54,492 nucleotides of DNA from a virus. The stretch spans positions 8,945-63,436 of the IMG/VR virus record IMGVR_UViG_3300030098_003745. One strand, written 5' to 3'. The translations under genes and the position numbers were made by a program. Of the stretch, positions 1 to 54,492 are shown piece after piece; the first letter of the stretch is position 1; each line of letters starts with the position of its first letter. The notes beneath the pieces were generated by a model. The model did not search any database. It saw only the letters and a list, made by a program, of their open reading frames with translations, and was not told the origin of the DNA.

Positions 1-150
1 ATTGAGTAAATTATACTTGACATATTTATTATTTTTGGTTACATATATATTATCTGATGGTGGTCGCAATAAGTTTGTGCACGAGCGCCGCTTCACTCGT
101 TGCTATACATATTTGCTATACACACTCGTTTCCGAGTGCGTTGTAGAAAC
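1..150. other. Left-edge non-coding stretch with small hairpin
   Basis: No convincing gene is seen here. Positions 123-138 form a short hairpin (CACTCG, loop TTTC, CGAGTG) downstream of the leftward gene that ends at 151. It lacks a T-run, so it is at best a weak terminator. The 8-mer GCTATACA occurs twice between about 110 and 125 and again near 642. A leftward ATG at 21-23, preceded by an A-rich leader, could begin a gene running off the left edge, but only seven codons are visible. A rightward frame (2-253) exists but starts with TTG and overlaps the better leftward gene. Confidence 0.3.
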
Positions 151-390
151 TTACTTTATTTGTAAGTCTCTACAGAATGCAGGCATTGCATTACTATTTG
201 TGTATGATTTGTATTTGTCAAAACAGTTCATACTTTCAAATCTTTCTTTGTGAGCATTGTATACTTCATCATGATTATACTTTACTGTTTCTTGTTTTTT
301 GTTTACAAATGTTATAATTGTGTGTTTACCAATTAATGACTTTCTAATTACAAATCTTTTAGTTGTTAAGTTGTTAGTTGTTTTTGACAT
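151..390 (-). CDS. Hypothetical small basic protein, 79 aa
   Basis: I do not recognise this protein. It reads MSKTTNNLTTKRFVIRKSLI at the N-terminus and is Lys/Asn/Thr-rich. A short beta-like stretch (KHTIITFVNKKQETVKY, about residues 22-38) is followed by a helical middle and a Cys-containing tail. No signal peptide or membrane segment is seen. The ATG is preceded by a run of A/T with no Shine-Dalgarno, as elsewhere in the window. It lies downstream of the leftward lipoprotein gene at 469-591 with a 78-base gap, so the two may be co-transcribed away from the rightward genes. This position suggests an early gene. Role unknown. Confidence 0.55.
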   Translation of the reverse strand: MSKTTNNLTTKRFVIRKSLIGKHTIITFVNKKQETVKYNHDEVYNAHKERFESMNCFDKYKSYTNSNAMPAFCRDLQIK

Positions 391-468
391 TTTAATTTAG
401 TTTAAGTTAATTTAATTTAGTTATTTATATTATCTATTATTTGACTTATTTAGTTTGTGCACTTTCTA

Positions 469-591
469 TTATCTACAATTACCATATGTTGGATTTACAG
501 GATTATAAGTAGTAGCACAACTTGAGAATGCAAATGCAAATACTATTATTGTTATAATTAGTGCGATGTTTTTTTCTATTATTCTTTTCAT
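469..591 (-). CDS. Small lipoprotein, 40 aa
   Basis: This is a very short gene. Its translation has a charged start (MKRIIEKN), a hydrophobic stretch (IALIITIIVFAFAF, residues 9-22), and a lipobox-like FSSC with Cys25, which would be the lipidated residue after signal peptidase II cleavage. The remaining mature part is only about 16 residues (ATTYNPVNPTYGNCR). The ATG is preceded by an A/T-rich leader. It is the first leftward gene facing the divergent region 592-824. Phage lipoproteins this small can act as envelope exclusion factors or outer spanins, but nothing here decides between these roles. The lipobox reading is clear by eye; the function is unknown. Confidence 0.6.
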   Translation of the reverse strand: MKRIIEKNIALIITIIVFAFAFSSCATTYNPVNPTYGNCR

Positions 592-824
592 ATCGTTTAT
601 TTATATTATCTATATACAGTCGCAACTAGATTGTGCAAATGCTATACATGCTGCTATGTAGCAAAACGCAAAAACTTTACAGCAAAATGCGTAAAAGCAG
701 GGCCCATGGGCCTTTTGCAAAGCGTTTCTGTTATGGGCGGGGGGCCCAGGGGGGAGGGGGCAACACTTTACTTCAATATTTACAACAACTGTAAATTACT
801 TCTTTACTATGTAATAATAGAGTT
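592..824. promoter_or_regulatory. Divergent intergenic region with palindrome and G-tracts
   Basis: This lies between the leftward lipoprotein gene and the first rightward gene, so it should hold promoters for both directions. It contains a perfect 12-base palindrome GGCCCATGGGCC at 701-712, flanked by partly complementary AAAAGC and CTTTTGC. At 735-760 four G-runs occur within 26 bases (GGG, six G, six G, five G), interrupted by C, CCCA and A. Both patches are strikingly GC-rich against the surrounding AT-rich DNA. No clear Bacteroidota -7 box (TAnnTTTG) could be pinned down. A 77-codon frame crosses the area from 631 but lacks an ATG and is not believed. Confidence 0.5.
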
Positions 825-1058
825 ATGGCGAAACAAAATCTTACACCTACAGCAAAGCGTATGAAAGCAGCTCGTGACAAGCGTGCAGCTATGACGGATA
901 ATAGGCGTAAGAAAAAAGCAGAAAATCAGCGTAAAAGACGTGCTGCTATTAAAGCCGGTAAAAATATAAATGGTAAAGATTACGACCATAAAGATAAAAA
1001 GTTCAAAAGCGTAAAAGCTAACCGCGGAAACGACGGTAAAGGAACTAAAAAAGAATAG
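825..1058 (+). CDS. Small highly basic protein, 77 aa
   Basis: The protein is dominated by Lys, Arg and Ala. The first half is probably a long charged helix (residues 5-47, with RRKKKAENQRKRRAAIKAGK). The second half is Gly/Lys/Asp-rich and probably disordered. No cysteines, signal or membrane segment are present. Such proteins in phages commonly bind nucleic acid or the packaged DNA, but this is inferred from composition only. It is the first rightward gene after the divergent region and is followed by a small hairpin at 1055-1071. The ATG at 825 is preceded by AATAATAGAGTT without a Shine-Dalgarno. Confidence 0.7.
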   Translation: MAKQNLTPTAKRMKAARDKRAAMTDNRRKKKAENQRKRRAAIKAGKNINGKDYDHKDKKFKSVKANRGNDGKGTKKE

Positions 1059-1071
1059 GGAAAGTCCCTAT
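1055..1071 (+). other. Hairpin after the basic-protein gene
   Basis: The sequence ATAGGGA, loop AAG, TCCCTAT gives a perfect 7-base-pair stem that overlaps the TAG stop codon of the gene ending at 1058. There is no T-run after it, so it may be an RNA-stability or processing element, or a weak terminator, rather than a standard intrinsic terminator. Confidence 0.4.
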
Positions 1072-1101
1072 ACCAAGTTATTAACCAAAAAAACCAAAAA
1101 A

Positions 1102-1395
1102 ATGACTTATTTATACTACAAGACTAGTACATTAACTAGCAATACTAAACCGAATGAAAAAACTATTAACCAGTGGCAACATCTAGCTGACAAAAAGAAC
1201 TGGAGAATTACACAATTACCTAACGGTTTTTACCAAACTGAGGTAAATGATCCAGATAGTGATAAAAATTGGCATGATGTTACGCGTAGAGAGACCATAG
1301 AAGGCGCTGAAGCAGCAATTGATGGCAGCATCGACCATTTCTCGAAAAAATTAGAGGCTACAAAAGGTCCAAAAGTAGTAAAAACATTCAAATAA
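1102..1395 (+). CDS. Hypothetical protein, 97 aa
   Basis: I do not recognise this protein. It has a mixed alpha/beta pattern with aromatic residues: a beta-like start (MTYLYYKTSTL), then INQWQHLADKKNWRITQLPN and FYQTEVNDP, with a helical end (residues 65-85). No signal, membrane segment or cysteine is present. The ATG follows an A-rich leader (AACCAAAAAAACCAAAAAA). It sits 28 bases before groEL and may be part of that operon. A small DNA-binding or regulatory role is possible but not shown. Confidence 0.65.
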   Translation: MTYLYYKTSTLTSNTKPNEKTINQWQHLADKKNWRITQLPNGFYQTEVNDPDSDKNWHDVTRRETIEGAEAAIDGSIDHFSKKLEATKGPKVVKTFK

Positions 1396-1423
1396 GCAAC
1401 AATTTAATTAAATTTAATCAAAT

Positions 1424-2989
1424 ATGGAATACAATCAGCCTAGCGAGATTGTCAAAGACATAAACTTTGGCGATTTAGCTAACGAAAGAGTAGTTGCTGG
1501 CGTTAAAAAGCTAGCAAAAGCAGTAAAATCAACCCTAGGAGCATCTGGAAAGTGTGTTATATACGAAGATGCAAGAGGTTTACCGGTAATAACAAAAGAT
1601 GGTGTAACCGTTGCGGAAAGCGTAGTCTTATTTGACCCGGTTGAAAACATGGGTGCAACCCTTATTAAAGAAGCTGCTAAAAATACAGTGAGAGAAGCAG
1701 GTGATGGTACTACTACAGCTACTGTCCTTGCTGAATCATTATTAGAAAAAGTAAATAATAGTAAAGAAAACACTAGAAGTGTAAAAGACGGTATAAAATC
1801 TGGTCTTAAAAAAATAAATAATTACCTTGATAAGATTTCTGTCAAGATCGAAGGCGATATGCTGGAATCTGTTAGCTCAATAAGTTGCAATAATGATGCA
1901 GAGCTAGGAAAGATTATAGCAGAAGCTTATACTAAAGTAGGTAAAGATGGTGTGGTATTAATGGAAGAGTCTCCAACTGAAGAAACATATGTCGAAGTAG
2001 TTGACGGCGTACAGGTAGATTCAGGACTCACATCACCACATTTTGTTACTGATAAAGATAAACAAGTTTGCGAACTTGATAATCCGTTAGTATTAGTTGT
2101 AATGTCAGAAATACCAAATATAAGAAGAATACAAACAGTATTAGAACATGTTATTAAAAATAAACGTGCGTTACTTATAGTTGCTCCAGTGGAACAACAA
2201 GTTAAAGCTGCACTTCTTATGAATAAAGTAAAAGGTAATATAAAAGTTAATATTATTGACTTACCAGGCTTTGGTCCTACTAAAAAAGATACAGTTGAAG
2301 ATTTAGCTTTTCTTATAGGTGCTAAAGTAATAAACGAAGAACTTGGTGATGATCTTGATTTAATAGACATCGACTGTTTAGGTGAAGCATACTCTGCTAT
2401 AACAGATAATAAGAACACGGTGTTAACTATAGAACCACCTCAAGAAAAATTAGATGAAAGGATTAAAAGCATACAAAAGCTAATTGATAAAGAAGATAAA
2501 AATCCTTTTTTAAAGAAAAAACATCAACAAAGATTAGCAATGTTATCTGGTAGTGTTGGTGTTATAAAAGTAGGTGCTGATTCTAAGGTTGAGATGAAAG
2601 AAAAAAAAGATAGAGTAGAAGATGCAATATATGCAACAAAAGCAGCTTTGAAAGAAGGTATAGTGCCAGGTGGTGGTATTGCATTACTTAACGCATCTCA
2701 AAATTTAACACCTGAATCAATTGGTGAAGAAATAATATTTAAATCTATAGAAGCACCTTTTCATACTATACTAGAAAATGCAGGTTTAGAACAAGTAGCA
2801 CCTCGTCCTAAAAAAGGTTTAGGTGTAAATGTTGTAACTGGTGAAGAAGTTGATATGATAAAGTCTGGTATTATAGATCCAGTACTTGTTACTAAGTCAG
2901 CTCTTAAAAATGCAGTGAGTGTAGTATCGACAATTATATCTGCAGATTGTGTAATTTCAAATATGAGAATGAATGAAAGCAATAAATAG
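1424..2989 (+). CDS. groL: Phage-encoded chaperonin GroEL (Hsp60)
   Basis: This is a group I chaperonin, which folds proteins inside an ATP-driven double ring capped by GroES. Hallmarks are ITKDGVTVAE (57-66, with catalytic-site Asp59), AGDGTTTATVL (92-102, nucleotide binding), RVEDAIYATKAA with Asp400 matching the ATPase Asp398 of E. coli by eye, and PGGGIALL near 414-421. The apical region keeps the GFG motif of the family. The substrate-contact region reads SGLTSPHF where E. coli has RGYLSPYF, so two tyrosines appear replaced. At 521 residues it is shorter than bacterial GroEL (about 548) and lacks the C-terminal Gly-Gly-Met tail, ending in charged residues. It overlaps groES by 17 bases, in the order groEL-groES, which is the reverse of bacterial operons. 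Likely clients are the capsid and giant tail proteins downstream. Confidence 0.96.
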   Translation: MEYNQPSEIVKDINFGDLANERVVAGVKKLAKAVKSTLGASGKCVIYEDARGLPVITKDGVTVAESVVLFDPVENMGATLIKEAAKNTVREAGDGTTTATVLAESLLEKVNNSKENTRSVKDGIKSGLKKINNYLDKISVKIEGDMLESVSSISCNNDAELGKIIAEAYTKVGKDGVVLMEESPTEETYVEVVDGVQVDSGLTSPHFVTDKDKQVCELDNPLVLVVMSEIPNIRRIQTVLEHVIKNKRALLIVAPVEQQVKAALLMNKVKGNIKVNIIDLPGFGPTKKDTVEDLAFLIGAKVINEELGDDLDLIDIDCLGEAYSAITDNKNTVLTIEPPQEKLDERIKSIQKLIDKEDKNPFLKKKHQQRLAMLSGSVGVIKVGADSKVEMKEKKDRVEDAIYATKAALKEGIVPGGGIALLNASQNLTPESIGEEIIFKSIEAPFHTILENAGLEQVAPRPKKGLGVNVVTGEEVDMIKSGIIDPVLVTKSALKNAVSVVSTIISADCVISNMRMNESNK

Positions 2990-3230
2990 ATATATAATAG
3001 TAGATAAAATAAAAACAGAACCTAAAAAAGTTGCTGGTCTTATAATGACAGATGACACTGATGTAGATAATCGTTATATAAAAGCAAAAATAATATCGTG
3101 TGGTAATTTAGTTGAAGGATTAAAAGATGGTGATATAATATACTATGATAAACATGCTGGACACGACATTTCTTGGCAAGATACTCTTTATAGAGTTATT
3201 CGTGATGGTGATGTTGTTTTAGTAGAATAA
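2973..3230 (+). CDS. groS: Co-chaperonin GroES
   Basis: An 85-residue GroES-family lid protein. It opens with MKAINRYIIVDKIK, the first beta strand of the barrel. A short mobile-loop segment follows (KKVAGLIMTDD, 18-28), where GLIM matches the hydrophobic tripeptide that docks on GroEL. Then come KAKIISCGN and LKDGDIIYYDKHAG, which corresponds to the GD-x-V-x-(Y/F) core of bacterial GroES, and a final strand VIRDGDVVLVE. It is slightly shorter than the bacterial form (about 95). The start codon lies inside the end of groEL, so the two are translationally coupled and probably work as a matched pair. Confidence 0.92.
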   Translation: MKAINRYIIVDKIKTEPKKVAGLIMTDDTDVDNRYIKAKIISCGNLVEGLKDGDIIYYDKHAGHDISWQDTLYRVIRDGDVVLVE

Positions 3231-3240
3231 AAATAAATAA

Positions 3241-3543
3241 ATGAGTGTAATACAGTTTGTTAATAAAATTACTACCGCTACAGCGGTTGAAATAATAGAT
3301 ATAAATAAAAAGACTAAAAGTTTAAACTCTATGACTTTAGCCAATGTACATACAGCTACTGTTACAGCTCAAGTTTATTTACAAAACGCCGCTGGTACTA
3401 TTTATTATATAATAAAAGATGTTGAAATACCAGTAGGTTCTATGTTAAAGTTAGAAAAAGATGAAATAGATTTTGATGGTGGTTTATATAATCTATATGT
3501 TAAAGTAGGTGGTTCAACACCTTTAGATGTTATAGTTAGATAA
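3241..3543 (+). CDS. Small beta-rich protein, 100 aa
   Basis: I do not recognise this protein. It alternates hydrophobic and polar residues in strand-like blocks (TVTAQVYLQNAAGTIYYIIK, 40-59; DVEIPVGSMLKLEKDEI, 60-76) and ends LDVIVR. No signal peptide is seen. It resembles the small beta-sandwich proteins that decorate phage virions, and it overlaps by one base with the next gene, which has similar character. A structural role is inferred from composition and neighbours only. Confidence 0.6.
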   Translation: MSVIQFVNKITTATAVEIIDINKKTKSLNSMTLANVHTATVTAQVYLQNAAGTIYYIIKDVEIPVGSMLKLEKDEIDFDGGLYNLYVKVGGSTPLDVIVR

Positions 3544-4016
3544 TGAAGTTTGTAGACAAAAATATAATAGGAGTTGAAAAAGCCAAACAACTCACATATT
3601 ATATGTTTAGAGCAGATATTGACACGACTAAAACATATGTAGGATTACAAGAGGCTGAAGGTGAATCTTCAACTTCAACTAACAAAAACCTACCTATTCT
3701 AGCTCCTATTGGTGGAAAATTACTAAAAGTATTTCTTAGAGCAACTACAGATGTAAGTAGTAACACTTTTACTTGGAGATTAGAAACTCAAAATACTAGT
3801 TCTAACACTGGCGCTGCGCCAACTATAATTGGTACACAATCTGGAGCAGGTTGTAGCCGTCAAACTATGGCTACATATGATTTTACAACAGGTTTAGATA
3901 GTGGTACTAATGTTATTAACGCTGGTGACACTGTACAATTATCTATACAAAGTGATAGCGCAACGGCAAACACTACATATTATATAACCTGCTTATGGGA
4001 GTGGAACTTAACTTAA
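3543..4016 (+). CDS. Putative virion surface protein, 157 aa
   Basis: A Thr/Ser/Asn-rich, beta-rich protein with few charges. An opening helix (MKFVDKNIIGVEKAKQLTYY) leads into strands such as GGKLLKVFLRATTDVSSNTF and DTVQLSIQSDSATANTTYYI. It ends in WEWNLT. This composition is typical of phage head decoration or tail-associated proteins, though I cannot name a family. Its start codon overlaps the stop of the previous gene. The next 118 bases are non-coding and hold a hairpin and a possible promoter, so it may end a transcription unit. Confidence 0.65.
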   Translation: MKFVDKNIIGVEKAKQLTYYMFRADIDTTKTYVGLQEAEGESSTSTNKNLPILAPIGGKLLKVFLRATTDVSSNTFTWRLETQNTSSNTGAAPTIIGTQSGAGCSRQTMATYDFTTGLDSGTNVINAGDTVQLSIQSDSATANTTYYITCLWEWNLT

Positions 4017-4031
4017 AATAAAAAACTTATT

Positions 4032-4060
4032 ATATCACTTTTATGTGTGATATTATATAT
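4032..4060 (+). promoter_or_regulatory. Hairpin and candidate promoter before 4135
   Basis: In the 118-base gap before the gene at 4135 lies an inverted repeat (ATATCAC at 4032-4038, 8-base loop, GTGATAT at 4047-4053). The right arm is part of GTGATATTATAT (4047-4058), and the same 12-mer recurs at 52947-52958 in front of another isolated gene. The exact repetition at two gene starts suggests a phage promoter element or an operator. The leader that follows is A-rich (AAACAAAAAAACAAAAACAA). Confidence 0.35.
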
Positions 4061-4134
4061 ATCAAGCCTAAACCATAAACCTAAAACTTTAAACAAAAAA
4101 ACAAAAACAAATTATTAATTAAAAAAAAGAAAAA

Positions 4135-5064
4135 ATGAGAAAGTATTTATACTTTAGAACAGTAGCTGATGAAGCTAATGATGGTGTTACTGGTGTAGCA
4201 ACTAATAATCCATCTTCTTATTGTTTTGCTGCTGAAGATTTAACATCTATGCAACCTACATCAGATACTGTTTTAACGTTATTTTTTAAACCTTCTAGAG
4301 CTCAAAGCGCTTTAGCAGGTTACACAAATGTTTTACGTGATTCAGTTAATTTGAATATAACACAAGGAGACACTTTTGAAGTAATGTCTAAAATTGCTGA
4401 TGCAATAGCAAGTCCAAGTAGAGGTCATAGTGATGGATTTATTGTAATCGCTGATGATGTAACAACGACAGATTCTGCTACTTCTGCTTTAAATGATTTA
4501 ACTGTTGCAGCAAATTATATTCATGGTAGTATTACTTCTTGTGGTACTATTACAGTTCAAAATCCTGGTGTTAGTGGTATTGGAATTGGTGTACATGAGC
4601 ACTATGAAGTTATAGATTTACCAGATGGTGCTGTTGCTGATAATGATGTAATAGCTTCTGCTGGAATTTCTATTCCTGCTCAAGCTGTACTTGTAGAAGC
4701 TTCAATAATGAATGTAAACTTATCAACTGGAGCTGATGCGTCTTGTGCTTTAGAAGTACATACAGCTGCTGTAGCTGATAACGCTGCTTCTGCTGGTACT
4801 GAAATTATTGGTGCTGATCAAGCTGGTAATTTATCTTTACCAGATGAAGATCTTAATTTTGGTAGTGGTGATACTCTTGGAGATGTTGTAACTGGTGGTA
4901 CTTTTATTAGTCATGAATCTCCTTTATTTAGAGGAGCTAATGAATCTTTCTTCCAAATTTGCGCTAAAGAAAGTGGGATGACGCTTGCTGGTGGTGCTAA
5001 AATAGGATTATATCTTAAATGGTATGGACCAGCACCAGTTGTTACAGCTGAAAGATTAGCATAA
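4135..5064 (+). CDS. Putative virion decoration protein, 309 aa
   Basis: An acidic, Ala/Asp/Thr-rich, beta-rich protein starting MRKYLYFRTVADEANDG. Its first 140 residues align by eye with the protein at 5101-5481, which begins MRKYLYFRDVADENDDD; the shared blocks include an EVM helix (FEVMSKIADAIA versus QEVMQELVAHIN) and a VIADDVTTT / VMADAATTT strand. The second half (about 150-300) adds an extra domain with IPAQAVLVEASIMNVNLS and IGLYLKWYGPAPV. A capsid surface or head-fibre role is likely from composition and context but is not proven. A hairpin and candidate promoter lie upstream. Confidence 0.65.
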   Translation: MRKYLYFRTVADEANDGVTGVATNNPSSYCFAAEDLTSMQPTSDTVLTLFFKPSRAQSALAGYTNVLRDSVNLNITQGDTFEVMSKIADAIASPSRGHSDGFIVIADDVTTTDSATSALNDLTVAANYIHGSITSCGTITVQNPGVSGIGIGVHEHYEVIDLPDGAVADNDVIASAGISIPAQAVLVEASIMNVNLSTGADASCALEVHTAAVADNAASAGTEIIGADQAGNLSLPDEDLNFGSGDTLGDVVTGGTFISHESPLFRGANESFFQICAKESGMTLAGGAKIGLYLKWYGPAPVVTAERLA

Positions 5065-5100
5065 TAGGTAAATAAATTATAAACGATTAAAAATAAAACA

Positions 5101-5481
5101 ATGAGAAAATATTTATATTTCAGAGATGTTGCTGATGAAAACGATGACGATGACCAATCAAGCTCAATTGCAATACCAGCAGATGCTATTGTTGGCATGG
5201 CACCTCAAGCTATAACTACTTTAGATGTGTATATTGATACTAAAAAAACAGAAAAAGCTCAAACTTTACGTTTTACTGTTACTAGAGGAAAAATACAAGA
5301 GGTAATGCAAGAGCTTGTAGCTCATATAAATGGTTACACACATAATAAAGCTCCGTTACAAGTAATGGCAGACGCTGCTACAACTACAGTAAATGCTGAC
5401 AGTATTGAAGGTGACGACAAAACAAAAAGCACAATATTCTTTAGTGAAGATGTTACTGCTATTGGTATTAGCGCTGTATAA
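5101..5481 (+). CDS. Short paralogue of the 4135 protein, 126 aa
   Basis: It begins MRKYLYFRDVADENDDDD, nearly identical to the start of the preceding gene at protein and DNA level (ATGAGAAAATATTTATATTT against ATGAGAAAGTATTTATACTT). It carries only the first of that gene's two domains, ending TIFFSEDVTAIGISAV where the neighbour has SCGTITV. The pair looks like a tandem duplication with loss or gain of the second domain. It is acidic near residues 10-18. Like its neighbour it is probably a virion surface protein. Confidence 0.65.
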   Translation: MRKYLYFRDVADENDDDDQSSSIAIPADAIVGMAPQAITTLDVYIDTKKTEKAQTLRFTVTRGKIQEVMQELVAHINGYTHNKAPLQVMADAATTTVNADSIEGDDKTKSTIFFSEDVTAIGISAV

Positions 5482-5483
5482 AC

Positions 5484-5924
5484 TTGAAACTAACCGCGCA
5501 AGATTTGCGTGAAATGAATATCCTTAAGTATTACAGGCTCACTAGAAAGTGGGTCTGTAAAACTTACGGGTTAAAAGACGCAGATTTAGAATTATTAATT
5601 TATTTAGATTGTAAAAAAAGATTTACACGAAACGATTTTATCAACGGAGTTTATACATACTCGTGGGATAAAGCAAGATGGGAGAGATTAAGAGATGAAG
5701 GCTGGATAGATGTATGGAGACATAGAAACAGAACAACTATAATGTACTCTGTATTTAAAACCTCGTGGAAATGCTCTCAAATGATTAGTAGGATATATCG
5801 TATTTTATTAGGTGAGGAAGACTTACCCACTTCAGAAAGAAGTGTATTTTATAAGAATAAATCATATACAGATAAAGTTTACAACAAAGCTATAGACGAT
5901 ATGATAAAAGATAAAGATAGATAA
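5484..5924 (+). CDS. Winged-helix (MarR-like) protein
   Basis: Helices and a wing can be traced: YYRLTRKWVCKTYGL, LELLIYLDCKKRFTRNDF (a helix-turn-helix-like pair), SWDKARWERLRDEGWIDVWR with RHRNRTTIMYSVF as a beta wing, then a helical tail. This is the layout of MarR-type winged-helix DNA-binding proteins. The open frame allows a TTG start at 5484, two bases after the previous stop, or an in-frame ATG at 5514 that begins MNILKYYRLTRKW; neither has a Shine-Dalgarno, and 5514 is equally plausible. Phage proteins of this type may regulate late genes or sit in virions. The fold is an inference from pattern. Confidence 0.55.
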   Translation: MKLTAQDLREMNILKYYRLTRKWVCKTYGLKDADLELLIYLDCKKRFTRNDFINGVYTYSWDKARWERLRDEGWIDVWRHRNRTTIMYSVFKTSWKCSQMISRIYRILLGEEDLPTSERSVFYKNKSYTDKVYNKAIDDMIKDKDR

Positions 5925-6358
5925 TGGGATTTAAACTAGGTAAAGCAAGACAACCATACATGAGTAAAGGTGAAATAACATCTAAGCTTAGCTTTAATAA
6001 AGAAGTAGATGGTGATGCATCTGTACCTGGCACACCTGTTATTAGAGTGTCACTAGATGAAGGTATAATGGGTGAAGCAAATATGGATGGCACAATATAT
6101 ATAAATAAAAATATAATACCAGGTAGCGCAGAAGAAAGGCAAGTTGTAAATCATGAAATGAGACATGCTACAGATATGAAACTTGGTAAACTAGCATATA
6201 CAGATGATAGTGTAACTTACAACGGTGAAGTATATCCAAGAAAAACTATAAATGGTAAAGACATGATAATTGTAGATGGTGTTGCAAAAGAAGCTGGAAG
6301 TGAAGATTTTCCTTGGGAAAAACAAGCTAACAATGGTAATAAAAACGGAACAGTGTAA
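5924..6358 (+). CDS. HExxH putative metallopeptidase-like protein, 144 aa
   Basis: The segment VVNHEMRHATDMK (residues 74-86) contains HEMRH (His77, Glu78, His81), the zinc-binding and catalytic signature of many metallopeptidases. It follows the strand-like GTIYINKNIIPG. A third metal ligand is not certain. No signal peptide is present, so it would act in the cytoplasm or be carried in the virion. The first base of its ATG is the last base of the previous stop codon, and its own stop overlaps the next start. It may be a maturation or cell-wall enzyme, or a non-catalytic fold relative. Confidence 0.55.
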   Translation: MGFKLGKARQPYMSKGEITSKLSFNKEVDGDASVPGTPVIRVSLDEGIMGEANMDGTIYINKNIIPGSAEERQVVNHEMRHATDMKLGKLAYTDDSVTYNGEVYPRKTINGKDMIIVDGVAKEAGSEDFPWEKQANNGNKNGTV

Positions 6359-6831
6359 TGAGTATAATAACTAAAATAGATGGCATACCTTTATTTTCTA
6401 AAAAAGAAGAAGCACTAAGATATGCTAGACTAAACAACTTGTTAGGTTTTCATACTCATGATCATTTTGGTAAAGTTGGTTATATGGGAGGTGTAAGTCA
6501 TAAAATAGGTCCTAATACATCTATGGTGTCTACACAAAATGTAGTTGCTAAATATTACATGGATGATGATCCAAGAAATTTTTTACTTGGTTTAACTCCT
6601 ATTGATGATCCTGGTCTAGTTCTTGTTAACTACAATGAATCATTAGAAACAGAAACAATAGATGAAAATGTTGAAGAACAAATACCTGAACAAACACCTG
6701 AACAAATATTTGAACAAACACCAATAGTACAACAACAAGCTGTGCCTACATCAAGTCCTGCTGTTACCAGTGGAAGTACTAGTACTGGAGGTGGTAGTTA
6801 TTCTGGTGGAGGCGGTGGTGGAGGATATTAA
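6358..6831 (+). CDS. Hypothetical protein with Gly-rich tail, 157 aa
   Basis: I do not recognise the family. The first 85 residues look folded (FSKKEEALRYARLNNLLGFH, then THDHFGKVGYMGGVSHKIG). Residues 95-130 hold Glu/Gln/Pro repeats (EQIPEQTPEQIFEQTP), and the last 20 are almost all Gly, Ser and Tyr (GGGSYSGGGGGGGY). This suggests a structural protein with a flexible tail, as in many phage virion proteins. It has one-base overlap with the HExxH gene upstream and lies before the holin candidate. Confidence 0.6.
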   Translation: MSIITKIDGIPLFSKKEEALRYARLNNLLGFHTHDHFGKVGYMGGVSHKIGPNTSMVSTQNVVAKYYMDDDPRNFLLGLTPIDDPGLVLVNYNESLETETIDENVEEQIPEQTPEQIFEQTPIVQQQAVPTSSPAVTSGSTSTGGGSYSGGGGGGGY

Positions 6832-6849
6832 TAATTAAAAAATATTAAA

Positions 6850-7236
6850 ATGTTAAATAAAATATTTTCAGCTGGAGCTGGACAATTAATAAAAAACGTA
6901 GGCGGAGTTATAGATAGCTTACATACATCAGCAGAAGAAAAGTTAGCTGCTGAGCAAAAAATAAAAGATATGATTATGGGTTATGAAGCTGAGATGCAAA
7001 AGCAAGTAACCGAAAGATGGAAGATGGACATGAGCTCAGACTCGTGGCTTAGTAAAAACATAAGACCACTAGTATTAGTGTTTTTAGTTGTAGCAACAGT
7101 TTTGTTAATATTTATTGATGCAGGCGCTATAAACTTCAAAGTACAAGACAAGTGGACAGACTTATTACAATTAGTATTAATAACAGTGATCGGTGCTTAT
7201 TTTGGCGGTAGATCACTAGAAAAAGTAAAAAAATAA
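6850..7236 (+). CDS. Holin candidate (3TM holin family type)
   Basis: A 128-residue protein with an amphipathic helical N-terminal part (residues 1-65), then the motif SWLSKNIRPLVLVFLVVATV, giving a membrane segment at about 71-90, and a second at about 103-119 (DLLQLVLITVIGAYFGGRSL), ending in a Lys-rich tail. A helical domain followed by (N/R)-RP and paired hydrophobic segments is the pattern of the 3TM holin family known from gene-transfer agents and many phages. Holins form membrane lesions that release the endolysin. The M15-type endolysin of this phage is some 45 kb away at 52449, so the lysis genes are split. Confidence 0.7.
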   Translation: MLNKIFSAGAGQLIKNVGGVIDSLHTSAEEKLAAEQKIKDMIMGYEAEMQKQVTERWKMDMSSDSWLSKNIRPLVLVFLVVATVLLIFIDAGAINFKVQDKWTDLLQLVLITVIGAYFGGRSLEKVKK

Positions 7237-7240
7237 AATT

Positions 7241-7825
7241 ATGGGACAAAATTCAACAGAAGTAGCTTATGGTTTTGGTCAAATGGGTAGTATACATTGC
7301 CAAACTGCTAGCTCAGTTTATCCTCCAAAAGGTTTAGTTATTGTAGCAATACAGTTTATAGCAGAAAACACACCTACTGTGTTAAGGCCTGAGGCTCAAG
7401 GAGTTGGGGCTGTAGATGGTTTTCAATGTATAAACACTGAAGCAGCTAGTCATAACAATGGAGATGCTCAACAAGCGCTTTCTGATGCTGGCGCTAATAC
7501 AACACACACTTTAACAGGTGCTAACGCTGATATAAAAGTTGGTATGCAGGTTTATTCTAATACAGAAGATTTGTGTGAAAACAAATCAACAAGCACACCA
7601 CCTTGTTTAGTTACTAGTGTTGATGGAACAACAATAACTTTTAATAGAAACGTTACAGCTTCTTCAACTACATTAACATTTTCTGGATTAAATGGCACTG
7701 GTGATGGTGGTGAAGATGCTACTGGTATAACATATCCTGCTGGTTTAACAATATACGGTAGGTGGACAGAAGTTAAGCCTTCAGCAGATACTGATGGAGG
7801 TGTGATTTGTTATCTTGGTAAGTAA
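7241..7825 (+). CDS. Putative virion structural protein, 194 aa
   Basis: A Thr/Gly/Asn-rich protein. The first 65 residues read like a beta-sandwich (VYPPKGLVIVAIQFIAENTP). Residues 75-155 contain a module with LTGANADIKVGMQVYS, then TSVDGTTITFNRNVTAS and TTLTFSG. The same VGM...TTIT...TLTF pattern occurs in the adaptor protein at 19148. It closes with YGRWTEVKPSADTDGGVICY. No signal peptide is seen, consistent with a virion component. The exact location in the virion is unknown. Confidence 0.65.
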   Translation: MGQNSTEVAYGFGQMGSIHCQTASSVYPPKGLVIVAIQFIAENTPTVLRPEAQGVGAVDGFQCINTEAASHNNGDAQQALSDAGANTTHTLTGANADIKVGMQVYSNTEDLCENKSTSTPPCLVTSVDGTTITFNRNVTASSTTLTFSGLNGTGDGGEDATGITYPAGLTIYGRWTEVKPSADTDGGVICYLGK

Positions 7826-8571
7826 TGTTAGGCTTAGGTATAGGTTTTTATAAACTAGGTGGTAAAGATTATTTTCCATGGAATCCAAATATAGAACAAC
7901 CTGGTCCAAAAGGTTGGTTCAAACCAGATAAAATAACGTCTAGTGGTGATGGTACGCCTGTTACAAGTTGGGCTGATTCTTCACCTGAAGGTAATAATCT
8001 ATCTCAAAGCGCATCTGAAAATCAAGGCGTTTTAGATGATAATGCATTACTGTTAGATGGTCGAGAAACTCCAGAAGGTGAAGAAGAAGTTATTGGTGAT
8101 CATTACGATTTTGATACTGCAATACAAGTAGGTGGAAGAGAAGCTTTTATACTTTTTATGGTTTTAGATCTTGATAGTGTTGATACACAAACGCTGCTTG
8201 GTATAGGTGGCGCTAGCGAGTTTTTAGAAATACAAACAAACAAGAGAATAAGAGCTAAGATAGATGGTACGCAAACTTCTCAAGCTTATGCATCAGCAAT
8301 TTTTCCAACTAATCAAAAGTTTATTTTAACTTTTCAAAGGGAGTCAGGTGTTACAGGTAATTTTAATGTTTTCATAGACGGAGTATTGCAAACACCAACT
8401 TCTCAGCAAGCAAACGCAGGAGCTATTGATTTTAGCGTTTTAGGAAGTAGAGGTGAAGATAGGTTTTTAGATGGTCATATATATGAAATTATAATATATG
8501 ATACATCTGATCTTACAAACTCTTCAATAGATAGAATACATGGTTATTTAAAAAGACAACATAGTATATAA
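7825..8571 (+). CDS. LamG/concanavalin-like virion protein
   Basis: The 248-residue protein has the features of a LamG/concanavalin A-like jelly roll: VTSWADSSPEGNNLSQ near residue 46, strands around REAFILFMVLDLDSVDTQ and KFILTFQRESGVTGNFNVFI, then GHIYEIIIYDTSDLTNSSID and a final helix RIHGYLKRQHSI. Such domains bind glycans or serve as protein-protein contacts. The first 25 residues (including GGKDYFPWNP) look like an anchoring segment. The start overlaps the stop of the previous gene, so both probably contribute to the same structure, possibly a capsid or tail adhesin. Confidence 0.65.
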   Translation: MLGLGIGFYKLGGKDYFPWNPNIEQPGPKGWFKPDKITSSGDGTPVTSWADSSPEGNNLSQSASENQGVLDDNALLLDGRETPEGEEEVIGDHYDFDTAIQVGGREAFILFMVLDLDSVDTQTLLGIGGASEFLEIQTNKRIRAKIDGTQTSQAYASAIFPTNQKFILTFQRESGVTGNFNVFIDGVLQTPTSQQANAGAIDFSVLGSRGEDRFLDGHIYEIIIYDTSDLTNSSIDRIHGYLKRQHSI

Positions 8572-8586
8572 ATTAAATTAAATAAA

Positions 8587-8889
8587 ATGACAAAAAAAAC
8601 AAAAAAAGAAGAAGTAATAGACTTAAAACCAGAAAAAATTAAAGATGAAGAATTAGCTCAACTACAAGCAGCTATTAAAACTATCGATAATTTAACTAAT
8701 GAAGTAGGTAGCATAGAAGTTAGAAAACACTCTTTATTAAAAGCTATGGAGAGCGTGCACTTTCGTCTTGAGCAACAAAGACAAAAACTACAAAAAGAAT
8801 ACGGTACTGATAATATAAATCTTCAAGACGGATCTATATCTTACAGTAAAACAAATAAAGAAAATGGCGAAGTTAATAAGAAAGATTAG
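8587..8889 (+). CDS. Coiled-coil protein, 100 aa
   Basis: Mostly a long charged helix (residues 18-80, with ELAQLQAAIKTIDNLTNEVG and HFRLEQQRQKLQKEYG), followed by a short strand-like NINLQDGSISY. It has a Lys-rich N-terminus and no signal or membrane segment. Families of this kind lie near the terminase in many phages but I cannot name a function. The gene overlaps the next one by 26 bases. Confidence 0.6.
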   Translation: MTKKTKKEEVIDLKPEKIKDEELAQLQAAIKTIDNLTNEVGSIEVRKHSLLKAMESVHFRLEQQRQKLQKEYGTDNINLQDGSISYSKTNKENGEVNKKD

Positions 8890-9085
8890 TGTAGGTAAAG
8901 ATTATAAAAACGACGCTATGCACTACGCTGTTGGTCAAGAAGTTTATGGTGGTCATACAATTTGTGATATATTAGAAGAAGAAGATAAGTACTCTATTTA
9001 TATTAGAAAAAATAAAGATATATTACCATGGAAAGACTTTAATAAAAACATGGCTGTGTCTGTAGAATATAATCTTGAGTACTAA
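8864..9085 (+). CDS. Hypothetical small protein, 73 aa
   Basis: I do not recognise it. The pattern is beta-rich with AVGQEVYGGHTICDILEEED and YSIYIRKN, which looks like a small SH3-like barrel. The start ATG lies inside the end of the coiled-coil gene and its stop overlaps the next start, so it is translationally coupled on both sides. The tight packing in front of the terminase genes suggests a role in head assembly or packaging, by context only. Confidence 0.6.
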   Translation: MAKLIRKISVGKDYKNDAMHYAVGQEVYGGHTICDILEEEDKYSIYIRKNKDILPWKDFNKNMAVSVEYNLEY

Positions 9086-9675
9086 TGAAAAGTGTTTACA
9101 ACTTTGTTGTAAAGCCAAAAGGAGAAAGATATAATAATACTAAAAAGTTAGATGGTAAAGAGTTAATACTTAATACTGAAATATTCAACCATAAGTATGT
9201 TAACAGAGAGGCTGTTGTTATATCAACACCTATAATTGGTGATACAGATATAAAACTTGGTGATATAGTTATAGTACATCACAATGTATTTCGTAGATGG
9301 CACAATCAACATGGTGAAGAAAAAAATAGTAGATCTTATTTTAATGAAGACACTTATTTTATAAACCATGATCAAATCTTTTTATATAAAAGAGATAAAG
9401 AGTGGATAGCTCCAAAAGGTTATTGCTTTGTAATACCTTTAAAAGATACAGACCAATTTAATACTGAATCTGAAAAACCACTACAAGGTATTGTTAAATA
9501 CACAGATGGTACTATAGAAGTAAATAGTTTAGTTGGTTTTACCCCTAATAGTGAATACGAGTTTATCGTCGATGGCGAAAGACTATATAGAGTTTTATCT
9601 AAATTTATTACAATTAAATATGAATATCAAGGAGACGAAGAAGAGTATAATCCAAGCTGGGCGCAAGGCAGTTGA
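9085..9675 (+). CDS. Beta-barrel protein, possibly GroES-like, 196 aa
   Basis: Beta-rich throughout. The order FVVKPKGERYNN, GKELILNTEIF, REAVVISTPIIGDTDIKLGD, IVIVHHNVFRRW and DQIFLYKRD recalls the GroES barrel, in which a strand is followed by GD-x-V-x and an extended loop. The second half (IVKYTDGTIEV, EYEFIVDGERLYRV) could be a second barrel. True GroES lies at 2973 in this genome, so this would be a divergent relative with another role, or an unrelated barrel. It overlaps the next gene by 56 bases. Confidence 0.55.
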   Translation: MKSVYNFVVKPKGERYNNTKKLDGKELILNTEIFNHKYVNREAVVISTPIIGDTDIKLGDIVIVHHNVFRRWHNQHGEEKNSRSYFNEDTYFINHDQIFLYKRDKEWIAPKGYCFVIPLKDTDQFNTESEKPLQGIVKYTDGTIEVNSLVGFTPNSEYEFIVDGERLYRVLSKFITIKYEYQGDEEEYNPSWAQGS

Positions 9676-9898
9676 TGAGCTGATAAAAGTAGCGGAAGAA
9701 AAGATTATTACAAACACAGAAGATGATGTATCAGCTGATAGATTAAAAAACGCAGCAGCTACTAAAAAACTAGCTATATTTGATGCATTTGAAATACTTA
9801 ACAGAATTCAAGAAGAAGAAAACATGCTTGAGGGAAAAACACCTGAAGAGACAAAGAAAAAAGCTTTTAAAGGATTCGCAGAAGGTAGATCTAAGTAA
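9620..9898 (+). CDS. Candidate small terminase subunit, 92 aa
   Basis: The frame is open from 9533, but I place the start at the ATG at 9620 (MNIKETKKSI) because the upstream part would extend further into the preceding gene without looking protein-like. The result is an all-helical protein (VDELIKVAEEKIITN, RLKNAAATKKLAIFDAFEIL, LNRIQEEENML) with a Lys-rich tail. Its position immediately before the large terminase, sharing one base with it, its size and its helical make-up fit a small terminase subunit that recognises DNA and stimulates packaging. No helix-turn-helix could be confirmed. Confidence 0.5.
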   Translation: MNIKETKKSIIQAGRKAVDELIKVAEEKIITNTEDDVSADRLKNAAATKKLAIFDAFEILNRIQEEENMLEGKTPEETKKKAFKGFAEGRSK

Positions 9899-12111
9899 TG
9901 TACGAGCAAAGTTTAGTTAAAACTATTGAGCCTATAAAAAAGACTACTATTAGTAGACTTAATAAGGGTAAAAAATGGGAATATGGTTATAACAAAGAGC
10001 ATAATATTATTGTTATATCTAAAACAGGGCAAATAGGTGAAATAATAGAAATACAAAACCTAGCTATTGCTTTACCTAAATTACCTAAAAATATATTTAA
10101 ACACGAAAAAAATAAATGGGTCAAACTTGAACAACCTAAAGAATTATCTCGTCTTAAAAATATATTTGACTGGCGTAATTATCCTGAAGATCAAAAAGAA
10201 CAGTGGTACGACTATATAGACGAAGAGTTTAAAAGAAGAGACGAGGGATTTTGGTTTACAAATAATGGTAAACCAACTTATATAGTAGGAACTCATTATA
10301 TGTATTTACAATGGAGTAAAATCGATGTAGGCGCGCCTGATTTTAGAGAAGCAAATAGACTGTTCTTTATATTTTGGGAGGCTTGCAAAGCAGATAAAAG
10401 ATGCTATGGCATGTGTTATCTAAAGAACAGACGTTCAGGCTTTTCGTTCATGTCATCTGCAGAAACAGTTAATTTAGCTACTATATCAAGTGATAGTAGA
10501 TATGGTATATTATCTAAAACAGGTGCAGATGCTAAAAAAATGTTTACAGATAAAGTGGTGCCTATTAGTATTAATTATCCTTTTTTCTTTAAACCTATTC
10601 AAGATGGTATGGATCGTCCTAAAACTGAGTTAGCTTATAGAGTTCCAGCTAGTAAGTTTACAAGAAAAAAGATTACTGCTAACGAGCAACTAGAAGAAAT
10701 AGAAGGTCTAGATACAACTATAGACTGGAAAAACACTGGTGACAATAGTTATGACGGTGAAAAATTAGCGTTATTAGTACACGATGAAAGTGGTAAGTGG
10801 GAAAGACCGGATAATATATTAAACAATTGGCGTGTTACAAAAACATGTCTTAGATTAGGTAGTAGAATTATAGGCAAGTGTATGATGGGCTCAACGTCAA
10901 ACGCTTTAGATAAAGGTGGTGATAATTTTAAAAAACTATACAATGCATCAGATGTCACTAAAAGAAATAGAAATGGTCAGACAAAATCTGGTTTATACTC
11001 TTTGTTTATCCCAATGGAGTGGAACTACGAAGGATTTATTGACGAGTACGGAGTTCCAGTATTCACTACTCCTGACGCAGATGTGTTTGCCCCAGACGGT
11101 GAACTAATAGATATAGGTGTAGTTGATCATTGGAATAATGAAGCAGAAGGATTAAAAGGTGATCAAGACGCTTTAAATGAGTTTTACAGACAGTTTCCAA
11201 GAACTGAAGAACATGCGTTTAGAGATGAAACTAAAAATTCTATATTTAATCTTGTTAAAATATATGAGCAGATAGACTATAACGAAGAAATGTCTAGAAC
11301 TTTAGGAATTACAACTGGTAATTTTCAATGGGTTAATGGTATTAAAGATTCACAAGTAATATTTTATCCAGATAATAAAGGTAGATTTAAACTTAGCTGG
11401 GTTCCACCCCAGCAATTACAAAATAGAGTGGTACTTAAAAATGGTATTAAATATCCTGGTAATGAACACATGGGAGCGTTTGGTTGCGACTCTTATGATA
11501 TATCAGGAACCGTAGATGGAGAAGGTTCTAAAGGAGCATTACACGGCTTAACCAAGTTTAGTATGGAGGACGCTCCTGCGAACAGCTTTTTTTTAGAATA
11601 CTTATCAAGACCACCTACGGCTGAAATATTCTTTGAAGATGTTTTAATGGCTTTAGTTTTTTATGGCATGCCAATACTTGCAGAGAATAATAAACCTCGT
11701 CTTTTATACTACTTAAGACGTAGAGGATACAGAGGTTTTAGTATGAATAGACCTGATAAAGTTTGGAATAAGTTATCTGTTGCTGAAAAAGAAGTTGGTG
11801 GCATACCAAACTCTAGCGAAGATATAAAACAAGCACACGCAGCGGCAATTGAAATGTATATACAAGATCACGTAGGTATAAAAAAAGATGGTAGCTGTGG
11901 TGATCTTTATTTCAACGAGTTGTTAAATGATTGGGCTAAATTTGATATAAACAGAAGAACAAAGTTTGACGCTACTATAAGCTCTGGTTTAGCTATAATG
12001 GCTAACAATAGACATTTGTACGCGCCAAACGTTAAGGTTGAAAAACCTAAACTAAATATAAATATTTCCAGATATAATAACGCTGGATCTAATTCACAAA
12101 TAATAAAGTAA
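9898..12111 (+). CDS. terL: Terminase large subunit (packaging ATPase/nuclease)
   Basis: This 737-residue protein is the motor that pumps DNA into the prohead and cuts it. The ATPase half shows YIVGTHYMYLQWSKID, a deviant Walker A segment (LKNRRSGFS, 175-183), and a Walker B LALLVHDE (290-297, with Asp296 and catalytic Glu297). The C-terminal RNase H-like nuclease contains AFGCDSYD with Asp531 as a likely metal ligand. The first 70 residues are an extra N-terminal extension. The KNRRSGFS-type Walker A and the size recall terminases of Bacteroidota podoviruses, including crAss-like phages. It lies directly upstream of portal with a one-base gap. Confidence 0.92.
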   Translation: MYEQSLVKTIEPIKKTTISRLNKGKKWEYGYNKEHNIIVISKTGQIGEIIEIQNLAIALPKLPKNIFKHEKNKWVKLEQPKELSRLKNIFDWRNYPEDQKEQWYDYIDEEFKRRDEGFWFTNNGKPTYIVGTHYMYLQWSKIDVGAPDFREANRLFFIFWEACKADKRCYGMCYLKNRRSGFSFMSSAETVNLATISSDSRYGILSKTGADAKKMFTDKVVPISINYPFFFKPIQDGMDRPKTELAYRVPASKFTRKKITANEQLEEIEGLDTTIDWKNTGDNSYDGEKLALLVHDESGKWERPDNILNNWRVTKTCLRLGSRIIGKCMMGSTSNALDKGGDNFKKLYNASDVTKRNRNGQTKSGLYSLFIPMEWNYEGFIDEYGVPVFTTPDADVFAPDGELIDIGVVDHWNNEAEGLKGDQDALNEFYRQFPRTEEHAFRDETKNSIFNLVKIYEQIDYNEEMSRTLGITTGNFQWVNGIKDSQVIFYPDNKGRFKLSWVPPQQLQNRVVLKNGIKYPGNEHMGAFGCDSYDISGTVDGEGSKGALHGLTKFSMEDAPANSFFLEYLSRPPTAEIFFEDVLMALVFYGMPILAENNKPRLLYYLRRRGYRGFSMNRPDKVWNKLSVAEKEVGGIPNSSEDIKQAHAAAIEMYIQDHVGIKKDGSCGDLYFNELLNDWAKFDINRRTKFDATISSGLAIMANNRHLYAPNVKVEKPKLNINISRYNNAGSNSQIIK

Positions 12112-12112
12112 T

Positions 12113-14530
12113 ATGGCATATTCTAATAAAAGTTATTTTCCAAGTCAAACTGTAAGTGATGCTGAAAAGATTAGTTACGACTACGGTATGAAAGTGGCTA
12201 AAGCTATAGAAGCAGAATGGTTTAATGAAGAAAGAAGTGTTAATAGATATATGTCTAATATTAAAGATTTTCATAATCTAAGACTGTATGCTAGAGGCGA
12301 ACAATCAATACAAAAGTACAAAGATGAATTATCTATAAATGGTGATTTATCTTATTTAAATTTAGACTGGAAGCCAGTACCTATAATATCTAAGTTTGTA
12401 GATATAGTTGTTAACGGCATAGCTGAAAGAACTTATGATATAAAAGCTTATTCTCAAGATCCTTATGGTATTGCAAAAAGAACAGAATATATGGAATCTG
12501 TTTTACGAGATATACAAAGTAAAGAGTTTAATGATGCCGCAATGGAAAACTTTAATGCTGACTTGTACGAAAATAAAAAAGAAGAACTTCCAGAAAGTGA
12601 AGAAGAATTAGCTTTACACATGCAGTTAAGCTACAAGCAAGCGGTTGAAATAGCAGAAGAACAAGCGTTACACGTTTTGTTTGAAGGTAATGATTACGAG
12701 TCAATAAAGAAAAGATTTTATTATGATTTAGCGGTTCTTGGTATAGGAGCTACAAAAACAAATTTTACTACTTCAGAAGGCGTTACTATAGACTATGTTG
12801 ATCCAGCTAATTTAGTTTATTCATATTCTGAATCTCCTAATTTTGATGACATATATTACGTTGGTGAAGTAAAATCAATACCTGTAAATGAACTAGCAAA
12901 ACAATTCCCACACTTAACAGAAAGCGACCTTGAAGACATAATGAATAATAAAAATTATAATAGAAATAATTATAATACTAATTATTCTGCAAAACAAGAA
13001 GACAATAATACTATTCAAGTTTTATATTTTAATTATAAAACTTACATGAATGAAGTATACAAAATAAAAGAAACTGGAACTGGAGCAGATAAAATAATAC
13101 CTAAAGACGATTCTTTTAATCCACCACAAAATAAAGAAGGTGATTATTCAAGATTATTAAGATCTATAGAAGTTTTGTATGAAGGCGCTTTAATACTAGG
13201 CACAGATAAATTACTTAAATGGGAAATGGCTACAAATATGATGCGTCCTAAAAGTAATTACACTAAAGTAAAAATGAATTATGCTATTGTAGCGCCTCGC
13301 ATGTATAACGGCAAAATTGACTCGCTTGTAAAACGTATAACTGGTTTTGCTGATATGATACAGCTTACTCATTTAAAACTACAACAAGTAATGTCACGTA
13401 TGGTTCCAGATGGTGTTTATTTAGATGCTGATGGTTTAGCTGAAGTTGATCTTGGCAACGGTACTAATTATAACCCGCAAGAAGCTTTAAATATGTTTTT
13501 TCAAACAGGTTCTGTAATTGGTAGATCATTCACACAAGATGGTGATATGAACCCTGGTAAAGTCCCTATACAAGAAATAACATCTGGTAGTGGAGGTAAT
13601 AAAATGCAAGCGCTTATAGGTAATTATAATTATTATTTACAAATGATAAGAGATGTAACCGGGTTAAACGAAGCTAGAGATGGTAGTACTCCAGATAAAA
13701 ATGCTCTAGTTGGAATACAAAAATTAGCTGCTGCAAATAGTAATACAGCAACAAGACATATATTACAAGCTGGCTTATATTTAACCTCTGAAATTGCAGA
13801 GTGTTTATCACTTAGAATATCTGACATTATTGAGTATTCACCAACAAGAGATGCTTTTATTGAAGCAATAGGAACACATAACGTTGCTACTTTAGAAGAG
13901 ATGAAAAGCTTACATTTGTACGATTTTGGAATATTTTTAGAACTTTCTCCTGATGAAGAAGAAAAAGCAAAGTTAGAAAATAATATTCAAATGGCATTAC
14001 AACAAAAAACTATAGAGTTAGAAGATGCTATAGATGTAAGAGAAATAAGAAATATAAAACTAGCTAATCAACTTTTAAAAATAAGAAGAAGAAAGAAACA
14101 AAATAAAGACCAGGCAATACAACAACAAAACATGCAACAACAAGCAGAGCTTAATCAACAATCAGCACAAGCTGCGGCACAAGCTGACGTTCAAAAAAAT
14201 CAAGCTTTAAACGCTAGTAAAGCAGAGCTTATGCAAGTAGAAGCTCAAATAGCAGCTAACAAAATGATGCAAGAAGTTGCTATGAAAAAAGAATTAATGG
14301 AGTTAGAGTTTCAATACAACATGCAATTAAAAGGTATGGAAGTTGAAGGTATGAAGAGTAGAGAAAAAGAAAAAGAAGATCGTAAAGACGAAAGAACTAA
14401 AATACAAGCTACACAACAATCAGAAATGATTGACCAAAGAAAAAGTGGAAAACCACCTAAAAACTTTGAGTCTTCAGGTAATGATATACTAGGAGGCGGC
14501 ATTGATTTAGGGGGTTTTACACCTAGATAA
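12113..14530 (+). CDS. Portal protein
   Basis: At 805 residues this forms the dodecameric DNA gate at one capsid vertex. Evidence is the position between terminase and scaffold, the helical N-terminus, the conserved block LDWKPVPIISKFVDIVVNGI (about 83-102), the middle beta region VTIDYVDPANLVYSYSES, and the stem-like helices KRITGFADMIQLTHLKLQQV and DVTGLNEARDGSTPD. The last 170 residues are an unusually long Gln/Lys/Met-rich coiled coil (QQQNMQQQAELNQQSAQAAA, about 674-693), ending in Gly-rich GGGIDLGGFTPR; this may build a barrel or contact ejection proteins inside the head. The block resembles portals of crAss-like phages by eye. Confidence 0.88.
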   Translation: MAYSNKSYFPSQTVSDAEKISYDYGMKVAKAIEAEWFNEERSVNRYMSNIKDFHNLRLYARGEQSIQKYKDELSINGDLSYLNLDWKPVPIISKFVDIVVNGIAERTYDIKAYSQDPYGIAKRTEYMESVLRDIQSKEFNDAAMENFNADLYENKKEELPESEEELALHMQLSYKQAVEIAEEQALHVLFEGNDYESIKKRFYYDLAVLGIGATKTNFTTSEGVTIDYVDPANLVYSYSESPNFDDIYYVGEVKSIPVNELAKQFPHLTESDLEDIMNNKNYNRNNYNTNYSAKQEDNNTIQVLYFNYKTYMNEVYKIKETGTGADKIIPKDDSFNPPQNKEGDYSRLLRSIEVLYEGALILGTDKLLKWEMATNMMRPKSNYTKVKMNYAIVAPRMYNGKIDSLVKRITGFADMIQLTHLKLQQVMSRMVPDGVYLDADGLAEVDLGNGTNYNPQEALNMFFQTGSVIGRSFTQDGDMNPGKVPIQEITSGSGGNKMQALIGNYNYYLQMIRDVTGLNEARDGSTPDKNALVGIQKLAAANSNTATRHILQAGLYLTSEIAECLSLRISDIIEYSPTRDAFIEAIGTHNVATLEEMKSLHLYDFGIFLELSPDEEEKAKLENNIQMALQQKTIELEDAIDVREIRNIKLANQLLKIRRRKKQNKDQAIQQQNMQQQAELNQQSAQAAAQADVQKNQALNASKAELMQVEAQIAANKMMQEVAMKKELMELEFQYNMQLKGMEVEGMKSREKEKEDRKDERTKIQATQQSEMIDQRKSGKPPKNFESSGNDILGGGIDLGGFTPR

Positions 14531-14557
14531 ATTTATTAACTATTATTATATTATATT

Positions 14558-15772
14558 ATGGCAAAAAATAAAAAAGAAACCACACCTGAAAAGGCTGTGG
14601 AACAAAAACAAAATGATAATGTTACTAAAGTTGAAGTTAAAAAAAATCAACAAGAAGATAATGTTATTAAAGTAAACTTAGATAAACCAGTAGAAACAAA
14701 AGAAGATAAAGATGCCACTGAGAAGCAAAGCACAGATGAGGTACCTGTTCGCGACAAATCCGAAACTAGCGAAGAAGTTCGTGAAGAAAACAAAGAAAAG
14801 CTTGAAGAGTCTACCGAACAAAGTGAAGAGAAAAAAGAAGAAGTAGTATTAGAAGAAATAACTGAAGATTCTACTGAAGAAGAAGTTGCAGAAGTAGAAG
14901 AAAAAATTGAAGAAGCTGTTGCTGAAGCAGAATCTACAGGCAAGCCACTACCAGATAATATTCAAAAGCTAGTTGATTTTATGGAAGAAACTGGTGGTGA
15001 TATAAACGATTACGTAAAGCTAAATCAAGATTATAGCAAACTAAATGACAATGATGTTTTGTATGAGTATTATAGGCAGACAAAACCACATTTAACAAAC
15101 GAAGAGATTAACTTCCTGATGGAAGACTCGTTTTCTTACGATGAAGAAGTTGACGAAGAAAGAGATATACGAAGAAAAAAACTAGCATTAAAAGAGCAAG
15201 TTGCCAGTGCTAGAAGCCACCTGGACGGGCAAAAGTCCAAATACTATGAAGAAATTAAAGCTGGTTCGAGGCTTACGCCTGAACAACAAAAAGCTTGGGA
15301 TTTTTTTAATAGATACAACAAAGAGTCAGAAGCAAAAGAAAAAACAGTTAAAAAAAATACTGATATTTTTACACAAAAAACTAATCAAGTTTTTAACGAC
15401 AAGTTCAAAGGTTTTGAATATGATGTCGGTGATAAAAAATACAGATTTAACGTAAACAATGCTGAAGAGATTAAAAATACTCAAAGTGATATAAATAATT
15501 TTACTAAAAAGTTTTTAGATAAAAATTCTACATTATCAGACGCTAAGGGTTATCACAAGTCTTTATTTACAGCAATGAATGCTGACGCTGTTGCAAAACA
15601 CTTTTATGAGCAAGGCAAAGCTGACGCTATGAAGAATAGCGTTGCTAAAGCTAAAAACGTTGATATGAGTCCAAGACAAAGTCATGGCACTGTTGAAGCG
15701 GGTGGAATAAAAGTAAAAGTGTTAGGTGATAATTCTTCTGATTTTAAGTTTAAAATTAAAAACAATAAATAA
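14558..15772 (+). CDS. Head scaffolding protein
   Basis: The 404-residue protein starts with about 125 residues of Lys/Glu/Asp/Thr-rich low-complexity sequence (for example EEEVAEVEEKIEEAVAEAES), then long helices (DIRRKKLALKEQVASARSHL and the region to 280), and a basic C-terminal end (GGIKVKVLGDNSSDFKFKIK) suited to bind the capsid protein. Its place between portal and major capsid protein and its acidic, helical nature are typical of scaffolds that shape the prohead and leave before DNA entry. No protease motif is seen, so it is not a fused protease. The leader contains TATTATATTATATT. Confidence 0.75.
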   Translation: MAKNKKETTPEKAVEQKQNDNVTKVEVKKNQQEDNVIKVNLDKPVETKEDKDATEKQSTDEVPVRDKSETSEEVREENKEKLEESTEQSEEKKEEVVLEEITEDSTEEEVAEVEEKIEEAVAEAESTGKPLPDNIQKLVDFMEETGGDINDYVKLNQDYSKLNDNDVLYEYYRQTKPHLTNEEINFLMEDSFSYDEEVDEERDIRRKKLALKEQVASARSHLDGQKSKYYEEIKAGSRLTPEQQKAWDFFNRYNKESEAKEKTVKKNTDIFTQKTNQVFNDKFKGFEYDVGDKKYRFNVNNAEEIKNTQSDINNFTKKFLDKNSTLSDAKGYHKSLFTAMNADAVAKHFYEQGKADAMKNSVAKAKNVDMSPRQSHGTVEAGGIKVKVLGDNSSDFKFKIKNNK

Positions 15773-15792
15773 CAATTTAAAATTACAAAATT

Positions 15793-17310
15793 ATGGCAAT
15801 TACAGGAGGAAGTTTGTTAAATAGTGTGCCTTCTCCACAGAAGCAAACACTACAAACAAACTACTTAGATTTTACGGGTACCACTGATGTAACGTGGGCT
15901 CAACAATACCTGCCAGACTTGATGGAAAAAGAAGCTGAGGTTTTCGGACCTAGAACAATTTCTGGTTTCCTTGCTCAAGTTGGTGCAGAAGAGGCTATGA
16001 CATCTGATCGTGTCGTTTGGTCTGAACAATCAAGATTACATTTATCTTACAAAGGTAATGTTAACTCAGCTACTGCTGGTGCTAACCCTGGTACAGGTGT
16101 AAGTAATATTTCTCAAGTAACAATTGAGGCTGATATAGATGAAACTTCAGGTTTTACAGCTGCTAATCATGGTGTTAGAGTTAACGATACTATTATCGTT
16201 GCTAACTCTGACGGTGTTTTCAAATGTTTAGTATCTGTTGTTAATGGTGCTGTACTTGACGTGCTACCTTATGGGCAGTCTGCGTTATCAGCTAATACTG
16301 TGTCAAAAGCAACAACTATATTAGTTTATGGTTCTGAATTTGGTAAAGGTATGAATTATACAGCTGCTGCTGGTACTAATAATACTACTGATCAAAGAGG
16401 TGCTAACGAGCCTGACTTTAAATCTTTTTCTAATAAACCTATTATTATGAAAGATTACTACGAAGTATCTGGTTCTGACTCTTCAAGAATTGGTTGGGTT
16501 GAAGTTTCTGCTGAAAGCGGTCAATCAGGTTACTTATGGTACTTAAAAGCTGAAGCAGACACAAGGTCTAGATTTACTGATTACATTGAAATGGCAATGT
16601 TAGAATCTGAATTTGCTGCTGCTGCTTCTGAAGTTCAAGGTTCTACTATAATACCTGGATCTACTACAGATGCTACTAACGATGCTGGAACTGAAGGTTT
16701 GTTTGCAGCTATTGAATCAAGAGGTAATGTTACTACTGGTGTGACTGGTGTTAATCCAGCTACTGATTTAGGTGAGTTCGATGCTATTTTAGCTGAGTTT
16801 GATAAACAAGGTGCTATTGAAGAATACATGATGTTTGTTAACAGATCAACTAGTTTAGCTATTGATGATATGTTAGCCTCAATGAATTCTTATGGAGCTG
16901 GCGGTACATCTTACGGTGTATTTAACAACTCTGAAGACATGGCGTTAAATTTAGGTTTTACTGGTTTTAGAAGAGGTTCTTATGATTTCTACAAATCTGA
17001 TTTCAGATACTTAAATGACAAAGCAACAAGAGGTGGTATTAATGATGCTGCTTCTGCTAACGCAATTAGAGGAGTCATGATTCCTGCTGGTACTTCATCA
17101 GTTTATGATCAAACTGTTGGACAAAGCATGAAGCGTCCTTTCTTACACGTTAGATATAGAGCTTCTCAAACTGATGACCGAAGAATGAAAACTTGGGTTA
17201 CTGGTTCTGTAGGTGCTGCTACTGCTGCTTTAGATGCAATGCAACTACATTTCTTAACTGAAAGATGTTTGATCACTCAAGGTGCTAACAACTTTATGTT
17301 AATGAAGTAA
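15793..17310 (+). CDS. Major capsid protein (HK97-like)
   Basis: A 505-residue protein directly after the scaffold and followed by the strongest terminator in the window, as expected for the most abundant virion protein. A short arm (MAITGGSLLNSVPSP) precedes WAQQYLPDLMEKEAEVFGP, a spine-helix-like segment. About residues 95-185 form an inserted beta domain (VNDTIIVANSDGVFKCLVSV). The C-terminal part contains PFLHVRYRASQTDDRRMKTW and ends with LTERCLITQGANNFMLMK, which matches my memory of crAss-like capsid proteins. The codons are rich in Ala, Gly and Thr. A separate protease gene was not found, so the arm may not be cleaved. Confidence 0.87.
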   Translation: MAITGGSLLNSVPSPQKQTLQTNYLDFTGTTDVTWAQQYLPDLMEKEAEVFGPRTISGFLAQVGAEEAMTSDRVVWSEQSRLHLSYKGNVNSATAGANPGTGVSNISQVTIEADIDETSGFTAANHGVRVNDTIIVANSDGVFKCLVSVVNGAVLDVLPYGQSALSANTVSKATTILVYGSEFGKGMNYTAAAGTNNTTDQRGANEPDFKSFSNKPIIMKDYYEVSGSDSSRIGWVEVSAESGQSGYLWYLKAEADTRSRFTDYIEMAMLESEFAAAASEVQGSTIIPGSTTDATNDAGTEGLFAAIESRGNVTTGVTGVNPATDLGEFDAILAEFDKQGAIEEYMMFVNRSTSLAIDDMLASMNSYGAGGTSYGVFNNSEDMALNLGFTGFRRGSYDFYKSDFRYLNDKATRGGINDAASANAIRGVMIPAGTSSVYDQTVGQSMKRPFLHVRYRASQTDDRRMKTWVTGSVGAATAALDAMQLHFLTERCLITQGANNFMLMK

Positions 17311-17325
17311 ACTATTTTTAAAAGA

Positions 17326-17355
17326 CCGAGGCTTCGGCCTCGGCTTTTTATTTTA
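17326..17355 (+). terminator. Intrinsic terminator after the capsid gene
   Basis: CCGAGGC, tetraloop TTCG, GCCTCGG forms a perfect GC-rich 7-base-pair stem (17326-17343), followed by CTTTTTATTTTATT. This is a textbook intrinsic terminator, 15 bases after the stop codon of the capsid gene. A TTCG loop makes the hairpin especially stable. The AT-rich stretch just downstream may hold a fresh promoter for the next gene. Confidence 0.92.
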
Positions 17356-17378
17356 TTAATTTTATTATATATTATATT
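17356..17378 (+). promoter_or_regulatory. Candidate promoter after the capsid terminator
   Basis: The 23 bases between the terminator and the next ATG contain TATATATTATATTATGG. A near-identical TATTATATTATATTATGG precedes the scaffold gene ATG at 14558. Placement between a strong terminator and a gene argues for a restart of transcription here, but the boxes are guesses in very AT-rich DNA. Confidence 0.3.
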
Positions 17379-18194
17379 ATGGCAAAAAAACAAAAAACAG
17401 AAAAGGTAGAGGTACCTGTTGTTGAAACACCAGTTGTTGAAACACCAAAACCTAAAAAAGTTGAACCTAAAAAACCTAGTTGGGAAATAAAAGATAGAGT
17501 TTATTATTTAAAAGGAGACAAAAAACCATTATCTTATATGTTAAGAAGTTCAAACATATATTGGTTTGACGAAGAAAAAGGTTATGAAAGAGAATTAAAA
17601 TATTGTCAAAATCAAAAAACTCCTTTTGTAGACGAAATGATAGGTGATCAGAGATTAGAGCATATTATTTTTAGAAACGGTACTTTATTTGTAGAAAAAG
17701 AAAAAACAGTACTACAAAAATTATTAGACGTGCATCCTCATAAAGATAAGATATATTATGAATATAATCCAGTTGAAGAAGCTGCTGAAGATATTGAAAT
17801 TTTAGAATTAGAAGCTGATGCAATAGTTATAGCTAGAGGTATAGATATTGATTTAGCAGAAGCTATTATGCGTGTAGAAGTTGGTTCTAAAGTATCAGAG
17901 ATGAGTTCTAAAGAACTTAAAAGAGATTTATTATTATTTGCTCGTAATAATCCTGCTTTATTCTTAGAATTAGCTGCTGATGACAATGTTCAACTTAGAA
18001 ACTTTGGTATTAAAGCTGTTGAGCTTGGTATTATTAAGTTATCTAATGACCAGAGAAACTTTTTATGGGGATCAAATAATAGACCTATAATGACAGTTCC
18101 TTTTGATGAGCATCCATACACTGCTTTAGCGCATTGGTTTAAAACTGATGAAGGTATGGAAATATATGCAAATATAGAAAAAAGATTAAATTAA
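17379..18194 (+). CDS. Putative head-completion protein, 271 aa
   Basis: I do not recognise a named family. Residues 1-33 are a Lys/Pro/Val-rich linker with a repeat (VPVVETPVVETPKPKK). Two beta-rich segments follow (KDRVYYLKGDKKPLSYMLRS, EHIIFRNGTLFVEKEKTV), then a helical domain (residues 125-225, with ELKRDLLLFARNNPALFLEL and FGIKAVELGIIKL), and an end with RPIMTVPFDEHPYTALAHWF. It is the first gene after the capsid terminator, where phages usually place connector or decoration proteins. A structural role is likely; the exact one is unknown. Confidence 0.6.
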   Translation: MAKKQKTEKVEVPVVETPVVETPKPKKVEPKKPSWEIKDRVYYLKGDKKPLSYMLRSSNIYWFDEEKGYERELKYCQNQKTPFVDEMIGDQRLEHIIFRNGTLFVEKEKTVLQKLLDVHPHKDKIYYEYNPVEEAAEDIEILELEADAIVIARGIDIDLAEAIMRVEVGSKVSEMSSKELKRDLLLFARNNPALFLELAADDNVQLRNFGIKAVELGIIKLSNDQRNFLWGSNNRPIMTVPFDEHPYTALAHWFKTDEGMEIYANIEKRLN

Positions 18195-18210
18195 TCTAAC
18201 TGTAGTGGTG

Positions 18211-18228
18211 ATCGCCCTACGGGGCGAT
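18211..18228 (+). terminator. Hairpin with TACG loop
   Basis: ATCGCCC, loop TACG, GGGCGAT forms a perfect 7-base-pair, GC-rich stem in the 57-base gap between two genes. It is followed by TACAAGCTACAAAAATTTTT, in which the T-run begins about 15 bases after the stem, so it may be a weak terminator or a transcript-processing or stability element. Confidence 0.5.
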
Positions 18229-18251
18229 TACAAGCTACAAAAATTTTTAAC

Positions 18252-18440
18252 ATGAATACGAATAATTTACCAAATTACATTAAAAAATCTAGGGGCTTAG
18301 GAGATACAATACATAAGTTTACAAAAGCAACAGGTATTCATAGTTTAGCGCAAATGAGCGCAAGAGCTGTTGGAAAAAAAGATTGTGGCTGTAAAAAAAG
18401 ACAAGAAGCTTTAAATAAAGCTTTTCCATATAAAAAATAA
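18252..18440 (+). CDS. Small basic Cys protein, 62 aa
   Basis: A short Lys-rich protein with a pair of cysteines in the motif DCGCKKRQEALNKAFPY (44-60). The first half is an amphipathic helix region (GDTIHKFTKATGIHSLAQMS). Small proteins ending in a GCKKRQ-type motif occur near tail-connector genes of Bacteroidota phages in my recollection, but no function is known to me. It follows the hairpin at 18211 and precedes the adaptor genes by five bases. Confidence 0.6.
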   Translation: MNTNNLPNYIKKSRGLGDTIHKFTKATGIHSLAQMSARAVGKKDCGCKKRQEALNKAFPYKK

Positions 18441-18445
18441 TAAAA

Positions 18446-19144
18446 ATGGTAAATATAGATACTGTATATCAAAGAGTTTTAGCTTTAGCAAACAAAGAGC
18501 AAAGAGGTTATATAACACCTTTAGAATTTAATTTGCATGCAAATCAAGCTCAACAACAAATATTTGAACAATACTTTTACGATTTAGATATAGCTAAACA
18601 AGTACCTACAGATACAACTTCTACTTCAGATATGATAGAGTTGATTGAAAATAAACTAGCGCCTTTTACAACAGTGCAAACTGTTATAAATGGATCTAAT
18701 TATCCTGATAATTATAGAACAGGCAGTGTTTATGTTCAAAGTAATACTGTAATTCATGAGGCTGAATTAGTAGAAACTAACGAAGCAAAAAATTATCTTT
18801 ATTCTCAATTTCATAGACGAGGTTTATTTAGAAACCCAATATATATCAAAAGTAGTTCTAGCGGTTCTGATATAGAAGTATACGATCACAACGGCATAGT
18901 AACAACCAATGTTACTTGTGAAATAATATCTAGACCTAACAAAGCTGAATGGGGTTATGATGTTATAAATGAAAAAGCTTTATACAACGCTAGTAGAGCA
19001 ACTAATTTTGAATTACACGAGTCTGAAGAAACAGAATTGGTTTATAAAATATTAACTTTAGCCGGTATAACAATAAATAAACCAGGACTAGCGCAAACAG
19101 GTATTGCTTTAGACACGGCAAAAATACAACAAGAAAAACAATAA
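18446..19144 (+). CDS. Putative head-tail adaptor or stabilisation protein, 232 aa
   Basis: A helical N-terminus with YQRVLALANKEQRGYITPLE and FNLHANQAQQQIFEQYFYDL leads into a beta-rich middle (PDNYRTGSVYVQSNTVIHEA) and a C-terminal helix (ETELVYKILTLAGITI). This pattern (a helix bundle that packs against the portal ring, then a beta domain) and the place before the adaptor and tail genes fit a head-tail connector or portal-stabilising protein. Three bases separate it from the next gene. Confidence 0.6.
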   Translation: MVNIDTVYQRVLALANKEQRGYITPLEFNLHANQAQQQIFEQYFYDLDIAKQVPTDTTSTSDMIELIENKLAPFTTVQTVINGSNYPDNYRTGSVYVQSNTVIHEAELVETNEAKNYLYSQFHRRGLFRNPIYIKSSSSGSDIEVYDHNGIVTTNVTCEIISRPNKAEWGYDVINEKALYNASRATNFELHESEETELVYKILTLAGITINKPGLAQTGIALDTAKIQQEKQ

Positions 19145-19147
19145 AAT

Positions 19148-20479
19148 ATGCCACACGGATTATTAGGAAATCAAGGAATTAGCCAACAACAATATTACGA
19201 CAACTTAATTGGATTTGGTTCATATCAATTTATTACTTTAGAAGAAGTTATAAATAATTTTACAGCAACTTATATTGGCGAAGGAAAATTATTACAAAAA
19301 ACTCTTAGAGCTGACGTTAGCTTTCACGCTCATAGAGCTCTTCAAGAATTATCTTATGATACTTTAAAATCTTGTAAAACTCAAGAAATAGAAATACCAC
19401 CTAGTTTAACAATGCCTTTACCCCAGGACTATGTTAACTATGTTAAATTGTCTTGGAGTGATGATGCTGGTATACAACATGTCATATATCCAACTAGTAA
19501 AACCTCAAATCCACATCCAATACAACAAAATTCTGAAGGTGATTATAAATTAACAGCTATAGGCACGCTTGTAGATGGTTCTGATTCTATAACACTTGAT
19601 AATTCTTATACTGATGTTTTTGTTGGCATGCCTGTGTCTGCTGCTAACATACCAGTTGGTACAACTGTTAAAGCAACGTCAACTGTTAATGGTATAACAA
19701 CTATAACTATAAGTAATAATGCTACATTTAGTGGAGATGAAACTTTAACTTTTTCTAGTACTGATGGAGATTTATTAATGCAAAGATCTTCTTCTGAAGT
19801 TGTAACAGGTTTGTCTTGGACTTCTGGTGAAGATAAAATAACAGCTTCTTCATCAGATTCTATTGGTAATTTATCTATAGGTATGTTAGTTTCACATGAC
19901 GACTTTATTACTGGTACTACTATAATAGATATACAAGGTGCTGTTATAACAACGTCTAGTTCAGCAGCAGTCACTGGTACAGCTGAAAATGTAAATTTTT
20001 TATCAACAGATAAAATATCAGACACTTGGTCCAAATTTAAATCACATACTCCTTCAGAAAACAATATAAATGATTATCAAGATTATCAAAACGATATTTA
20101 TTGGCCAAATGAAGGTAAAAGATATGGTTTAGACCCACAACATGCTCAAGTAAACGGTAGTTATTATATAGATTGTAAAACTAGTTTAATTCATTTTAGC
20201 TCTAATTTATCTGGAAAAACTGTGATATTAGAATATATAAGTGACAGCGTAGGTACACACGGAGAAATGATTGTACCTAAACTAGCTGAAGAAGCTATAT
20301 ACAAATGGATAATTTACGGTTGTTTATCAGCTAAAATAGGTGTTCCAGAATATATAATAAGAAGATTTAAAAAAGAAAGATTTGCTGAAACAAGAAAAGC
20401 AAAATTAAGACTTTCTAACATCAAACTAGAAGAAATTACTCAAATATTAAGAGGTAAATCAAAACAAATTAAACATTAA
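19148..20479 (+). CDS. Tail tubular A-like adaptor protein
   Basis: At the N-terminus are helices (ITLEEVINNFTATYIGEGKL; FHAHRALQELSYD) followed by IPPSLTMPLPQDYVNYVKLS. The C-terminal part has RYGLDPQHAQVNGSYYID, a strand pair, then EMIVPKLAEEAIYKWIIYG and the basic helix RRFKKERFAETRKAKLRLSN. This layout is that of gatekeeper or tail-tube adaptor proteins (T7 gp11-like) that bind the portal. Between them, about residues 135-285, two inserted beta modules repeat VGMPVSAANIPVGTTVKAT and TTITISNNATFSGDETLTFS in related form. The same module occurs at 7241. Length 443 against about 200 for T7 gp11 is due to these insertions. Confidence 0.7.
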   Translation: MPHGLLGNQGISQQQYYDNLIGFGSYQFITLEEVINNFTATYIGEGKLLQKTLRADVSFHAHRALQELSYDTLKSCKTQEIEIPPSLTMPLPQDYVNYVKLSWSDDAGIQHVIYPTSKTSNPHPIQQNSEGDYKLTAIGTLVDGSDSITLDNSYTDVFVGMPVSAANIPVGTTVKATSTVNGITTITISNNATFSGDETLTFSSTDGDLLMQRSSSEVVTGLSWTSGEDKITASSSDSIGNLSIGMLVSHDDFITGTTIIDIQGAVITTSSSAAVTGTAENVNFLSTDKISDTWSKFKSHTPSENNINDYQDYQNDIYWPNEGKRYGLDPQHAQVNGSYYIDCKTSLIHFSSNLSGKTVILEYISDSVGTHGEMIVPKLAEEAIYKWIIYGCLSAKIGVPEYIIRRFKKERFAETRKAKLRLSNIKLEEITQILRGKSKQIKH

Positions 20480-20483
20480 TTAA

Positions 20484-23400
20484 ATGCCGGATTTAAATCA
20501 CAGGTTTCAAACAGGTCGTATGAACAAAGACCTGGACGAAAGACTAGTTCCAAACGGAGAGTATAGAGATGCAATGAACGCGCAAGTATCTACTACTGAC
20601 GATTCTGATATTGGTTCTTTGCAGAATATTATGGGTAATTTAGATATTTCATCTGCTTTTTTTATAGATCAAAACGGAGATGTTGTACCTACTACTACTT
20701 TAGAAACTTATGGTTTTTATTGTGTTGGAAGTATTCTTGATGAAAAAACTGATAGATTATATTGGCTAGTTTCCGGTGCTGGTATTGATTTTATAGCTGA
20801 ATATGATTACAACACAAAAAAAGTTTCACCAATTGTAGTTGATATATTTCAACCTTCTTTGCCACCAGGAGCAAATGGTAGAATTTTAAACTATGACAAA
20901 AGTTATTTAATAACAGGTATTAATATAGTAGATGAAACTTTATTTTGGACAGATAATAATACAGAGCCAAAAAGAATAAACATACCTCAAATAAGAATAG
21001 GTACTACAAACTTTTTTACTCATACAGAGTTTTTTATTCCTAATCCTTTTAAACCTCAAGCTAATACTATACCTTTTGTTTCTGTTGGTGATTTAAAAGA
21101 AGAGCATATAACAGTAATTAAAAAAAGTCCTCAAATAGCGCCTACGCTAGAAATGAAAAACACTTCACGTGAAGATCAGGTTGGATCTGGTCCAATAATA
21201 GGTGAAATACAAACAACGCTAGGTAGTGGTGCAACTCCTTTTGATATAACAAACTGGTATGATTATAATGATCAACAACCAAAAATAAATAGTACATTTG
21301 ATGTTACTTTTGACACAGATCCAGATTTTAAGATAGATGATATATTAATTATAGAATCTTTTGATGCTAGTACATCTACACTTAAAAAAACAAAAATATT
21401 AGTACAAATTGTTGCTAGTAATAATTATCCTAACATAGTTTATTCTAGTGGAAGATTATCATGTACAGTAGAGCTATTAAGCTGGGATAATTCTATAGAT
21501 TTATCTGATACTCAATTTAATGTTTATCTTTCTCAAGAAAAAGCTCTTTTTGAATTTAGATTTCCTAGATTTGCTACTAGATATAAATATAAAGATGGCG
21601 AGTATTCTTCTTTTTCACCATTTTCAGAAGTAGCTTTTTTACCTGGAGAATATGATTATTTACCTAAAGAAGGTTATAATTTAGCAATGGTAAATAGAGT
21701 TAGACAGCTTGGTGTTTGTAAATTTATAGATAAACACGCTATACCAGATGATGTTGTTTCTATAGATGTATTATACAAAGAGTCAGACTCTCCATCTGTT
21801 TTTTCTATTAAAACAATAGATAAGATCACGCCTTATTGGTCTAATCCACAAGGTACAGAATATGACTCTTGGAACGCTATATCACCTACAGGATTACGAA
21901 CAGCTTGGGATAACATGCACGGTTATGTAGATGTTCAAGCTGAAATGATACACTCTTTATTGCCTTCAAATCAACTTTTAAGAAACTATGATAACGTGCC
22001 TAGAAAAGCCTTAGCACAAGAAGTTATAGGTAATAGATTAGTTTACGCAAATTATTTGCAAAACTTTAATATGTCTTCTTCTAAAACTTACAATTCAGAA
22101 GCACTTCGTGATGCTACCGGTGTTAAAAGATTTAGACCATCAAACAATATAACGACTGATTTAAAACTTAATTATAAATCTTTATCTATAAATGATAATA
22201 CTAGTTTAATACCAGAACAATTAGATGCTGGTAACGCTTATAATTATAAGTCTGCTAAAACAATAAAATCTCTTAGAACATATCAATTAGGTGTTATTTA
22301 TATTGACGAATATGGTAGAGAAACACCTGTTTTTTCTACATCAAAAAATAATGCTAATACAACATACGTATCTAAAACTTCAGCACCACAACAAACAAAA
22401 CTTCAAGCGCAGATATTAAACGCTAAACCTGATTTTGCAAAATCATTTAAATTTTTAGTTAAAGAAACTACAAGTGAGTATTATAATTTAGCTATGGATC
22501 GTTGGTATCCAGCTGAAGATGGTAATATATGGCTTTCTTTTCCTTCTTCTGATAGAAACAAAGTAGATTTAGAAACGTTTTTAATTCTTAAAAAAGCTCA
22601 TGAATCAAATGAGCCTGTTACAAACAAAGCGAGATATAAAATACTAGATATAGAAAATGAAGCGCCTGCTTTTATAAAAACAAAAAGAACACCGGTTAGA
22701 ACTATAACCGACGGTTTTGTTCAAGATGCAGCTGGTAATAATGTAGCTTCTATTTTTATGGTTGGTAGTCCAACAGCTCCTGGTACTGAAAATAGTTCTT
22801 ATCCTTTTACAGGAGGAAGATTTATAGATATACACAAAGACTTTGCCGAAGCTGTTCAAAATGCTTATGACGAGAGTTTAGCTGCTGATATAGCTAGTGG
22901 TGGTACTAGGTTTCAGTTTAGAATTATAAGCTCGCAAGAAGGAGCTTCTAATTGGTATGATCTTAAATCTGTGGAAATTTCAACAGCTAACGATGATTAT
23001 ATAAGATTTAGACCTACAAAAGAATTTGGAGTTGATATGGGTATAACAACTATTTTTGACACTCAAATATCTCCTACTGAACCAGCTTATAGTGGTAATA
23101 GAATAGAATTTATAACTAGACAAGAAAAAAATCTTCCAGAGTTTGAAGGTAGATTTTTTGTAAAAATATTAAAAGACGCAACACTAACACAAAATATTTT
23201 AGGTTACGAAGTAACTACAGGCGCATATTCAGTAAGTCAATCTATAAAATCTCAATATATAAATCCTAATTCACCAGCTGCTGTAACAGGAAGTGTTTAT
23301 GACCCTGGCACTGCTATCGGTGCTTCAAGCTGGTACGGTGTAGTTGCCAACGGTAATACAAGTTTAGTTTCTGTAGATAATGACAATAACGACAACGGAT

Positions 23401-26400
23401 ATGGTGCGCCAGGTGGTAATTTTGACGATGGTGTTGGTCAGGACTATTGGGAGTTGGCTGGTAAAACAGAAAATAATGAAAGTCAGTCTAGTGGATGGTT
23501 TATAGATAGTATAGAAGGTTTTAGAGCTTATGAGTCTAATAATAAGTATTTTGTATCACCATCGTCTAACTATGCAAATAGTTCATATTTAAGCATAACT
23601 ACAAGCATGCACATGGATGGATTAGCATCTTACCATAGTGATGGATCTATAAAAACTCACAATGATCTCTATGATTCAGGTGACCCAAAAAGTGCTTTTG
23701 ATAATGCCCACCCTGGTTATAACTATGGTCAACCTCAAAGGCCTCAACAAATGATGCAATTAATTGGAGATGGTACAAATCACATTAGTGGAGGGCAAGG
23801 TGGACCAAGCGGTGGTTATTTAGAAAATCCGCTTGTAAAAACACCAATAGAAACTAACGTTACATTTAATCCTTTTAATACCGCTTATCCTGGTACTTCT
23901 GTTATTAGAAGAGCACCAATTTCTGATGGAGGTGGTATATTGCCTGGCGTTGGTATTTCAGAAAACAATATGTCAAATAAAAATAGTGCTTTAATTACTC
24001 TTTCTTTCGCTGGTACTAATCAGTTAAATAAACCAGTAGAAGATTTTGATAGTTTAAGTAATGTTAAATCTTATTTTACAATTGCCGATAACGCAAATGA
24101 TTACGTTGATCAAACTTTATTTATAAACACTATAACTAGCCCTGGAGCTATATGGAGATGGAAAGAAGATCCAGGTCAAGTTGTTTACAGAACACTACCG
24201 CTTGATGCTGCTAGCACTTCTTTCGGTACTAACGCTTCTATATGGGCAGCAAACGAATTTGATACAATAGATAATTATCCTGGTGTTTCTCTTTATAATT
24301 ACGCTTATATTTCTGATTATTCCGCAACACATACAAGATCGGCTCGGGCTTATTTATTTAATCCTCTTAGTTGGAGTTGGTTTTTATTCGGTAGTGGAAC
24401 TTATGAAATGAATAATTTAGCTTCTTATGGTTTAAGAAATTACCAAGAGCATTACAAAGGCGCTCTTCCAGTAGATGCTAGTAATTTTCTTGTTCAGAGA
24501 GAATATAACCAAAGAGATTTACAAGTGGTACAAGAAGGACTAGATCATTTTGGTTTTTACGGTAATAGAAAAAGATATCCTACTTTTACAAGTAAATGGA
24601 ACTCCGCTAGCAACAAAAGAAGACGTTTTACTATTCACTGTGCCGTTTTTCCACAAGGAGGCTTAACTGGAACAGAAGGTGTAGGTGGTGTTAGTCCTCA
24701 CTTTTACAAGCCTACAAACAATCCTAATAACGCACCGCATTTTGATCAAAATGGAGATGTTTTAACTACACTTCCTTCTACACCAGCACCGGGTATACGT
24801 CCAGATGGCATGTATTCTGGTTATGATATGACAGGTGGTGCTTCTGGTGGTGTATATTATACTTTAAATAGTAATAATTTTACTGATATTCCAAAGTTAA
24901 AAATGCAAGATGGATCTGGTAATATTAGCCCAGCGCCTGGAAGTGTTACATGGCAGTTATTAGAATCCTATACTCCAGACGGTTTAGATGAAGGTTATTT
25001 TACTTTAAATCCTGCTGTTTGGGAAACAGAACCAAAAGATAATTTAGGACTTGAAATATATCACGAAGTTGGACAAGTGTATCCTACGGAATTAACAAGA
25101 GAAACTTTATCAAACTACATAGGCCCTATACATCCACAACCTATAAAAAACCCTGTTGTAACTTGTTTTGACACAAACGGAAATAAAATAAATTTAAATA
25201 CTGCAGCTAATAATACTAATGATGATACTGATATTAGAGTTTCTAGTGTTACAACTTTCAATGATCAAGTTTTTGTGTATCTTATAGATGTAAATTATAA
25301 CCCATTAAATGGTGCTATTGGAAGTGGACAAATTATTCCATCAGCAAGACATTTACTAGTTTTTACAAGGCCTGATGGAAGCTCTACGAGTGTTCAAATT
25401 AAAAGCGTAGTGTCTCCTGGTAATTCAAACAAATACGAACTTTTTACTGATGTTCACAATTACAGGATGACACTTCCGTTTTTTAATGCTTATTCGTTTG
25501 GTAATGGTGTTGAATCTAATCGTATTAGAGATGACTTTAATCAAGTTACTATAGACAAAGGACCTAAAGTTTCTGCTGTGCTTGAAGAACCTTATAAAGA
25601 AGAACGTAGAAGCAGCGGGCTTATATACTCTGGTATATATAATTCTATTAGTGGTATTAATAATTTAAATCAATTTATACAAGCAGAAAAAATAACTAAA
25701 GACTTAAACCCTAGTCACGGTAGCATACAAAAACTTTTTGCTAGAAATACAGATTTAGTAACTTTTTGTGAAGACAAAGTGTTTAAAATACTAGCAAATA
25801 AAGACGCTTTGTTTAACGCTGATGGTAATCCGCAATTAACAGCTACAGAAAATGTTTTAGGTCAAACTGTACCTTTTGCTGGTGATTACGGTATTTCAAC
25901 AAACCCTGAGTCTTTTGCTTATGATAATTATAGATTATATTTTTCAGATAGAACAAGAGGTACAGTTTTGAGATTATCTATGGACGGTTTAACACCTATA
26001 TCACAATATGGTATGTCTAAATGGTTTGCTGATAACTTGCCAGAAGCTGGTAGAGTAATAGGTAGTTTTGACGACAAGAAAAAAGAATATAATATTAGTT
26101 TAGATTATACTAGCTATGAAAGCTTGCCAGTAGGTATTTTAAGTACACCACAATTTACTTTTGCTCCTGCAGGACAACCGACTCCACCGCCTACTTACGC
26201 GCCTGTAAACGTTTTAACTGCTACTTATAAAGAAGCTAACAAAATACAAGTTGGTGACACTATATACGGCGCTGGTATACCTGTTGGTACTATAGTTACT
26301 TCTAAGATAAATTTAGGTGGAGGTTTGTATAAAATAAATATAAACAATACTCCAGACCAAAATGATGTTAGTGTTTTAGGAAATCCAATACCTTATGGTA

Positions 26401-29400
26401 TTCAAGTTTTTGGTGTTCCAGGTGATAGTATATATCAAACTAGAATATACTCTTCAAGTGATGATAAAGAACCTTACACTTTATCTTATTCTGAAAGATC
26501 TAAAGGTTGGCCAAGTTTTAAATCTTTTTATTTTGAAAACGGTTTAAGTTTAAACAATGAATATTTTACATTTAAAAGCGGTTTATTATATCAGCACCAC
26601 GCCAACGAGCTTTATAATACTTTTTACAATGAGTTTACAGAGTCTAGTGTAGAAGTTATTTTTAACGAGCAACCTGGTTCTGTAAAAAGTTTTCAAACAA
26701 TAGATTACGAAGGTACTCAATCTAAAATTAGTATTGATGTAGATAACTCTGGTGAATATTGGGATAACTATGAAAAAACTGGTTGGTATGTAGATAACAT
26801 GTATACTAACTTACAAGAAGTAGAACCTGAAGAGTTTAAAAATAAAGAAGGTAAATGGTTTTCTACTATTAAAGGTGTTGCTACAGAATGGTTAGATGAT
26901 GGTAACGCTGGTAATATAGATACTAGAGAGTTGTCTTATCAAGGTATTGATGAGTTAAAAGCTTTAACATTTGATGACGATGATTTCACATCTTGGGATT
27001 GTCAACAAAAAATAAAACAAGGTGCACACTGTCCTTATGGAGTATCTACAAGTGGACATCCAGCAAGAGCAACCGACTCTAATGGAAGTTGTAGTAGTAG
27101 ACAAAGTATACCTATTTATCCTACTACTTCTGGTAATCCTGGCGCTTCAACGTTGTTACAATGGTTTTGGGATAATCCTTCAGAAAACGTAGATAATTGG
27201 AGATATCCTGTAGTTGGTAATGCTCTTTCGCCAACAGCTCCAGCAGATATTTGTTTAACTCCTTCTACAGATCCTATGTATAATTCTAATTTTACTTACA
27301 ACACAGGAAGAATATTAAAAGGATTTTCTCTTGTAGATTCAACTTTAGGAAATGTTGTAGGTGTTTATAAGACTATTGACGATGTTATAAGCGAGTTAAT
27401 AAGATTATGTCCTGACACAGGATATTTTAAAGGCATGACATATGCTGAATACACGGCAATAAACACAGCAACTCCACCAGGTTCAACAGTAAGCGCTACA
27501 CATATTTGTGTTGAAATACAAGGTGTAAACGGTACATATTCTAGCTTGTCACAATGTGAAAACGATCCTAACTCTAAATGCAACACAGATTGTAGTGTTC
27601 CTAATTTAGTAACTGTACACCCTGTTAACGGTATACCTACAACAGTTACAAATCGTCTTTGTATTGGAAGCGTGTCTGTAGAAGTTTATTTGTCTGGAAC
27701 TGCTACGAGTTGGAACGTTCATTATGAAGACATGTCAGGAGTAACAGTTCTTGTAGACAACACTACATATACTGTTGGTGGTTATTCTTCTAATCAACAA
27801 CTAAACGAAGGTTCTTACAACGCTGTTGTTGTAGATGATTTAGGATGTAAAACTATAGTCGCGTTTGATATTGAGTGCGATCAACTGCCTTGTCAAACTT
27901 CTCCTGGAACTTTTAATGTTTCAAAAAATGATCCTACTTTTAGCCCTGCACTTAATAGATGCTGGGAAATAGGTGACGCTAATCCTGGTGGATCTTACGA
28001 TGGTTCTATTAGTATAACTAATTTTACTTTGTTACCACCTGCTACAACTTGGGGTTATGAATTATATATAAACGCACCAAATCCTTGGAACCCATTTTTT
28101 GGTCAACAAAATTTAGTTGCTTCTGGATCTGGGTTTACTGCTCAACAAGGAGATAATATACAAGGTCTTGAACAGGGTGTTTATACTATAAAATATACAG
28201 ATAACACAGGTTGTGTTTATAACGATGTAAATGTAATATTAGAGTGCGTTGATTTTTGTGTAGACACAATAATTATAGATCCTAACGCATCACCAGGTGA
28301 AGATATAATATCTTCTGACTCTGATGACTGTACTTCTATTACAGGCTTTGCTAATGGCTCTCACGAAGTACTACAAATAGTTCTACCTGCTTCTGTTACT
28401 AGTTATAATGTTCAGTATTATTCTTATACTGCAGGTACGCAATTTGACATTAATACTGCAACACCTGTAGGAAGTTTGCAAGGTCCTTTTACATCTATTT
28501 CTAACAATAATGGAAATATTGGTTTTGTTCCTGGTTTAGAAAGCACAGCAGTATCAGGCAATAGTTATATGCTAGTGTGGACAGCTCAAGATGGTTGTAA
28601 GAGTTTCCATAGTTTTGATGTTCCTTGTAATGAAATAGTACCTTGTACGCCTGCTACAAATCCTACTTGTAATTTTCAAGTGCAAAATACAACAAGTATT
28701 GAGTGTTTGTCTGGTGACAACGAAGATGCTAAAATAACATGGTCGCCTATTAACATCCAAACTAATGCAACTAGTTGTAGTGTACAGCTTTTTTGGTATG
28801 ATCTTAATACAAATACGTCGCAAATTGTTTTTGACTCTGGTAATTTAACAACTCCTGTTCAACAGTCGGTAAGTACTTCTCAAGCAAATCCACAACCACA
28901 AATATGGTCAAGTAATAATCCTAATTATAATGGTTATTGGTATTTCACAATAACTGATAATTTAGGTTGTCAATTGTATCAAGGTTTAAATATTAGTTGT
29001 AATCATATTACAAGTTCATCAGGTGGTGATTGCGGGATTAATGGCGTGCACATTCCAGACGATAATTTTGAGAAGTTTTTAGAAACTAGACAAGGATATT
29101 CAGCAGGTGTCAGCGCTGTTTATAGTGAATTTTGGCCAGGTTCTTTAAACAATCCTTCTGGTGCTATTTCTAACAATAGCGATATTAACGATTTTACTAC
29201 GAATTCTCCTGCTTTTACTTCTAGTAATAATATGGGTAATAATATTAAAGACAACTGTGTTAATAAAAATAGAATTGATTGGGTTAGTCATTTAGATATA
29301 TCAGGTTATATGACATTATCAAGTATGAATGTTAATGACGCGTTTTATCCAAATAAAGATTATTATATAAAAGATATAACTGGTATTGGCGCTTTTATAA

Positions 29401-30200
29401 ATCTTACACATTTTATTGCTGCTAGAACCTTTTTACATAATCCTGATTTTTCTGTTTTAGCAAGCGTTCCTAATTATTACAATAGTAAATTGAAATATAT
29501 AAACATACCTAGCCAGCAAGGAAGAGCTGGTTTACAGCCTAGTACACTTACAAGTTTTGTAACCGGAGGACAGTTTTCTTTTAATAACACGCAACCATTA
29601 AACAGTGTAAATGTTACAGGTCTTGATGATTTAAGACTGTTAGGCGTGCGTGGCAACGTGGCGCTTACTAGTATAGACGTAACTACAAATACTTCATTAG
29701 AAAAACTTTTTATTGATTCTACACAAATATCATCTTTAGATCTTTCTAATAATACTAATTTAAATCGTATTACTGCTGAAAATACATTACTAACTACTCT
29801 TGATCTTAGTAATAATCCTAACATGAATTATATTTACTGTTCTAAAAGAACTAGTATAGGTACTGGACAAGTTTCTACAAGTACAACTTTTACACCTAGT
29901 AATTTAACTGATTTATACATAAGTCCACTTGTAGATTTAACAAGTTTAAATCTTGATCTTATATCTGGTCCAAGTGGTTTTGGTACTAATAGTTCTACAG
30001 GTTCTGTACCTTACGATAACACTATAGTACACACAAACACTGTTATTCATGTAGGTAGTGGTGTAGTACCTGGAACTTCAGGTGGAACTGGTGCTAATGG
30101 TCAACAAACTAGAGTTGAGTATTGCAACTCTCAAAGAACAACTGCTGGCAGTAATGTTGTTGGTATATATGTAGATACAAGTTGTACATTTGTAGCATAA
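20484..30200 (+). CDS. Giant tail protein: nozzle-like core plus host-type adhesive repeats and LRRs
   Basis: A 3238-residue virion protein. The start (MPDLNHRFQTGRMNKDLDER, then LVPNGEYRDAMNAQVST) and beta-propeller-like parts (for example NTDLVTFCEDKVFKILANKD near 1755 and PESFAYDNYRLYFSD) resemble tail-tube/nozzle proteins (T7 gp12 type). From about 2172 the protein becomes cysteine-rich. Four units each end with a (D/N)xGC block: LGC at 2453-2455, TGC near 2577, DGC near 2705 and LGC near 2829; GSYNAVVVDDLGCKT recalls SprB repeats of gliding Bacteroidota. From about 2855 comes VHIPDDNFEKFLE, the opening of flavobacterial leucine-rich-repeat domains, with LDLSNNTNLN and LDLSNNPNMN repeats (3061-3118). 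No signal peptide is present, so it is assembled into the virion. I infer receptor binding by the C-terminal third. Confidence 0.82.
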   Translation: MPDLNHRFQTGRMNKDLDERLVPNGEYRDAMNAQVSTTDDSDIGSLQNIMGNLDISSAFFIDQNGDVVPTTTLETYGFYCVGSILDEKTDRLYWLVSGAGIDFIAEYDYNTKKVSPIVVDIFQPSLPPGANGRILNYDKSYLITGINIVDETLFWTDNNTEPKRINIPQIRIGTTNFFTHTEFFIPNPFKPQANTIPFVSVGDLKEEHITVIKKSPQIAPTLEMKNTSREDQVGSGPIIGEIQTTLGSGATPFDITNWYDYNDQQPKINSTFDVTFDTDPDFKIDDILIIESFDASTSTLKKTKILVQIVASNNYPNIVYSSGRLSCTVELLSWDNSIDLSDTQFNVYLSQEKALFEFRFPRFATRYKYKDGEYSSFSPFSEVAFLPGEYDYLPKEGYNLAMVNRVRQLGVCKFIDKHAIPDDVVSIDVLYKESDSPSVFSIKTIDKITPYWSNPQGTEYDSWNAISPTGLRTAWDNMHGYVDVQAEMIHSLLPSNQLLRNYDNVPRKALAQEVIGNRLVYANYLQNFNMSSSKTYNSEALRDATGVKRFRPSNNITTDLKLNYKSLSINDNTSLIPEQLDAGNAYNYKSAKTIKSLRTYQLGVIYIDEYGRETPVFSTSKNNANTTYVSKTSAPQQTKLQAQILNAKPDFAKSFKFLVKETTSEYYNLAMDRWYPAEDGNIWLSFPSSDRNKVDLETFLILKKAHESNEPVTNKARYKILDIENEAPAFIKTKRTPVRTITDGFVQDAAGNNVASIFMVGSPTAPGTENSSYPFTGGRFIDIHKDFAEAVQNAYDESLAADIASGGTRFQFRIISSQEGASNWYDLKSVEISTANDDYIRFRPTKEFGVDMGITTIFDTQISPTEPAYSGNRIEFITRQEKNLPEFEGRFFVKILKDATLTQNILGYEVTTGAYSVSQSIKSQYINPNSPAAVTGSVYDPGTAIGASSWYGVVANGNTSLVSVDNDNNDNGYGAPGGNFDDGVGQDYWELAGKTENNESQSSGWFIDSIEGFRAYESNNKYFVSPSSNYANSSYLSITTSMHMDGLASYHSDGSIKTHNDLYDSGDPKSAFDNAHPGYNYGQPQRPQQMMQLIGDGTNHISGGQGGPSGGYLENPLVKTPIETNVTFNPFNTAYPGTSVIRRAPISDGGGILPGVGISENNMSNKNSALITLSFAGTNQLNKPVEDFDSLSNVKSYFTIADNANDYVDQTLFINTITSPGAIWRWKEDPGQVVYRTLPLDAASTSFGTNASIWAANEFDTIDNYPGVSLYNYAYISDYSATHTRSARAYLFNPLSWSWFLFGSGTYEMNNLASYGLRNYQEHYKGALPVDASNFLVQREYNQRDLQVVQEGLDHFGFYGNRKRYPTFTSKWNSASNKRRRFTIHCAVFPQGGLTGTEGVGGVSPHFYKPTNNPNNAPHFDQNGDVLTTLPSTPAPGIRPDGMYSGYDMTGGASGGVYYTLNSNNFTDIPKLKMQDGSGNISPAPGSVTWQLLESYTPDGLDEGYFTLNPAVWETEPKDNLGLEIYHEVGQVYPTELTRETLSNYIGPIHPQPIKNPVVTCFDTNGNKINLNTAANNTNDDTDIRVSSVTTFNDQVFVYLIDVNYNPLNGAIGSGQIIPSARHLLVFTRPDGSSTSVQIKSVVSPGNSNKYELFTDVHNYRMTLPFFNAYSFGNGVESNRIRDDFNQVTIDKGPKVSAVLEEPYKEERRSSGLIYSGIYNSISGINNLNQFIQAEKITKDLNPSHGSIQKLFARNTDLVTFCEDKVFKILANKDALFNADGNPQLTATENVLGQTVPFAGDYGISTNPESFAYDNYRLYFSDRTRGTVLRLSMDGLTPISQYGMSKWFADNLPEAGRVIGSFDDKKKEYNISLDYTSYESLPVGILSTPQFTFAPAGQPTPPPTYAPVNVLTATYKEANKIQVGDTIYGAGIPVGTIVTSKINLGGGLYKININNTPDQNDVSVLGNPIPYGIQVFGVPGDSIYQTRIYSSSDDKEPYTLSYSERSKGWPSFKSFYFENGLSLNNEYFTFKSGLLYQHHANELYNTFYNEFTESSVEVIFNEQPGSVKSFQTIDYEGTQSKISIDVDNSGEYWDNYEKTGWYVDNMYTNLQEVEPEEFKNKEGKWFSTIKGVATEWLDDGNAGNIDTRELSYQGIDELKALTFDDDDFTSWDCQQKIKQGAHCPYGVSTSGHPARATDSNGSCSSRQSIPIYPTTSGNPGASTLLQWFWDNPSENVDNWRYPVVGNALSPTAPADICLTPSTDPMYNSNFTYNTGRILKGFSLVDSTLGNVVGVYKTIDDVISELIRLCPDTGYFKGMTYAEYTAINTATPPGSTVSATHICVEIQGVNGTYSSLSQCENDPNSKCNTDCSVPNLVTVHPVNGIPTTVTNRLCIGSVSVEVYLSGTATSWNVHYEDMSGVTVLVDNTTYTVGGYSSNQQLNEGSYNAVVVDDLGCKTIVAFDIECDQLPCQTSPGTFNVSKNDPTFSPALNRCWEIGDANPGGSYDGSISITNFTLLPPATTWGYELYINAPNPWNPFFGQQNLVASGSGFTAQQGDNIQGLEQGVYTIKYTDNTGCVYNDVNVILECVDFCVDTIIIDPNASPGEDIISSDSDDCTSITGFANGSHEVLQIVLPASVTSYNVQYYSYTAGTQFDINTATPVGSLQGPFTSISNNNGNIGFVPGLESTAVSGNSYMLVWTAQDGCKSFHSFDVPCNEIVPCTPATNPTCNFQVQNTTSIECLSGDNEDAKITWSPINIQTNATSCSVQLFWYDLNTNTSQIVFDSGNLTTPVQQSVSTSQANPQPQIWSSNNPNYNGYWYFTITDNLGCQLYQGLNISCNHITSSSGGDCGINGVHIPDDNFEKFLETRQGYSAGVSAVYSEFWPGSLNNPSGAISNNSDINDFTTNSPAFTSSNNMGNNIKDNCVNKNRIDWVSHLDISGYMTLSSMNVNDAFYPNKDYYIKDITGIGAFINLTHFIAARTFLHNPDFSVLASVPNYYNSKLKYINIPSQQGRAGLQPSTLTSFVTGGQFSFNNTQPLNSVNVTGLDDLRLLGVRGNVALTSIDVTTNTSLEKLFIDSTQISSLDLSNNTNLNRITAENTLLTTLDLSNNPNMNYIYCSKRTSIGTGQVSTSTTFTPSNLTDLYISPLVDLTSLNLDLISGPSGFGTNSSTGSVPYDNTIVHTNTVIHVGSGVVPGTSGGTGANGQQTRVEYCNSQRTTAGSNVVGIYVDTSCTFVA

Positions 30201-30213
30201 AAAATAATTTTAA

Positions 30214-31875
30214 ATGGAAAAAAGAATAACATCAATTAAAGTAGATAATCAAGACGCGCCTATAAATTCTAAAGGAGAAACAAGAGCTATTAAAATAAAC
30301 GGCACTCAAGGTTCTGGTTTTTCTTTAGAAATAAATGATAGTAGTGGTAATTGTATATTAGCAAACCCTTTGGAAAATATAGAGATACCAAGGTCTGGTG
30401 TCTATATTTTAAATCAAACTTTTCCAGATATTTCAACTAATACAGCAGGTGGTTTAATAGAAGAAAGTTACGAAATAAAAATAACACCACACGCAGATGT
30501 TCAAACTGAGTTTGATATAGATTTATTTTTAAAACCTTATGAAAAACAAATTAAAGAATTAGAAGATTTTTATAAAAAATATCCTTATAATTTTGACGGA
30601 GTAGAAGAAACAGAAGAAATAAAAGAGCTTAAAAATTTATCAGAAGAAGATACACCTGAATTTTTTAAAGGTTTTCAACTACCTAATATGCCAAAATATG
30701 AAAGCGTTGATCCAATAACTTTATATCAATATGCAGATCCTACTATAACGCTTAATACTTCAGCGCCAACAGAAGTAAGTACAACTGTTTCTGGTGGTTC
30801 CGATATAACTGTAACAAGACCTGCTTTTTCTAAATCTTCAGTATCAACTACTCAAACATTAACAATTATAGAAAATGTAGGAGATAGTGAAGCTGGAAGT
30901 ACAGCTGGTTTTTATTATATTAAAGATAATTTTAATAATTCTATTTCTAAAAACACTTCTTTTGAGCGTATTGTAACTACTAGCGAAGAGCCAAAGTTAG
31001 GCTCGTATTTAATATTAAAACCTTCTACTTTAACAAGCGTAGGATCTACAACATCTGGAGATATAACTAAAGGCGGTCAAGATTATCCTATAAATAGTGA
31101 TATAAAAGAAGGTATGTTTATTAAAGGTGTTTTAATAAAAGAAAAAATAGTTCATAAAAGTTTAGATGTTAAAACATGTCAAATAGCTACTAATAAGTTT
31201 GAACTAAGTGATACAGTTGGTTTAATTCCAGACATGATTTGCGAAGTATTTGGTTTAGGTAAATTTTTAATTCAATCTGTTGATTGTGGCAAAAACATAA
31301 CAATTGATAGAAAAGTAATTATACCTGAAGACACTAGTATAACTTTTATATATAGAACTAGCTCTACAATAGGTAAAGTTAAAACTCAAATAAACGAAGA
31401 TGGTAACGCTTGTGTTGATTTAACTAATCCAATAATGATAATAGATGGTATGACTTTAACACTTGATGATGATATTTCTAAAGTTAAAAGCTCTTCTACG
31501 TTTACAGGAAGTGGCACTAATACTATTGTAATAAAAAACGTTATTAATTTTTTGAGATTTGGAAAAAGAAATGTAACTTATACGTTAGATTTAAATAATA
31601 TAATAACAAGAACTCCTAACGCTTTAAATTACAACGTAGAAGTACCAAAAAATTCAACAAGTTTTTCTATTAAAACAATAGAAGGTGATATTGATAGATC
31701 AACTAAGACAGCAGTAAAAACATCTGAACCTAAAAATGGCACAGCATCTATCAGTGGTAGAACTTTTTCATATACGCCTAATCCAGATTTTGTTGGTAAT
31801 GATAGAATATTATACAAGCTTAATGATGGTACAAATGATAGTGCAGAAAAAACAATTAACATAACAGTAAAATAA
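30214..31875 (+). CDS. Putative tail fibre or appendage protein, 553 aa
   Basis: The N-terminal 95 residues are beta-rich (ITSIKVDNQDAPINSKGET), followed by a charged helix (KPYEKQIKELEDFYKKYP, about 108-125), several beta modules (DIKEGMFIKGVLIKEKIV; MICEVFGLGKFLIQSVDCG), and a C-terminal Ig/cadherin-like domain with NGTASISGRTFSYTPNPDF and VGNDRILYKLNDGTND. The last domain matches the bacterial Big/VCBS-like pattern (NGT...YTPxxxFxGxDxxxYxxxDG) known from adhesins. It has no signal peptide. Direct linkage to the giant tail protein suggests they assemble together. Confidence 0.6.
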   Translation: MEKRITSIKVDNQDAPINSKGETRAIKINGTQGSGFSLEINDSSGNCILANPLENIEIPRSGVYILNQTFPDISTNTAGGLIEESYEIKITPHADVQTEFDIDLFLKPYEKQIKELEDFYKKYPYNFDGVEETEEIKELKNLSEEDTPEFFKGFQLPNMPKYESVDPITLYQYADPTITLNTSAPTEVSTTVSGGSDITVTRPAFSKSSVSTTQTLTIIENVGDSEAGSTAGFYYIKDNFNNSISKNTSFERIVTTSEEPKLGSYLILKPSTLTSVGSTTSGDITKGGQDYPINSDIKEGMFIKGVLIKEKIVHKSLDVKTCQIATNKFELSDTVGLIPDMICEVFGLGKFLIQSVDCGKNITIDRKVIIPEDTSITFIYRTSSTIGKVKTQINEDGNACVDLTNPIMIIDGMTLTLDDDISKVKSSSTFTGSGTNTIVIKNVINFLRFGKRNVTYTLDLNNIITRTPNALNYNVEVPKNSTSFSIKTIEGDIDRSTKTAVKTSEPKNGTASISGRTFSYTPNPDFVGNDRILYKLNDGTNDSAEKTINITVK

Positions 31876-31880
31876 ATAAT

Positions 31881-33035
31881 ATGCCAAACGTAAGATTAGA
31901 TTTTCAAAATCCTTTAAACGTCTCTGTTCAAGTTGGCGATGTTGCTTATTTTTCTAATCCAGTTCCTGTTGGTGGAGTTGGTAATCCTACTGGTAGTGGT
32001 CAATGGGCATCTACAACTACACCGCACTTAACTTCACCTCAAGGTGATATTATAAAAATTGGTGAAATAATAGAAATTGTACCTTTTAATGGTGCTGTTA
32101 GTTCTATAATTTGTGATATGCCTTTAAATTTGTTTAATTTATATATTACGCAAATACAAACACCGGTATGTATAACAACACCACCAACAACGATAATAAC
32201 ACCTGGTACTGGCACTGGAACTTGTGCTAATCATATACCTAGAACTGATGTTGAGCCTTTTTACTTTCAAGGAGGAATTAATATTTCAACTTATCCTTTT
32301 CATCCTGTTACAGGGGCAAATATTTCACAAAAACCTTATAAAAATCCCATGTCGTGGTTTTTTGATAATCCTAGTGTTAATTTTAACGATGTTAGTTTTC
32401 ACACAATATCTGAACAAACTTTTAACAATGGTTGTTTAGTTAGTTCTAGTAAATCAGGTTACGATGCAGATTTAAATAATTATTGGTACGCGCCAACGTT
32501 AGTTCAAATTATTACTAGGGTTCCACTTTTTAATGGTGATATAAATGGTAATCCTATACCATTTCCAGGTACTACTAATACTATATCTACAACTTACAAC
32601 GATTTTATAATATTTGCTGCTAACAACGCTCTTACTGGTATACCTATAGGTACAGGTAGTAGTGGCCCAACAAATGTTTTTGGTAATACTTTTCAAGATG
32701 TTTTTGATTTTGTTGACACGTATTTTCCAGGTGTAACAAATTCTAGTATGACATATGATGACTACTGGGCTGCTTTACAGCCTTATGGTCTTTCTCGTCC
32801 ATATTTTCAAGATGCTGGTAATAATCTTTTAACAGGAACAGCGCCTGTAACTACAGTTACACCTGCAACTACTACTTGTGTTGGTGATGGTAGTTTTATA
32901 ATGTTTAGTAAAGATAACAAAGTAAACTTAAGTAGCGTGTTAGGTTATTATGCTAGCGCTACGTTTAAAAACAACTCTACAGAAAAAGCAGAATTGTTTA
33001 ACGTAGGTGTTGATGTTTTTGAAAGTAGTAAATAA
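31881..33035 (+). CDS. Putative tail-associated protein, 384 aa
   Basis: An Asn/Thr/Gly/Pro-rich protein. The first 95 residues are a beta domain (VRLDFQNPLNVSVQVGDVAY; IIKIGEIIEIVPFNG), then a Thr/Pro/Gly linker with a Cys (TTIITPGTGTGTC) and a larger aromatic domain with NPMSWFFDNPSVNFNDV. The WFFDNPS string is close to WFWDNPSENV in the giant tail protein near residue 2229, so the two share a module. A second linker (TAPVTTVTPATTTCVGDG) precedes a final beta segment ending FNVGVDVFESSK. It is probably a virion protein linked to the tail apparatus. Confidence 0.55.
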   Translation: MPNVRLDFQNPLNVSVQVGDVAYFSNPVPVGGVGNPTGSGQWASTTTPHLTSPQGDIIKIGEIIEIVPFNGAVSSIICDMPLNLFNLYITQIQTPVCITTPPTTIITPGTGTGTCANHIPRTDVEPFYFQGGINISTYPFHPVTGANISQKPYKNPMSWFFDNPSVNFNDVSFHTISEQTFNNGCLVSSSKSGYDADLNNYWYAPTLVQIITRVPLFNGDINGNPIPFPGTTNTISTTYNDFIIFAANNALTGIPIGTGSSGPTNVFGNTFQDVFDFVDTYFPGVTNSSMTYDDYWAALQPYGLSRPYFQDAGNNLLTGTAPVTTVTPATTTCVGDGSFIMFSKDNKVNLSSVLGYYASATFKNNSTEKAELFNVGVDVFESSK

Positions 33036-33079
33036 ATAGCTAAAACTGTGACTATATTATATATAAATTATATATAATT
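33036..33079 (+). promoter_or_regulatory. Candidate promoter before the cupin gene
   Basis: The 44-base gap reads GTGACTATATTATATATAAA from 33048 and runs to the ATG at 33080. It resembles the GTGATATTATAT sites at 4047 and 52947, with a 3-base insertion. It marks the boundary between tail and ejection-protein genes, where a new transcript start would make sense. The AT bias of the genome weakens the call. Confidence 0.3.
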
Positions 33080-33550
33080 ATGTCTAAAAAAGAAGTTTCT
33101 ATAAACTCAAGAAAAAAAATAATCAACCTTGAAAAAGCGTTAATAAATATTGCAGATGGTGTTAATATAGAAGGTGATGGTAAAAAAATAGTTAGAGATA
33201 GCAAGATAGCACCAATTAAACACGCTTTTACTGATGGCGTTTATATAAGGCAAATGGATATGCCAAAAGGTAATGCTGTTATAGGTGCAATACACAAACA
33301 CTTACATGTTTGGTTTTTACTAACTGGACATGTTACAATAGCTACAGAAGAAAAAACAGAAGATTATATAGCGCCTTGTTATGTTATATCACAGCCAGGT
33401 GTTAAAAGAGTTATAATTGCAAACGAAGACTCTACATTTGTAAATATACACAAAAACCCTTCTAATACAAAAGATTTAGATAAATTAGAAAAAGAAATAG
33501 TAGCTTTAAATTATGAAGAATATGAAGAATATATTAATAAAAACAAATAG
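33080..33550 (+). CDS. Cupin-fold protein, 156 aa
   Basis: After a charged N-terminal helix, a cupin barrel is readable: YIRQMDMPKGNAVIGAIHKH, LHVWFLLTGHVTIATEE, YIAPCYVISQPGVKRVIIAN, FVNIHKNP. The cluster HKHLH (His72, His74, His76) sits where cupins place metal ligands, and LLTGHVTIA corresponds to the glycine-turn strand. The family includes dioxygenases, isomerases and sugar-binding proteins, so the reaction cannot be stated. Its place after the tail genes and immediately before the ejection-type proteins suggests either a virion component or a cotranscribed enzyme. A candidate promoter lies upstream. Confidence 0.75.
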   Translation: MSKKEVSINSRKKIINLEKALINIADGVNIEGDGKKIVRDSKIAPIKHAFTDGVYIRQMDMPKGNAVIGAIHKHLHVWFLLTGHVTIATEEKTEDYIAPCYVISQPGVKRVIIANEDSTFVNIHKNPSNTKDLDKLEKEIVALNYEEYEEYINKNK

Positions 33551-33553
33551 ATT

Positions 33554-34465
33554 ATGTCGTTTATAGGTGTTGGAATAGGTTTAGCTGTAATAGGTGGTGG
33601 CGTAAAGCTAGGTATGTCATTATCTGGTCGTACAGCTAGAAGAGATGAGCAAAGAGCAGCTAGAGATGAAATGAATCAACTTAAACAAGAGTATGAAAAT
33701 TTAGACACTAGCAATTTAGCTGCAAACGTTCGTAATCAATTTGAAAATATGGAAAATGCTTATGAAGACATGACCGTAAATCAACAACAAGCTAGGTTTG
33801 AAGCACAGCAAGCTGAACAACAAAGAATCAATACTATGCAAGCACTACAAGGAGCCGCAGGTGGTTCTGGTATAGGTGCTTTAGCACAAGCGTTGGCTAA
33901 TCAAGGTCAAATAGCAACACAAAGGGCTAGCGCTAGTATTGGTGCGCAAGAGTCACAAATACAAAAATTAAGAGCTGCTGAAGCTAGTAGATTACAATTA
34001 GCTGAAAGACAAGGTGAAGTTCAAGCTCAGGCTGCTAGACTTGCTGGCGCTGAAACAGCTAGAGGTTTAGAATATTCAAAAACAGGTACTCTATTAGGTA
34101 TGTCACAACAAAGACTTGGCGCTGCTAATCAAGCTATAGCAGAAGCTAAAGCACAACAAATGAGCGCTATTGGGGACCTTGCATCCGCTGGTACACAAAT
34201 AGCTACGGCTGGTATAAACACAGCACAATTAGATCCAGGTAAATACCAACAAAGATTAAGCGCTTCTACTGGATTAGGTGGGGCTAACATGAGGATGTCT
34301 ATACCCGAGGGTACTAGTGCTAGTGGTGCGCCATTAACAGTACCTGTGATGACACCTACAGGTGGAGAAATCAGCACTGGTGGTGCTCAATATAATTATG
34401 GAAGCGGATTAGGAGGTACAAGTATAATAGGTTTTAATGCAGATGGAAGTCCTATTTACGGTTAA
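33554..34465 (+). CDS. Internal virion (ejection) protein, T7 gp14-like, 303 aa
   Basis: A glycine-rich hydrophobic N-terminus (FIGVGIGLAVIGGGVKLGMS) could span a membrane. A long Ala/Gln/Arg helix follows (about 25-215), with GAAGGSGIGALAQALANQ in its middle and many Q/A heptads. The tail after residue 220 is Gly/Thr/Pro-rich and ends NADGSPIYG. This is the look of the smallest ejection protein of podoviruses (T7 gp14 type), which forms a pore in the outer membrane on infection. The first of three consecutive genes of increasing size (303, 460, 2540), the classic ejection-trio pattern. Confidence 0.7.
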   Translation: MSFIGVGIGLAVIGGGVKLGMSLSGRTARRDEQRAARDEMNQLKQEYENLDTSNLAANVRNQFENMENAYEDMTVNQQQARFEAQQAEQQRINTMQALQGAAGGSGIGALAQALANQGQIATQRASASIGAQESQIQKLRAAEASRLQLAERQGEVQAQAARLAGAETARGLEYSKTGTLLGMSQQRLGAANQAIAEAKAQQMSAIGDLASAGTQIATAGINTAQLDPGKYQQRLSASTGLGGANMRMSIPEGTSASGAPLTVPVMTPTGGEISTGGAQYNYGSGLGGTSIIGFNADGSPIYG

Positions 34466-34489
34466 ATAAATAAATAATATTCAAATAAC

Positions 34490-35872
34490 ATGGCAAAGAA
34501 AAAAGCAGTTAACTACAACCCAAATACAGCTTTAATACAAGGCGCTGCTACAGCATACAGAAACTATGATAACGTTGCTGGTATGTATCAAGGTTTAGAA
34601 AAAGTAACACAAGCAGGTGCTGATTTAGTAAAAAGTACTATAGACAAAAGAAATAAAGAAATAGAAGAAAAAAACAAAATAAATAAGTTGTTTGATGATG
34701 CTGCAGACAAAGTGTTATTAAAGTCAGGTACTTTAAGTGAATCTCTTTACAACAGTACTTACAATGAGCTTGTTGAAGCTAAAAAAACATATCTTGAAGG
34801 TGTTAATCAAAAAGATGATAAAAAAAGAATAGAAGGTCTTAAATTTATACAAAATCATTCTACTTTTATTCAAGAACATAAAGCTTATAATTTGCAATTA
34901 GCCAAAGATAAAAAAGAAGGATTGTTATCAGATGCTCATACTGCAGATGAAGAACATGATATGACACAAATCATGGAGGGCAAGTACAGTAAAACAAGTA
35001 GAAACAAAGATGGAGATGTTGTTTTTCATATCAAAGATAGACAAGGTAATGAAAAGTTAATATCATCTACTGAGTATAAAGACATGGCCATATTTAAAAA
35101 CTTTAAACTTGGTAATGCTTACGTAAAAGGTAGAAATGCTATTTTAAAAAATGAAATATTTGACGCTACTGCGCTTGGTCAAAGTTTATTGCAATCAATG
35201 CCTAATAATAAAAAAGATATGAGAGCTGTAATGGGTGACGATATATTAGGTGACGTTGGTGGTGATAAAAATTTAAGAACTATGCTTATGAACTCTCAAA
35301 CTTTAGATGAAGAAATAATAAATGCTCTTGGGCAACAAGGTTTTATAGCAATTGCTGGAGAAGACCGTAAGTTAGATGCTAAGGAAAAAGAAGCTTTTAT
35401 AGATGCTGTAGTTAATGTTGATAATCCTATGTTTAATTTAGATACTTCTAAACGTATAATGGTTGAGCAACTTACTAATGCTGCTAGAGCTCAACATGAT
35501 GAGCATTGGCAAAAAATAAACAACGAAAAAAGAAGAAAAGAAGCTATAATAAGAGGTCAAAATGTAGAAAAAACACCTTCTCAATATGGGTATAGAACTC
35601 AAGGTATGATGTTAAGAGAGTATAACTTTATAAAAAGTGGTGAAATAGGTGATGAAATTACAGTTAAAATAGACGGTGTAAGTTATACTTTTACTAGAAA
35701 AAATGATGGTAATTTTGAACACATAGGTGAGGATAAGAAATCTACAATTAAAACACCAAATCAAATTGCTGATTTAAGAGAGCTTGTAGGTTTTGATAGA
35801 ATACCAGATCCAAAAGGAAAAAATCCATTTACAATGGTAACAAACTTTCCAACTAAACCAAAAGAAGAATAA
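34490..35872 (+). CDS. Internal virion (ejection) protein, T7 gp15-like, 460 aa
   Basis: Mostly helical with many Lys, Asn and Glu (DLVKSTIDKRNKEIEEKNKI, KLFDDAADKVLLKSGTLSES). A small beta part near the end (GEIGDEITVKIDGVSYTFTR) is followed by a Pro/Lys tail. No cysteines or signal peptide. It lies between the gp14-like and giant gp16-like genes and shares one base with the latter. By position, helical content and size it should be the middle ejection protein, forming the periplasmic tube for DNA entry. Sequence alone does not prove it. Confidence 0.6.
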   Translation: MAKKKAVNYNPNTALIQGAATAYRNYDNVAGMYQGLEKVTQAGADLVKSTIDKRNKEIEEKNKINKLFDDAADKVLLKSGTLSESLYNSTYNELVEAKKTYLEGVNQKDDKKRIEGLKFIQNHSTFIQEHKAYNLQLAKDKKEGLLSDAHTADEEHDMTQIMEGKYSKTSRNKDGDVVFHIKDRQGNEKLISSTEYKDMAIFKNFKLGNAYVKGRNAILKNEIFDATALGQSLLQSMPNNKKDMRAVMGDDILGDVGGDKNLRTMLMNSQTLDEEIINALGQQGFIAIAGEDRKLDAKEKEAFIDAVVNVDNPMFNLDTSKRIMVEQLTNAARAQHDEHWQKINNEKRRKEAIIRGQNVEKTPSQYGYRTQGMMLREYNFIKSGEIGDEITVKIDGVSYTFTRKNDGNFEHIGEDKKSTIKTPNQIADLRELVGFDRIPDPKGKNPFTMVTNFPTKPKEE

Positions 35873-38800
35873 TGTTTGAATATAAAGGCAATCAATACAC
35901 TTTACAGGATTTACAAAATGCTTTTGCAGGTCAACAAGACTATGTTAGTTTTGATGAGTTTATGCAAGTTCATCTTGATGATGGTATGAAAGAGATAAAA
36001 GTAGACGCACGAAATCTTAGTCAAGAAGAAAGACAAAGGTTGTCAGACGAGATGTATTCTATTAAAGAAAGACGTACTGCATCTGGAGATGTTGTTAAAG
36101 GTTCTACGGGTGCTGTATATGCTAAAAACATCGCCAATATAATAACAAGTTTAATTACTGATCCTAAAGAACGAAAAGAAACCGTGGAGGTTTTGAGTAA
36201 TGTACCACCTGAAGTAAAACGTAGAACATTTAATTATTTTGCATACGAAATACCAAACCTTATAAGACAAGCTAATAAAAGTATTCGTTATGATGGCTTG
36301 TATGACGAAGAAGAGTTAAAGTATTTAAAAACTTTAGACCCAAATGCTACTTACGAAGAACCATCAGGTGATCCAACTGGTTTTAAAACAAACGCTGATA
36401 GAATAAAATATTTAGAAGGTTATAAATCTAGCTCAGCTGGTTTAGCAGAACAAAAAGCAAACGAAAAAATAGTAGAAACTATAAAAAAAATAGAATCATC
36501 TGATAAATACCTTAGAAAAGACACCGGTGAAGGTATAGTTAAAGGTATAAAGCAAGGTGATGCTTCAGATGTTATAGGTGGTATATTTAATGCGAGCGCT
36601 TCAATGGTTGAAACCGTAGTGCCAGCAATGCTTACTTACGGTATATCTATACCTTTTCAAATAACAGCGCCAATGGTTACAGATTATAATCAAAGAAAAG
36701 CTGAAAATATTTATGGTAAAGACGATCCTGACGCTATAAAAAAACTTTTTGATAACAGACAAGACGAGCTTGCGGTTCCAGCTGTATTAGGTTTGATTGG
36801 TAGTTCTTTTGAATATATAGGTTTTAAAGGTATTCAAAATTATATACTTAACAAAGGAGCTAAAAACACTGTTGGTAAATTAATGTTAACTGGTAATAGA
36901 GAAGGTTTTACTGAAATAGGACAAAGCGGCGTTGAAGAAATTAATCTAGCTAAAGCAGATGGTAAAGATGGTTTAGATTTAGCAAAAGCTTTTATAGATG
37001 GTGTTTATAGTGAAAAAGGTATAGAGGCTTATTTAAATGGTTTTATTGGTGGTGCTACAATGTCAGCTGGAGGTAGTATGATAAATAGAGCCTTAAGAAG
37101 TGACAAAGCTAGTGTTAAAGAACTAAATGGTTTAGTAAATAATTTAGCTGAATTAAATGTTGCTAAAAATACCGCTATAAATCCAACGGCAAAAGAAGCT
37201 ATTGAGGTAGAAATAAAAGAGGCAGAAAAAGCTTTAAAAAATTATATAACAGATAAAAGAAAAATAGCTGATATACTTAATGAAGATCAAAAGCAAGATT
37301 TAATTAATGCTATAAATGAAAAAGATAACATAGCTTCTAAAGTTCAATCTTTAAAAAATCAATTAAATAAAAACGAAATAGGAGCTAACGAATTTAATCT
37401 TGCTATTAGAAGTTTAAATAATCAAGATAAAAGATTAACTGAGCAAATAGAAACAATAAATGAAGCTGCTAAACAACAATTACTAGTAACTGGACTTGAA
37501 ACAGCAAAAGAAGAAGGTGAGACAGTTGGTTTAGAGCAGAAGTTATTTGAAACAAAAGAAGAATATGCAGCTTTATTTGGTGAAAAAGGCTCAAAAGAAT
37601 ACAATGAAGCTTTAAAAGCCGATGGTCATATATCTGAAGATGGTAATACTTATTTTGTAAATATGGAAACAGCTAGAGAAACTGGTGCTATTGCTGTTGG
37701 TTCTCACGAGCTTTTACATGGTATTATAGGTGATTCTTTTAATAAATTATCTCCTGAGGCAAAAAGAAAACTTAATAAAAACTTTTTAAATTTATTAAGT
37801 AAAAAAGATAAACAAACTGTTTTAGATAGATTAGCCAGTGCTTATGGTATAACTGGTAATAAAGTATTTACAACTGAAGAATTATACACTGCTTTTTCTG
37901 ATGTAATAATAGATGGTGATGTTAAATTTAACGAAGGTGTTTTTGGTAAAATAAAAAATGCTTTTGAAGAAACATTAAGACAATTAAGTTCCGCGGGTTA
38001 TTTTTCAAAAGAAAGTTTTTTATATAGAAAAGAATTTGGTAATGCAAGACAAGCTTACAACTTTGTAAAAGATTATTCTTTAACTATAAAGAAAACTGGT
38101 AAATTAACACAAAGAGCTAAAGAATTTGCTAAAGAAGATCCAATTGTTACAAAAGAAAAACCAAGATATAGTGATGATACAGTTCCTGTTAAAAGAGAAA
38201 CTTTTACTCAAACTATGAGTGACGGAACAAAAGTAAAATATAGAGCTATTACTCGTTTAGATGGTTCTGTATATTTTCAATCGATAGTACAAGGAGAAAG
38301 TAATTTTACAGCAGCTTCTAAAAAGCTAAACATAAAAGCCGATGATAACATTACTCCAAAACAAAGATTAGAAGTTATAGATACAGACGCTACTATTACA
38401 CTTGATAAAACTGAAGATTACAAAAGTGTGATGAATCCAAAAATGTTTGATAGATTAACTTCTGATCAGCAACAAAAAGTAGATCCTAAAAGAGCAAAAC
38501 AAACTAAAAAATCTGTATCAGTAAAAAAATCTGTAACACCAAGAAGAGATTTAACTCCTGCACAATCAACAAAACTAATAAACGATCTTGGAAAACAAAT
38601 TGTAGATGAAGATGGCACTGTTATAAATTTAGAAGAAAAAGGCATTGGTAATACTTATTTTGAAGTTGAAGCTGATAATATTTATAAAAAAATACAAGAA
38701 CAAGGTTTATTAGATAATCTTATTTTAAAACAACCACACGTTGGTGTTAATGATAAAACTTTTTTAGATACAACTTATGCTGAGCTTTTTTCTTGGTTTA

Positions 38801-41800
38801 AAAAATACCAACCTGAAAGAAAAAACCCTAGTGGTTTGTTTGGTCATATAAACCCTCAAATACCTAACAGAGCAACACAAGCTTATAACGCTATTACAAA
38901 AGGTCAAGTAACAGCACCTACTGTAGACATAGGGCAAACAACTAAAGAAGGCGAGGTAAAAGTACAAGTTGCAGCAGAAACTGATGCGGCTACAAAAGCT
39001 TTTGAAAGAGAAGATATATCACCAGCTGCACAAGCTAGAAAAAAAGCTGAAAAAGCTAAAGCGGAAATACAAAAAAAGTCTGAATTTAGAAGAGCTATAG
39101 GTATTGAGACTGATAGTAAAATATACAATGAAATTTTAGATGGTGCTCGTAAAGCTTTATTAAGAGCTTATGAAGCTGGTACGTCTGTTAGAAATATACA
39201 AAGAAAGTTGAGAGATGAAGCTAATGTATATTTATTTAAAACAGTGAAAAACTTTTTAGGAAATAAAAATTATATTAGCAACTTAAAAAAGTTTAGAGAA
39301 CCTATAATGAGAGTTATGTTTACTTCTGATTTAGTGCAATTAGAAAGAAACGTACCGCAAGATGAAAGGGTGTTTACTAGATTTGTTAGAAAGCTTACAT
39401 CAAAACAAGAAGTACAAGATGCTGTTGATCAAAAACTATTACCGCCTGAATCTTTAAATATTATAGATAAAGGTACTGCTGTTAATTTATACGAAAAAGC
39501 AAATCCAACAGAGGCTCAGTTTATGTCGTTTTTTGATATACCTGCTTTTAATCCAGTAACTAAAAAAAGATCTGGTAAACGTGGTACTAGAAAAGATCAA
39601 CTAGCTAAATATATGACTGGAGCTTTAGCATATGACGCGACAATGCAAGTTGCTCAAGAACCTGATGTTATGCAACAAAGAGCAGATTTAGCTGAATTAA
39701 AAGGTGAAACTTTAGCTAAAGATAATTTACAAGTTTTAGCTGCTGAAATAGGTAGAAATCCTAATATTAAGTTTAGTATTAGTACAGAGCAGGTCAATCA
39801 AGGTGTAGATATAATAGAAGGTAAAAATAAAAACGATGGTTTTGGTGGTAAGAATTGGCAGAAATACTATGATAACAAAAAAATAAGTAATGAAACCAAA
39901 TGGGCTGCGCAAGAAGAATATTTAAATAGACTTACAGAAGAAAACGATGCTATAAGTCAAGAAGAATTATCAAAACTTGATTTTACAGATCCAAAAAGAG
40001 ATGGATCATATACTGGTAAACGAAGAAAAAAGAAATTTGCTACTTATAAAAAGTATGAAATTATAGCTAAGCAAAGAGCTGAAAAAATATTAAGTAATTT
40101 AGGTTTAGATAAACAAGGTTATAAAGTAGAAAACCTTTCAGAAAAAGATAATAATCCAGATATTAGAATTACTAGAAAAGGTAAAACAGTATTTACTATT
40201 GAAATAAAAGGAAATACAGCTAGAGGTGTTTCTGTTTCGTTTAACTATAAACAAGACAGTAAAAAGCTAGTTAAAGGCAAAAAAGCAGCTGAAAAACAAG
40301 AAACAGAAAATTATAACAAGCAAGAAGAAGCTTTAATTAAATTTGCAAATCCAATTTTTGAAAAAATGATTAAGCTTGTTGGTCCAAGTGAATTTACATA
40401 TTCTAGGTTTAAAAATTTACAAATAAGTGTAGAAGGTTATAATAAAATAATAGAAAAAGGTTTACAGTTAGAAATACACGGAAAACAGTTTTTTATAACT
40501 ACAAGTGATTTTGCTAATTCATATGCTCAGAAAAAAGGTAAAGATGGCAGCTCCAGAACTAGTAATGCTATTGATATAGGTAATGCTGGTATGTTTTTAA
40601 TGGATAGTAATTCTATAATGCAAGTAGATGGTTTAAAAAATTTTTCAGATCAAAAAGTTTTAATACCACTTACAGCTAGAATTAATTTTAATAAAAATAA
40701 AGCTAAAACGCATTATACAGTTTCTATTAGAGTAGAGCCTCAAATAAACTCTTTATTTTTTGAAAAGCAAGATGTTAGTTTAATAAATAAGTCTGGAAAT
40801 AAAAACTTTAAAGTAAAGAAAAGTGTAACAAAAGATGTAAGTACTGGTACAAACTTATTTAAAGCGTCTAGATCTGACATGTCTAAATCAAACGGTGCTA
40901 GTATATTTGATTTTGATGAAACAGTAGGTGTAAGTGAAAATTTTGTTATAGCTAAAAAAGGTGATATAATAGAAAAAATACCATCATACGAATGGCCACT
41001 TGTTGGTGAAACTTTAAAAGAACAAGGTTACGAGTTTGATTTTACTGATTTTAATAAAGTAACAAAAGGTAAACCAGGTCCATTGTTACCAAAAATGAAA
41101 AATCAAATAGAAAAGTACGGGTCAAAAAATGTATTTATACTTACTGCTAGAGCACCTGAAAGCGCGGTTGCTATTCATGAGTGGTTACAATCGGAAGGTG
41201 TTAATATACCTTTAGAAAACGTTACTGGTTTAGGTGATAGCACCGGTGAAGCTAAAGCAACTTGGATATTAGATAAATACTCAGAAAAAGGTTACAATGA
41301 TATATATTTTGTAGATGATGCTTTACAAAATGTAAAAGCTGTTAAAAATATGTTTGATCAACTAGATATAAAAGGTAAATCTGTTCAAGCTAAAGTTAAA
41401 TTTAGTAAATCAATGAACAATGACTTTAACAAAATACTAGAAGAAGTTACTGGTATTGATGCTAAAAAACGTTTTTCAGATATTAAAGCTAGAAAACGTG
41501 GAGAGAAAAAAGGTAAGTTTAGACTTTTTATACCACCGTCACACGAAGACTTTGTAGGTTTATTATATAACTTTATGGGCAAAGGTAGACAAGGTGATCA
41601 ACATAGAAACTTTTTTGAACAAGCTTTGGTTAAACCTTTAAATAGAGCTTATAGAGAAATAGATACAGCTAAACAAGCTATAGCAAACGATTACAAGTCA
41701 TTAAACAAACAGTTTCCAGATATTAAAAAGAAGCTTAAAAAGAAAACACCTGATGGTGATTTTACATTTGAAGATGCTATAAGAGTTTATCTTTGGAATA

Positions 41801-43494
41801 AACATGGTTACGAAATATCTGGATTAAGTAAAACTGATCAAGCTAATTTATCTGAACTTGTAATGGAGGATTCACAGTTACAAGCCTATGCAGAAACTTT
41901 AGATGTTATATCTAAACAAGATACATATGTAGAACCAGGTAAAGGCTGGGAAGGTGGTAATATACAAACAGATTTAATAGATGCTACTGGTAGAGTTGGT
42001 CGAGCAAAATACTTTAAAGAATTTAAAGAAAATGCTGATATATTATTTTCTGAAGAAAATTTAAATAAAATTGAAGCTGGTTATGGTAAAGATTTTAGAA
42101 GCGCGTTAGAAGACATGTTACATAGGATTAGTACTGGTGTTAATAGACCAAAAGGCCAACATGCTACTACAAATAAATTTATGAACTACCTAAATGGATC
42201 TGTAGGTACAGTGATGTTTTTTAACGTTAGATCTGCGATATTACAGCAGATGTCTATTGTAAACTACATTAACTTTGCTGATAACAATATATTTGCAGCT
42301 GCTAAAGCTTTTGCTAATCAAAAACAATATTGGGCTGACTTTGCTTTTATATTTAATTCTGATATGTTAAAACAAAGACGTGGTGGTATTGGTACTGATA
42401 TTAATGGTGCTGATCTTGCTCAAGCTGTAGCTGGTTCTAAAAACCCAAGCAAGATGGTTATAAGTTATCTTTTAAAAATAGGTTTTTTACCTACACAAAT
42501 TGGTGATAATATTGCAATTGCTACTGGTGGTGCTACGTTTTATAGAAATAGAGTTAACAAATATATAAAAGACGGTATGAGTCAGAAAGAGGCTGAAGCC
42601 GCTGCTTTTACTGATTTTCAAGATTTAACACAGTCAACACAGCAGTCATCAAGACCTGATATGACATCGCAACAACAAGCTAGTTGGATAGGTAAGTTAG
42701 TGTTAAACTTCCAAAACATAACATCGCAGTACAATAGAATAATTAAAAAAGCAGCGTTAGATATTGGTAAAGGTAGAATATCACCACCTTATACTAGTAG
42801 AACACAAAGTAACTTAGGTAATTTATCTAAAATACTATATTACGGTGGTATACAAAACGTTATATTCTACAGCTTGCAAACAGCTTTGTTTGCAGTTATG
42901 TTTGATGATGATAAAGATGAAGATCAAATATTAAAGAAAAGAGAAAGGGTTATAAACGGTAGTATTGACTCTATATTAAGAGGTTCTGGTATATATGGTG
43001 CTATAGCATCTACTTTGAAAAATACTTTAATAAAGTTTATGGAACAAAGAGAAAAAGGTTATAACAAAGATGAAAGCGCTGTGTTAATGGAGTTATTAAA
43101 TTTCTCACCTGTTGTTGGTATTAAAGCTAGACAAATAGTTAATGCTGAAAAAACTATTAACTATAATGAAAATGTTATAAGTGAAATGGAAACTTTTGAT
43201 GCTGATAACCCACAGTGGTCTGCTGTAACTAACTACACACAAGCGTTAACAAATTTTCCAGCAAACAGGCTGTATCAAAAAAGTATAAATATGCGTAATG
43301 CACTTGATAAAGATTATACTAACTTTCAAAGAATAATGTTTTTTAGTGGTTATACTACTTGGAGTTTAGGTTTAGGTGATAACGAAGCTATAATAGAAGC
43401 AAAAGAGAAAGCTAAGATAAATAAACAAAACAAAAAGAAAAGTAAAAGAAAAAGCCCAACAAGAAGAAATGTAACTAGACGTAACATAAGGTAA
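35872..43494 (+). CDS. Giant polyvalent ejection protein with protease, nuclease and HAD-like motifs
   Basis: At 2540 residues this is the largest of three ejection-type proteins. The N-terminus carries hydrophobic stretches near 242-270, 300-322 and 385-401. HELLH (612-616) in GSHELLHG is a zinc-metallopeptidase signature. At about 1429-1446, NPDIRITRKG then TIEIK gives Asp1430, Glu1444 and Lys1446, the pattern of PD-(D/E)xK nucleases. A HAD-like phosphatase is readable from DFDET (Asp1680, Asp1682) through ILTAR (Thr1758, Arg1760) and Lys1795 to FVDDA (Asp1815, Asp1816). The C-terminal 650 residues are helical with further hydrophobic segments (NVIFYSLQTALFAVMF near 2328-2343) and a very basic end. 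This many-domain build is that of phage polyvalent proteins injected with DNA. I infer that it both conducts and protects the incoming genome. Confidence 0.8.
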   Translation: MFEYKGNQYTLQDLQNAFAGQQDYVSFDEFMQVHLDDGMKEIKVDARNLSQEERQRLSDEMYSIKERRTASGDVVKGSTGAVYAKNIANIITSLITDPKERKETVEVLSNVPPEVKRRTFNYFAYEIPNLIRQANKSIRYDGLYDEEELKYLKTLDPNATYEEPSGDPTGFKTNADRIKYLEGYKSSSAGLAEQKANEKIVETIKKIESSDKYLRKDTGEGIVKGIKQGDASDVIGGIFNASASMVETVVPAMLTYGISIPFQITAPMVTDYNQRKAENIYGKDDPDAIKKLFDNRQDELAVPAVLGLIGSSFEYIGFKGIQNYILNKGAKNTVGKLMLTGNREGFTEIGQSGVEEINLAKADGKDGLDLAKAFIDGVYSEKGIEAYLNGFIGGATMSAGGSMINRALRSDKASVKELNGLVNNLAELNVAKNTAINPTAKEAIEVEIKEAEKALKNYITDKRKIADILNEDQKQDLINAINEKDNIASKVQSLKNQLNKNEIGANEFNLAIRSLNNQDKRLTEQIETINEAAKQQLLVTGLETAKEEGETVGLEQKLFETKEEYAALFGEKGSKEYNEALKADGHISEDGNTYFVNMETARETGAIAVGSHELLHGIIGDSFNKLSPEAKRKLNKNFLNLLSKKDKQTVLDRLASAYGITGNKVFTTEELYTAFSDVIIDGDVKFNEGVFGKIKNAFEETLRQLSSAGYFSKESFLYRKEFGNARQAYNFVKDYSLTIKKTGKLTQRAKEFAKEDPIVTKEKPRYSDDTVPVKRETFTQTMSDGTKVKYRAITRLDGSVYFQSIVQGESNFTAASKKLNIKADDNITPKQRLEVIDTDATITLDKTEDYKSVMNPKMFDRLTSDQQQKVDPKRAKQTKKSVSVKKSVTPRRDLTPAQSTKLINDLGKQIVDEDGTVINLEEKGIGNTYFEVEADNIYKKIQEQGLLDNLILKQPHVGVNDKTFLDTTYAELFSWFKKYQPERKNPSGLFGHINPQIPNRATQAYNAITKGQVTAPTVDIGQTTKEGEVKVQVAAETDAATKAFEREDISPAAQARKKAEKAKAEIQKKSEFRRAIGIETDSKIYNEILDGARKALLRAYEAGTSVRNIQRKLRDEANVYLFKTVKNFLGNKNYISNLKKFREPIMRVMFTSDLVQLERNVPQDERVFTRFVRKLTSKQEVQDAVDQKLLPPESLNIIDKGTAVNLYEKANPTEAQFMSFFDIPAFNPVTKKRSGKRGTRKDQLAKYMTGALAYDATMQVAQEPDVMQQRADLAELKGETLAKDNLQVLAAEIGRNPNIKFSISTEQVNQGVDIIEGKNKNDGFGGKNWQKYYDNKKISNETKWAAQEEYLNRLTEENDAISQEELSKLDFTDPKRDGSYTGKRRKKKFATYKKYEIIAKQRAEKILSNLGLDKQGYKVENLSEKDNNPDIRITRKGKTVFTIEIKGNTARGVSVSFNYKQDSKKLVKGKKAAEKQETENYNKQEEALIKFANPIFEKMIKLVGPSEFTYSRFKNLQISVEGYNKIIEKGLQLEIHGKQFFITTSDFANSYAQKKGKDGSSRTSNAIDIGNAGMFLMDSNSIMQVDGLKNFSDQKVLIPLTARINFNKNKAKTHYTVSIRVEPQINSLFFEKQDVSLINKSGNKNFKVKKSVTKDVSTGTNLFKASRSDMSKSNGASIFDFDETVGVSENFVIAKKGDIIEKIPSYEWPLVGETLKEQGYEFDFTDFNKVTKGKPGPLLPKMKNQIEKYGSKNVFILTARAPESAVAIHEWLQSEGVNIPLENVTGLGDSTGEAKATWILDKYSEKGYNDIYFVDDALQNVKAVKNMFDQLDIKGKSVQAKVKFSKSMNNDFNKILEEVTGIDAKKRFSDIKARKRGEKKGKFRLFIPPSHEDFVGLLYNFMGKGRQGDQHRNFFEQALVKPLNRAYREIDTAKQAIANDYKSLNKQFPDIKKKLKKKTPDGDFTFEDAIRVYLWNKHGYEISGLSKTDQANLSELVMEDSQLQAYAETLDVISKQDTYVEPGKGWEGGNIQTDLIDATGRVGRAKYFKEFKENADILFSEENLNKIEAGYGKDFRSALEDMLHRISTGVNRPKGQHATTNKFMNYLNGSVGTVMFFNVRSAILQQMSIVNYINFADNNIFAAAKAFANQKQYWADFAFIFNSDMLKQRRGGIGTDINGADLAQAVAGSKNPSKMVISYLLKIGFLPTQIGDNIAIATGGATFYRNRVNKYIKDGMSQKEAEAAAFTDFQDLTQSTQQSSRPDMTSQQQASWIGKLVLNFQNITSQYNRIIKKAALDIGKGRISPPYTSRTQSNLGNLSKILYYGGIQNVIFYSLQTALFAVMFDDDKDEDQILKKRERVINGSIDSILRGSGIYGAIASTLKNTLIKFMEQREKGYNKDESAVLMELLNFSPVVGIKARQIVNAEKTINYNENVISEMETFDADNPQWSAVTNYTQALTNFPANRLYQKSINMRNALDKDYTNFQRIMFFSGYTTWSLGLGDNEAIIEAKEKAKINKQNKKKSKRKSPTRRNVTRRNIR

Positions 43495-43506
43495 AAGCAT
43501 ATAAAA

Positions 43507-44628
43507 ATGAGTGACTATATAACAATGGTGAAAAGACTAATAATATTACTAACAACTATACTTTTTGTAGCTTGTTCTGCTCCTAAAAAATGTTGTTCGC
43601 AAACATTTGGAAAAGAAGATGTTAAAAAACTGTTAAAGTTTTCTACATTTTATGCTGCTGTTAACGGTGGTACGTCGCTTTCTGATGTTGATGTATTCTC
43701 TGTAGATAATGGTTTATCTACACAGACTATTTCAACTCCTTATGATTATAATTTTACCATAGGTTTACGTAAGATAGCAAGGTTTGGCTATGAAAATAAA
43801 GCGCAAACATTTTATGATGGAACTGAATCTAATTACAGTGATGCGGCCACTGTAGGTAAAGTCAAAGGAGTTGAATACTTATTTGAAGTTGATTATAAAA
43901 GACAAGAAGGTATAGATTATATGGATCAACATCATTTTATTAGATTTAGCTCAGATGATGGTTGTGCTGATGAAGTTTGTATAAACTTTTTTGCGTTAAA
44001 GCTTGAATATTTAGAAGATGGTTTTGCTGATGTTAAATATTTTGAAGCTTCTGAAAGATATAGACAACGTAAAGGTAAAAATTTATCTTGGAACGTTGGT
44101 TTTGTACATCGTCTTGCAGAACCATACGGTTATAACGCTTTAGATGAGTGGATGTTAAATAATGGTAATATACATTATACTTATTTGGCTTTACAGGAGG
44201 GTTATACGGTGGATGTGTATAGCAACGAATACTATAATCCGGCTGGTGAGTTAGTAGCAACTAGTGCAGAGGTTTGGGAGGCTGTAGTAATACCAGAAGT
44301 TTTATCTGATTATACACAAAAGAAAAGAAACGAACTAAAGAAAACATTGCAACACTCTTTAGTTGTAGGATTTGATTATTACAAATATACTAAACAAACA
44401 TGGACACATGCTTGGGCTAGTTTAATGCCTTGGCATTATAACGATGGTAGTGAGTTTTCATATCATAATTATATAGAAGATGAACAGTGGTATGATTATT
44501 CATTTGGTTTTATATATGGTATAAAGAAAAACAAAAACTTAGGTTATTTTGTAGAAGGTAAATACAACAAGTATTGGAACAGAGAGTGGTACGATTTTAA
44601 ATTAGGTTTAAATTACGTTATATTTTAA
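43507..44628 (+). CDS. Outer-membrane-type lipoprotein, 373 aa
   Basis: The N-terminus MVKRLIILLTTILFVACS is a lipoprotein signal, with Cys23 counted from the first ATG; the start may be the ATG at 43525, which puts the signal nearer the N-terminus. The rest alternates polar and aromatic residues in strand-like runs, for example YEVDYKR-like VEYLFEVDYKRQEG, SLVVGFDYYKYTKQTW and the terminal WYDFKLGLNYVIF. An aromatic last residue after alternating hydrophobics is the beta-barrel assembly signal of outer-membrane proteins. So this could be a barrel with a lipid anchor or simply a signal-bearing barrel. It opens the envelope-gene block after the giant ejection protein. No family name is known to me. 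Confidence 0.65.
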   Translation: MSDYITMVKRLIILLTTILFVACSAPKKCCSQTFGKEDVKKLLKFSTFYAAVNGGTSLSDVDVFSVDNGLSTQTISTPYDYNFTIGLRKIARFGYENKAQTFYDGTESNYSDAATVGKVKGVEYLFEVDYKRQEGIDYMDQHHFIRFSSDDGCADEVCINFFALKLEYLEDGFADVKYFEASERYRQRKGKNLSWNVGFVHRLAEPYGYNALDEWMLNNGNIHYTYLALQEGYTVDVYSNEYYNPAGELVATSAEVWEAVVIPEVLSDYTQKKRNELKKTLQHSLVVGFDYYKYTKQTWTHAWASLMPWHYNDGSEFSYHNYIEDEQWYDYSFGFIYGIKKNKNLGYFVEGKYNKYWNREWYDFKLGLNYVIF

Positions 44629-44629
44629 A

Positions 44630-44911
44630 ATGGCAAAAGAATTAAATGAAGACACAGGTTTTGTATTAAGCATTAAAACTTTAATAGCTATAGGTTTTGC
44701 TATGGCTACGTTAATAAGTATGTGGTTTATGCTTCAGGCAGATATCGCTGAAGCAAAAGAATTACCAGTTATACCACCAGACGAAGTAACTCGTATGGAG
44801 TTTAATATGAAAGATCAGATGATACGTAATACTATCATGGATACGCAAAAAGATGTGCAAGAAATAAAAGCATCTATAGAAAAAATAGAAGATAAGTTAT
44901 ATAATAGATAA
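44630..44911 (+). CDS. Membrane coiled-coil protein (spanin-like), 93 aa
   Basis: One membrane segment at about 12-35 (FVLSIKTLIAIGFAMATLIS and on) is followed by a periplasmic-type charged helix (DQMIRNTIMDTQKDVQEIKA). A single N-terminal membrane helix plus coiled coil is the shape of inner-membrane spanins and also of small holin-associated proteins. It starts one base after the upstream lipoprotein gene and overlaps the secreted thioredoxin-fold gene by one base, so the three are coupled. The lysis role is plausible because the endolysin is in the same transcription direction, but not shown. Confidence 0.55.
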   Translation: MAKELNEDTGFVLSIKTLIAIGFAMATLISMWFMLQADIAEAKELPVIPPDEVTRMEFNMKDQMIRNTIMDTQKDVQEIKASIEKIEDKLYNR

Positions 44912-45237
44912 TGAAAAAATTAATATTTTTATTTATGTTATTGTGTAATATATGTTTTGCACAAATAGAAATAAAACATTTTAATGCTGGGTGGAACAGT
45001 GCAAATGGTGTTAGTTGGTTTATGGAACTTGAAGACTGTAAAACTAAAAGTATTATTGACATAGCTAAAGATACTGATGCACAAACAAAATATAAAATAG
45101 CTGTTGTGCCTACTATTATAATATTTAAAGATGGTGAAGAGGTTGCTAGATTTCAAGCAGACTTATCTTTTAAAATGACAGCAACTAAAGAAGAGGTACA
45201 AGAAGAAATAGATAATCAATTAATGAGTGACTTTTAA
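44911..45237 (+). CDS. Secreted thioredoxin-fold protein lacking CxxC, 108 aa
   Basis: A signal peptide (MKKLIFLFMLLCNICFAQ, cut after FA) leads into IEIKHFNAGWNSANGVSWFM, which matches the strand and W-helix region where thioredoxins hold WCxxC. Here that site has no cysteines (GWNSANG). The cis-proline strand is present as VVPTIIIFKDGEEVARF, then a C-terminal helix. The mature protein keeps one Cys (ELEDCKTK). Without the redox pair it is unlikely to be an oxidoreductase; a binding or structural role in the periplasm is more likely. It overlaps the membrane coiled-coil gene. Confidence 0.65.
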   Translation: MKKLIFLFMLLCNICFAQIEIKHFNAGWNSANGVSWFMELEDCKTKSIIDIAKDTDAQTKYKIAVVPTIIIFKDGEEVARFQADLSFKMTATKEEVQEEIDNQLMSDF

Positions 45238-45239
45238 TT

Positions 45240-45629
45240 ATGCCAGGATCAGAAAGACAAAATAATATGTTTGAAGCATCACCTGTAAAGCAATATGTAC
45301 AGGAAGGACATCCTCATCCTGTTACTAGTTGTGGTAGACGCAGAAATGACGGTTCACCATTATTTAAAAGAAAAAAAAGTAACGAACCTAGAAAAACTAC
45401 AAAAGGCAAAGGTCGTAACTTTAGAACTGTCAAGGAAGGTGCTGGGATGACAGCTAAAGGAGTTAAAGAATATAGACGTAAAAATCCTGGAAGTAAGCTC
45501 AAAACAGCTGTAACAGGAAAAGTTAAACCAGGTAGTAAAGCTGCAAAAAGAAGAAAATCATTTTGCGCTAGATCAAAAAGTTGGACTAGCGAAAGAGGTA
45601 AAGCCGCTAGACGTAGATGGAGATGTTAA
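45240..45629 (+). CDS. Basic phage protein (conserved RKSFCAR motif), 129 aa
   Basis: An Arg/Lys-rich protein with the run EGAGMTAKGVKEYRRKNPGS, then KLKTAVTGKVKPGSKAAKRR and KSFCARSKSWTSERGKAARR. I recall the same motif chain (GMTxKGVxxYRRxNPGSKL...RRKSFCAR) as a domain of unknown function common in marine phages; the exact Pfam name is uncertain to me. The first 30 residues are unrelated. It is the first of a series of small basic genes. A DNA- or virion-binding role is inferred from charge and company. Confidence 0.7.
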   Translation: MPGSERQNNMFEASPVKQYVQEGHPHPVTSCGRRRNDGSPLFKRKKSNEPRKTTKGKGRNFRTVKEGAGMTAKGVKEYRRKNPGSKLKTAVTGKVKPGSKAAKRRKSFCARSKSWTSERGKAARRRWRC

Positions 45630-45642
45630 AAAATAAAAAACT

Positions 45643-45867
45643 ATGAGCAAACAAAAATTAAAAAAAATATCTAAAGAGTTAAAAAAAGCTAGTAATCTAC
45701 ATGCTGGTCAAGCTAAAAAGTTAGATGCTATGTTATCAAAAAAATCACCAGCTTTAAAAAAATTAAGTGCTAGTTGCAAAGCTGCTGCTAAACGTAAATT
45801 TAAAGTATATCCTTCTGCGTATGCTAACATGTGGGCTGCTAAAACGCAGAGACAAGGTAAGTGCTAA
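45643..45867 (+). CDS. Small basic phage protein (YPSAYANMW motif), 74 aa
   Basis: A Lys/Ala-rich helix (LKKISKELKKASNLHAGQAK) is followed by SCKAAAKRKFKVYPSAYANM and WAAKTQRQGKC. The KVYPSAYANMWA block is familiar to me from small basic proteins of many marine phages and from fused domains in other phage proteins. Its function is unknown. The stop overlaps the next start by one base. Confidence 0.7.
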   Translation: MSKQKLKKISKELKKASNLHAGQAKKLDAMLSKKSPALKKLSASCKAAAKRKFKVYPSAYANMWAAKTQRQGKC

Positions 45868-46139
45868 TGTATAGTCAAGGTAATAATCCTTTTAAAAAAC
45901 GTATGGGTGATTTTAAACACTCAGACGCACCAGATGCTAAAGGTAAGTTTAAAAGTTTATCAGCATCAAGTTTAGCTAGTTGGATGATTAAATCACGTAA
46001 AGGTAATTTGTCTAGAATTATTAGTAGTTTAAATCAACAAGTAGTTTTTAATAGAGGTAAAAACCCTAGTTACGCGGCTAAAATGCGTAAAACAATGGAT
46101 ATAGTTAGAAAACGTTTAGGTAAGAAAAAAGATAAGTAA
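45867..46139 (+). CDS. Small basic helical protein, 90 aa
   Basis: I start it at the ATG at 45867, which overlaps the previous stop, rather than at the GTG two codons earlier. The protein is helical and basic, with KSLSASSLASWMIKSRKGNL and SRIISSLNQQVVFNRGKN, and ends RKRLGKKKDK. I recall SASxLAxWxIxSR blocks from marine phage small proteins but cannot name a role. Its last base is the first of the next gene. Confidence 0.65.
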   Translation: MYSQGNNPFKKRMGDFKHSDAPDAKGKFKSLSASSLASWMIKSRKGNLSRIISSLNQQVVFNRGKNPSYAAKMRKTMDIVRKRLGKKKDK

Positions 46140-46594
46140 TGGCATATAGAGGTGTAATGAAGGCTAGAATAAAAAAGCTTTACGGTGGTGATGTTACCGT
46201 TAGTAAAGCTAGAAAGTTAAAAGCTAGAAAAGATGCTACACCTAGAGATAAACAATTAGCAAACTGGTTTATTAACATGCAAACAAATAGGCCTAAGTCA
46301 CCTATAGTAAAACGTAAAGATCCAGTAGTTGGTACTGGTAAAAAACCAAAAGGTAGCGATAGACGTTTATATACTGATGAAAACCCAAAAGATACTGTAA
46401 GCATTAAGTTTGCTACTCCTAGTGATGCTAGGAAGACCGTAGCTAAAGTTAAACGAATAAAAAAGCCTTATGCACGTAAGATACAAATACTAACTGTAGG
46501 TGAGCAAAGAGCTAAGGTTATGAAAAAAACACAAGTAGCTGCAATATTCAAAAAAGGTAAAGAAGCAATAAGAAATGCAAGAAAAAATGTTTAA
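46139..46594 (+). CDS. Basic protein, 151 aa
   Basis: It is Lys/Arg-rich throughout, with a helical N-terminus (VMKARIKKLYGGDVTVSKAR; KLKARKDATPRDKQLANWFI) and a Pro/Lys middle (RPKSPIVKRKDPVVGTGKKP). The final 50 residues look alpha/beta (ARKIQILTVGEQRAKVMKKT). The function is unknown to me; charge suggests contact with nucleic acid or an acidic surface. It overlaps the PAP2 gene by 20 bases in another frame. Confidence 0.6.
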   Translation: MAYRGVMKARIKKLYGGDVTVSKARKLKARKDATPRDKQLANWFINMQTNRPKSPIVKRKDPVVGTGKKPKGSDRRLYTDENPKDTVSIKFATPSDARKTVAKVKRIKKPYARKIQILTVGEQRAKVMKKTQVAAIFKKGKEAIRNARKNV

Positions 46595-47129
46595 AGATTT
46601 TGACATATCAAGTTTTAAAAAGATGAAGCCACCAGGTGATAATACATTTGATACTTCACAAGAAATTAAAGCACTTGCTAAAATACCTTTAAAAAAAGAG
46701 TTTGTAAAGAAGTTTGATAATATAGAGTCCGCGTTTGCTAAAACAGCTAAAGATAACAACGTAGAAGACTACGATAAAAAAATACCAGCTAAGCTTATTA
46801 AAGAGTCAGCACCAATAATATTAGAATTAAAAAAATATTTTAATAGGCCAAGACCAAAAGTATTAGCTAAAAAAATGAATATAAAAATGAAAGATTATGA
46901 AATGTCTTCAATGAAAACACCTTCATATCCTTCAGGCCACTCTGTTCAAGGTATATTAATAGCTAAAGTGCTAGGTAGTAAATACCCTAAAGCTAAATCA
47001 GCTTTTACTAAAACAGGTGAAAACATATCTTATAGTAGACGAGTTGCCCACGCTCACTATAAGTCAGATAGTAAAATGGGCGAAAAATTAGGTAACTCAA
47101 TGTTTAAACATATAAAAAACAAAATTTAA
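46575..47129 (+). CDS. PAP2-family phosphatase
   Basis: All three signature motifs of the PAP2/acid phosphatase superfamily are present in order: KKYFNRPRP (86-94, K-x6-RP), PSGH (119-122) and SRRVAHAHYKSD (154-165, SR-x5-H-x3-D), with His122 and His161 as the catalytic pair. These enzymes remove phosphate from lipids such as phosphatidate or undecaprenyl pyrophosphate, or from small phosphate esters. At 184 residues it is short and has no clear membrane helices or signal, so it looks like a soluble form. The start is at 46575, with an alternative ATG at 46587. Embedded in small basic genes, it is unusual for a phage. Confidence 0.8.
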   Translation: MQEKMFKDFDISSFKKMKPPGDNTFDTSQEIKALAKIPLKKEFVKKFDNIESAFAKTAKDNNVEDYDKKIPAKLIKESAPIILELKKYFNRPRPKVLAKKMNIKMKDYEMSSMKTPSYPSGHSVQGILIAKVLGSKYPKAKSAFTKTGENISYSRRVAHAHYKSDSKMGEKLGNSMFKHIKNKI

Positions 47130-47130
47130 A

Positions 47131-47460
47131 ATGAAAAAAGATCCTGCAATGAAAATGAAAAAAGCTCCGGCTAAAATGGTAAAAAAATCACCAGCTAAAA
47201 AAGACGAAGGTTTAAAAGCTTTAGCTGCTAAAAATCCAAACTTACAGTATAAAGAGTCTATGGCTAAAATGAAAAAATCTATGGCTAAGCTTAAAAAAGA
47301 TGAAAAGTCTGCTATGGCTATGAAGAAAAAAGGAGCTATGATGATGAAAAAAGCTTCTGCTATGACTATGAAAACTAAAAAGTCTATGGCTACTATGAAA
47401 AAGAAGTCTGCTATGATGATGAAAAAAATGGCAGCTGCTAAAATGATGAAAAAGAAGTAA
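47131..47460 (+). CDS. Lys/Met-rich low-complexity protein, 109 aa
   Basis: By hand count 37 of 109 residues are Lys and about 22 are Met. It is built from degenerate short repeats of the form (A/S)MxMKKK, for example KSAMMMKK and KGAMMMKKAS. An early Pro/Ala/Lys part (MKMKKAPAKMVKKSPAKK) resembles histone-tail-like DNA binders. A small folded-looking patch remains (LAAKNPNLQYKES). The sequence repeats mean slippage-driven growth is likely. It may condense or coat DNA, or bind acidic proteins. It has one-base overlap with the next gene. Confidence 0.65.
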   Translation: MKKDPAMKMKKAPAKMVKKSPAKKDEGLKALAAKNPNLQYKESMAKMKKSMAKLKKDEKSAMAMKKKGAMMMKKASAMTMKTKKSMATMKKKSAMMMKKMAAAKMMKKK

Positions 47461-47744
47461 TGTACGTTCAGAAGAACAATCCTATAAAGAAGGTTAAGCG
47501 AACAAAAGCCAAGGGTGGAGGTACTACTAAAGTATGTCTACCTAAGGCTAAAATCGCTAGCATGAGTAAAGCTGAAAGACAAGCCGTTATACGTGCCAAA
47601 CGTAAAGCTGGTAAAGCTGGCAAGTACAAACGTTCTTCTAAAAGCAATGTAACTGGTACTAGTAGTGGTGGTAGTTTGAAAACATGGGTTAAACAAGACT
47701 GGAGACAAGTAGGTAATCCAAGTAAAAAATGTGGTGAAAAATAA
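47460..47744 (+). CDS. Small basic phage protein, 94 aa
   Basis: A Lys-rich N-terminal arm (MYVQKNNPIKKVKRTKAKGG) leads to KVCLPKAKIASMSKAERQAV, a basic helix (IRAKRKAGKAGKYKR), and the end TWVKQDWRQVGNPSKKCGEK. Endings of the (T/K)WVxxDWxxVGxxxKCGE type are a recurring phage motif in my memory, of unknown function. Both cysteines may pair. It overlaps its upstream neighbour by one base and the next gene also by one. Confidence 0.65.
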   Translation: MYVQKNNPIKKVKRTKAKGGGTTKVCLPKAKIASMSKAERQAVIRAKRKAGKAGKYKRSSKSNVTGTSSGGSLKTWVKQDWRQVGNPSKKCGEK

Positions 47745-48253
47745 TGAAAAAATTATTATTAATAATATTAATTTTATTTTCTTTTAAATCGCCAGCACAA
47801 ATTAGTCTTTGTGACTCTATTGATATATATACTACAATTTTTACAGACACTCATTATGTTGAGTTTGAAACAAATTTTAAAAAAAGTAATTTTCCTCAAA
47901 TATTTTATATACAACAATACGTTTGGAACGTTAATAATTGTATTATAGGAGAAGACTCAATAGCAGACTTTTATGCAGATACAGTATTAATTTATAACAT
48001 TGATTTAAAAATTATTTGGTGTGATACTAATTTTTGTTATTCTTGCAACTTTTATGACACTTTGTTTTGGAGTAATGGTTTTTGGACTTTATCATCTAAA
48101 ATAATAAATACTCCTGTAATACCTACGTTTATAAAAGATATAAAAGACAAAACACAAGAAAATAAGATGTACGATTTATACGGTAGAGAAATATTTAAAA
48201 TACTACCTAATAAAATTTATATTAGAAACAATAAAAAATATATAAAATTATGA
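47744..48253 (+). CDS. Secreted protein with probable type IX sorting tail, 169 aa
   Basis: A signal peptide (MKKLLLIILILFSFKSPAQ) precedes a beta-rich domain with an Ile/Tyr/Phe-rich pattern and four cysteines (residues about 20-125). The C-terminus reads KMYDLYGREIFKILPNKIYI then RNNKKYIKL. The string YDLYGREI, then P-N-K-I-Y-I-R, matches the C-terminal sorting domain of proteins exported by the type IX secretion system of Bacteroidota (D-x-x-GR-x-I... G/N-x-Y-x-x). This machinery is found only in hosts of that phylum. The gene is followed directly by a Cys-rich microprotein and a second protein with a similar tail, so they look like a unit. Confidence 0.7.
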   Translation: MKKLLLIILILFSFKSPAQISLCDSIDIYTTIFTDTHYVEFETNFKKSNFPQIFYIQQYVWNVNNCIIGEDSIADFYADTVLIYNIDLKIIWCDTNFCYSCNFYDTLFWSNGFWTLSSKIINTPVIPTFIKDIKDKTQENKMYDLYGREIFKILPNKIYIRNNKKYIKL

Positions 48254-48348
48254 AAGAAAAAATATGTAAGTTTTTATGCGAATTAACTAATGGTGTTGTG
48301 TGCTTTGGTTGGTGTTGTATAGATGGTAAATGTTGTAAGTGTAAATAA
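48250..48348 (+). CDS. Cysteine-rich microprotein, 32 aa
   Basis: The 33-codon frame starts in the ATGA overlap with the preceding stop and ends in a TAA that shares one base with the next ATG, exactly filling the gap between two secreted-protein genes. Eight of 32 residues are cysteine (positions 6, 10, 18, 22, 23, 28, 29, 31), with the core GWCCIDGKCCKCK. No signal peptide is clear, though residues 8-20 are hydrophobic. It may bind metal or form a small disulphide knot. The precise fit between neighbours argues it is real; function is unknown. Confidence 0.6.
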   Translation: MKEKICKFLCELTNGVVCFGWCCIDGKCCKCK

Positions 48349-51107
48349 TGAAAAATTTAATTTTAATATTATTATTACCTATATTTAGCTTTAGTCAAGT
48401 TATAAATACTTTTCCGTGGATACATGACTTTGAAAATAATATACCTTTAGAGCAAGATACAAATGATTTTGGTGATTGGGTATTAAATCAAGGGCCAACA
48501 AGCTCTTTTAATACTGGGCCTAGTGGTGATCACACGACTGGTAGTGGTATTTATTTTTATATAGAATCATCAACTCCAAACTTTCCTAATAAAGTATTTA
48601 CAATATATACACCTAGATTTGATGTATCACAAACGCCTGGTAAAGTATTATCTTTCTGGTATCATATGTATGGCGCTGCTATAGGTGATTTAGAAATAGG
48701 CGTGTTAGATAGCGCTGGTTATACAGCGTTAGACACTATATCTGGAAACCAAGGAAACCAATGGCAATTAGCTTATTACCCAATAATATCAACAACACCG
48801 TTTAAAATAAAATTTAAAGCTGTTACAGGATCAAGTTATACTAGTGATATAGCCATAGATGATATAATGATTAGTGATCCATATACAGTTATATATGGAT
48901 GTACTGATAGTGTTTCATCTAACTATGATTCTACAGCAACGCATGATAATAATACTTGTATATACTATTATGGTTGTATTGATCCTAACGCTACTAATTA
49001 TAACCCGTGGGCAAATGTAGATGATGGTTCATGCGTGCAAAACGTAGCGTGTGATTCTGCTACACAATCTTTAATAGAAGTATCTATAAAGCTAGATAAC
49101 TGGCCAAATGAAACATCTTGGGAAGTTTTAGCAAATGGCAATGTAATATATTCCGTGCCTTCAAACACTTATGACTACACACAAACGGGACAAATAGTTA
49201 GAACACAAGTATGTATACCTGTTGGTGATACAATAGTGTTTACACTTAATGACACTTATGGTGATGGTATTGGTGGTGGATCTGTAGTTGGTAGTTGTTT
49301 AGTAACTAATATAGATTGTGAAGATACTTTATTTTTATTAAATCCACCAAACTTTGGTAATACAATATCTTCTTTGCCTTATGTATCTGATACTTGTAAC
49401 AATGATACTATAATATATGGTTGTACAAATGAAGATTATTTAGAATATGATTCACTTGCAACAGTAGATGATAGTAGCTGTGTGACATTAGCTACTTATG
49501 GCTGTACTGATCCAACACAATTTAATTACGATCCTAATGCTGATCGTATGTTACTAACATCGCCTTGTGTTTATGATTTGATATTGTATGACGATGGTGG
49601 TGATTCTTGGGGAGCTTGTTGGTTAGGCGTTGAGCACGGTGATTCTTTATGGCAGTTTAAAATAACTAACAATGGTGTTTATTCTGATACGTTTAAATTA
49701 GTTCTTAATTCTAGTGATGAGGTTTATTTCTATTACTTTGAAATACCTACACCTCAACAAAATCCACAGCAGTTAGATATACAAACAATACAAAACTCAT
49801 TTAAACTAGAAAATAGTTACGGAGTTATAATACACCAAGGTAATAATCCTTGGCCTGGTCCAAATGAAAATAAATTAAGAAATTATAAAAGTGCTTTAGA
49901 TGTATACGAAGCGCAACCATATTGTGGTAATGAGTGTGTGCCAGTAGTAACAGGATGTATGGATGCACTAGCATACAACTATAATGCTTTAGCAAATACT
50001 AATAGTGCTTGTTATTATAATCCTGGTTGTACTAATGCTGGTTACTTAGAATATTATAATCAAGGTTTTGTAGCAGATATAGATGATGGAAGCTGTAGTA
50101 TTTTAGCTGAGTTTGGATGTACAGATCCAACTGCTTTTAATTATGATCCAAGCGCTAATGTAGATAATGGTGGTTGTGTGCCAGTTGTTATTGGCTGTAT
50201 GATACCAGGATCTTTTAATTATAATGCGCAGGCAAATACGCCTGGTAATTGTATACCTATTGTATATGGTTGCACGTCACCTATAGCGTTAAATTATAAT
50301 CCAAATGCTAATACAGATGATGGTAGTTGTATAGGTATAGTTTATGGTTGTACAGATCCAAACGCTTTTAACTTTAATCCTAATGCTAACGTAGACGATA
50401 GTTCTTGTGTGGCTATTATTTATGGCTGTACAGATGCTACTATGTTTAATTATAATCCAAGTGCTAATACAGATAACGGATCTTGTATTCCTTTTGTTTA
50501 TGGATGTACAGATTCAATAATGTTCAACTATAATCCACTAGCAAATGCTGACAACGGTTCTTGTATACCTTTCATACATGGTTGCACGGATCCTTCTATG
50601 CTTAATTATAACCCGCAAGCAAACACGGAGGATTTTAGTTGTATTCCTTATATTTATGGGTGCATGGATAGTTTGGCTCTTAACTATAATTCACTTGCTA
50701 ACACGGATAACGGTTCGTGTATCGAAGTGGTTGTGGGTTGCATGGATCCAAGCGCGTATAACTACGACTCAATTGCTAACACTAACGATTCTATATCTTG
50801 TTTATATAGTGCTAATTGTGTTACTGGTCCAGGCATTCCCTATTGGTTAAACGATCCTTGCTATGCTTGGGTGTTATCAGTAGATGATTATTGTTGTGAA
50901 AACGAGTGGGATACTGTATGTCAAGCGACATATGATTACTGTGATGGTACTTGGTCTGGACCATTGTTAAGTAGAGTTCAACCGCAAGAAAACAAACTAA
51001 TAATGATTACAGATTTATTAGGTAGACCAGTAAAAGAAAATAAAAATCAAGTACTGCTTTACATTTATAGTGATGGAACAGTAAAAAGAAAACTAATAAA
51101 AGAATAA
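48348..51107 (+). CDS. Secreted adhesin-like protein: MAM domain, 15 GCTDP repeats, type IX sorting tail
   Basis: A signal peptide (MKNLILILLLPIFSFSQ) is followed by a MAM-like domain (about 20-178) with FPWIHDFENN, GPSGDHTTGSG and LSFWYHMYG. Then come about 15 copies (183-818) of a 22-residue unit of the form YGCTDPxAxNYNPxANxDDG followed by SC, interrupted by two beta domains (about 230-355, with ETSWEVLANG and DTYGDGIGGG; about 405-530, with YDDGGDSWGACW). The last 45 residues hold MITDLLGRPVKENK, VLLYIYSDGTVKRKLIKE, which fits the type IX secretion C-terminal domain. Such proteins are exported and anchored on the surface of Bacteroidota. Repeats bring many cysteine pairs. In a phage it may be a surface adhesin made by the infected cell. 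Confidence 0.8.
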   Translation: MKNLILILLLPIFSFSQVINTFPWIHDFENNIPLEQDTNDFGDWVLNQGPTSSFNTGPSGDHTTGSGIYFYIESSTPNFPNKVFTIYTPRFDVSQTPGKVLSFWYHMYGAAIGDLEIGVLDSAGYTALDTISGNQGNQWQLAYYPIISTTPFKIKFKAVTGSSYTSDIAIDDIMISDPYTVIYGCTDSVSSNYDSTATHDNNTCIYYYGCIDPNATNYNPWANVDDGSCVQNVACDSATQSLIEVSIKLDNWPNETSWEVLANGNVIYSVPSNTYDYTQTGQIVRTQVCIPVGDTIVFTLNDTYGDGIGGGSVVGSCLVTNIDCEDTLFLLNPPNFGNTISSLPYVSDTCNNDTIIYGCTNEDYLEYDSLATVDDSSCVTLATYGCTDPTQFNYDPNADRMLLTSPCVYDLILYDDGGDSWGACWLGVEHGDSLWQFKITNNGVYSDTFKLVLNSSDEVYFYYFEIPTPQQNPQQLDIQTIQNSFKLENSYGVIIHQGNNPWPGPNENKLRNYKSALDVYEAQPYCGNECVPVVTGCMDALAYNYNALANTNSACYYNPGCTNAGYLEYYNQGFVADIDDGSCSILAEFGCTDPTAFNYDPSANVDNGGCVPVVIGCMIPGSFNYNAQANTPGNCIPIVYGCTSPIALNYNPNANTDDGSCIGIVYGCTDPNAFNFNPNANVDDSSCVAIIYGCTDATMFNYNPSANTDNGSCIPFVYGCTDSIMFNYNPLANADNGSCIPFIHGCTDPSMLNYNPQANTEDFSCIPYIYGCMDSLALNYNSLANTDNGSCIEVVVGCMDPSAYNYDSIANTNDSISCLYSANCVTGPGIPYWLNDPCYAWVLSVDDYCCENEWDTVCQATYDYCDGTWSGPLLSRVQPQENKLIMITDLLGRPVKENKNQVLLYIYSDGTVKRKLIKE

Positions 51108-51111
51108 AATT

Positions 51112-51513
51112 ATGGGATTAAAACCAACATTAACACTAAATGACACTTCAACTTTTAGTGATACAATAAATTTTTCAATAACAGATGATTTAACAGTAAC
51201 AGCTCCAGCTCAAAGTTTATCTACTATTGTGGCAACTGCTACTGGTAGTCAATCTGTAATAATACCAGCAAGTACTGCTATTAGGTATCTTTTTGTTAGG
51301 CACACTGGAACTACAGATGGCTCAACAGGTACAACACGACAAGTAGATGTTGAATTTACTACTGACGAAGCAATTGCTCGTTTAAGTGCTGGTGAATTTC
51401 TTTTTATGCCAGTTCATCATGCAGAGGCAGATGTAGGCGTTCAATTACACGTGCAGCATTCTAGTTCTTCTGACGTAGTTTTACTAGAGTATGCTTACTG
51501 GGCAAAAGGATAA
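51112..51513 (+). CDS. Putative virion surface protein, 133 aa (triplet member 1)
   Basis: A Thr/Ser-rich beta protein starting MGLKPTLTLNDTSTFSDTIN. It shares with the next two genes the pattern of a strand, a conserved ARLSAGEFLFMPVHH block (IGRLYAGDWMFSPW and IGRLYGGDWMLIPW in the others) and a final strand pair, here VVLLEYAYWAKG. The three look like tandem paralogues. No signal peptide is present, so a virion decoration or tail-tip role is more likely than secretion. Confidence 0.65.
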   Translation: MGLKPTLTLNDTSTFSDTINFSITDDLTVTAPAQSLSTIVATATGSQSVIIPASTAIRYLFVRHTGTTDGSTGTTRQVDVEFTTDEAIARLSAGEFLFMPVHHAEADVGVQLHVQHSSSSDVVLLEYAYWAKG

Positions 51514-51552
51514 AATAAAAACAATTAATTAAAAACAACAAAAATAAAAATT

Positions 51553-51996
51553 ATGGCAACAACAACGGCAAGCTTAAGTATTTCCAGTAGTGATTTGCAA
51601 CCTGGAAACGTACTTAATATTAACGCTAGCTCAACGTTAATGAAGACTGGATTAACAGAAGGTCTTGAAATTGTAGATATGGGTAAAAGCGAGTTAACAG
51701 TAGCTAACTCACATAAAGCTCTTCATGAAGCTTTAGGAACTGCAGGTACAGCAAATTGGATATATTTATGTAATAACGCTACAGATGATACTTTTTATAT
51801 AGAAGTAGTTTTACATGATACAGTAATAGGTAGATTATATGCTGGCGACTGGATGTTTAGTCCTTGGAGTCAAAGCGATGGTGATGCAGAATGGTCTATA
51901 GAAGCTGAAGGTGGTACTTGTCCTTACGAGTACGCGTTTTTTAAATCTTCTTATGTATTACCTGATAGTACTCAAGCAGATTCTCTTAATCCATAA
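51553..51996 (+). CDS. Putative virion surface protein, 147 aa (triplet member 2)
   Basis: The second of three related genes. It has SLSISSSDLQPGNVLNINAS, the hallmark block IGRLYAGDWMFSPWSQSD (about residues 95-112) and an acidic end (STQADSLNP). The middle contains WIYLCNNATDDTFYIEVVLH. It has an A-rich leader and its own ATG, with a 39-base gap before it. The role is inferred to be structural, from composition and repeats. Confidence 0.65.
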   Translation: MATTTASLSISSSDLQPGNVLNINASSTLMKTGLTEGLEIVDMGKSELTVANSHKALHEALGTAGTANWIYLCNNATDDTFYIEVVLHDTVIGRLYAGDWMFSPWSQSDGDAEWSIEAEGGTCPYEYAFFKSSYVLPDSTQADSLNP

Positions 51997-52024
51997 TAAT
52001 TAACAATAAATAAATAAATATAAA

Positions 52025-52447
52025 ATGGCAACAATAAATGCAAGTGTTAATATTAGTAGTGATATAATGAGTTATCCTATTCGTATTAATAAATCAATGA
52101 CAATGAAAAAAGCTGGATCATGTCACGGCTTAGAAGAAACAAGTGGTTTAAATCATAAAAAAGTAGCATCAGAAACACGTTTTTTACTTTTTAGTAATGC
52201 GGACGCTTCAGCATCAGGTGCTTCTAAAGTATATATTAGAAACACAGGGTCAAGTAAAACAGATTATTTTGTAATAGGTTATGGTGAAGATTTAGGAGAT
52301 ACCACTGTTGAAACTATAGGTAGACTTTATGGTGGCGACTGGATGCTTATTCCTTGGGACGCTGTAGCGGCTACATCGCATGATATATATGCTTTTTCTA
52401 GTACAGCAGAAGCTATGACTATAGAGTTTATGGCTTTTACAGAGTAA
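52025..52447 (+). CDS. Putative virion surface protein, 140 aa (triplet member 3)
   Basis: The third related gene. It begins MATINASVNISSDIMSYPIR, close to MATTTASLSISSSDLQ of its neighbour, and carries ETIGRLYGGDWMLIPWDAVA near residue 97 and the end AMTIEFMAFTE. A middle segment SKVYIRNTGSSKTDYFVIGY parallels the FYIEVVLH part of member 2. It lies two bases before the endolysin gene. Confidence 0.65.
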   Translation: MATINASVNISSDIMSYPIRINKSMTMKKAGSCHGLEETSGLNHKKVASETRFLLFSNADASASGASKVYIRNTGSSKTDYFVIGYGEDLGDTTVETIGRLYGGDWMLIPWDAVAATSHDIYAFSSTAEAMTIEFMAFTE

Positions 52448-52448
52448 C

Positions 52449-52904
52449 ATGATTAGTAAACATATTTCCGACAGAGAAGGTGTGTATAGCATAACAGCGA
52501 CTCGTCTTGGTATTGATAATACACCTGATAAAGAACATTTAGACAACATGAAGCTATTAGCTGAAAAGATCTTCGAGCCACTAAGAAAGTGGGTTGGAGG
52601 TCCTATTAGAATTAATAGTTTTTATAGAGGACCAGAACTAAACAAAGCGATTGGAGGATCTAACAAGTCTCAACACTGTAAAGGTCAAGCAATGGACATC
52701 GATGATACTGGTTGCCATAAGACTAACGCAGAGATGTATGCTTGGATTAAAAACAATGTAGACTTTGATCAAATGATATGGGAGTTTGGTGATGATAAAA
52801 ATCCTAACTGGGTTCATGTTAGTTATGTTTCACCTGATAAAAATAGGAATAGATGTTTAAAAGCTTACAAGGAAGATGGTAAAACTAAGTATATAGTAAT
52901 TTAA
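52449..52904 (+). CDS. M15-type peptidase endolysin
   Basis: A 151-residue enzyme predicted to cut peptidoglycan stem peptides during lysis. RINSFYRGPELNKAIGGSNK leads to SQHCKGQAMDID (74-85), the SxHxxGxAxD signature of M15-family D-Ala-type peptidases with zinc ligands His76 and Asp83. A third ligand, His123, lies in NWVHVSYV, and Glu112 in MIWEFGD is the likely catalytic base. The first 20 residues have HISDREGVYSITATR, a typical lead in phage M15 proteins. No signal peptide is present, so it needs a holin. It lies just before the small membrane peptide and the terminator. Confidence 0.88.
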   Translation: MISKHISDREGVYSITATRLGIDNTPDKEHLDNMKLLAEKIFEPLRKWVGGPIRINSFYRGPELNKAIGGSNKSQHCKGQAMDIDDTGCHKTNAEMYAWIKNNVDFDQMIWEFGDDKNPNWVHVSYVSPDKNRNRCLKAYKEDGKTKYIVI

Positions 52905-52946
52905 CAATTTGTTAACACTGTAAATATTAATACATTATTCATTATA

Positions 52947-52958
52947 GTGATATTATAT
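52947..52958 (+). promoter_or_regulatory. Repeat of the GTGATATTATAT element
   Basis: The same 12-mer found at 4047-4058 lies two bases before the ATG of the small membrane peptide. If it is a -10-like element, this transcript would be nearly leaderless. TTGTTAACA at 52910-52918 is a possible upstream box. Confidence 0.3.
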
Positions 52959-52960
52959 TT

Positions 52961-53038
52961 ATGGAAACAAAACAAATAGATCTTAGTCCGTTAATATATA
53001 TAACAATAATGATCACTATTTTTTTAATAGCAATATAA
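52961..53038 (+). CDS. Single-pass membrane microprotein, 25 aa
   Basis: The 26-codon frame reads METKQIDLSPLIYI, then TIMITIFLIAI, with one uninterrupted hydrophobic segment (residues 10-25). It has an ATG, a preceding candidate promoter and a terminator straight after its stop. Being next to the endolysin it could be a small holin-like or antiholin-like peptide, but it is short enough that chance cannot be excluded. Confidence 0.45.
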   Translation: METKQIDLSPLIYITIMITIFLIAI

Positions 53039-53039
53039 A

Positions 53040-53062
53040 AAAGGGAGCGTAAAGCTCCCTTT
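53040..53062. terminator. Bidirectional terminator at the convergent junction
   Basis: AAAGGGAGC, loop GTAAA, GCTCCCTTT forms a perfect 9-base-pair stem, with T/A-rich flanks on both sides. It lies 1 base after the last rightward stop and 6 bases before the end of the leftward histone-like gene, so it can stop transcripts from both directions and separates the late rightward genes from the leftward program. Confidence 0.9.
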
Positions 53063-53067
53063 ATTAT

Positions 53068-53262
53068 TTAGAACTGATTGTTCTTTTGTTTTTGAACTTC
53101 AATCCTACATTCTTGAGCTAGCGACTTTACAGTCTGCATAGCTTTTCTTACGCGTGTTCCTGCGGAATTATTCCCATCAACAAATTTAGTAACATCAGAT
53201 TGACAATCGTTAACTGCGTTTTGTAATTCATCGAATAAAGAATCTAGTTTATTAAAAGCCAT
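53068..53262 (-). CDS. Histone H1-like small protein, 64 aa
   Basis: The segment FVDGNNSAGTRVRKAMQTVK, then SLAQECRIEVQKQK, matches the short histone H1/Hc1-like proteins of Bacteroidota, which typically carry (K/G)GNKAAGTRxRKAxQxLKxLAQExRxEV. The N-terminal half is helical (LDSLFDELQNAVNDCQSDVT). Such proteins bind DNA and may organise the nucleoid. A phage copy could affect host chromatin or phage DNA handling. It is the last gene of a leftward unit, after the outer-membrane-like and ribonucleotide reductase genes. Confidence 0.75.
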   Translation of the reverse strand: MAFNKLDSLFDELQNAVNDCQSDVTKFVDGNNSAGTRVRKAMQTVKSLAQECRIEVQKQKNNQF

Positions 53263-53288
53263 AATTTAATTTAATTTAAATGTTAATA

Positions 53289-53687
53289 CTAAAATTTATA
53301 AGATATTCCTAATTTAAACTCTCCTTCTGAATTTTCTTTTGTAGACATCATATACATTGGATCAATATAAAGATCTTTCCAAGCATTATAAGAATAACCA
53401 ATACCAATGTTCATGTTGTCAGACATTTCTTCAGCTGGAGTTTGTACAACAGCATAGCAGTCACTAAAATAGTATCTACCCCACATATCGTACTCTTCAC
53501 CGTTTTTAACAAGTCCAACAGTTACTTGGTCATTAACCATATAACCGATACCCATGTTATCTGTAACATTTGACATTTCCCACTCAGCGTCGTCTTCTGG
53601 CATGTTAACAGTAGTAATAGCCATAAATTGCGCTGATGAAATATTTGTCAATACAGCAAACAGCATAGTTAAAAATAATTTATTCAT
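53289..53687 (-). CDS. Outer-membrane beta-barrel protein, 132 aa
   Basis: A signal peptide (MNKLFLTMLFAVLTNISSAQ) is followed by alternating strands: MGIGYMVNDQVTVGLVKNGE, YDMWGRYYFSDCYAV, MNIGIGYSYNAWKDLYIDPM and the terminal GEFKLGISYKF, which ends with Phe, the outer-membrane insertion signal. The size suits a six- or eight-stranded barrel. It is transcribed with ribonucleotide reductase, hence probably in early or middle infection, unlike the late-strand lipoprotein at 43507. Made early, it could alter the host surface and block superinfection, but this is inference. It starts 14 bases after the reductase stop. Confidence 0.75.
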   Translation of the reverse strand: MNKLFLTMLFAVLTNISSAQFMAITTVNMPEDDAEWEMSNVTDNMGIGYMVNDQVTVGLVKNGEEYDMWGRYYFSDCYAVVQTPAEEMSDNMNIGIGYSYNAWKDLYIDPMYMMSTKENSEGEFKLGISYKF

Positions 53688-53701
53688 AATAATTGTTTTA
53701 G

Positions 53702-54492
53702 TTATAAGCCTGTTACTTCACACGATCCACCGGCACAGGCTAATTCACCAGACAGATCTGTTTCGTCAGTTGTTTCAACAATGTTAGACAAATTTACATC
53801 ATTTAAAAGCTTAATCCTTTTATTAAACTCTGTTTTTGTTATATCTTCAAACGGAGCTTGAGTATATGTACCACCATCATATGGTAGTACTGATAAACCA
53901 TTATAACACTCTCTGTTATCCCACATCCATTTACCAGCTTTATCCCAGTCTTCTGCTTTTAAACTAATTGTTGCAGATACGTTGTGTGTATTACTACCTT
54001 TTCTATGACCAGGCTTAACCCATTCTGTTGCAACTTTCTTAACTCTTTCAAGTAAATTAAAAGCAGACTCAGTTCTTAATATAGAACCTTTAGGCGCTGA
54101 TTGTGGTATTTCTATAACAGCAGTGTCGTGTGGTCTAAAATATTCATCTTGTACTAAATCAGGATTATGTAGTTTTAAATAATTATATATAGGCTCATTT
54201 TTACCTACACGTAATCTACGTATATAATAATCATTATGCCAAGCGTGAATACCTGAAGATGTACCAAGTACTAATGAAGTAGTGCCAGCAGGTTTAATGC
54301 AAGTTGTTCTTGCTGCTTTATTTATTCCTATTAGTTTTGCTACTCTTGTATTTTCTTTTTTTACTATATTTGCAGCGGCCGTCATATCCAGCTGGAGCAC
54401 AGCGGCACTGCCTATTCCTGTCATTGACACACCTATAAGCGCGTCTTTCTCTGTTGTTTCTTGCCATATTTCTCTTAGATAGTGGAATTCCG
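53702..54492 (-). CDS. nrdJ: Ribonucleotide reductase, class II (adenosylcobalamin-dependent), C-terminal part
   Basis: The frame runs off the right edge; the visible 263 codons start with EFHYLREIWQETTEKDALIG upstream of an internal ATG at 54430, so the start lies outside the window. Conserved parts are TTCIKPAGTTSLVLGTSSGI, HAWHNDYYIRRLRVGKNEPI, KPGHRKGSNTHNVSATISLK and MWDNRECYNGLSVLPYDGGT. They match monomeric class II reductases, which make deoxynucleotides from ribonucleotides with a B12 cofactor. The tail CAGGSC supplies the two redox cysteines that regenerate the active site. The class is assigned by memory of the family; class II enzymes are common in marine phages. Confidence 0.85.
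   Translation of the reverse strand, partial: EFHYLREIWQETTEKDALIGVSMTGIGSAAVLQLDMTAAANIVKKENTRVAKLIGINKAARTTCIKPAGTTSLVLGTSSGIHAWHNDYYIRRLRVGKNEPIYNYLKLHNPDLVQDEYFRPHDTAVIEIPQSAPKGSILRTESAFNLLERVKKVATEWVKPGHRKGSNTHNVSATISLKAEDWDKAGKWMWDNRECYNGLSVLPYDGGTYTQAPFEDITKTEFNKRIKLLNDVNLSNIVETTDETDLSGELACAGGSCEVTGL

Follow-up and report, generated by a model that had tools for sequence, protein, structure and literature searches.

The type IX secretion system (T9SS) is a secretion machine confined to the Bacteroidota and its relatives. Cargo of this system encoded by phages is described in the available text of two earlier studies: 'Cryophage' carries three T9SS-tailed genes, for which hijacked export with a role in competition or superinfection exclusion was proposed (PMC7468147, 2020), and ORFs of crAss-like phages (crAss-BACON and its neighbours) carry T9SS sorting domains (PMC6949934, 2019). 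These reports overturn the statement in the initial annotation of the present locus that no phage system of this kind had been described. Phages of Porphyromonas gingivalis encode proteins that are fitted, by a Q at position +1, to the Sec/SPI pathway of their host (PMC10367356), and neither T9SS nor 'type IX' occurs in the available main text of that paper. As for bacterial cargo, the accessible part of PMC12618676 reports that the destination of a Flavobacterium johnsoniae cargo protein is decided by its tail. According to the portion of PMC11969387 at hand, Prevotella intermedia uses short C-terminal domains (CTDs) of about 40-55 aa beside long CTDs in the same genome; the short CTDs have a motif B (G then R/K), a motif D (GxY) whose glycine is absolutely conserved, a basic motif E and three predicted strands, and P. 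intermedia is given as the only species reported with both CTD kinds.

Here we analyse two genes in a window of 54,492 nucleotides (the whole stretch of DNA studied, from a marine bacterial virus, positions 8,945 to 63,436 of IMG/VR record IMGVR_UViG_3300030098_003745). Judged by their sequences, both are likely to encode phage-made cargo for the type IX secretion system of the host.

Gene organisation and domain architecture

Three genes on the plus strand, whose positions agree with the span first annotated, are coupled by overlapping start and stop codons. The gene for a 169-aa protein (47744..48253), with an apparent Sec signal, a short Cys-containing body and a short tail of a second type, overlaps the preceding stop in TAATG at 47742-47746; its own stop overlaps the start of a gene for a 32-aa Cys-rich microprotein (MKEKICKFLCELTNGVVCFGWCCIDGKCCKCK, 48250..48348) in ATGA at 48250-48253, and the microprotein stop overlaps the start of the gene for a 919-aa protein (48348..51107) in TAATG at 48346-48350. 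The microprotein therefore overlaps both neighbours, exactly in the position annotated for it, and its relatives comprise 18 distinct sequences from 25 phage loci.

The 919-aa protein begins with an apparent signal peptide, MKNLILILLLPIFSFS, followed by Q (48348..48395, plus strand, as are all features below). It continues with a MAM domain (residues 34-176, 48447..48875), a region of 15 GC[T/M/I]-type units with two further domains in between (48897..50801, boundaries approximate), a conserved Cys-rich pre-tail domain ending in VDDYCCENEWDTVCQATYDYC (50817..50942), after which the point of tail-type exchange lies, and a short sorting tail formed by the last 40 aa, ITDLLGRPVKENKNQVLLYIYSDGTVKRKLIKE with the preceding residues (50985..51104). 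The MAM-like domain noted initially is confirmed by PF00629 (83.2 bits against a gathering score of 26.4; E 2.3e-23) and by Foldseek, whose matches include the MAM structures 8yt7 and 5l73. About 15 GCTDP repeats had also been noted; the number of units holds, but only four of them read exactly GCTDP, in a protein with 44 Cys.

In both proteins the N-terminus resembles a Sec signal and agrees with the Bacteroidetes Q-rule, applied as a generous text pattern. Of 65 relatives of the 919-aa protein, 63 share this pattern and a hydrophobic N-terminus, and a possible lipobox is present in three relatives (L011, L013 and L035). The predicted model of the whole 919-aa protein is modest (pLDDT 62.8), and structure searches with it returned MAM matches and viral relatives in long, poorly superposed alignments; the model of the 169-aa protein is too poor for its strands to be judged (pLDDT 55). 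Matches to PHROGs were weak and partial, and concerned families of unknown function. Among 50,697 phage records no match to the family extended beyond the Cys repeats, and there is therefore no cultured system. The terminase of the window is 64% identical to that of MW202828 and about 46% to those of Flavobacterium elemo phages.

Tail exchange and profile evidence

The initial annotation proposed looking for these genes in related phages, and relatives of the 919-aa protein were found on 74 of 78 virus contigs. The short tail of the window protein is borne by 52 of them and a YPNP-type tail by 22, in the same place after the pre-tail domain; of the other four contigs, two are cut before the protein end and two have only the repeats in common. 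All 21 distinct YPNP tails of these orthologues match TIGR04183, the cut-offs of both TIGR04183 and PF18962 were passed by each of the seven full YPNP-tailed proteins tested (of 22), and the YPNP-tail profile matches the solved CTD chains 8glk and 8glj and gingipain CTDs. Among the 45 cargo contigs of at least 45 kb, 30 have the short tail and 15 a TIGR04183 match over the cut-off, with both in none. The tree built from 71 distinct bodies implies that the tail type switched 16 times, and strong branches force 12 of these switches; a tree from only the 115 aa beside the tail needs 14, with just three so forced. Different tail types are found on bodies that share 93.9% identity in the part adjoining the tail. 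In the phage loci, no short-tail or YPNP proteins were found outside this family with a text pattern that is blind to the 169-aa type. The long tails had no stretch conserved well enough to serve for scanning viral sequences. Repeated tail exchange on a family of probable phage T9SS cargo is new.

The 169-aa protein was aligned with seven relatives; its tail is made up of the last 31 aa (MYDLYGREI...YIRNNKKYIKL, 48158..48250) and is supported by profile A3 and by a host profile searched back against the window. The C-terminal sequences of both window proteins are as first annotated. Neither protein matched TIGR04131, TIGR04183 or PF18962, an outcome that the initial annotation had named as refuting its proposal. 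When 40 short tails were compared with TIGR04183, there were two matches only (best E 0.12), and the best Pfam result was a stray LtuB match in three (best E 0.007). The comparison of the short-tail with the long-tail profile (probability 4.5%, E 0.009) is too weak to prove homology, so the equivalence of the two tails rests on their exchange and on host use; solved structures gave no match to the short-tail profile (best E 0.6).

Profiles built from host tails lead back to the window proteins, beyond what chance would give. A profile of 76 host tails scored the 919-aa frame at 64.8 bits (E 1.5e-19) among 640 window frames, with 6.7 bits for the next frame and 8.7 for the best of 20 shuffled sets; a profile of nine second-type host tails, two of them identical, scored the 169-aa frame at 25.7 bits (E 1.7e-7), with 7.2 for the next frame and 10.9 for the best shuffle. 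Because patterns or profiles made from phage sequences had served to find both host tail sets, the independence of these tests is incomplete. The annotation of the tails as T9SS sorting tails thus survives in part: they are tails of the host sorting type, a reading that stands because of the orthologue tails, the host scan and the host-built profiles, but the curated type IX models are silent on the window proteins themselves. The link to type IX secretion runs via canonical-tailed orthologues and host genomes.

Host use of the short tails

Scanning species genomes with the tail alone gave 153 confirmed places; the 78 of these that were listed all lie in Bacteroidota and at the C-terminus, 0-6 aa from the stop. 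GH16, PHB-depolymerase, Kelch, LRR and PKD proteins are among ten host bearers scanned, and many different secreted proteins of Bacteroidota that possess a T9SS have the tail as their very end. Each of 23 short-tail genomes has 1-51 such tails, and the PorV family and TIGR04183 cargo were found in all 23 and SprA in 19. Profile A3, representing the 169-aa tail, found C-terminal tails in eight of the 23 and in none of 20 other Bacteroidota. The short-tail class is narrow rather than phylum-wide: two of 148 evenly drawn Bacteroidota genomes matched, both of them seeds, as against 69 of 196 within the order Flavobacteriales. A short unmodelled class of putative sorting tails shared between phages and marine Flavobacteriales is likewise new.

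After removal of the tails, BLAST placed 31 of the 59 host short-tail proteins in a single group and distributed the remainder over 16 more, so the independent proteins number fewer than 59. Host-side exchange was looked at in one enzyme, PHB-depolymerase, of which 30 homologues were inspected by eye: 24 have a short-tail-like end, three lack a tail (L271, L272 and L280), two are cut or partial (L274 and L277) and one (L281) has a type A look, whereas a stricter script pattern labelled ten of the 30 as short and none as YPNP.

Proposed role and comparison with known systems

The position of the 919-aa gene in the late region, flanked by large structural genes and the M15 endolysin, would suit a gene for a virion part (a fibre or decoration) that is put together in the cytoplasm and whose ends are incidental. 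Similar Cys repeats occur in very long signal-less ORFs of related contigs (L026, L027, L035 and L076) and in a gene of Synechococcus phage S-CAM3 annotated 'virion structural protein'. Those long repeat ORFs, however, lack such signal and tail ends, while the apparent signal peptide with its Q-rule recurs in nearly all relatives of the 919-aa protein and a canonical type A sorting domain closes it in 22 contigs; we know of no use of this domain in virion assembly and regard the virion explanation as unlikely. It is quite unlikely that the proteins, once exported by Sec, take another outer-membrane route or stay in the periplasm, with the short tail as a fold-capping or anchoring element. The silence of the T9SS models, the absent motif D glycine and the four of 23 short-tail genomes in which SprA was not found speak for this. 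Against it stand the swap of short for type A tails between near-identical bodies, the occurrence of up to 51 copies per genome on different secreted proteins, and PorV together with TIGR04183 cargo in every short-tail genome.

Recent capture of a host gene, carried without a phage function, appears extremely improbable. Such Cys repeats are indeed common in Flavobacteriales: at E 1e-10 the body has matches in 101 of 196 genomes, for the most part within the repeats. The only match of nearly full length among bacterial genomes (51%, L284), however, adjoins homologues of phage genes and is probably phage DNA; the family is spread over 74 contigs, and 44 of 45 cargo contigs have a single tail gene each; and at least one other window gene has a homologue at 76 of 78 loci, the conserved neighbours being an OMP (60 loci), a TM protein (63) and a thioredoxin-like protein (64). 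The initial view that these are real phage genes is upheld by such surroundings.

We therefore return to phage-made T9SS cargo as the preferred explanation. Each protein would enter the periplasm via Sec by a signal peptide of the Bacteroidota style. Its C-terminal tail, a kind found on many proteins of the host itself, would hand it to the T9SS (SprA/PorV) for passage across the outer membrane, to end up at the surface or in the medium. The 919-aa protein, with its MAM domain and Cys-rich repeats, might then form an adhesin-like coat on the infected cell or serve there as a decoy. The sequences themselves establish what the tails are, that they stand at the C-terminus, that they are exchanged for canonical type A tails, that the genes have phage surroundings and that genomes using the short tail contain T9SS genes; from these we infer that the T9SS probably recognises the short tail and that export probably occurs during infection, and likewise the purpose. 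Receptor masking or superinfection exclusion is tentatively put forward as the most likely purpose, followed by adhesion or aggregation as a somewhat more doubtful candidate. Phage T5 Llp is a phage-made surface protein that blocks a receptor; the link between gliding mutants and phage resistance is background not counted as evidence here.

It is quite conceivable, if short of probable, that marine Flavobacteriales use an undescribed short T9SS tail class beside type A, and that recombination repeatedly exchanges the tail of the adhesin-like phage cargo, re-addressing the protein (for example anchored versus released) or tuning it to the host. Should this hold, phages infecting abundant marine bacteria would be remodelling the infected-cell surface via the T9SS, and present T9SS models would be missing part of the marine Flavobacteriales secretome (1-51 proteins per genome in 23 genomes). 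The natural exchanges on near-identical bodies would then be ready pairs for testing what a sorting tail encodes.

The short tails resemble the short CTDs of P. intermedia (PMC11969387, as far as its available text describes them) in motif B, GR being invariant in 40 aligned short tails (of 47 distinct) and G then R/K present in eight of eight second-type tails, and in a basic residue near the end of both tail types, as in motif E. The 919-aa tail has predicted strands at residues 884-888, 902-907 and 912-916 (tail block pLDDT 73-80), like their three-stranded sheet, but unlike them has no Gly at motif D; there, seven of eight second-type tails have G then xMYI, the 169-aa window copy having N. 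Both tail kinds occur in all 23 genomes examined here, against the single species with both that the paper gives as reported.

As in Cryophage, sorting tails are found on genes of a Bacteroidota phage and hijacking of host export is proposed, but in the available text of PMC7468147 the bearers of type A domains are an endoglucanase, a GH39 and a PA14 protein from a single cryoconite phage, whereas the MAM/Cys-repeat family described here spans 74 contigs and its tail switches between type A and a short form without a model. The crAss-BACON phages likewise have sorting-domain proteins, and the window has a match to the crAss muzzle C-terminal domain (PF25729), but their bodies consist of BACON repeats, and the accessible text of PMC6949934 makes no mention of tail exchange or short tails. 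The type A domain of TIGR04183/PF18962 stands on orthologous phage proteins at the position where the window proteins have no match. Deposited viral relatives, UniProt A0A218MM41 ('Secretion system C-terminal sorting domain-containing protein', uncultured virus) and Virus NIOZ-UU157 proteins, show 28-64% identity in the structure search with the modest model. Q-rule signal peptides in phage proteins are shared with the P. gingivalis phages, to judge from the part of PMC10367356 available. Phage T5 Llp (PMC9586334, available text) offers an analogy for the exclusion hypothesis, being a surface lipoprotein made by an E. coli phage without a T9SS and likened here by description, not sequence. The idea that phage cargo borrows host export is already published, and the present family shows it unusually clearly.

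Probable cargo genes in the late region and their phage context

Three consecutive genes of the late region (47744-48253, 48250-48348 and 48348-51107, all on the + strand) have starts that overlap the preceding stops. The last encodes a 919-aa protein with 44 Cys, in which an apparent signal peptide, a MAM domain, 15 Cys repeats and a conserved Cys-rich pre-tail domain precede a 40-aa tail. AlphaFold gave an overall pLDDT of 62.8, with the tail predicted as three strands at pLDDT 73-80. Relatives are encoded on 78 IMG/VR contigs, a count that leaves out the window's own record (L001 is almost identical to it). The signal-then-Q rule, described in PMC5837995, was matched as a text pattern by 63 of 65 relatives; in the other two, the L011 protein has SQ by eye and the L020 protein is an internal fragment. 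The cargo gene of L020 is split between two frames (9989-12873). The Cys repeats of the cargo protein recur without a sorting tail in very long ORFs of four contigs (L026:899-5254, L027:3-7331, L035:790-5268 and L076:2924-11965), the first three of which also carry the cargo gene. The 48250-48348 product belongs to a family of 25-37-aa Cys-rich microproteins (pattern MKxKICKW..AITFGLVCFNWC.CC-like; 18 distinct sequences across 25 phage loci) whose gene position varies, several genes ending exactly at the cargo-gene start and others lying kilobases distant.

Of the 63,436 bp in the virus record, the window spans 54,492 bp; its closest terminase matches are MW202828 (64%) and Flavobacterium and Cellulophaga phages. 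It also encodes GroEL (1424-2989; PHROG 5725, E 7.5e-137), a PAP2-superfamily phosphatase match (46575-47129; PF01569, E 1.7e-8), a portal protein, a crAss muzzle C-terminal domain and an M15 endolysin. A run of small basic Lys-rich proteins occupies 45240-47744, the 45240 product matching PHROGs of unknown function; three small proteins lie side by side at 51112-52447, with homologues in 21-32 of the 78 loci and, for one, a weak Hoc-like decoration match (E 0.02).

The initial annotation had preferred a real phage gene to captured host DNA, a preference borne out here: in 76 of the 78 loci the fetched flank contains a homologue of one or more other genes of the window, and bacterial-genome proteins have mainly the repeats in common with the 919-aa protein. 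The neighbours concerned include an outer-membrane protein (43507-44628; 60 loci), a TM protein (44630; 63), an exported thioredoxin-like protein (44911-45237; 64) and the M15 endolysin (34). The first, conserved and with a lipoprotein-like start and beta-barrel-like end, is possibly a further phage surface protein; the thioredoxin-like protein has W-N-S-A-N at the expected CxxC site, and CxxC occurs in none of ten sampled homologues. Homologues of the cargo and the first three neighbours also stand together on contig 32 of a bacterial genome (locus L292, genome G265); this contig probably derives from a phage, either integrated into the genome or assigned to it during binning.

Two tail types and their exchange

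Both proteins had been annotated as probably carrying type IX secretion (T9SS) sorting tails. The model search proposed as a check on this came out negative, since NCBIfam and Pfam showed no T9SS domain in the 169-aa (47744-48253) or 919-aa protein, but the claim survives through orthologues whose YPNP tails match TIGR04183 and through host genomes. Across the 78 contigs, 52 C-termini are short tails and 22 YPNP tails, two are cut before the end and two share the repeats alone. TIGR04183 was matched by all 21 distinct YPNP tails, and the seven full YPNP-type proteins scanned (of 22) all exceeded the cut-offs of TIGR04183 and PF18962. The exchange point falls directly after the same pre-tail domain in both types.

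In a quick tree built from 71 distinct bodies, 49 with short and 22 with YPNP tails (five duplicate or identical rows removed), the tail type changes at least 16 times, close to the mean from shuffled labels (18.9); strong branches force 12 of these changes. Because bodies may recombine internally, a second tree was built from only the 115 aa adjoining the tail, giving 14 changes, three of them forced, with somewhat clustered labels (2 of 500 shuffles equally low). Over these 115 aa, unlike-tailed pairs reach 93.9% identity (L061/L068, the highest), 92.2% (L031/L028) and 90.4% (two pairs). Among 45 cargo contigs of at least 45 kb, 30 have a short tail, 15 a TIGR04183 match over the cut-off and none both, three sub-threshold matches not being counted; one cargo contig record (G371) holds two short tails. 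Judged from these sequences, tail exchange is a repeated event within the family.

Short tails in host genomes

When only the tail was used to scan the genome collection, 153 places were confirmed, and the 80 best were retained as 78 loci. All of these are Bacteroidota (Flavobacteriales 71, Saprospirales 1, six without an order name), and in every one the tail ends 0-6 aa before the stop. In 23 short-tail genomes the phage-built profile had 1 to 51 matches per genome; PorV-family proteins and TIGR04183 cargo occur in all 23 and SprA in 19. Ten tail-bearing host proteins scanned included GH16, PHB depolymerase, Kelch, LRR and PKD proteins. No curated model covered the tail in another ten, one of which (L088) had a sub-cut-off TIGR04183 match further inward. 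Two control searches with host-built tail profiles recovered the window's two genes, and nothing else scored comparably. On sequence grounds, the short tail of the 919-aa protein is a host tail. Its class is narrow: of 148 genomes drawn from the whole phylum two had it, both of them seeds, and of 196 within Flavobacteriales 69 did.

The case for the second tail, the last 31 aa of the 169-aa protein, is thinner than that for the large gene. This protein has few relatives; its tail profile found C-terminal tails in 8 of the 23 short-tail genomes versus 0 of 20 other Bacteroidota genomes.

Proposed export route and comparison with known systems

T9SS cargo is directed by C-terminal sorting domains (CTDs), and a type A tail leads to anchoring or release according to the CTD (PMC10202324 and PMC12618676). 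The phage cargo probably follows this route: it would be exported by Sec, transferred to the T9SS by its borrowed tail, and anchored at the surface or released, and may then play an adhesin-like role.

The initial annotation knew of no described phage system of this kind, a statement contradicted by the phage-encoded T9SS cargo reported in PMC7468147 and PMC6949934. In the literature searched, whose scope left out most subscription papers and all bioRxiv preprints, no paper was found that reports the exchange of tails or describes short ones in marine Flavobacteriales. According to PMC11969387, the short CTDs of Prevotella intermedia have the three-strand topology predicted for the 919-aa tail; the motif D glycine is absent here, whereas the motif B and E features are present.
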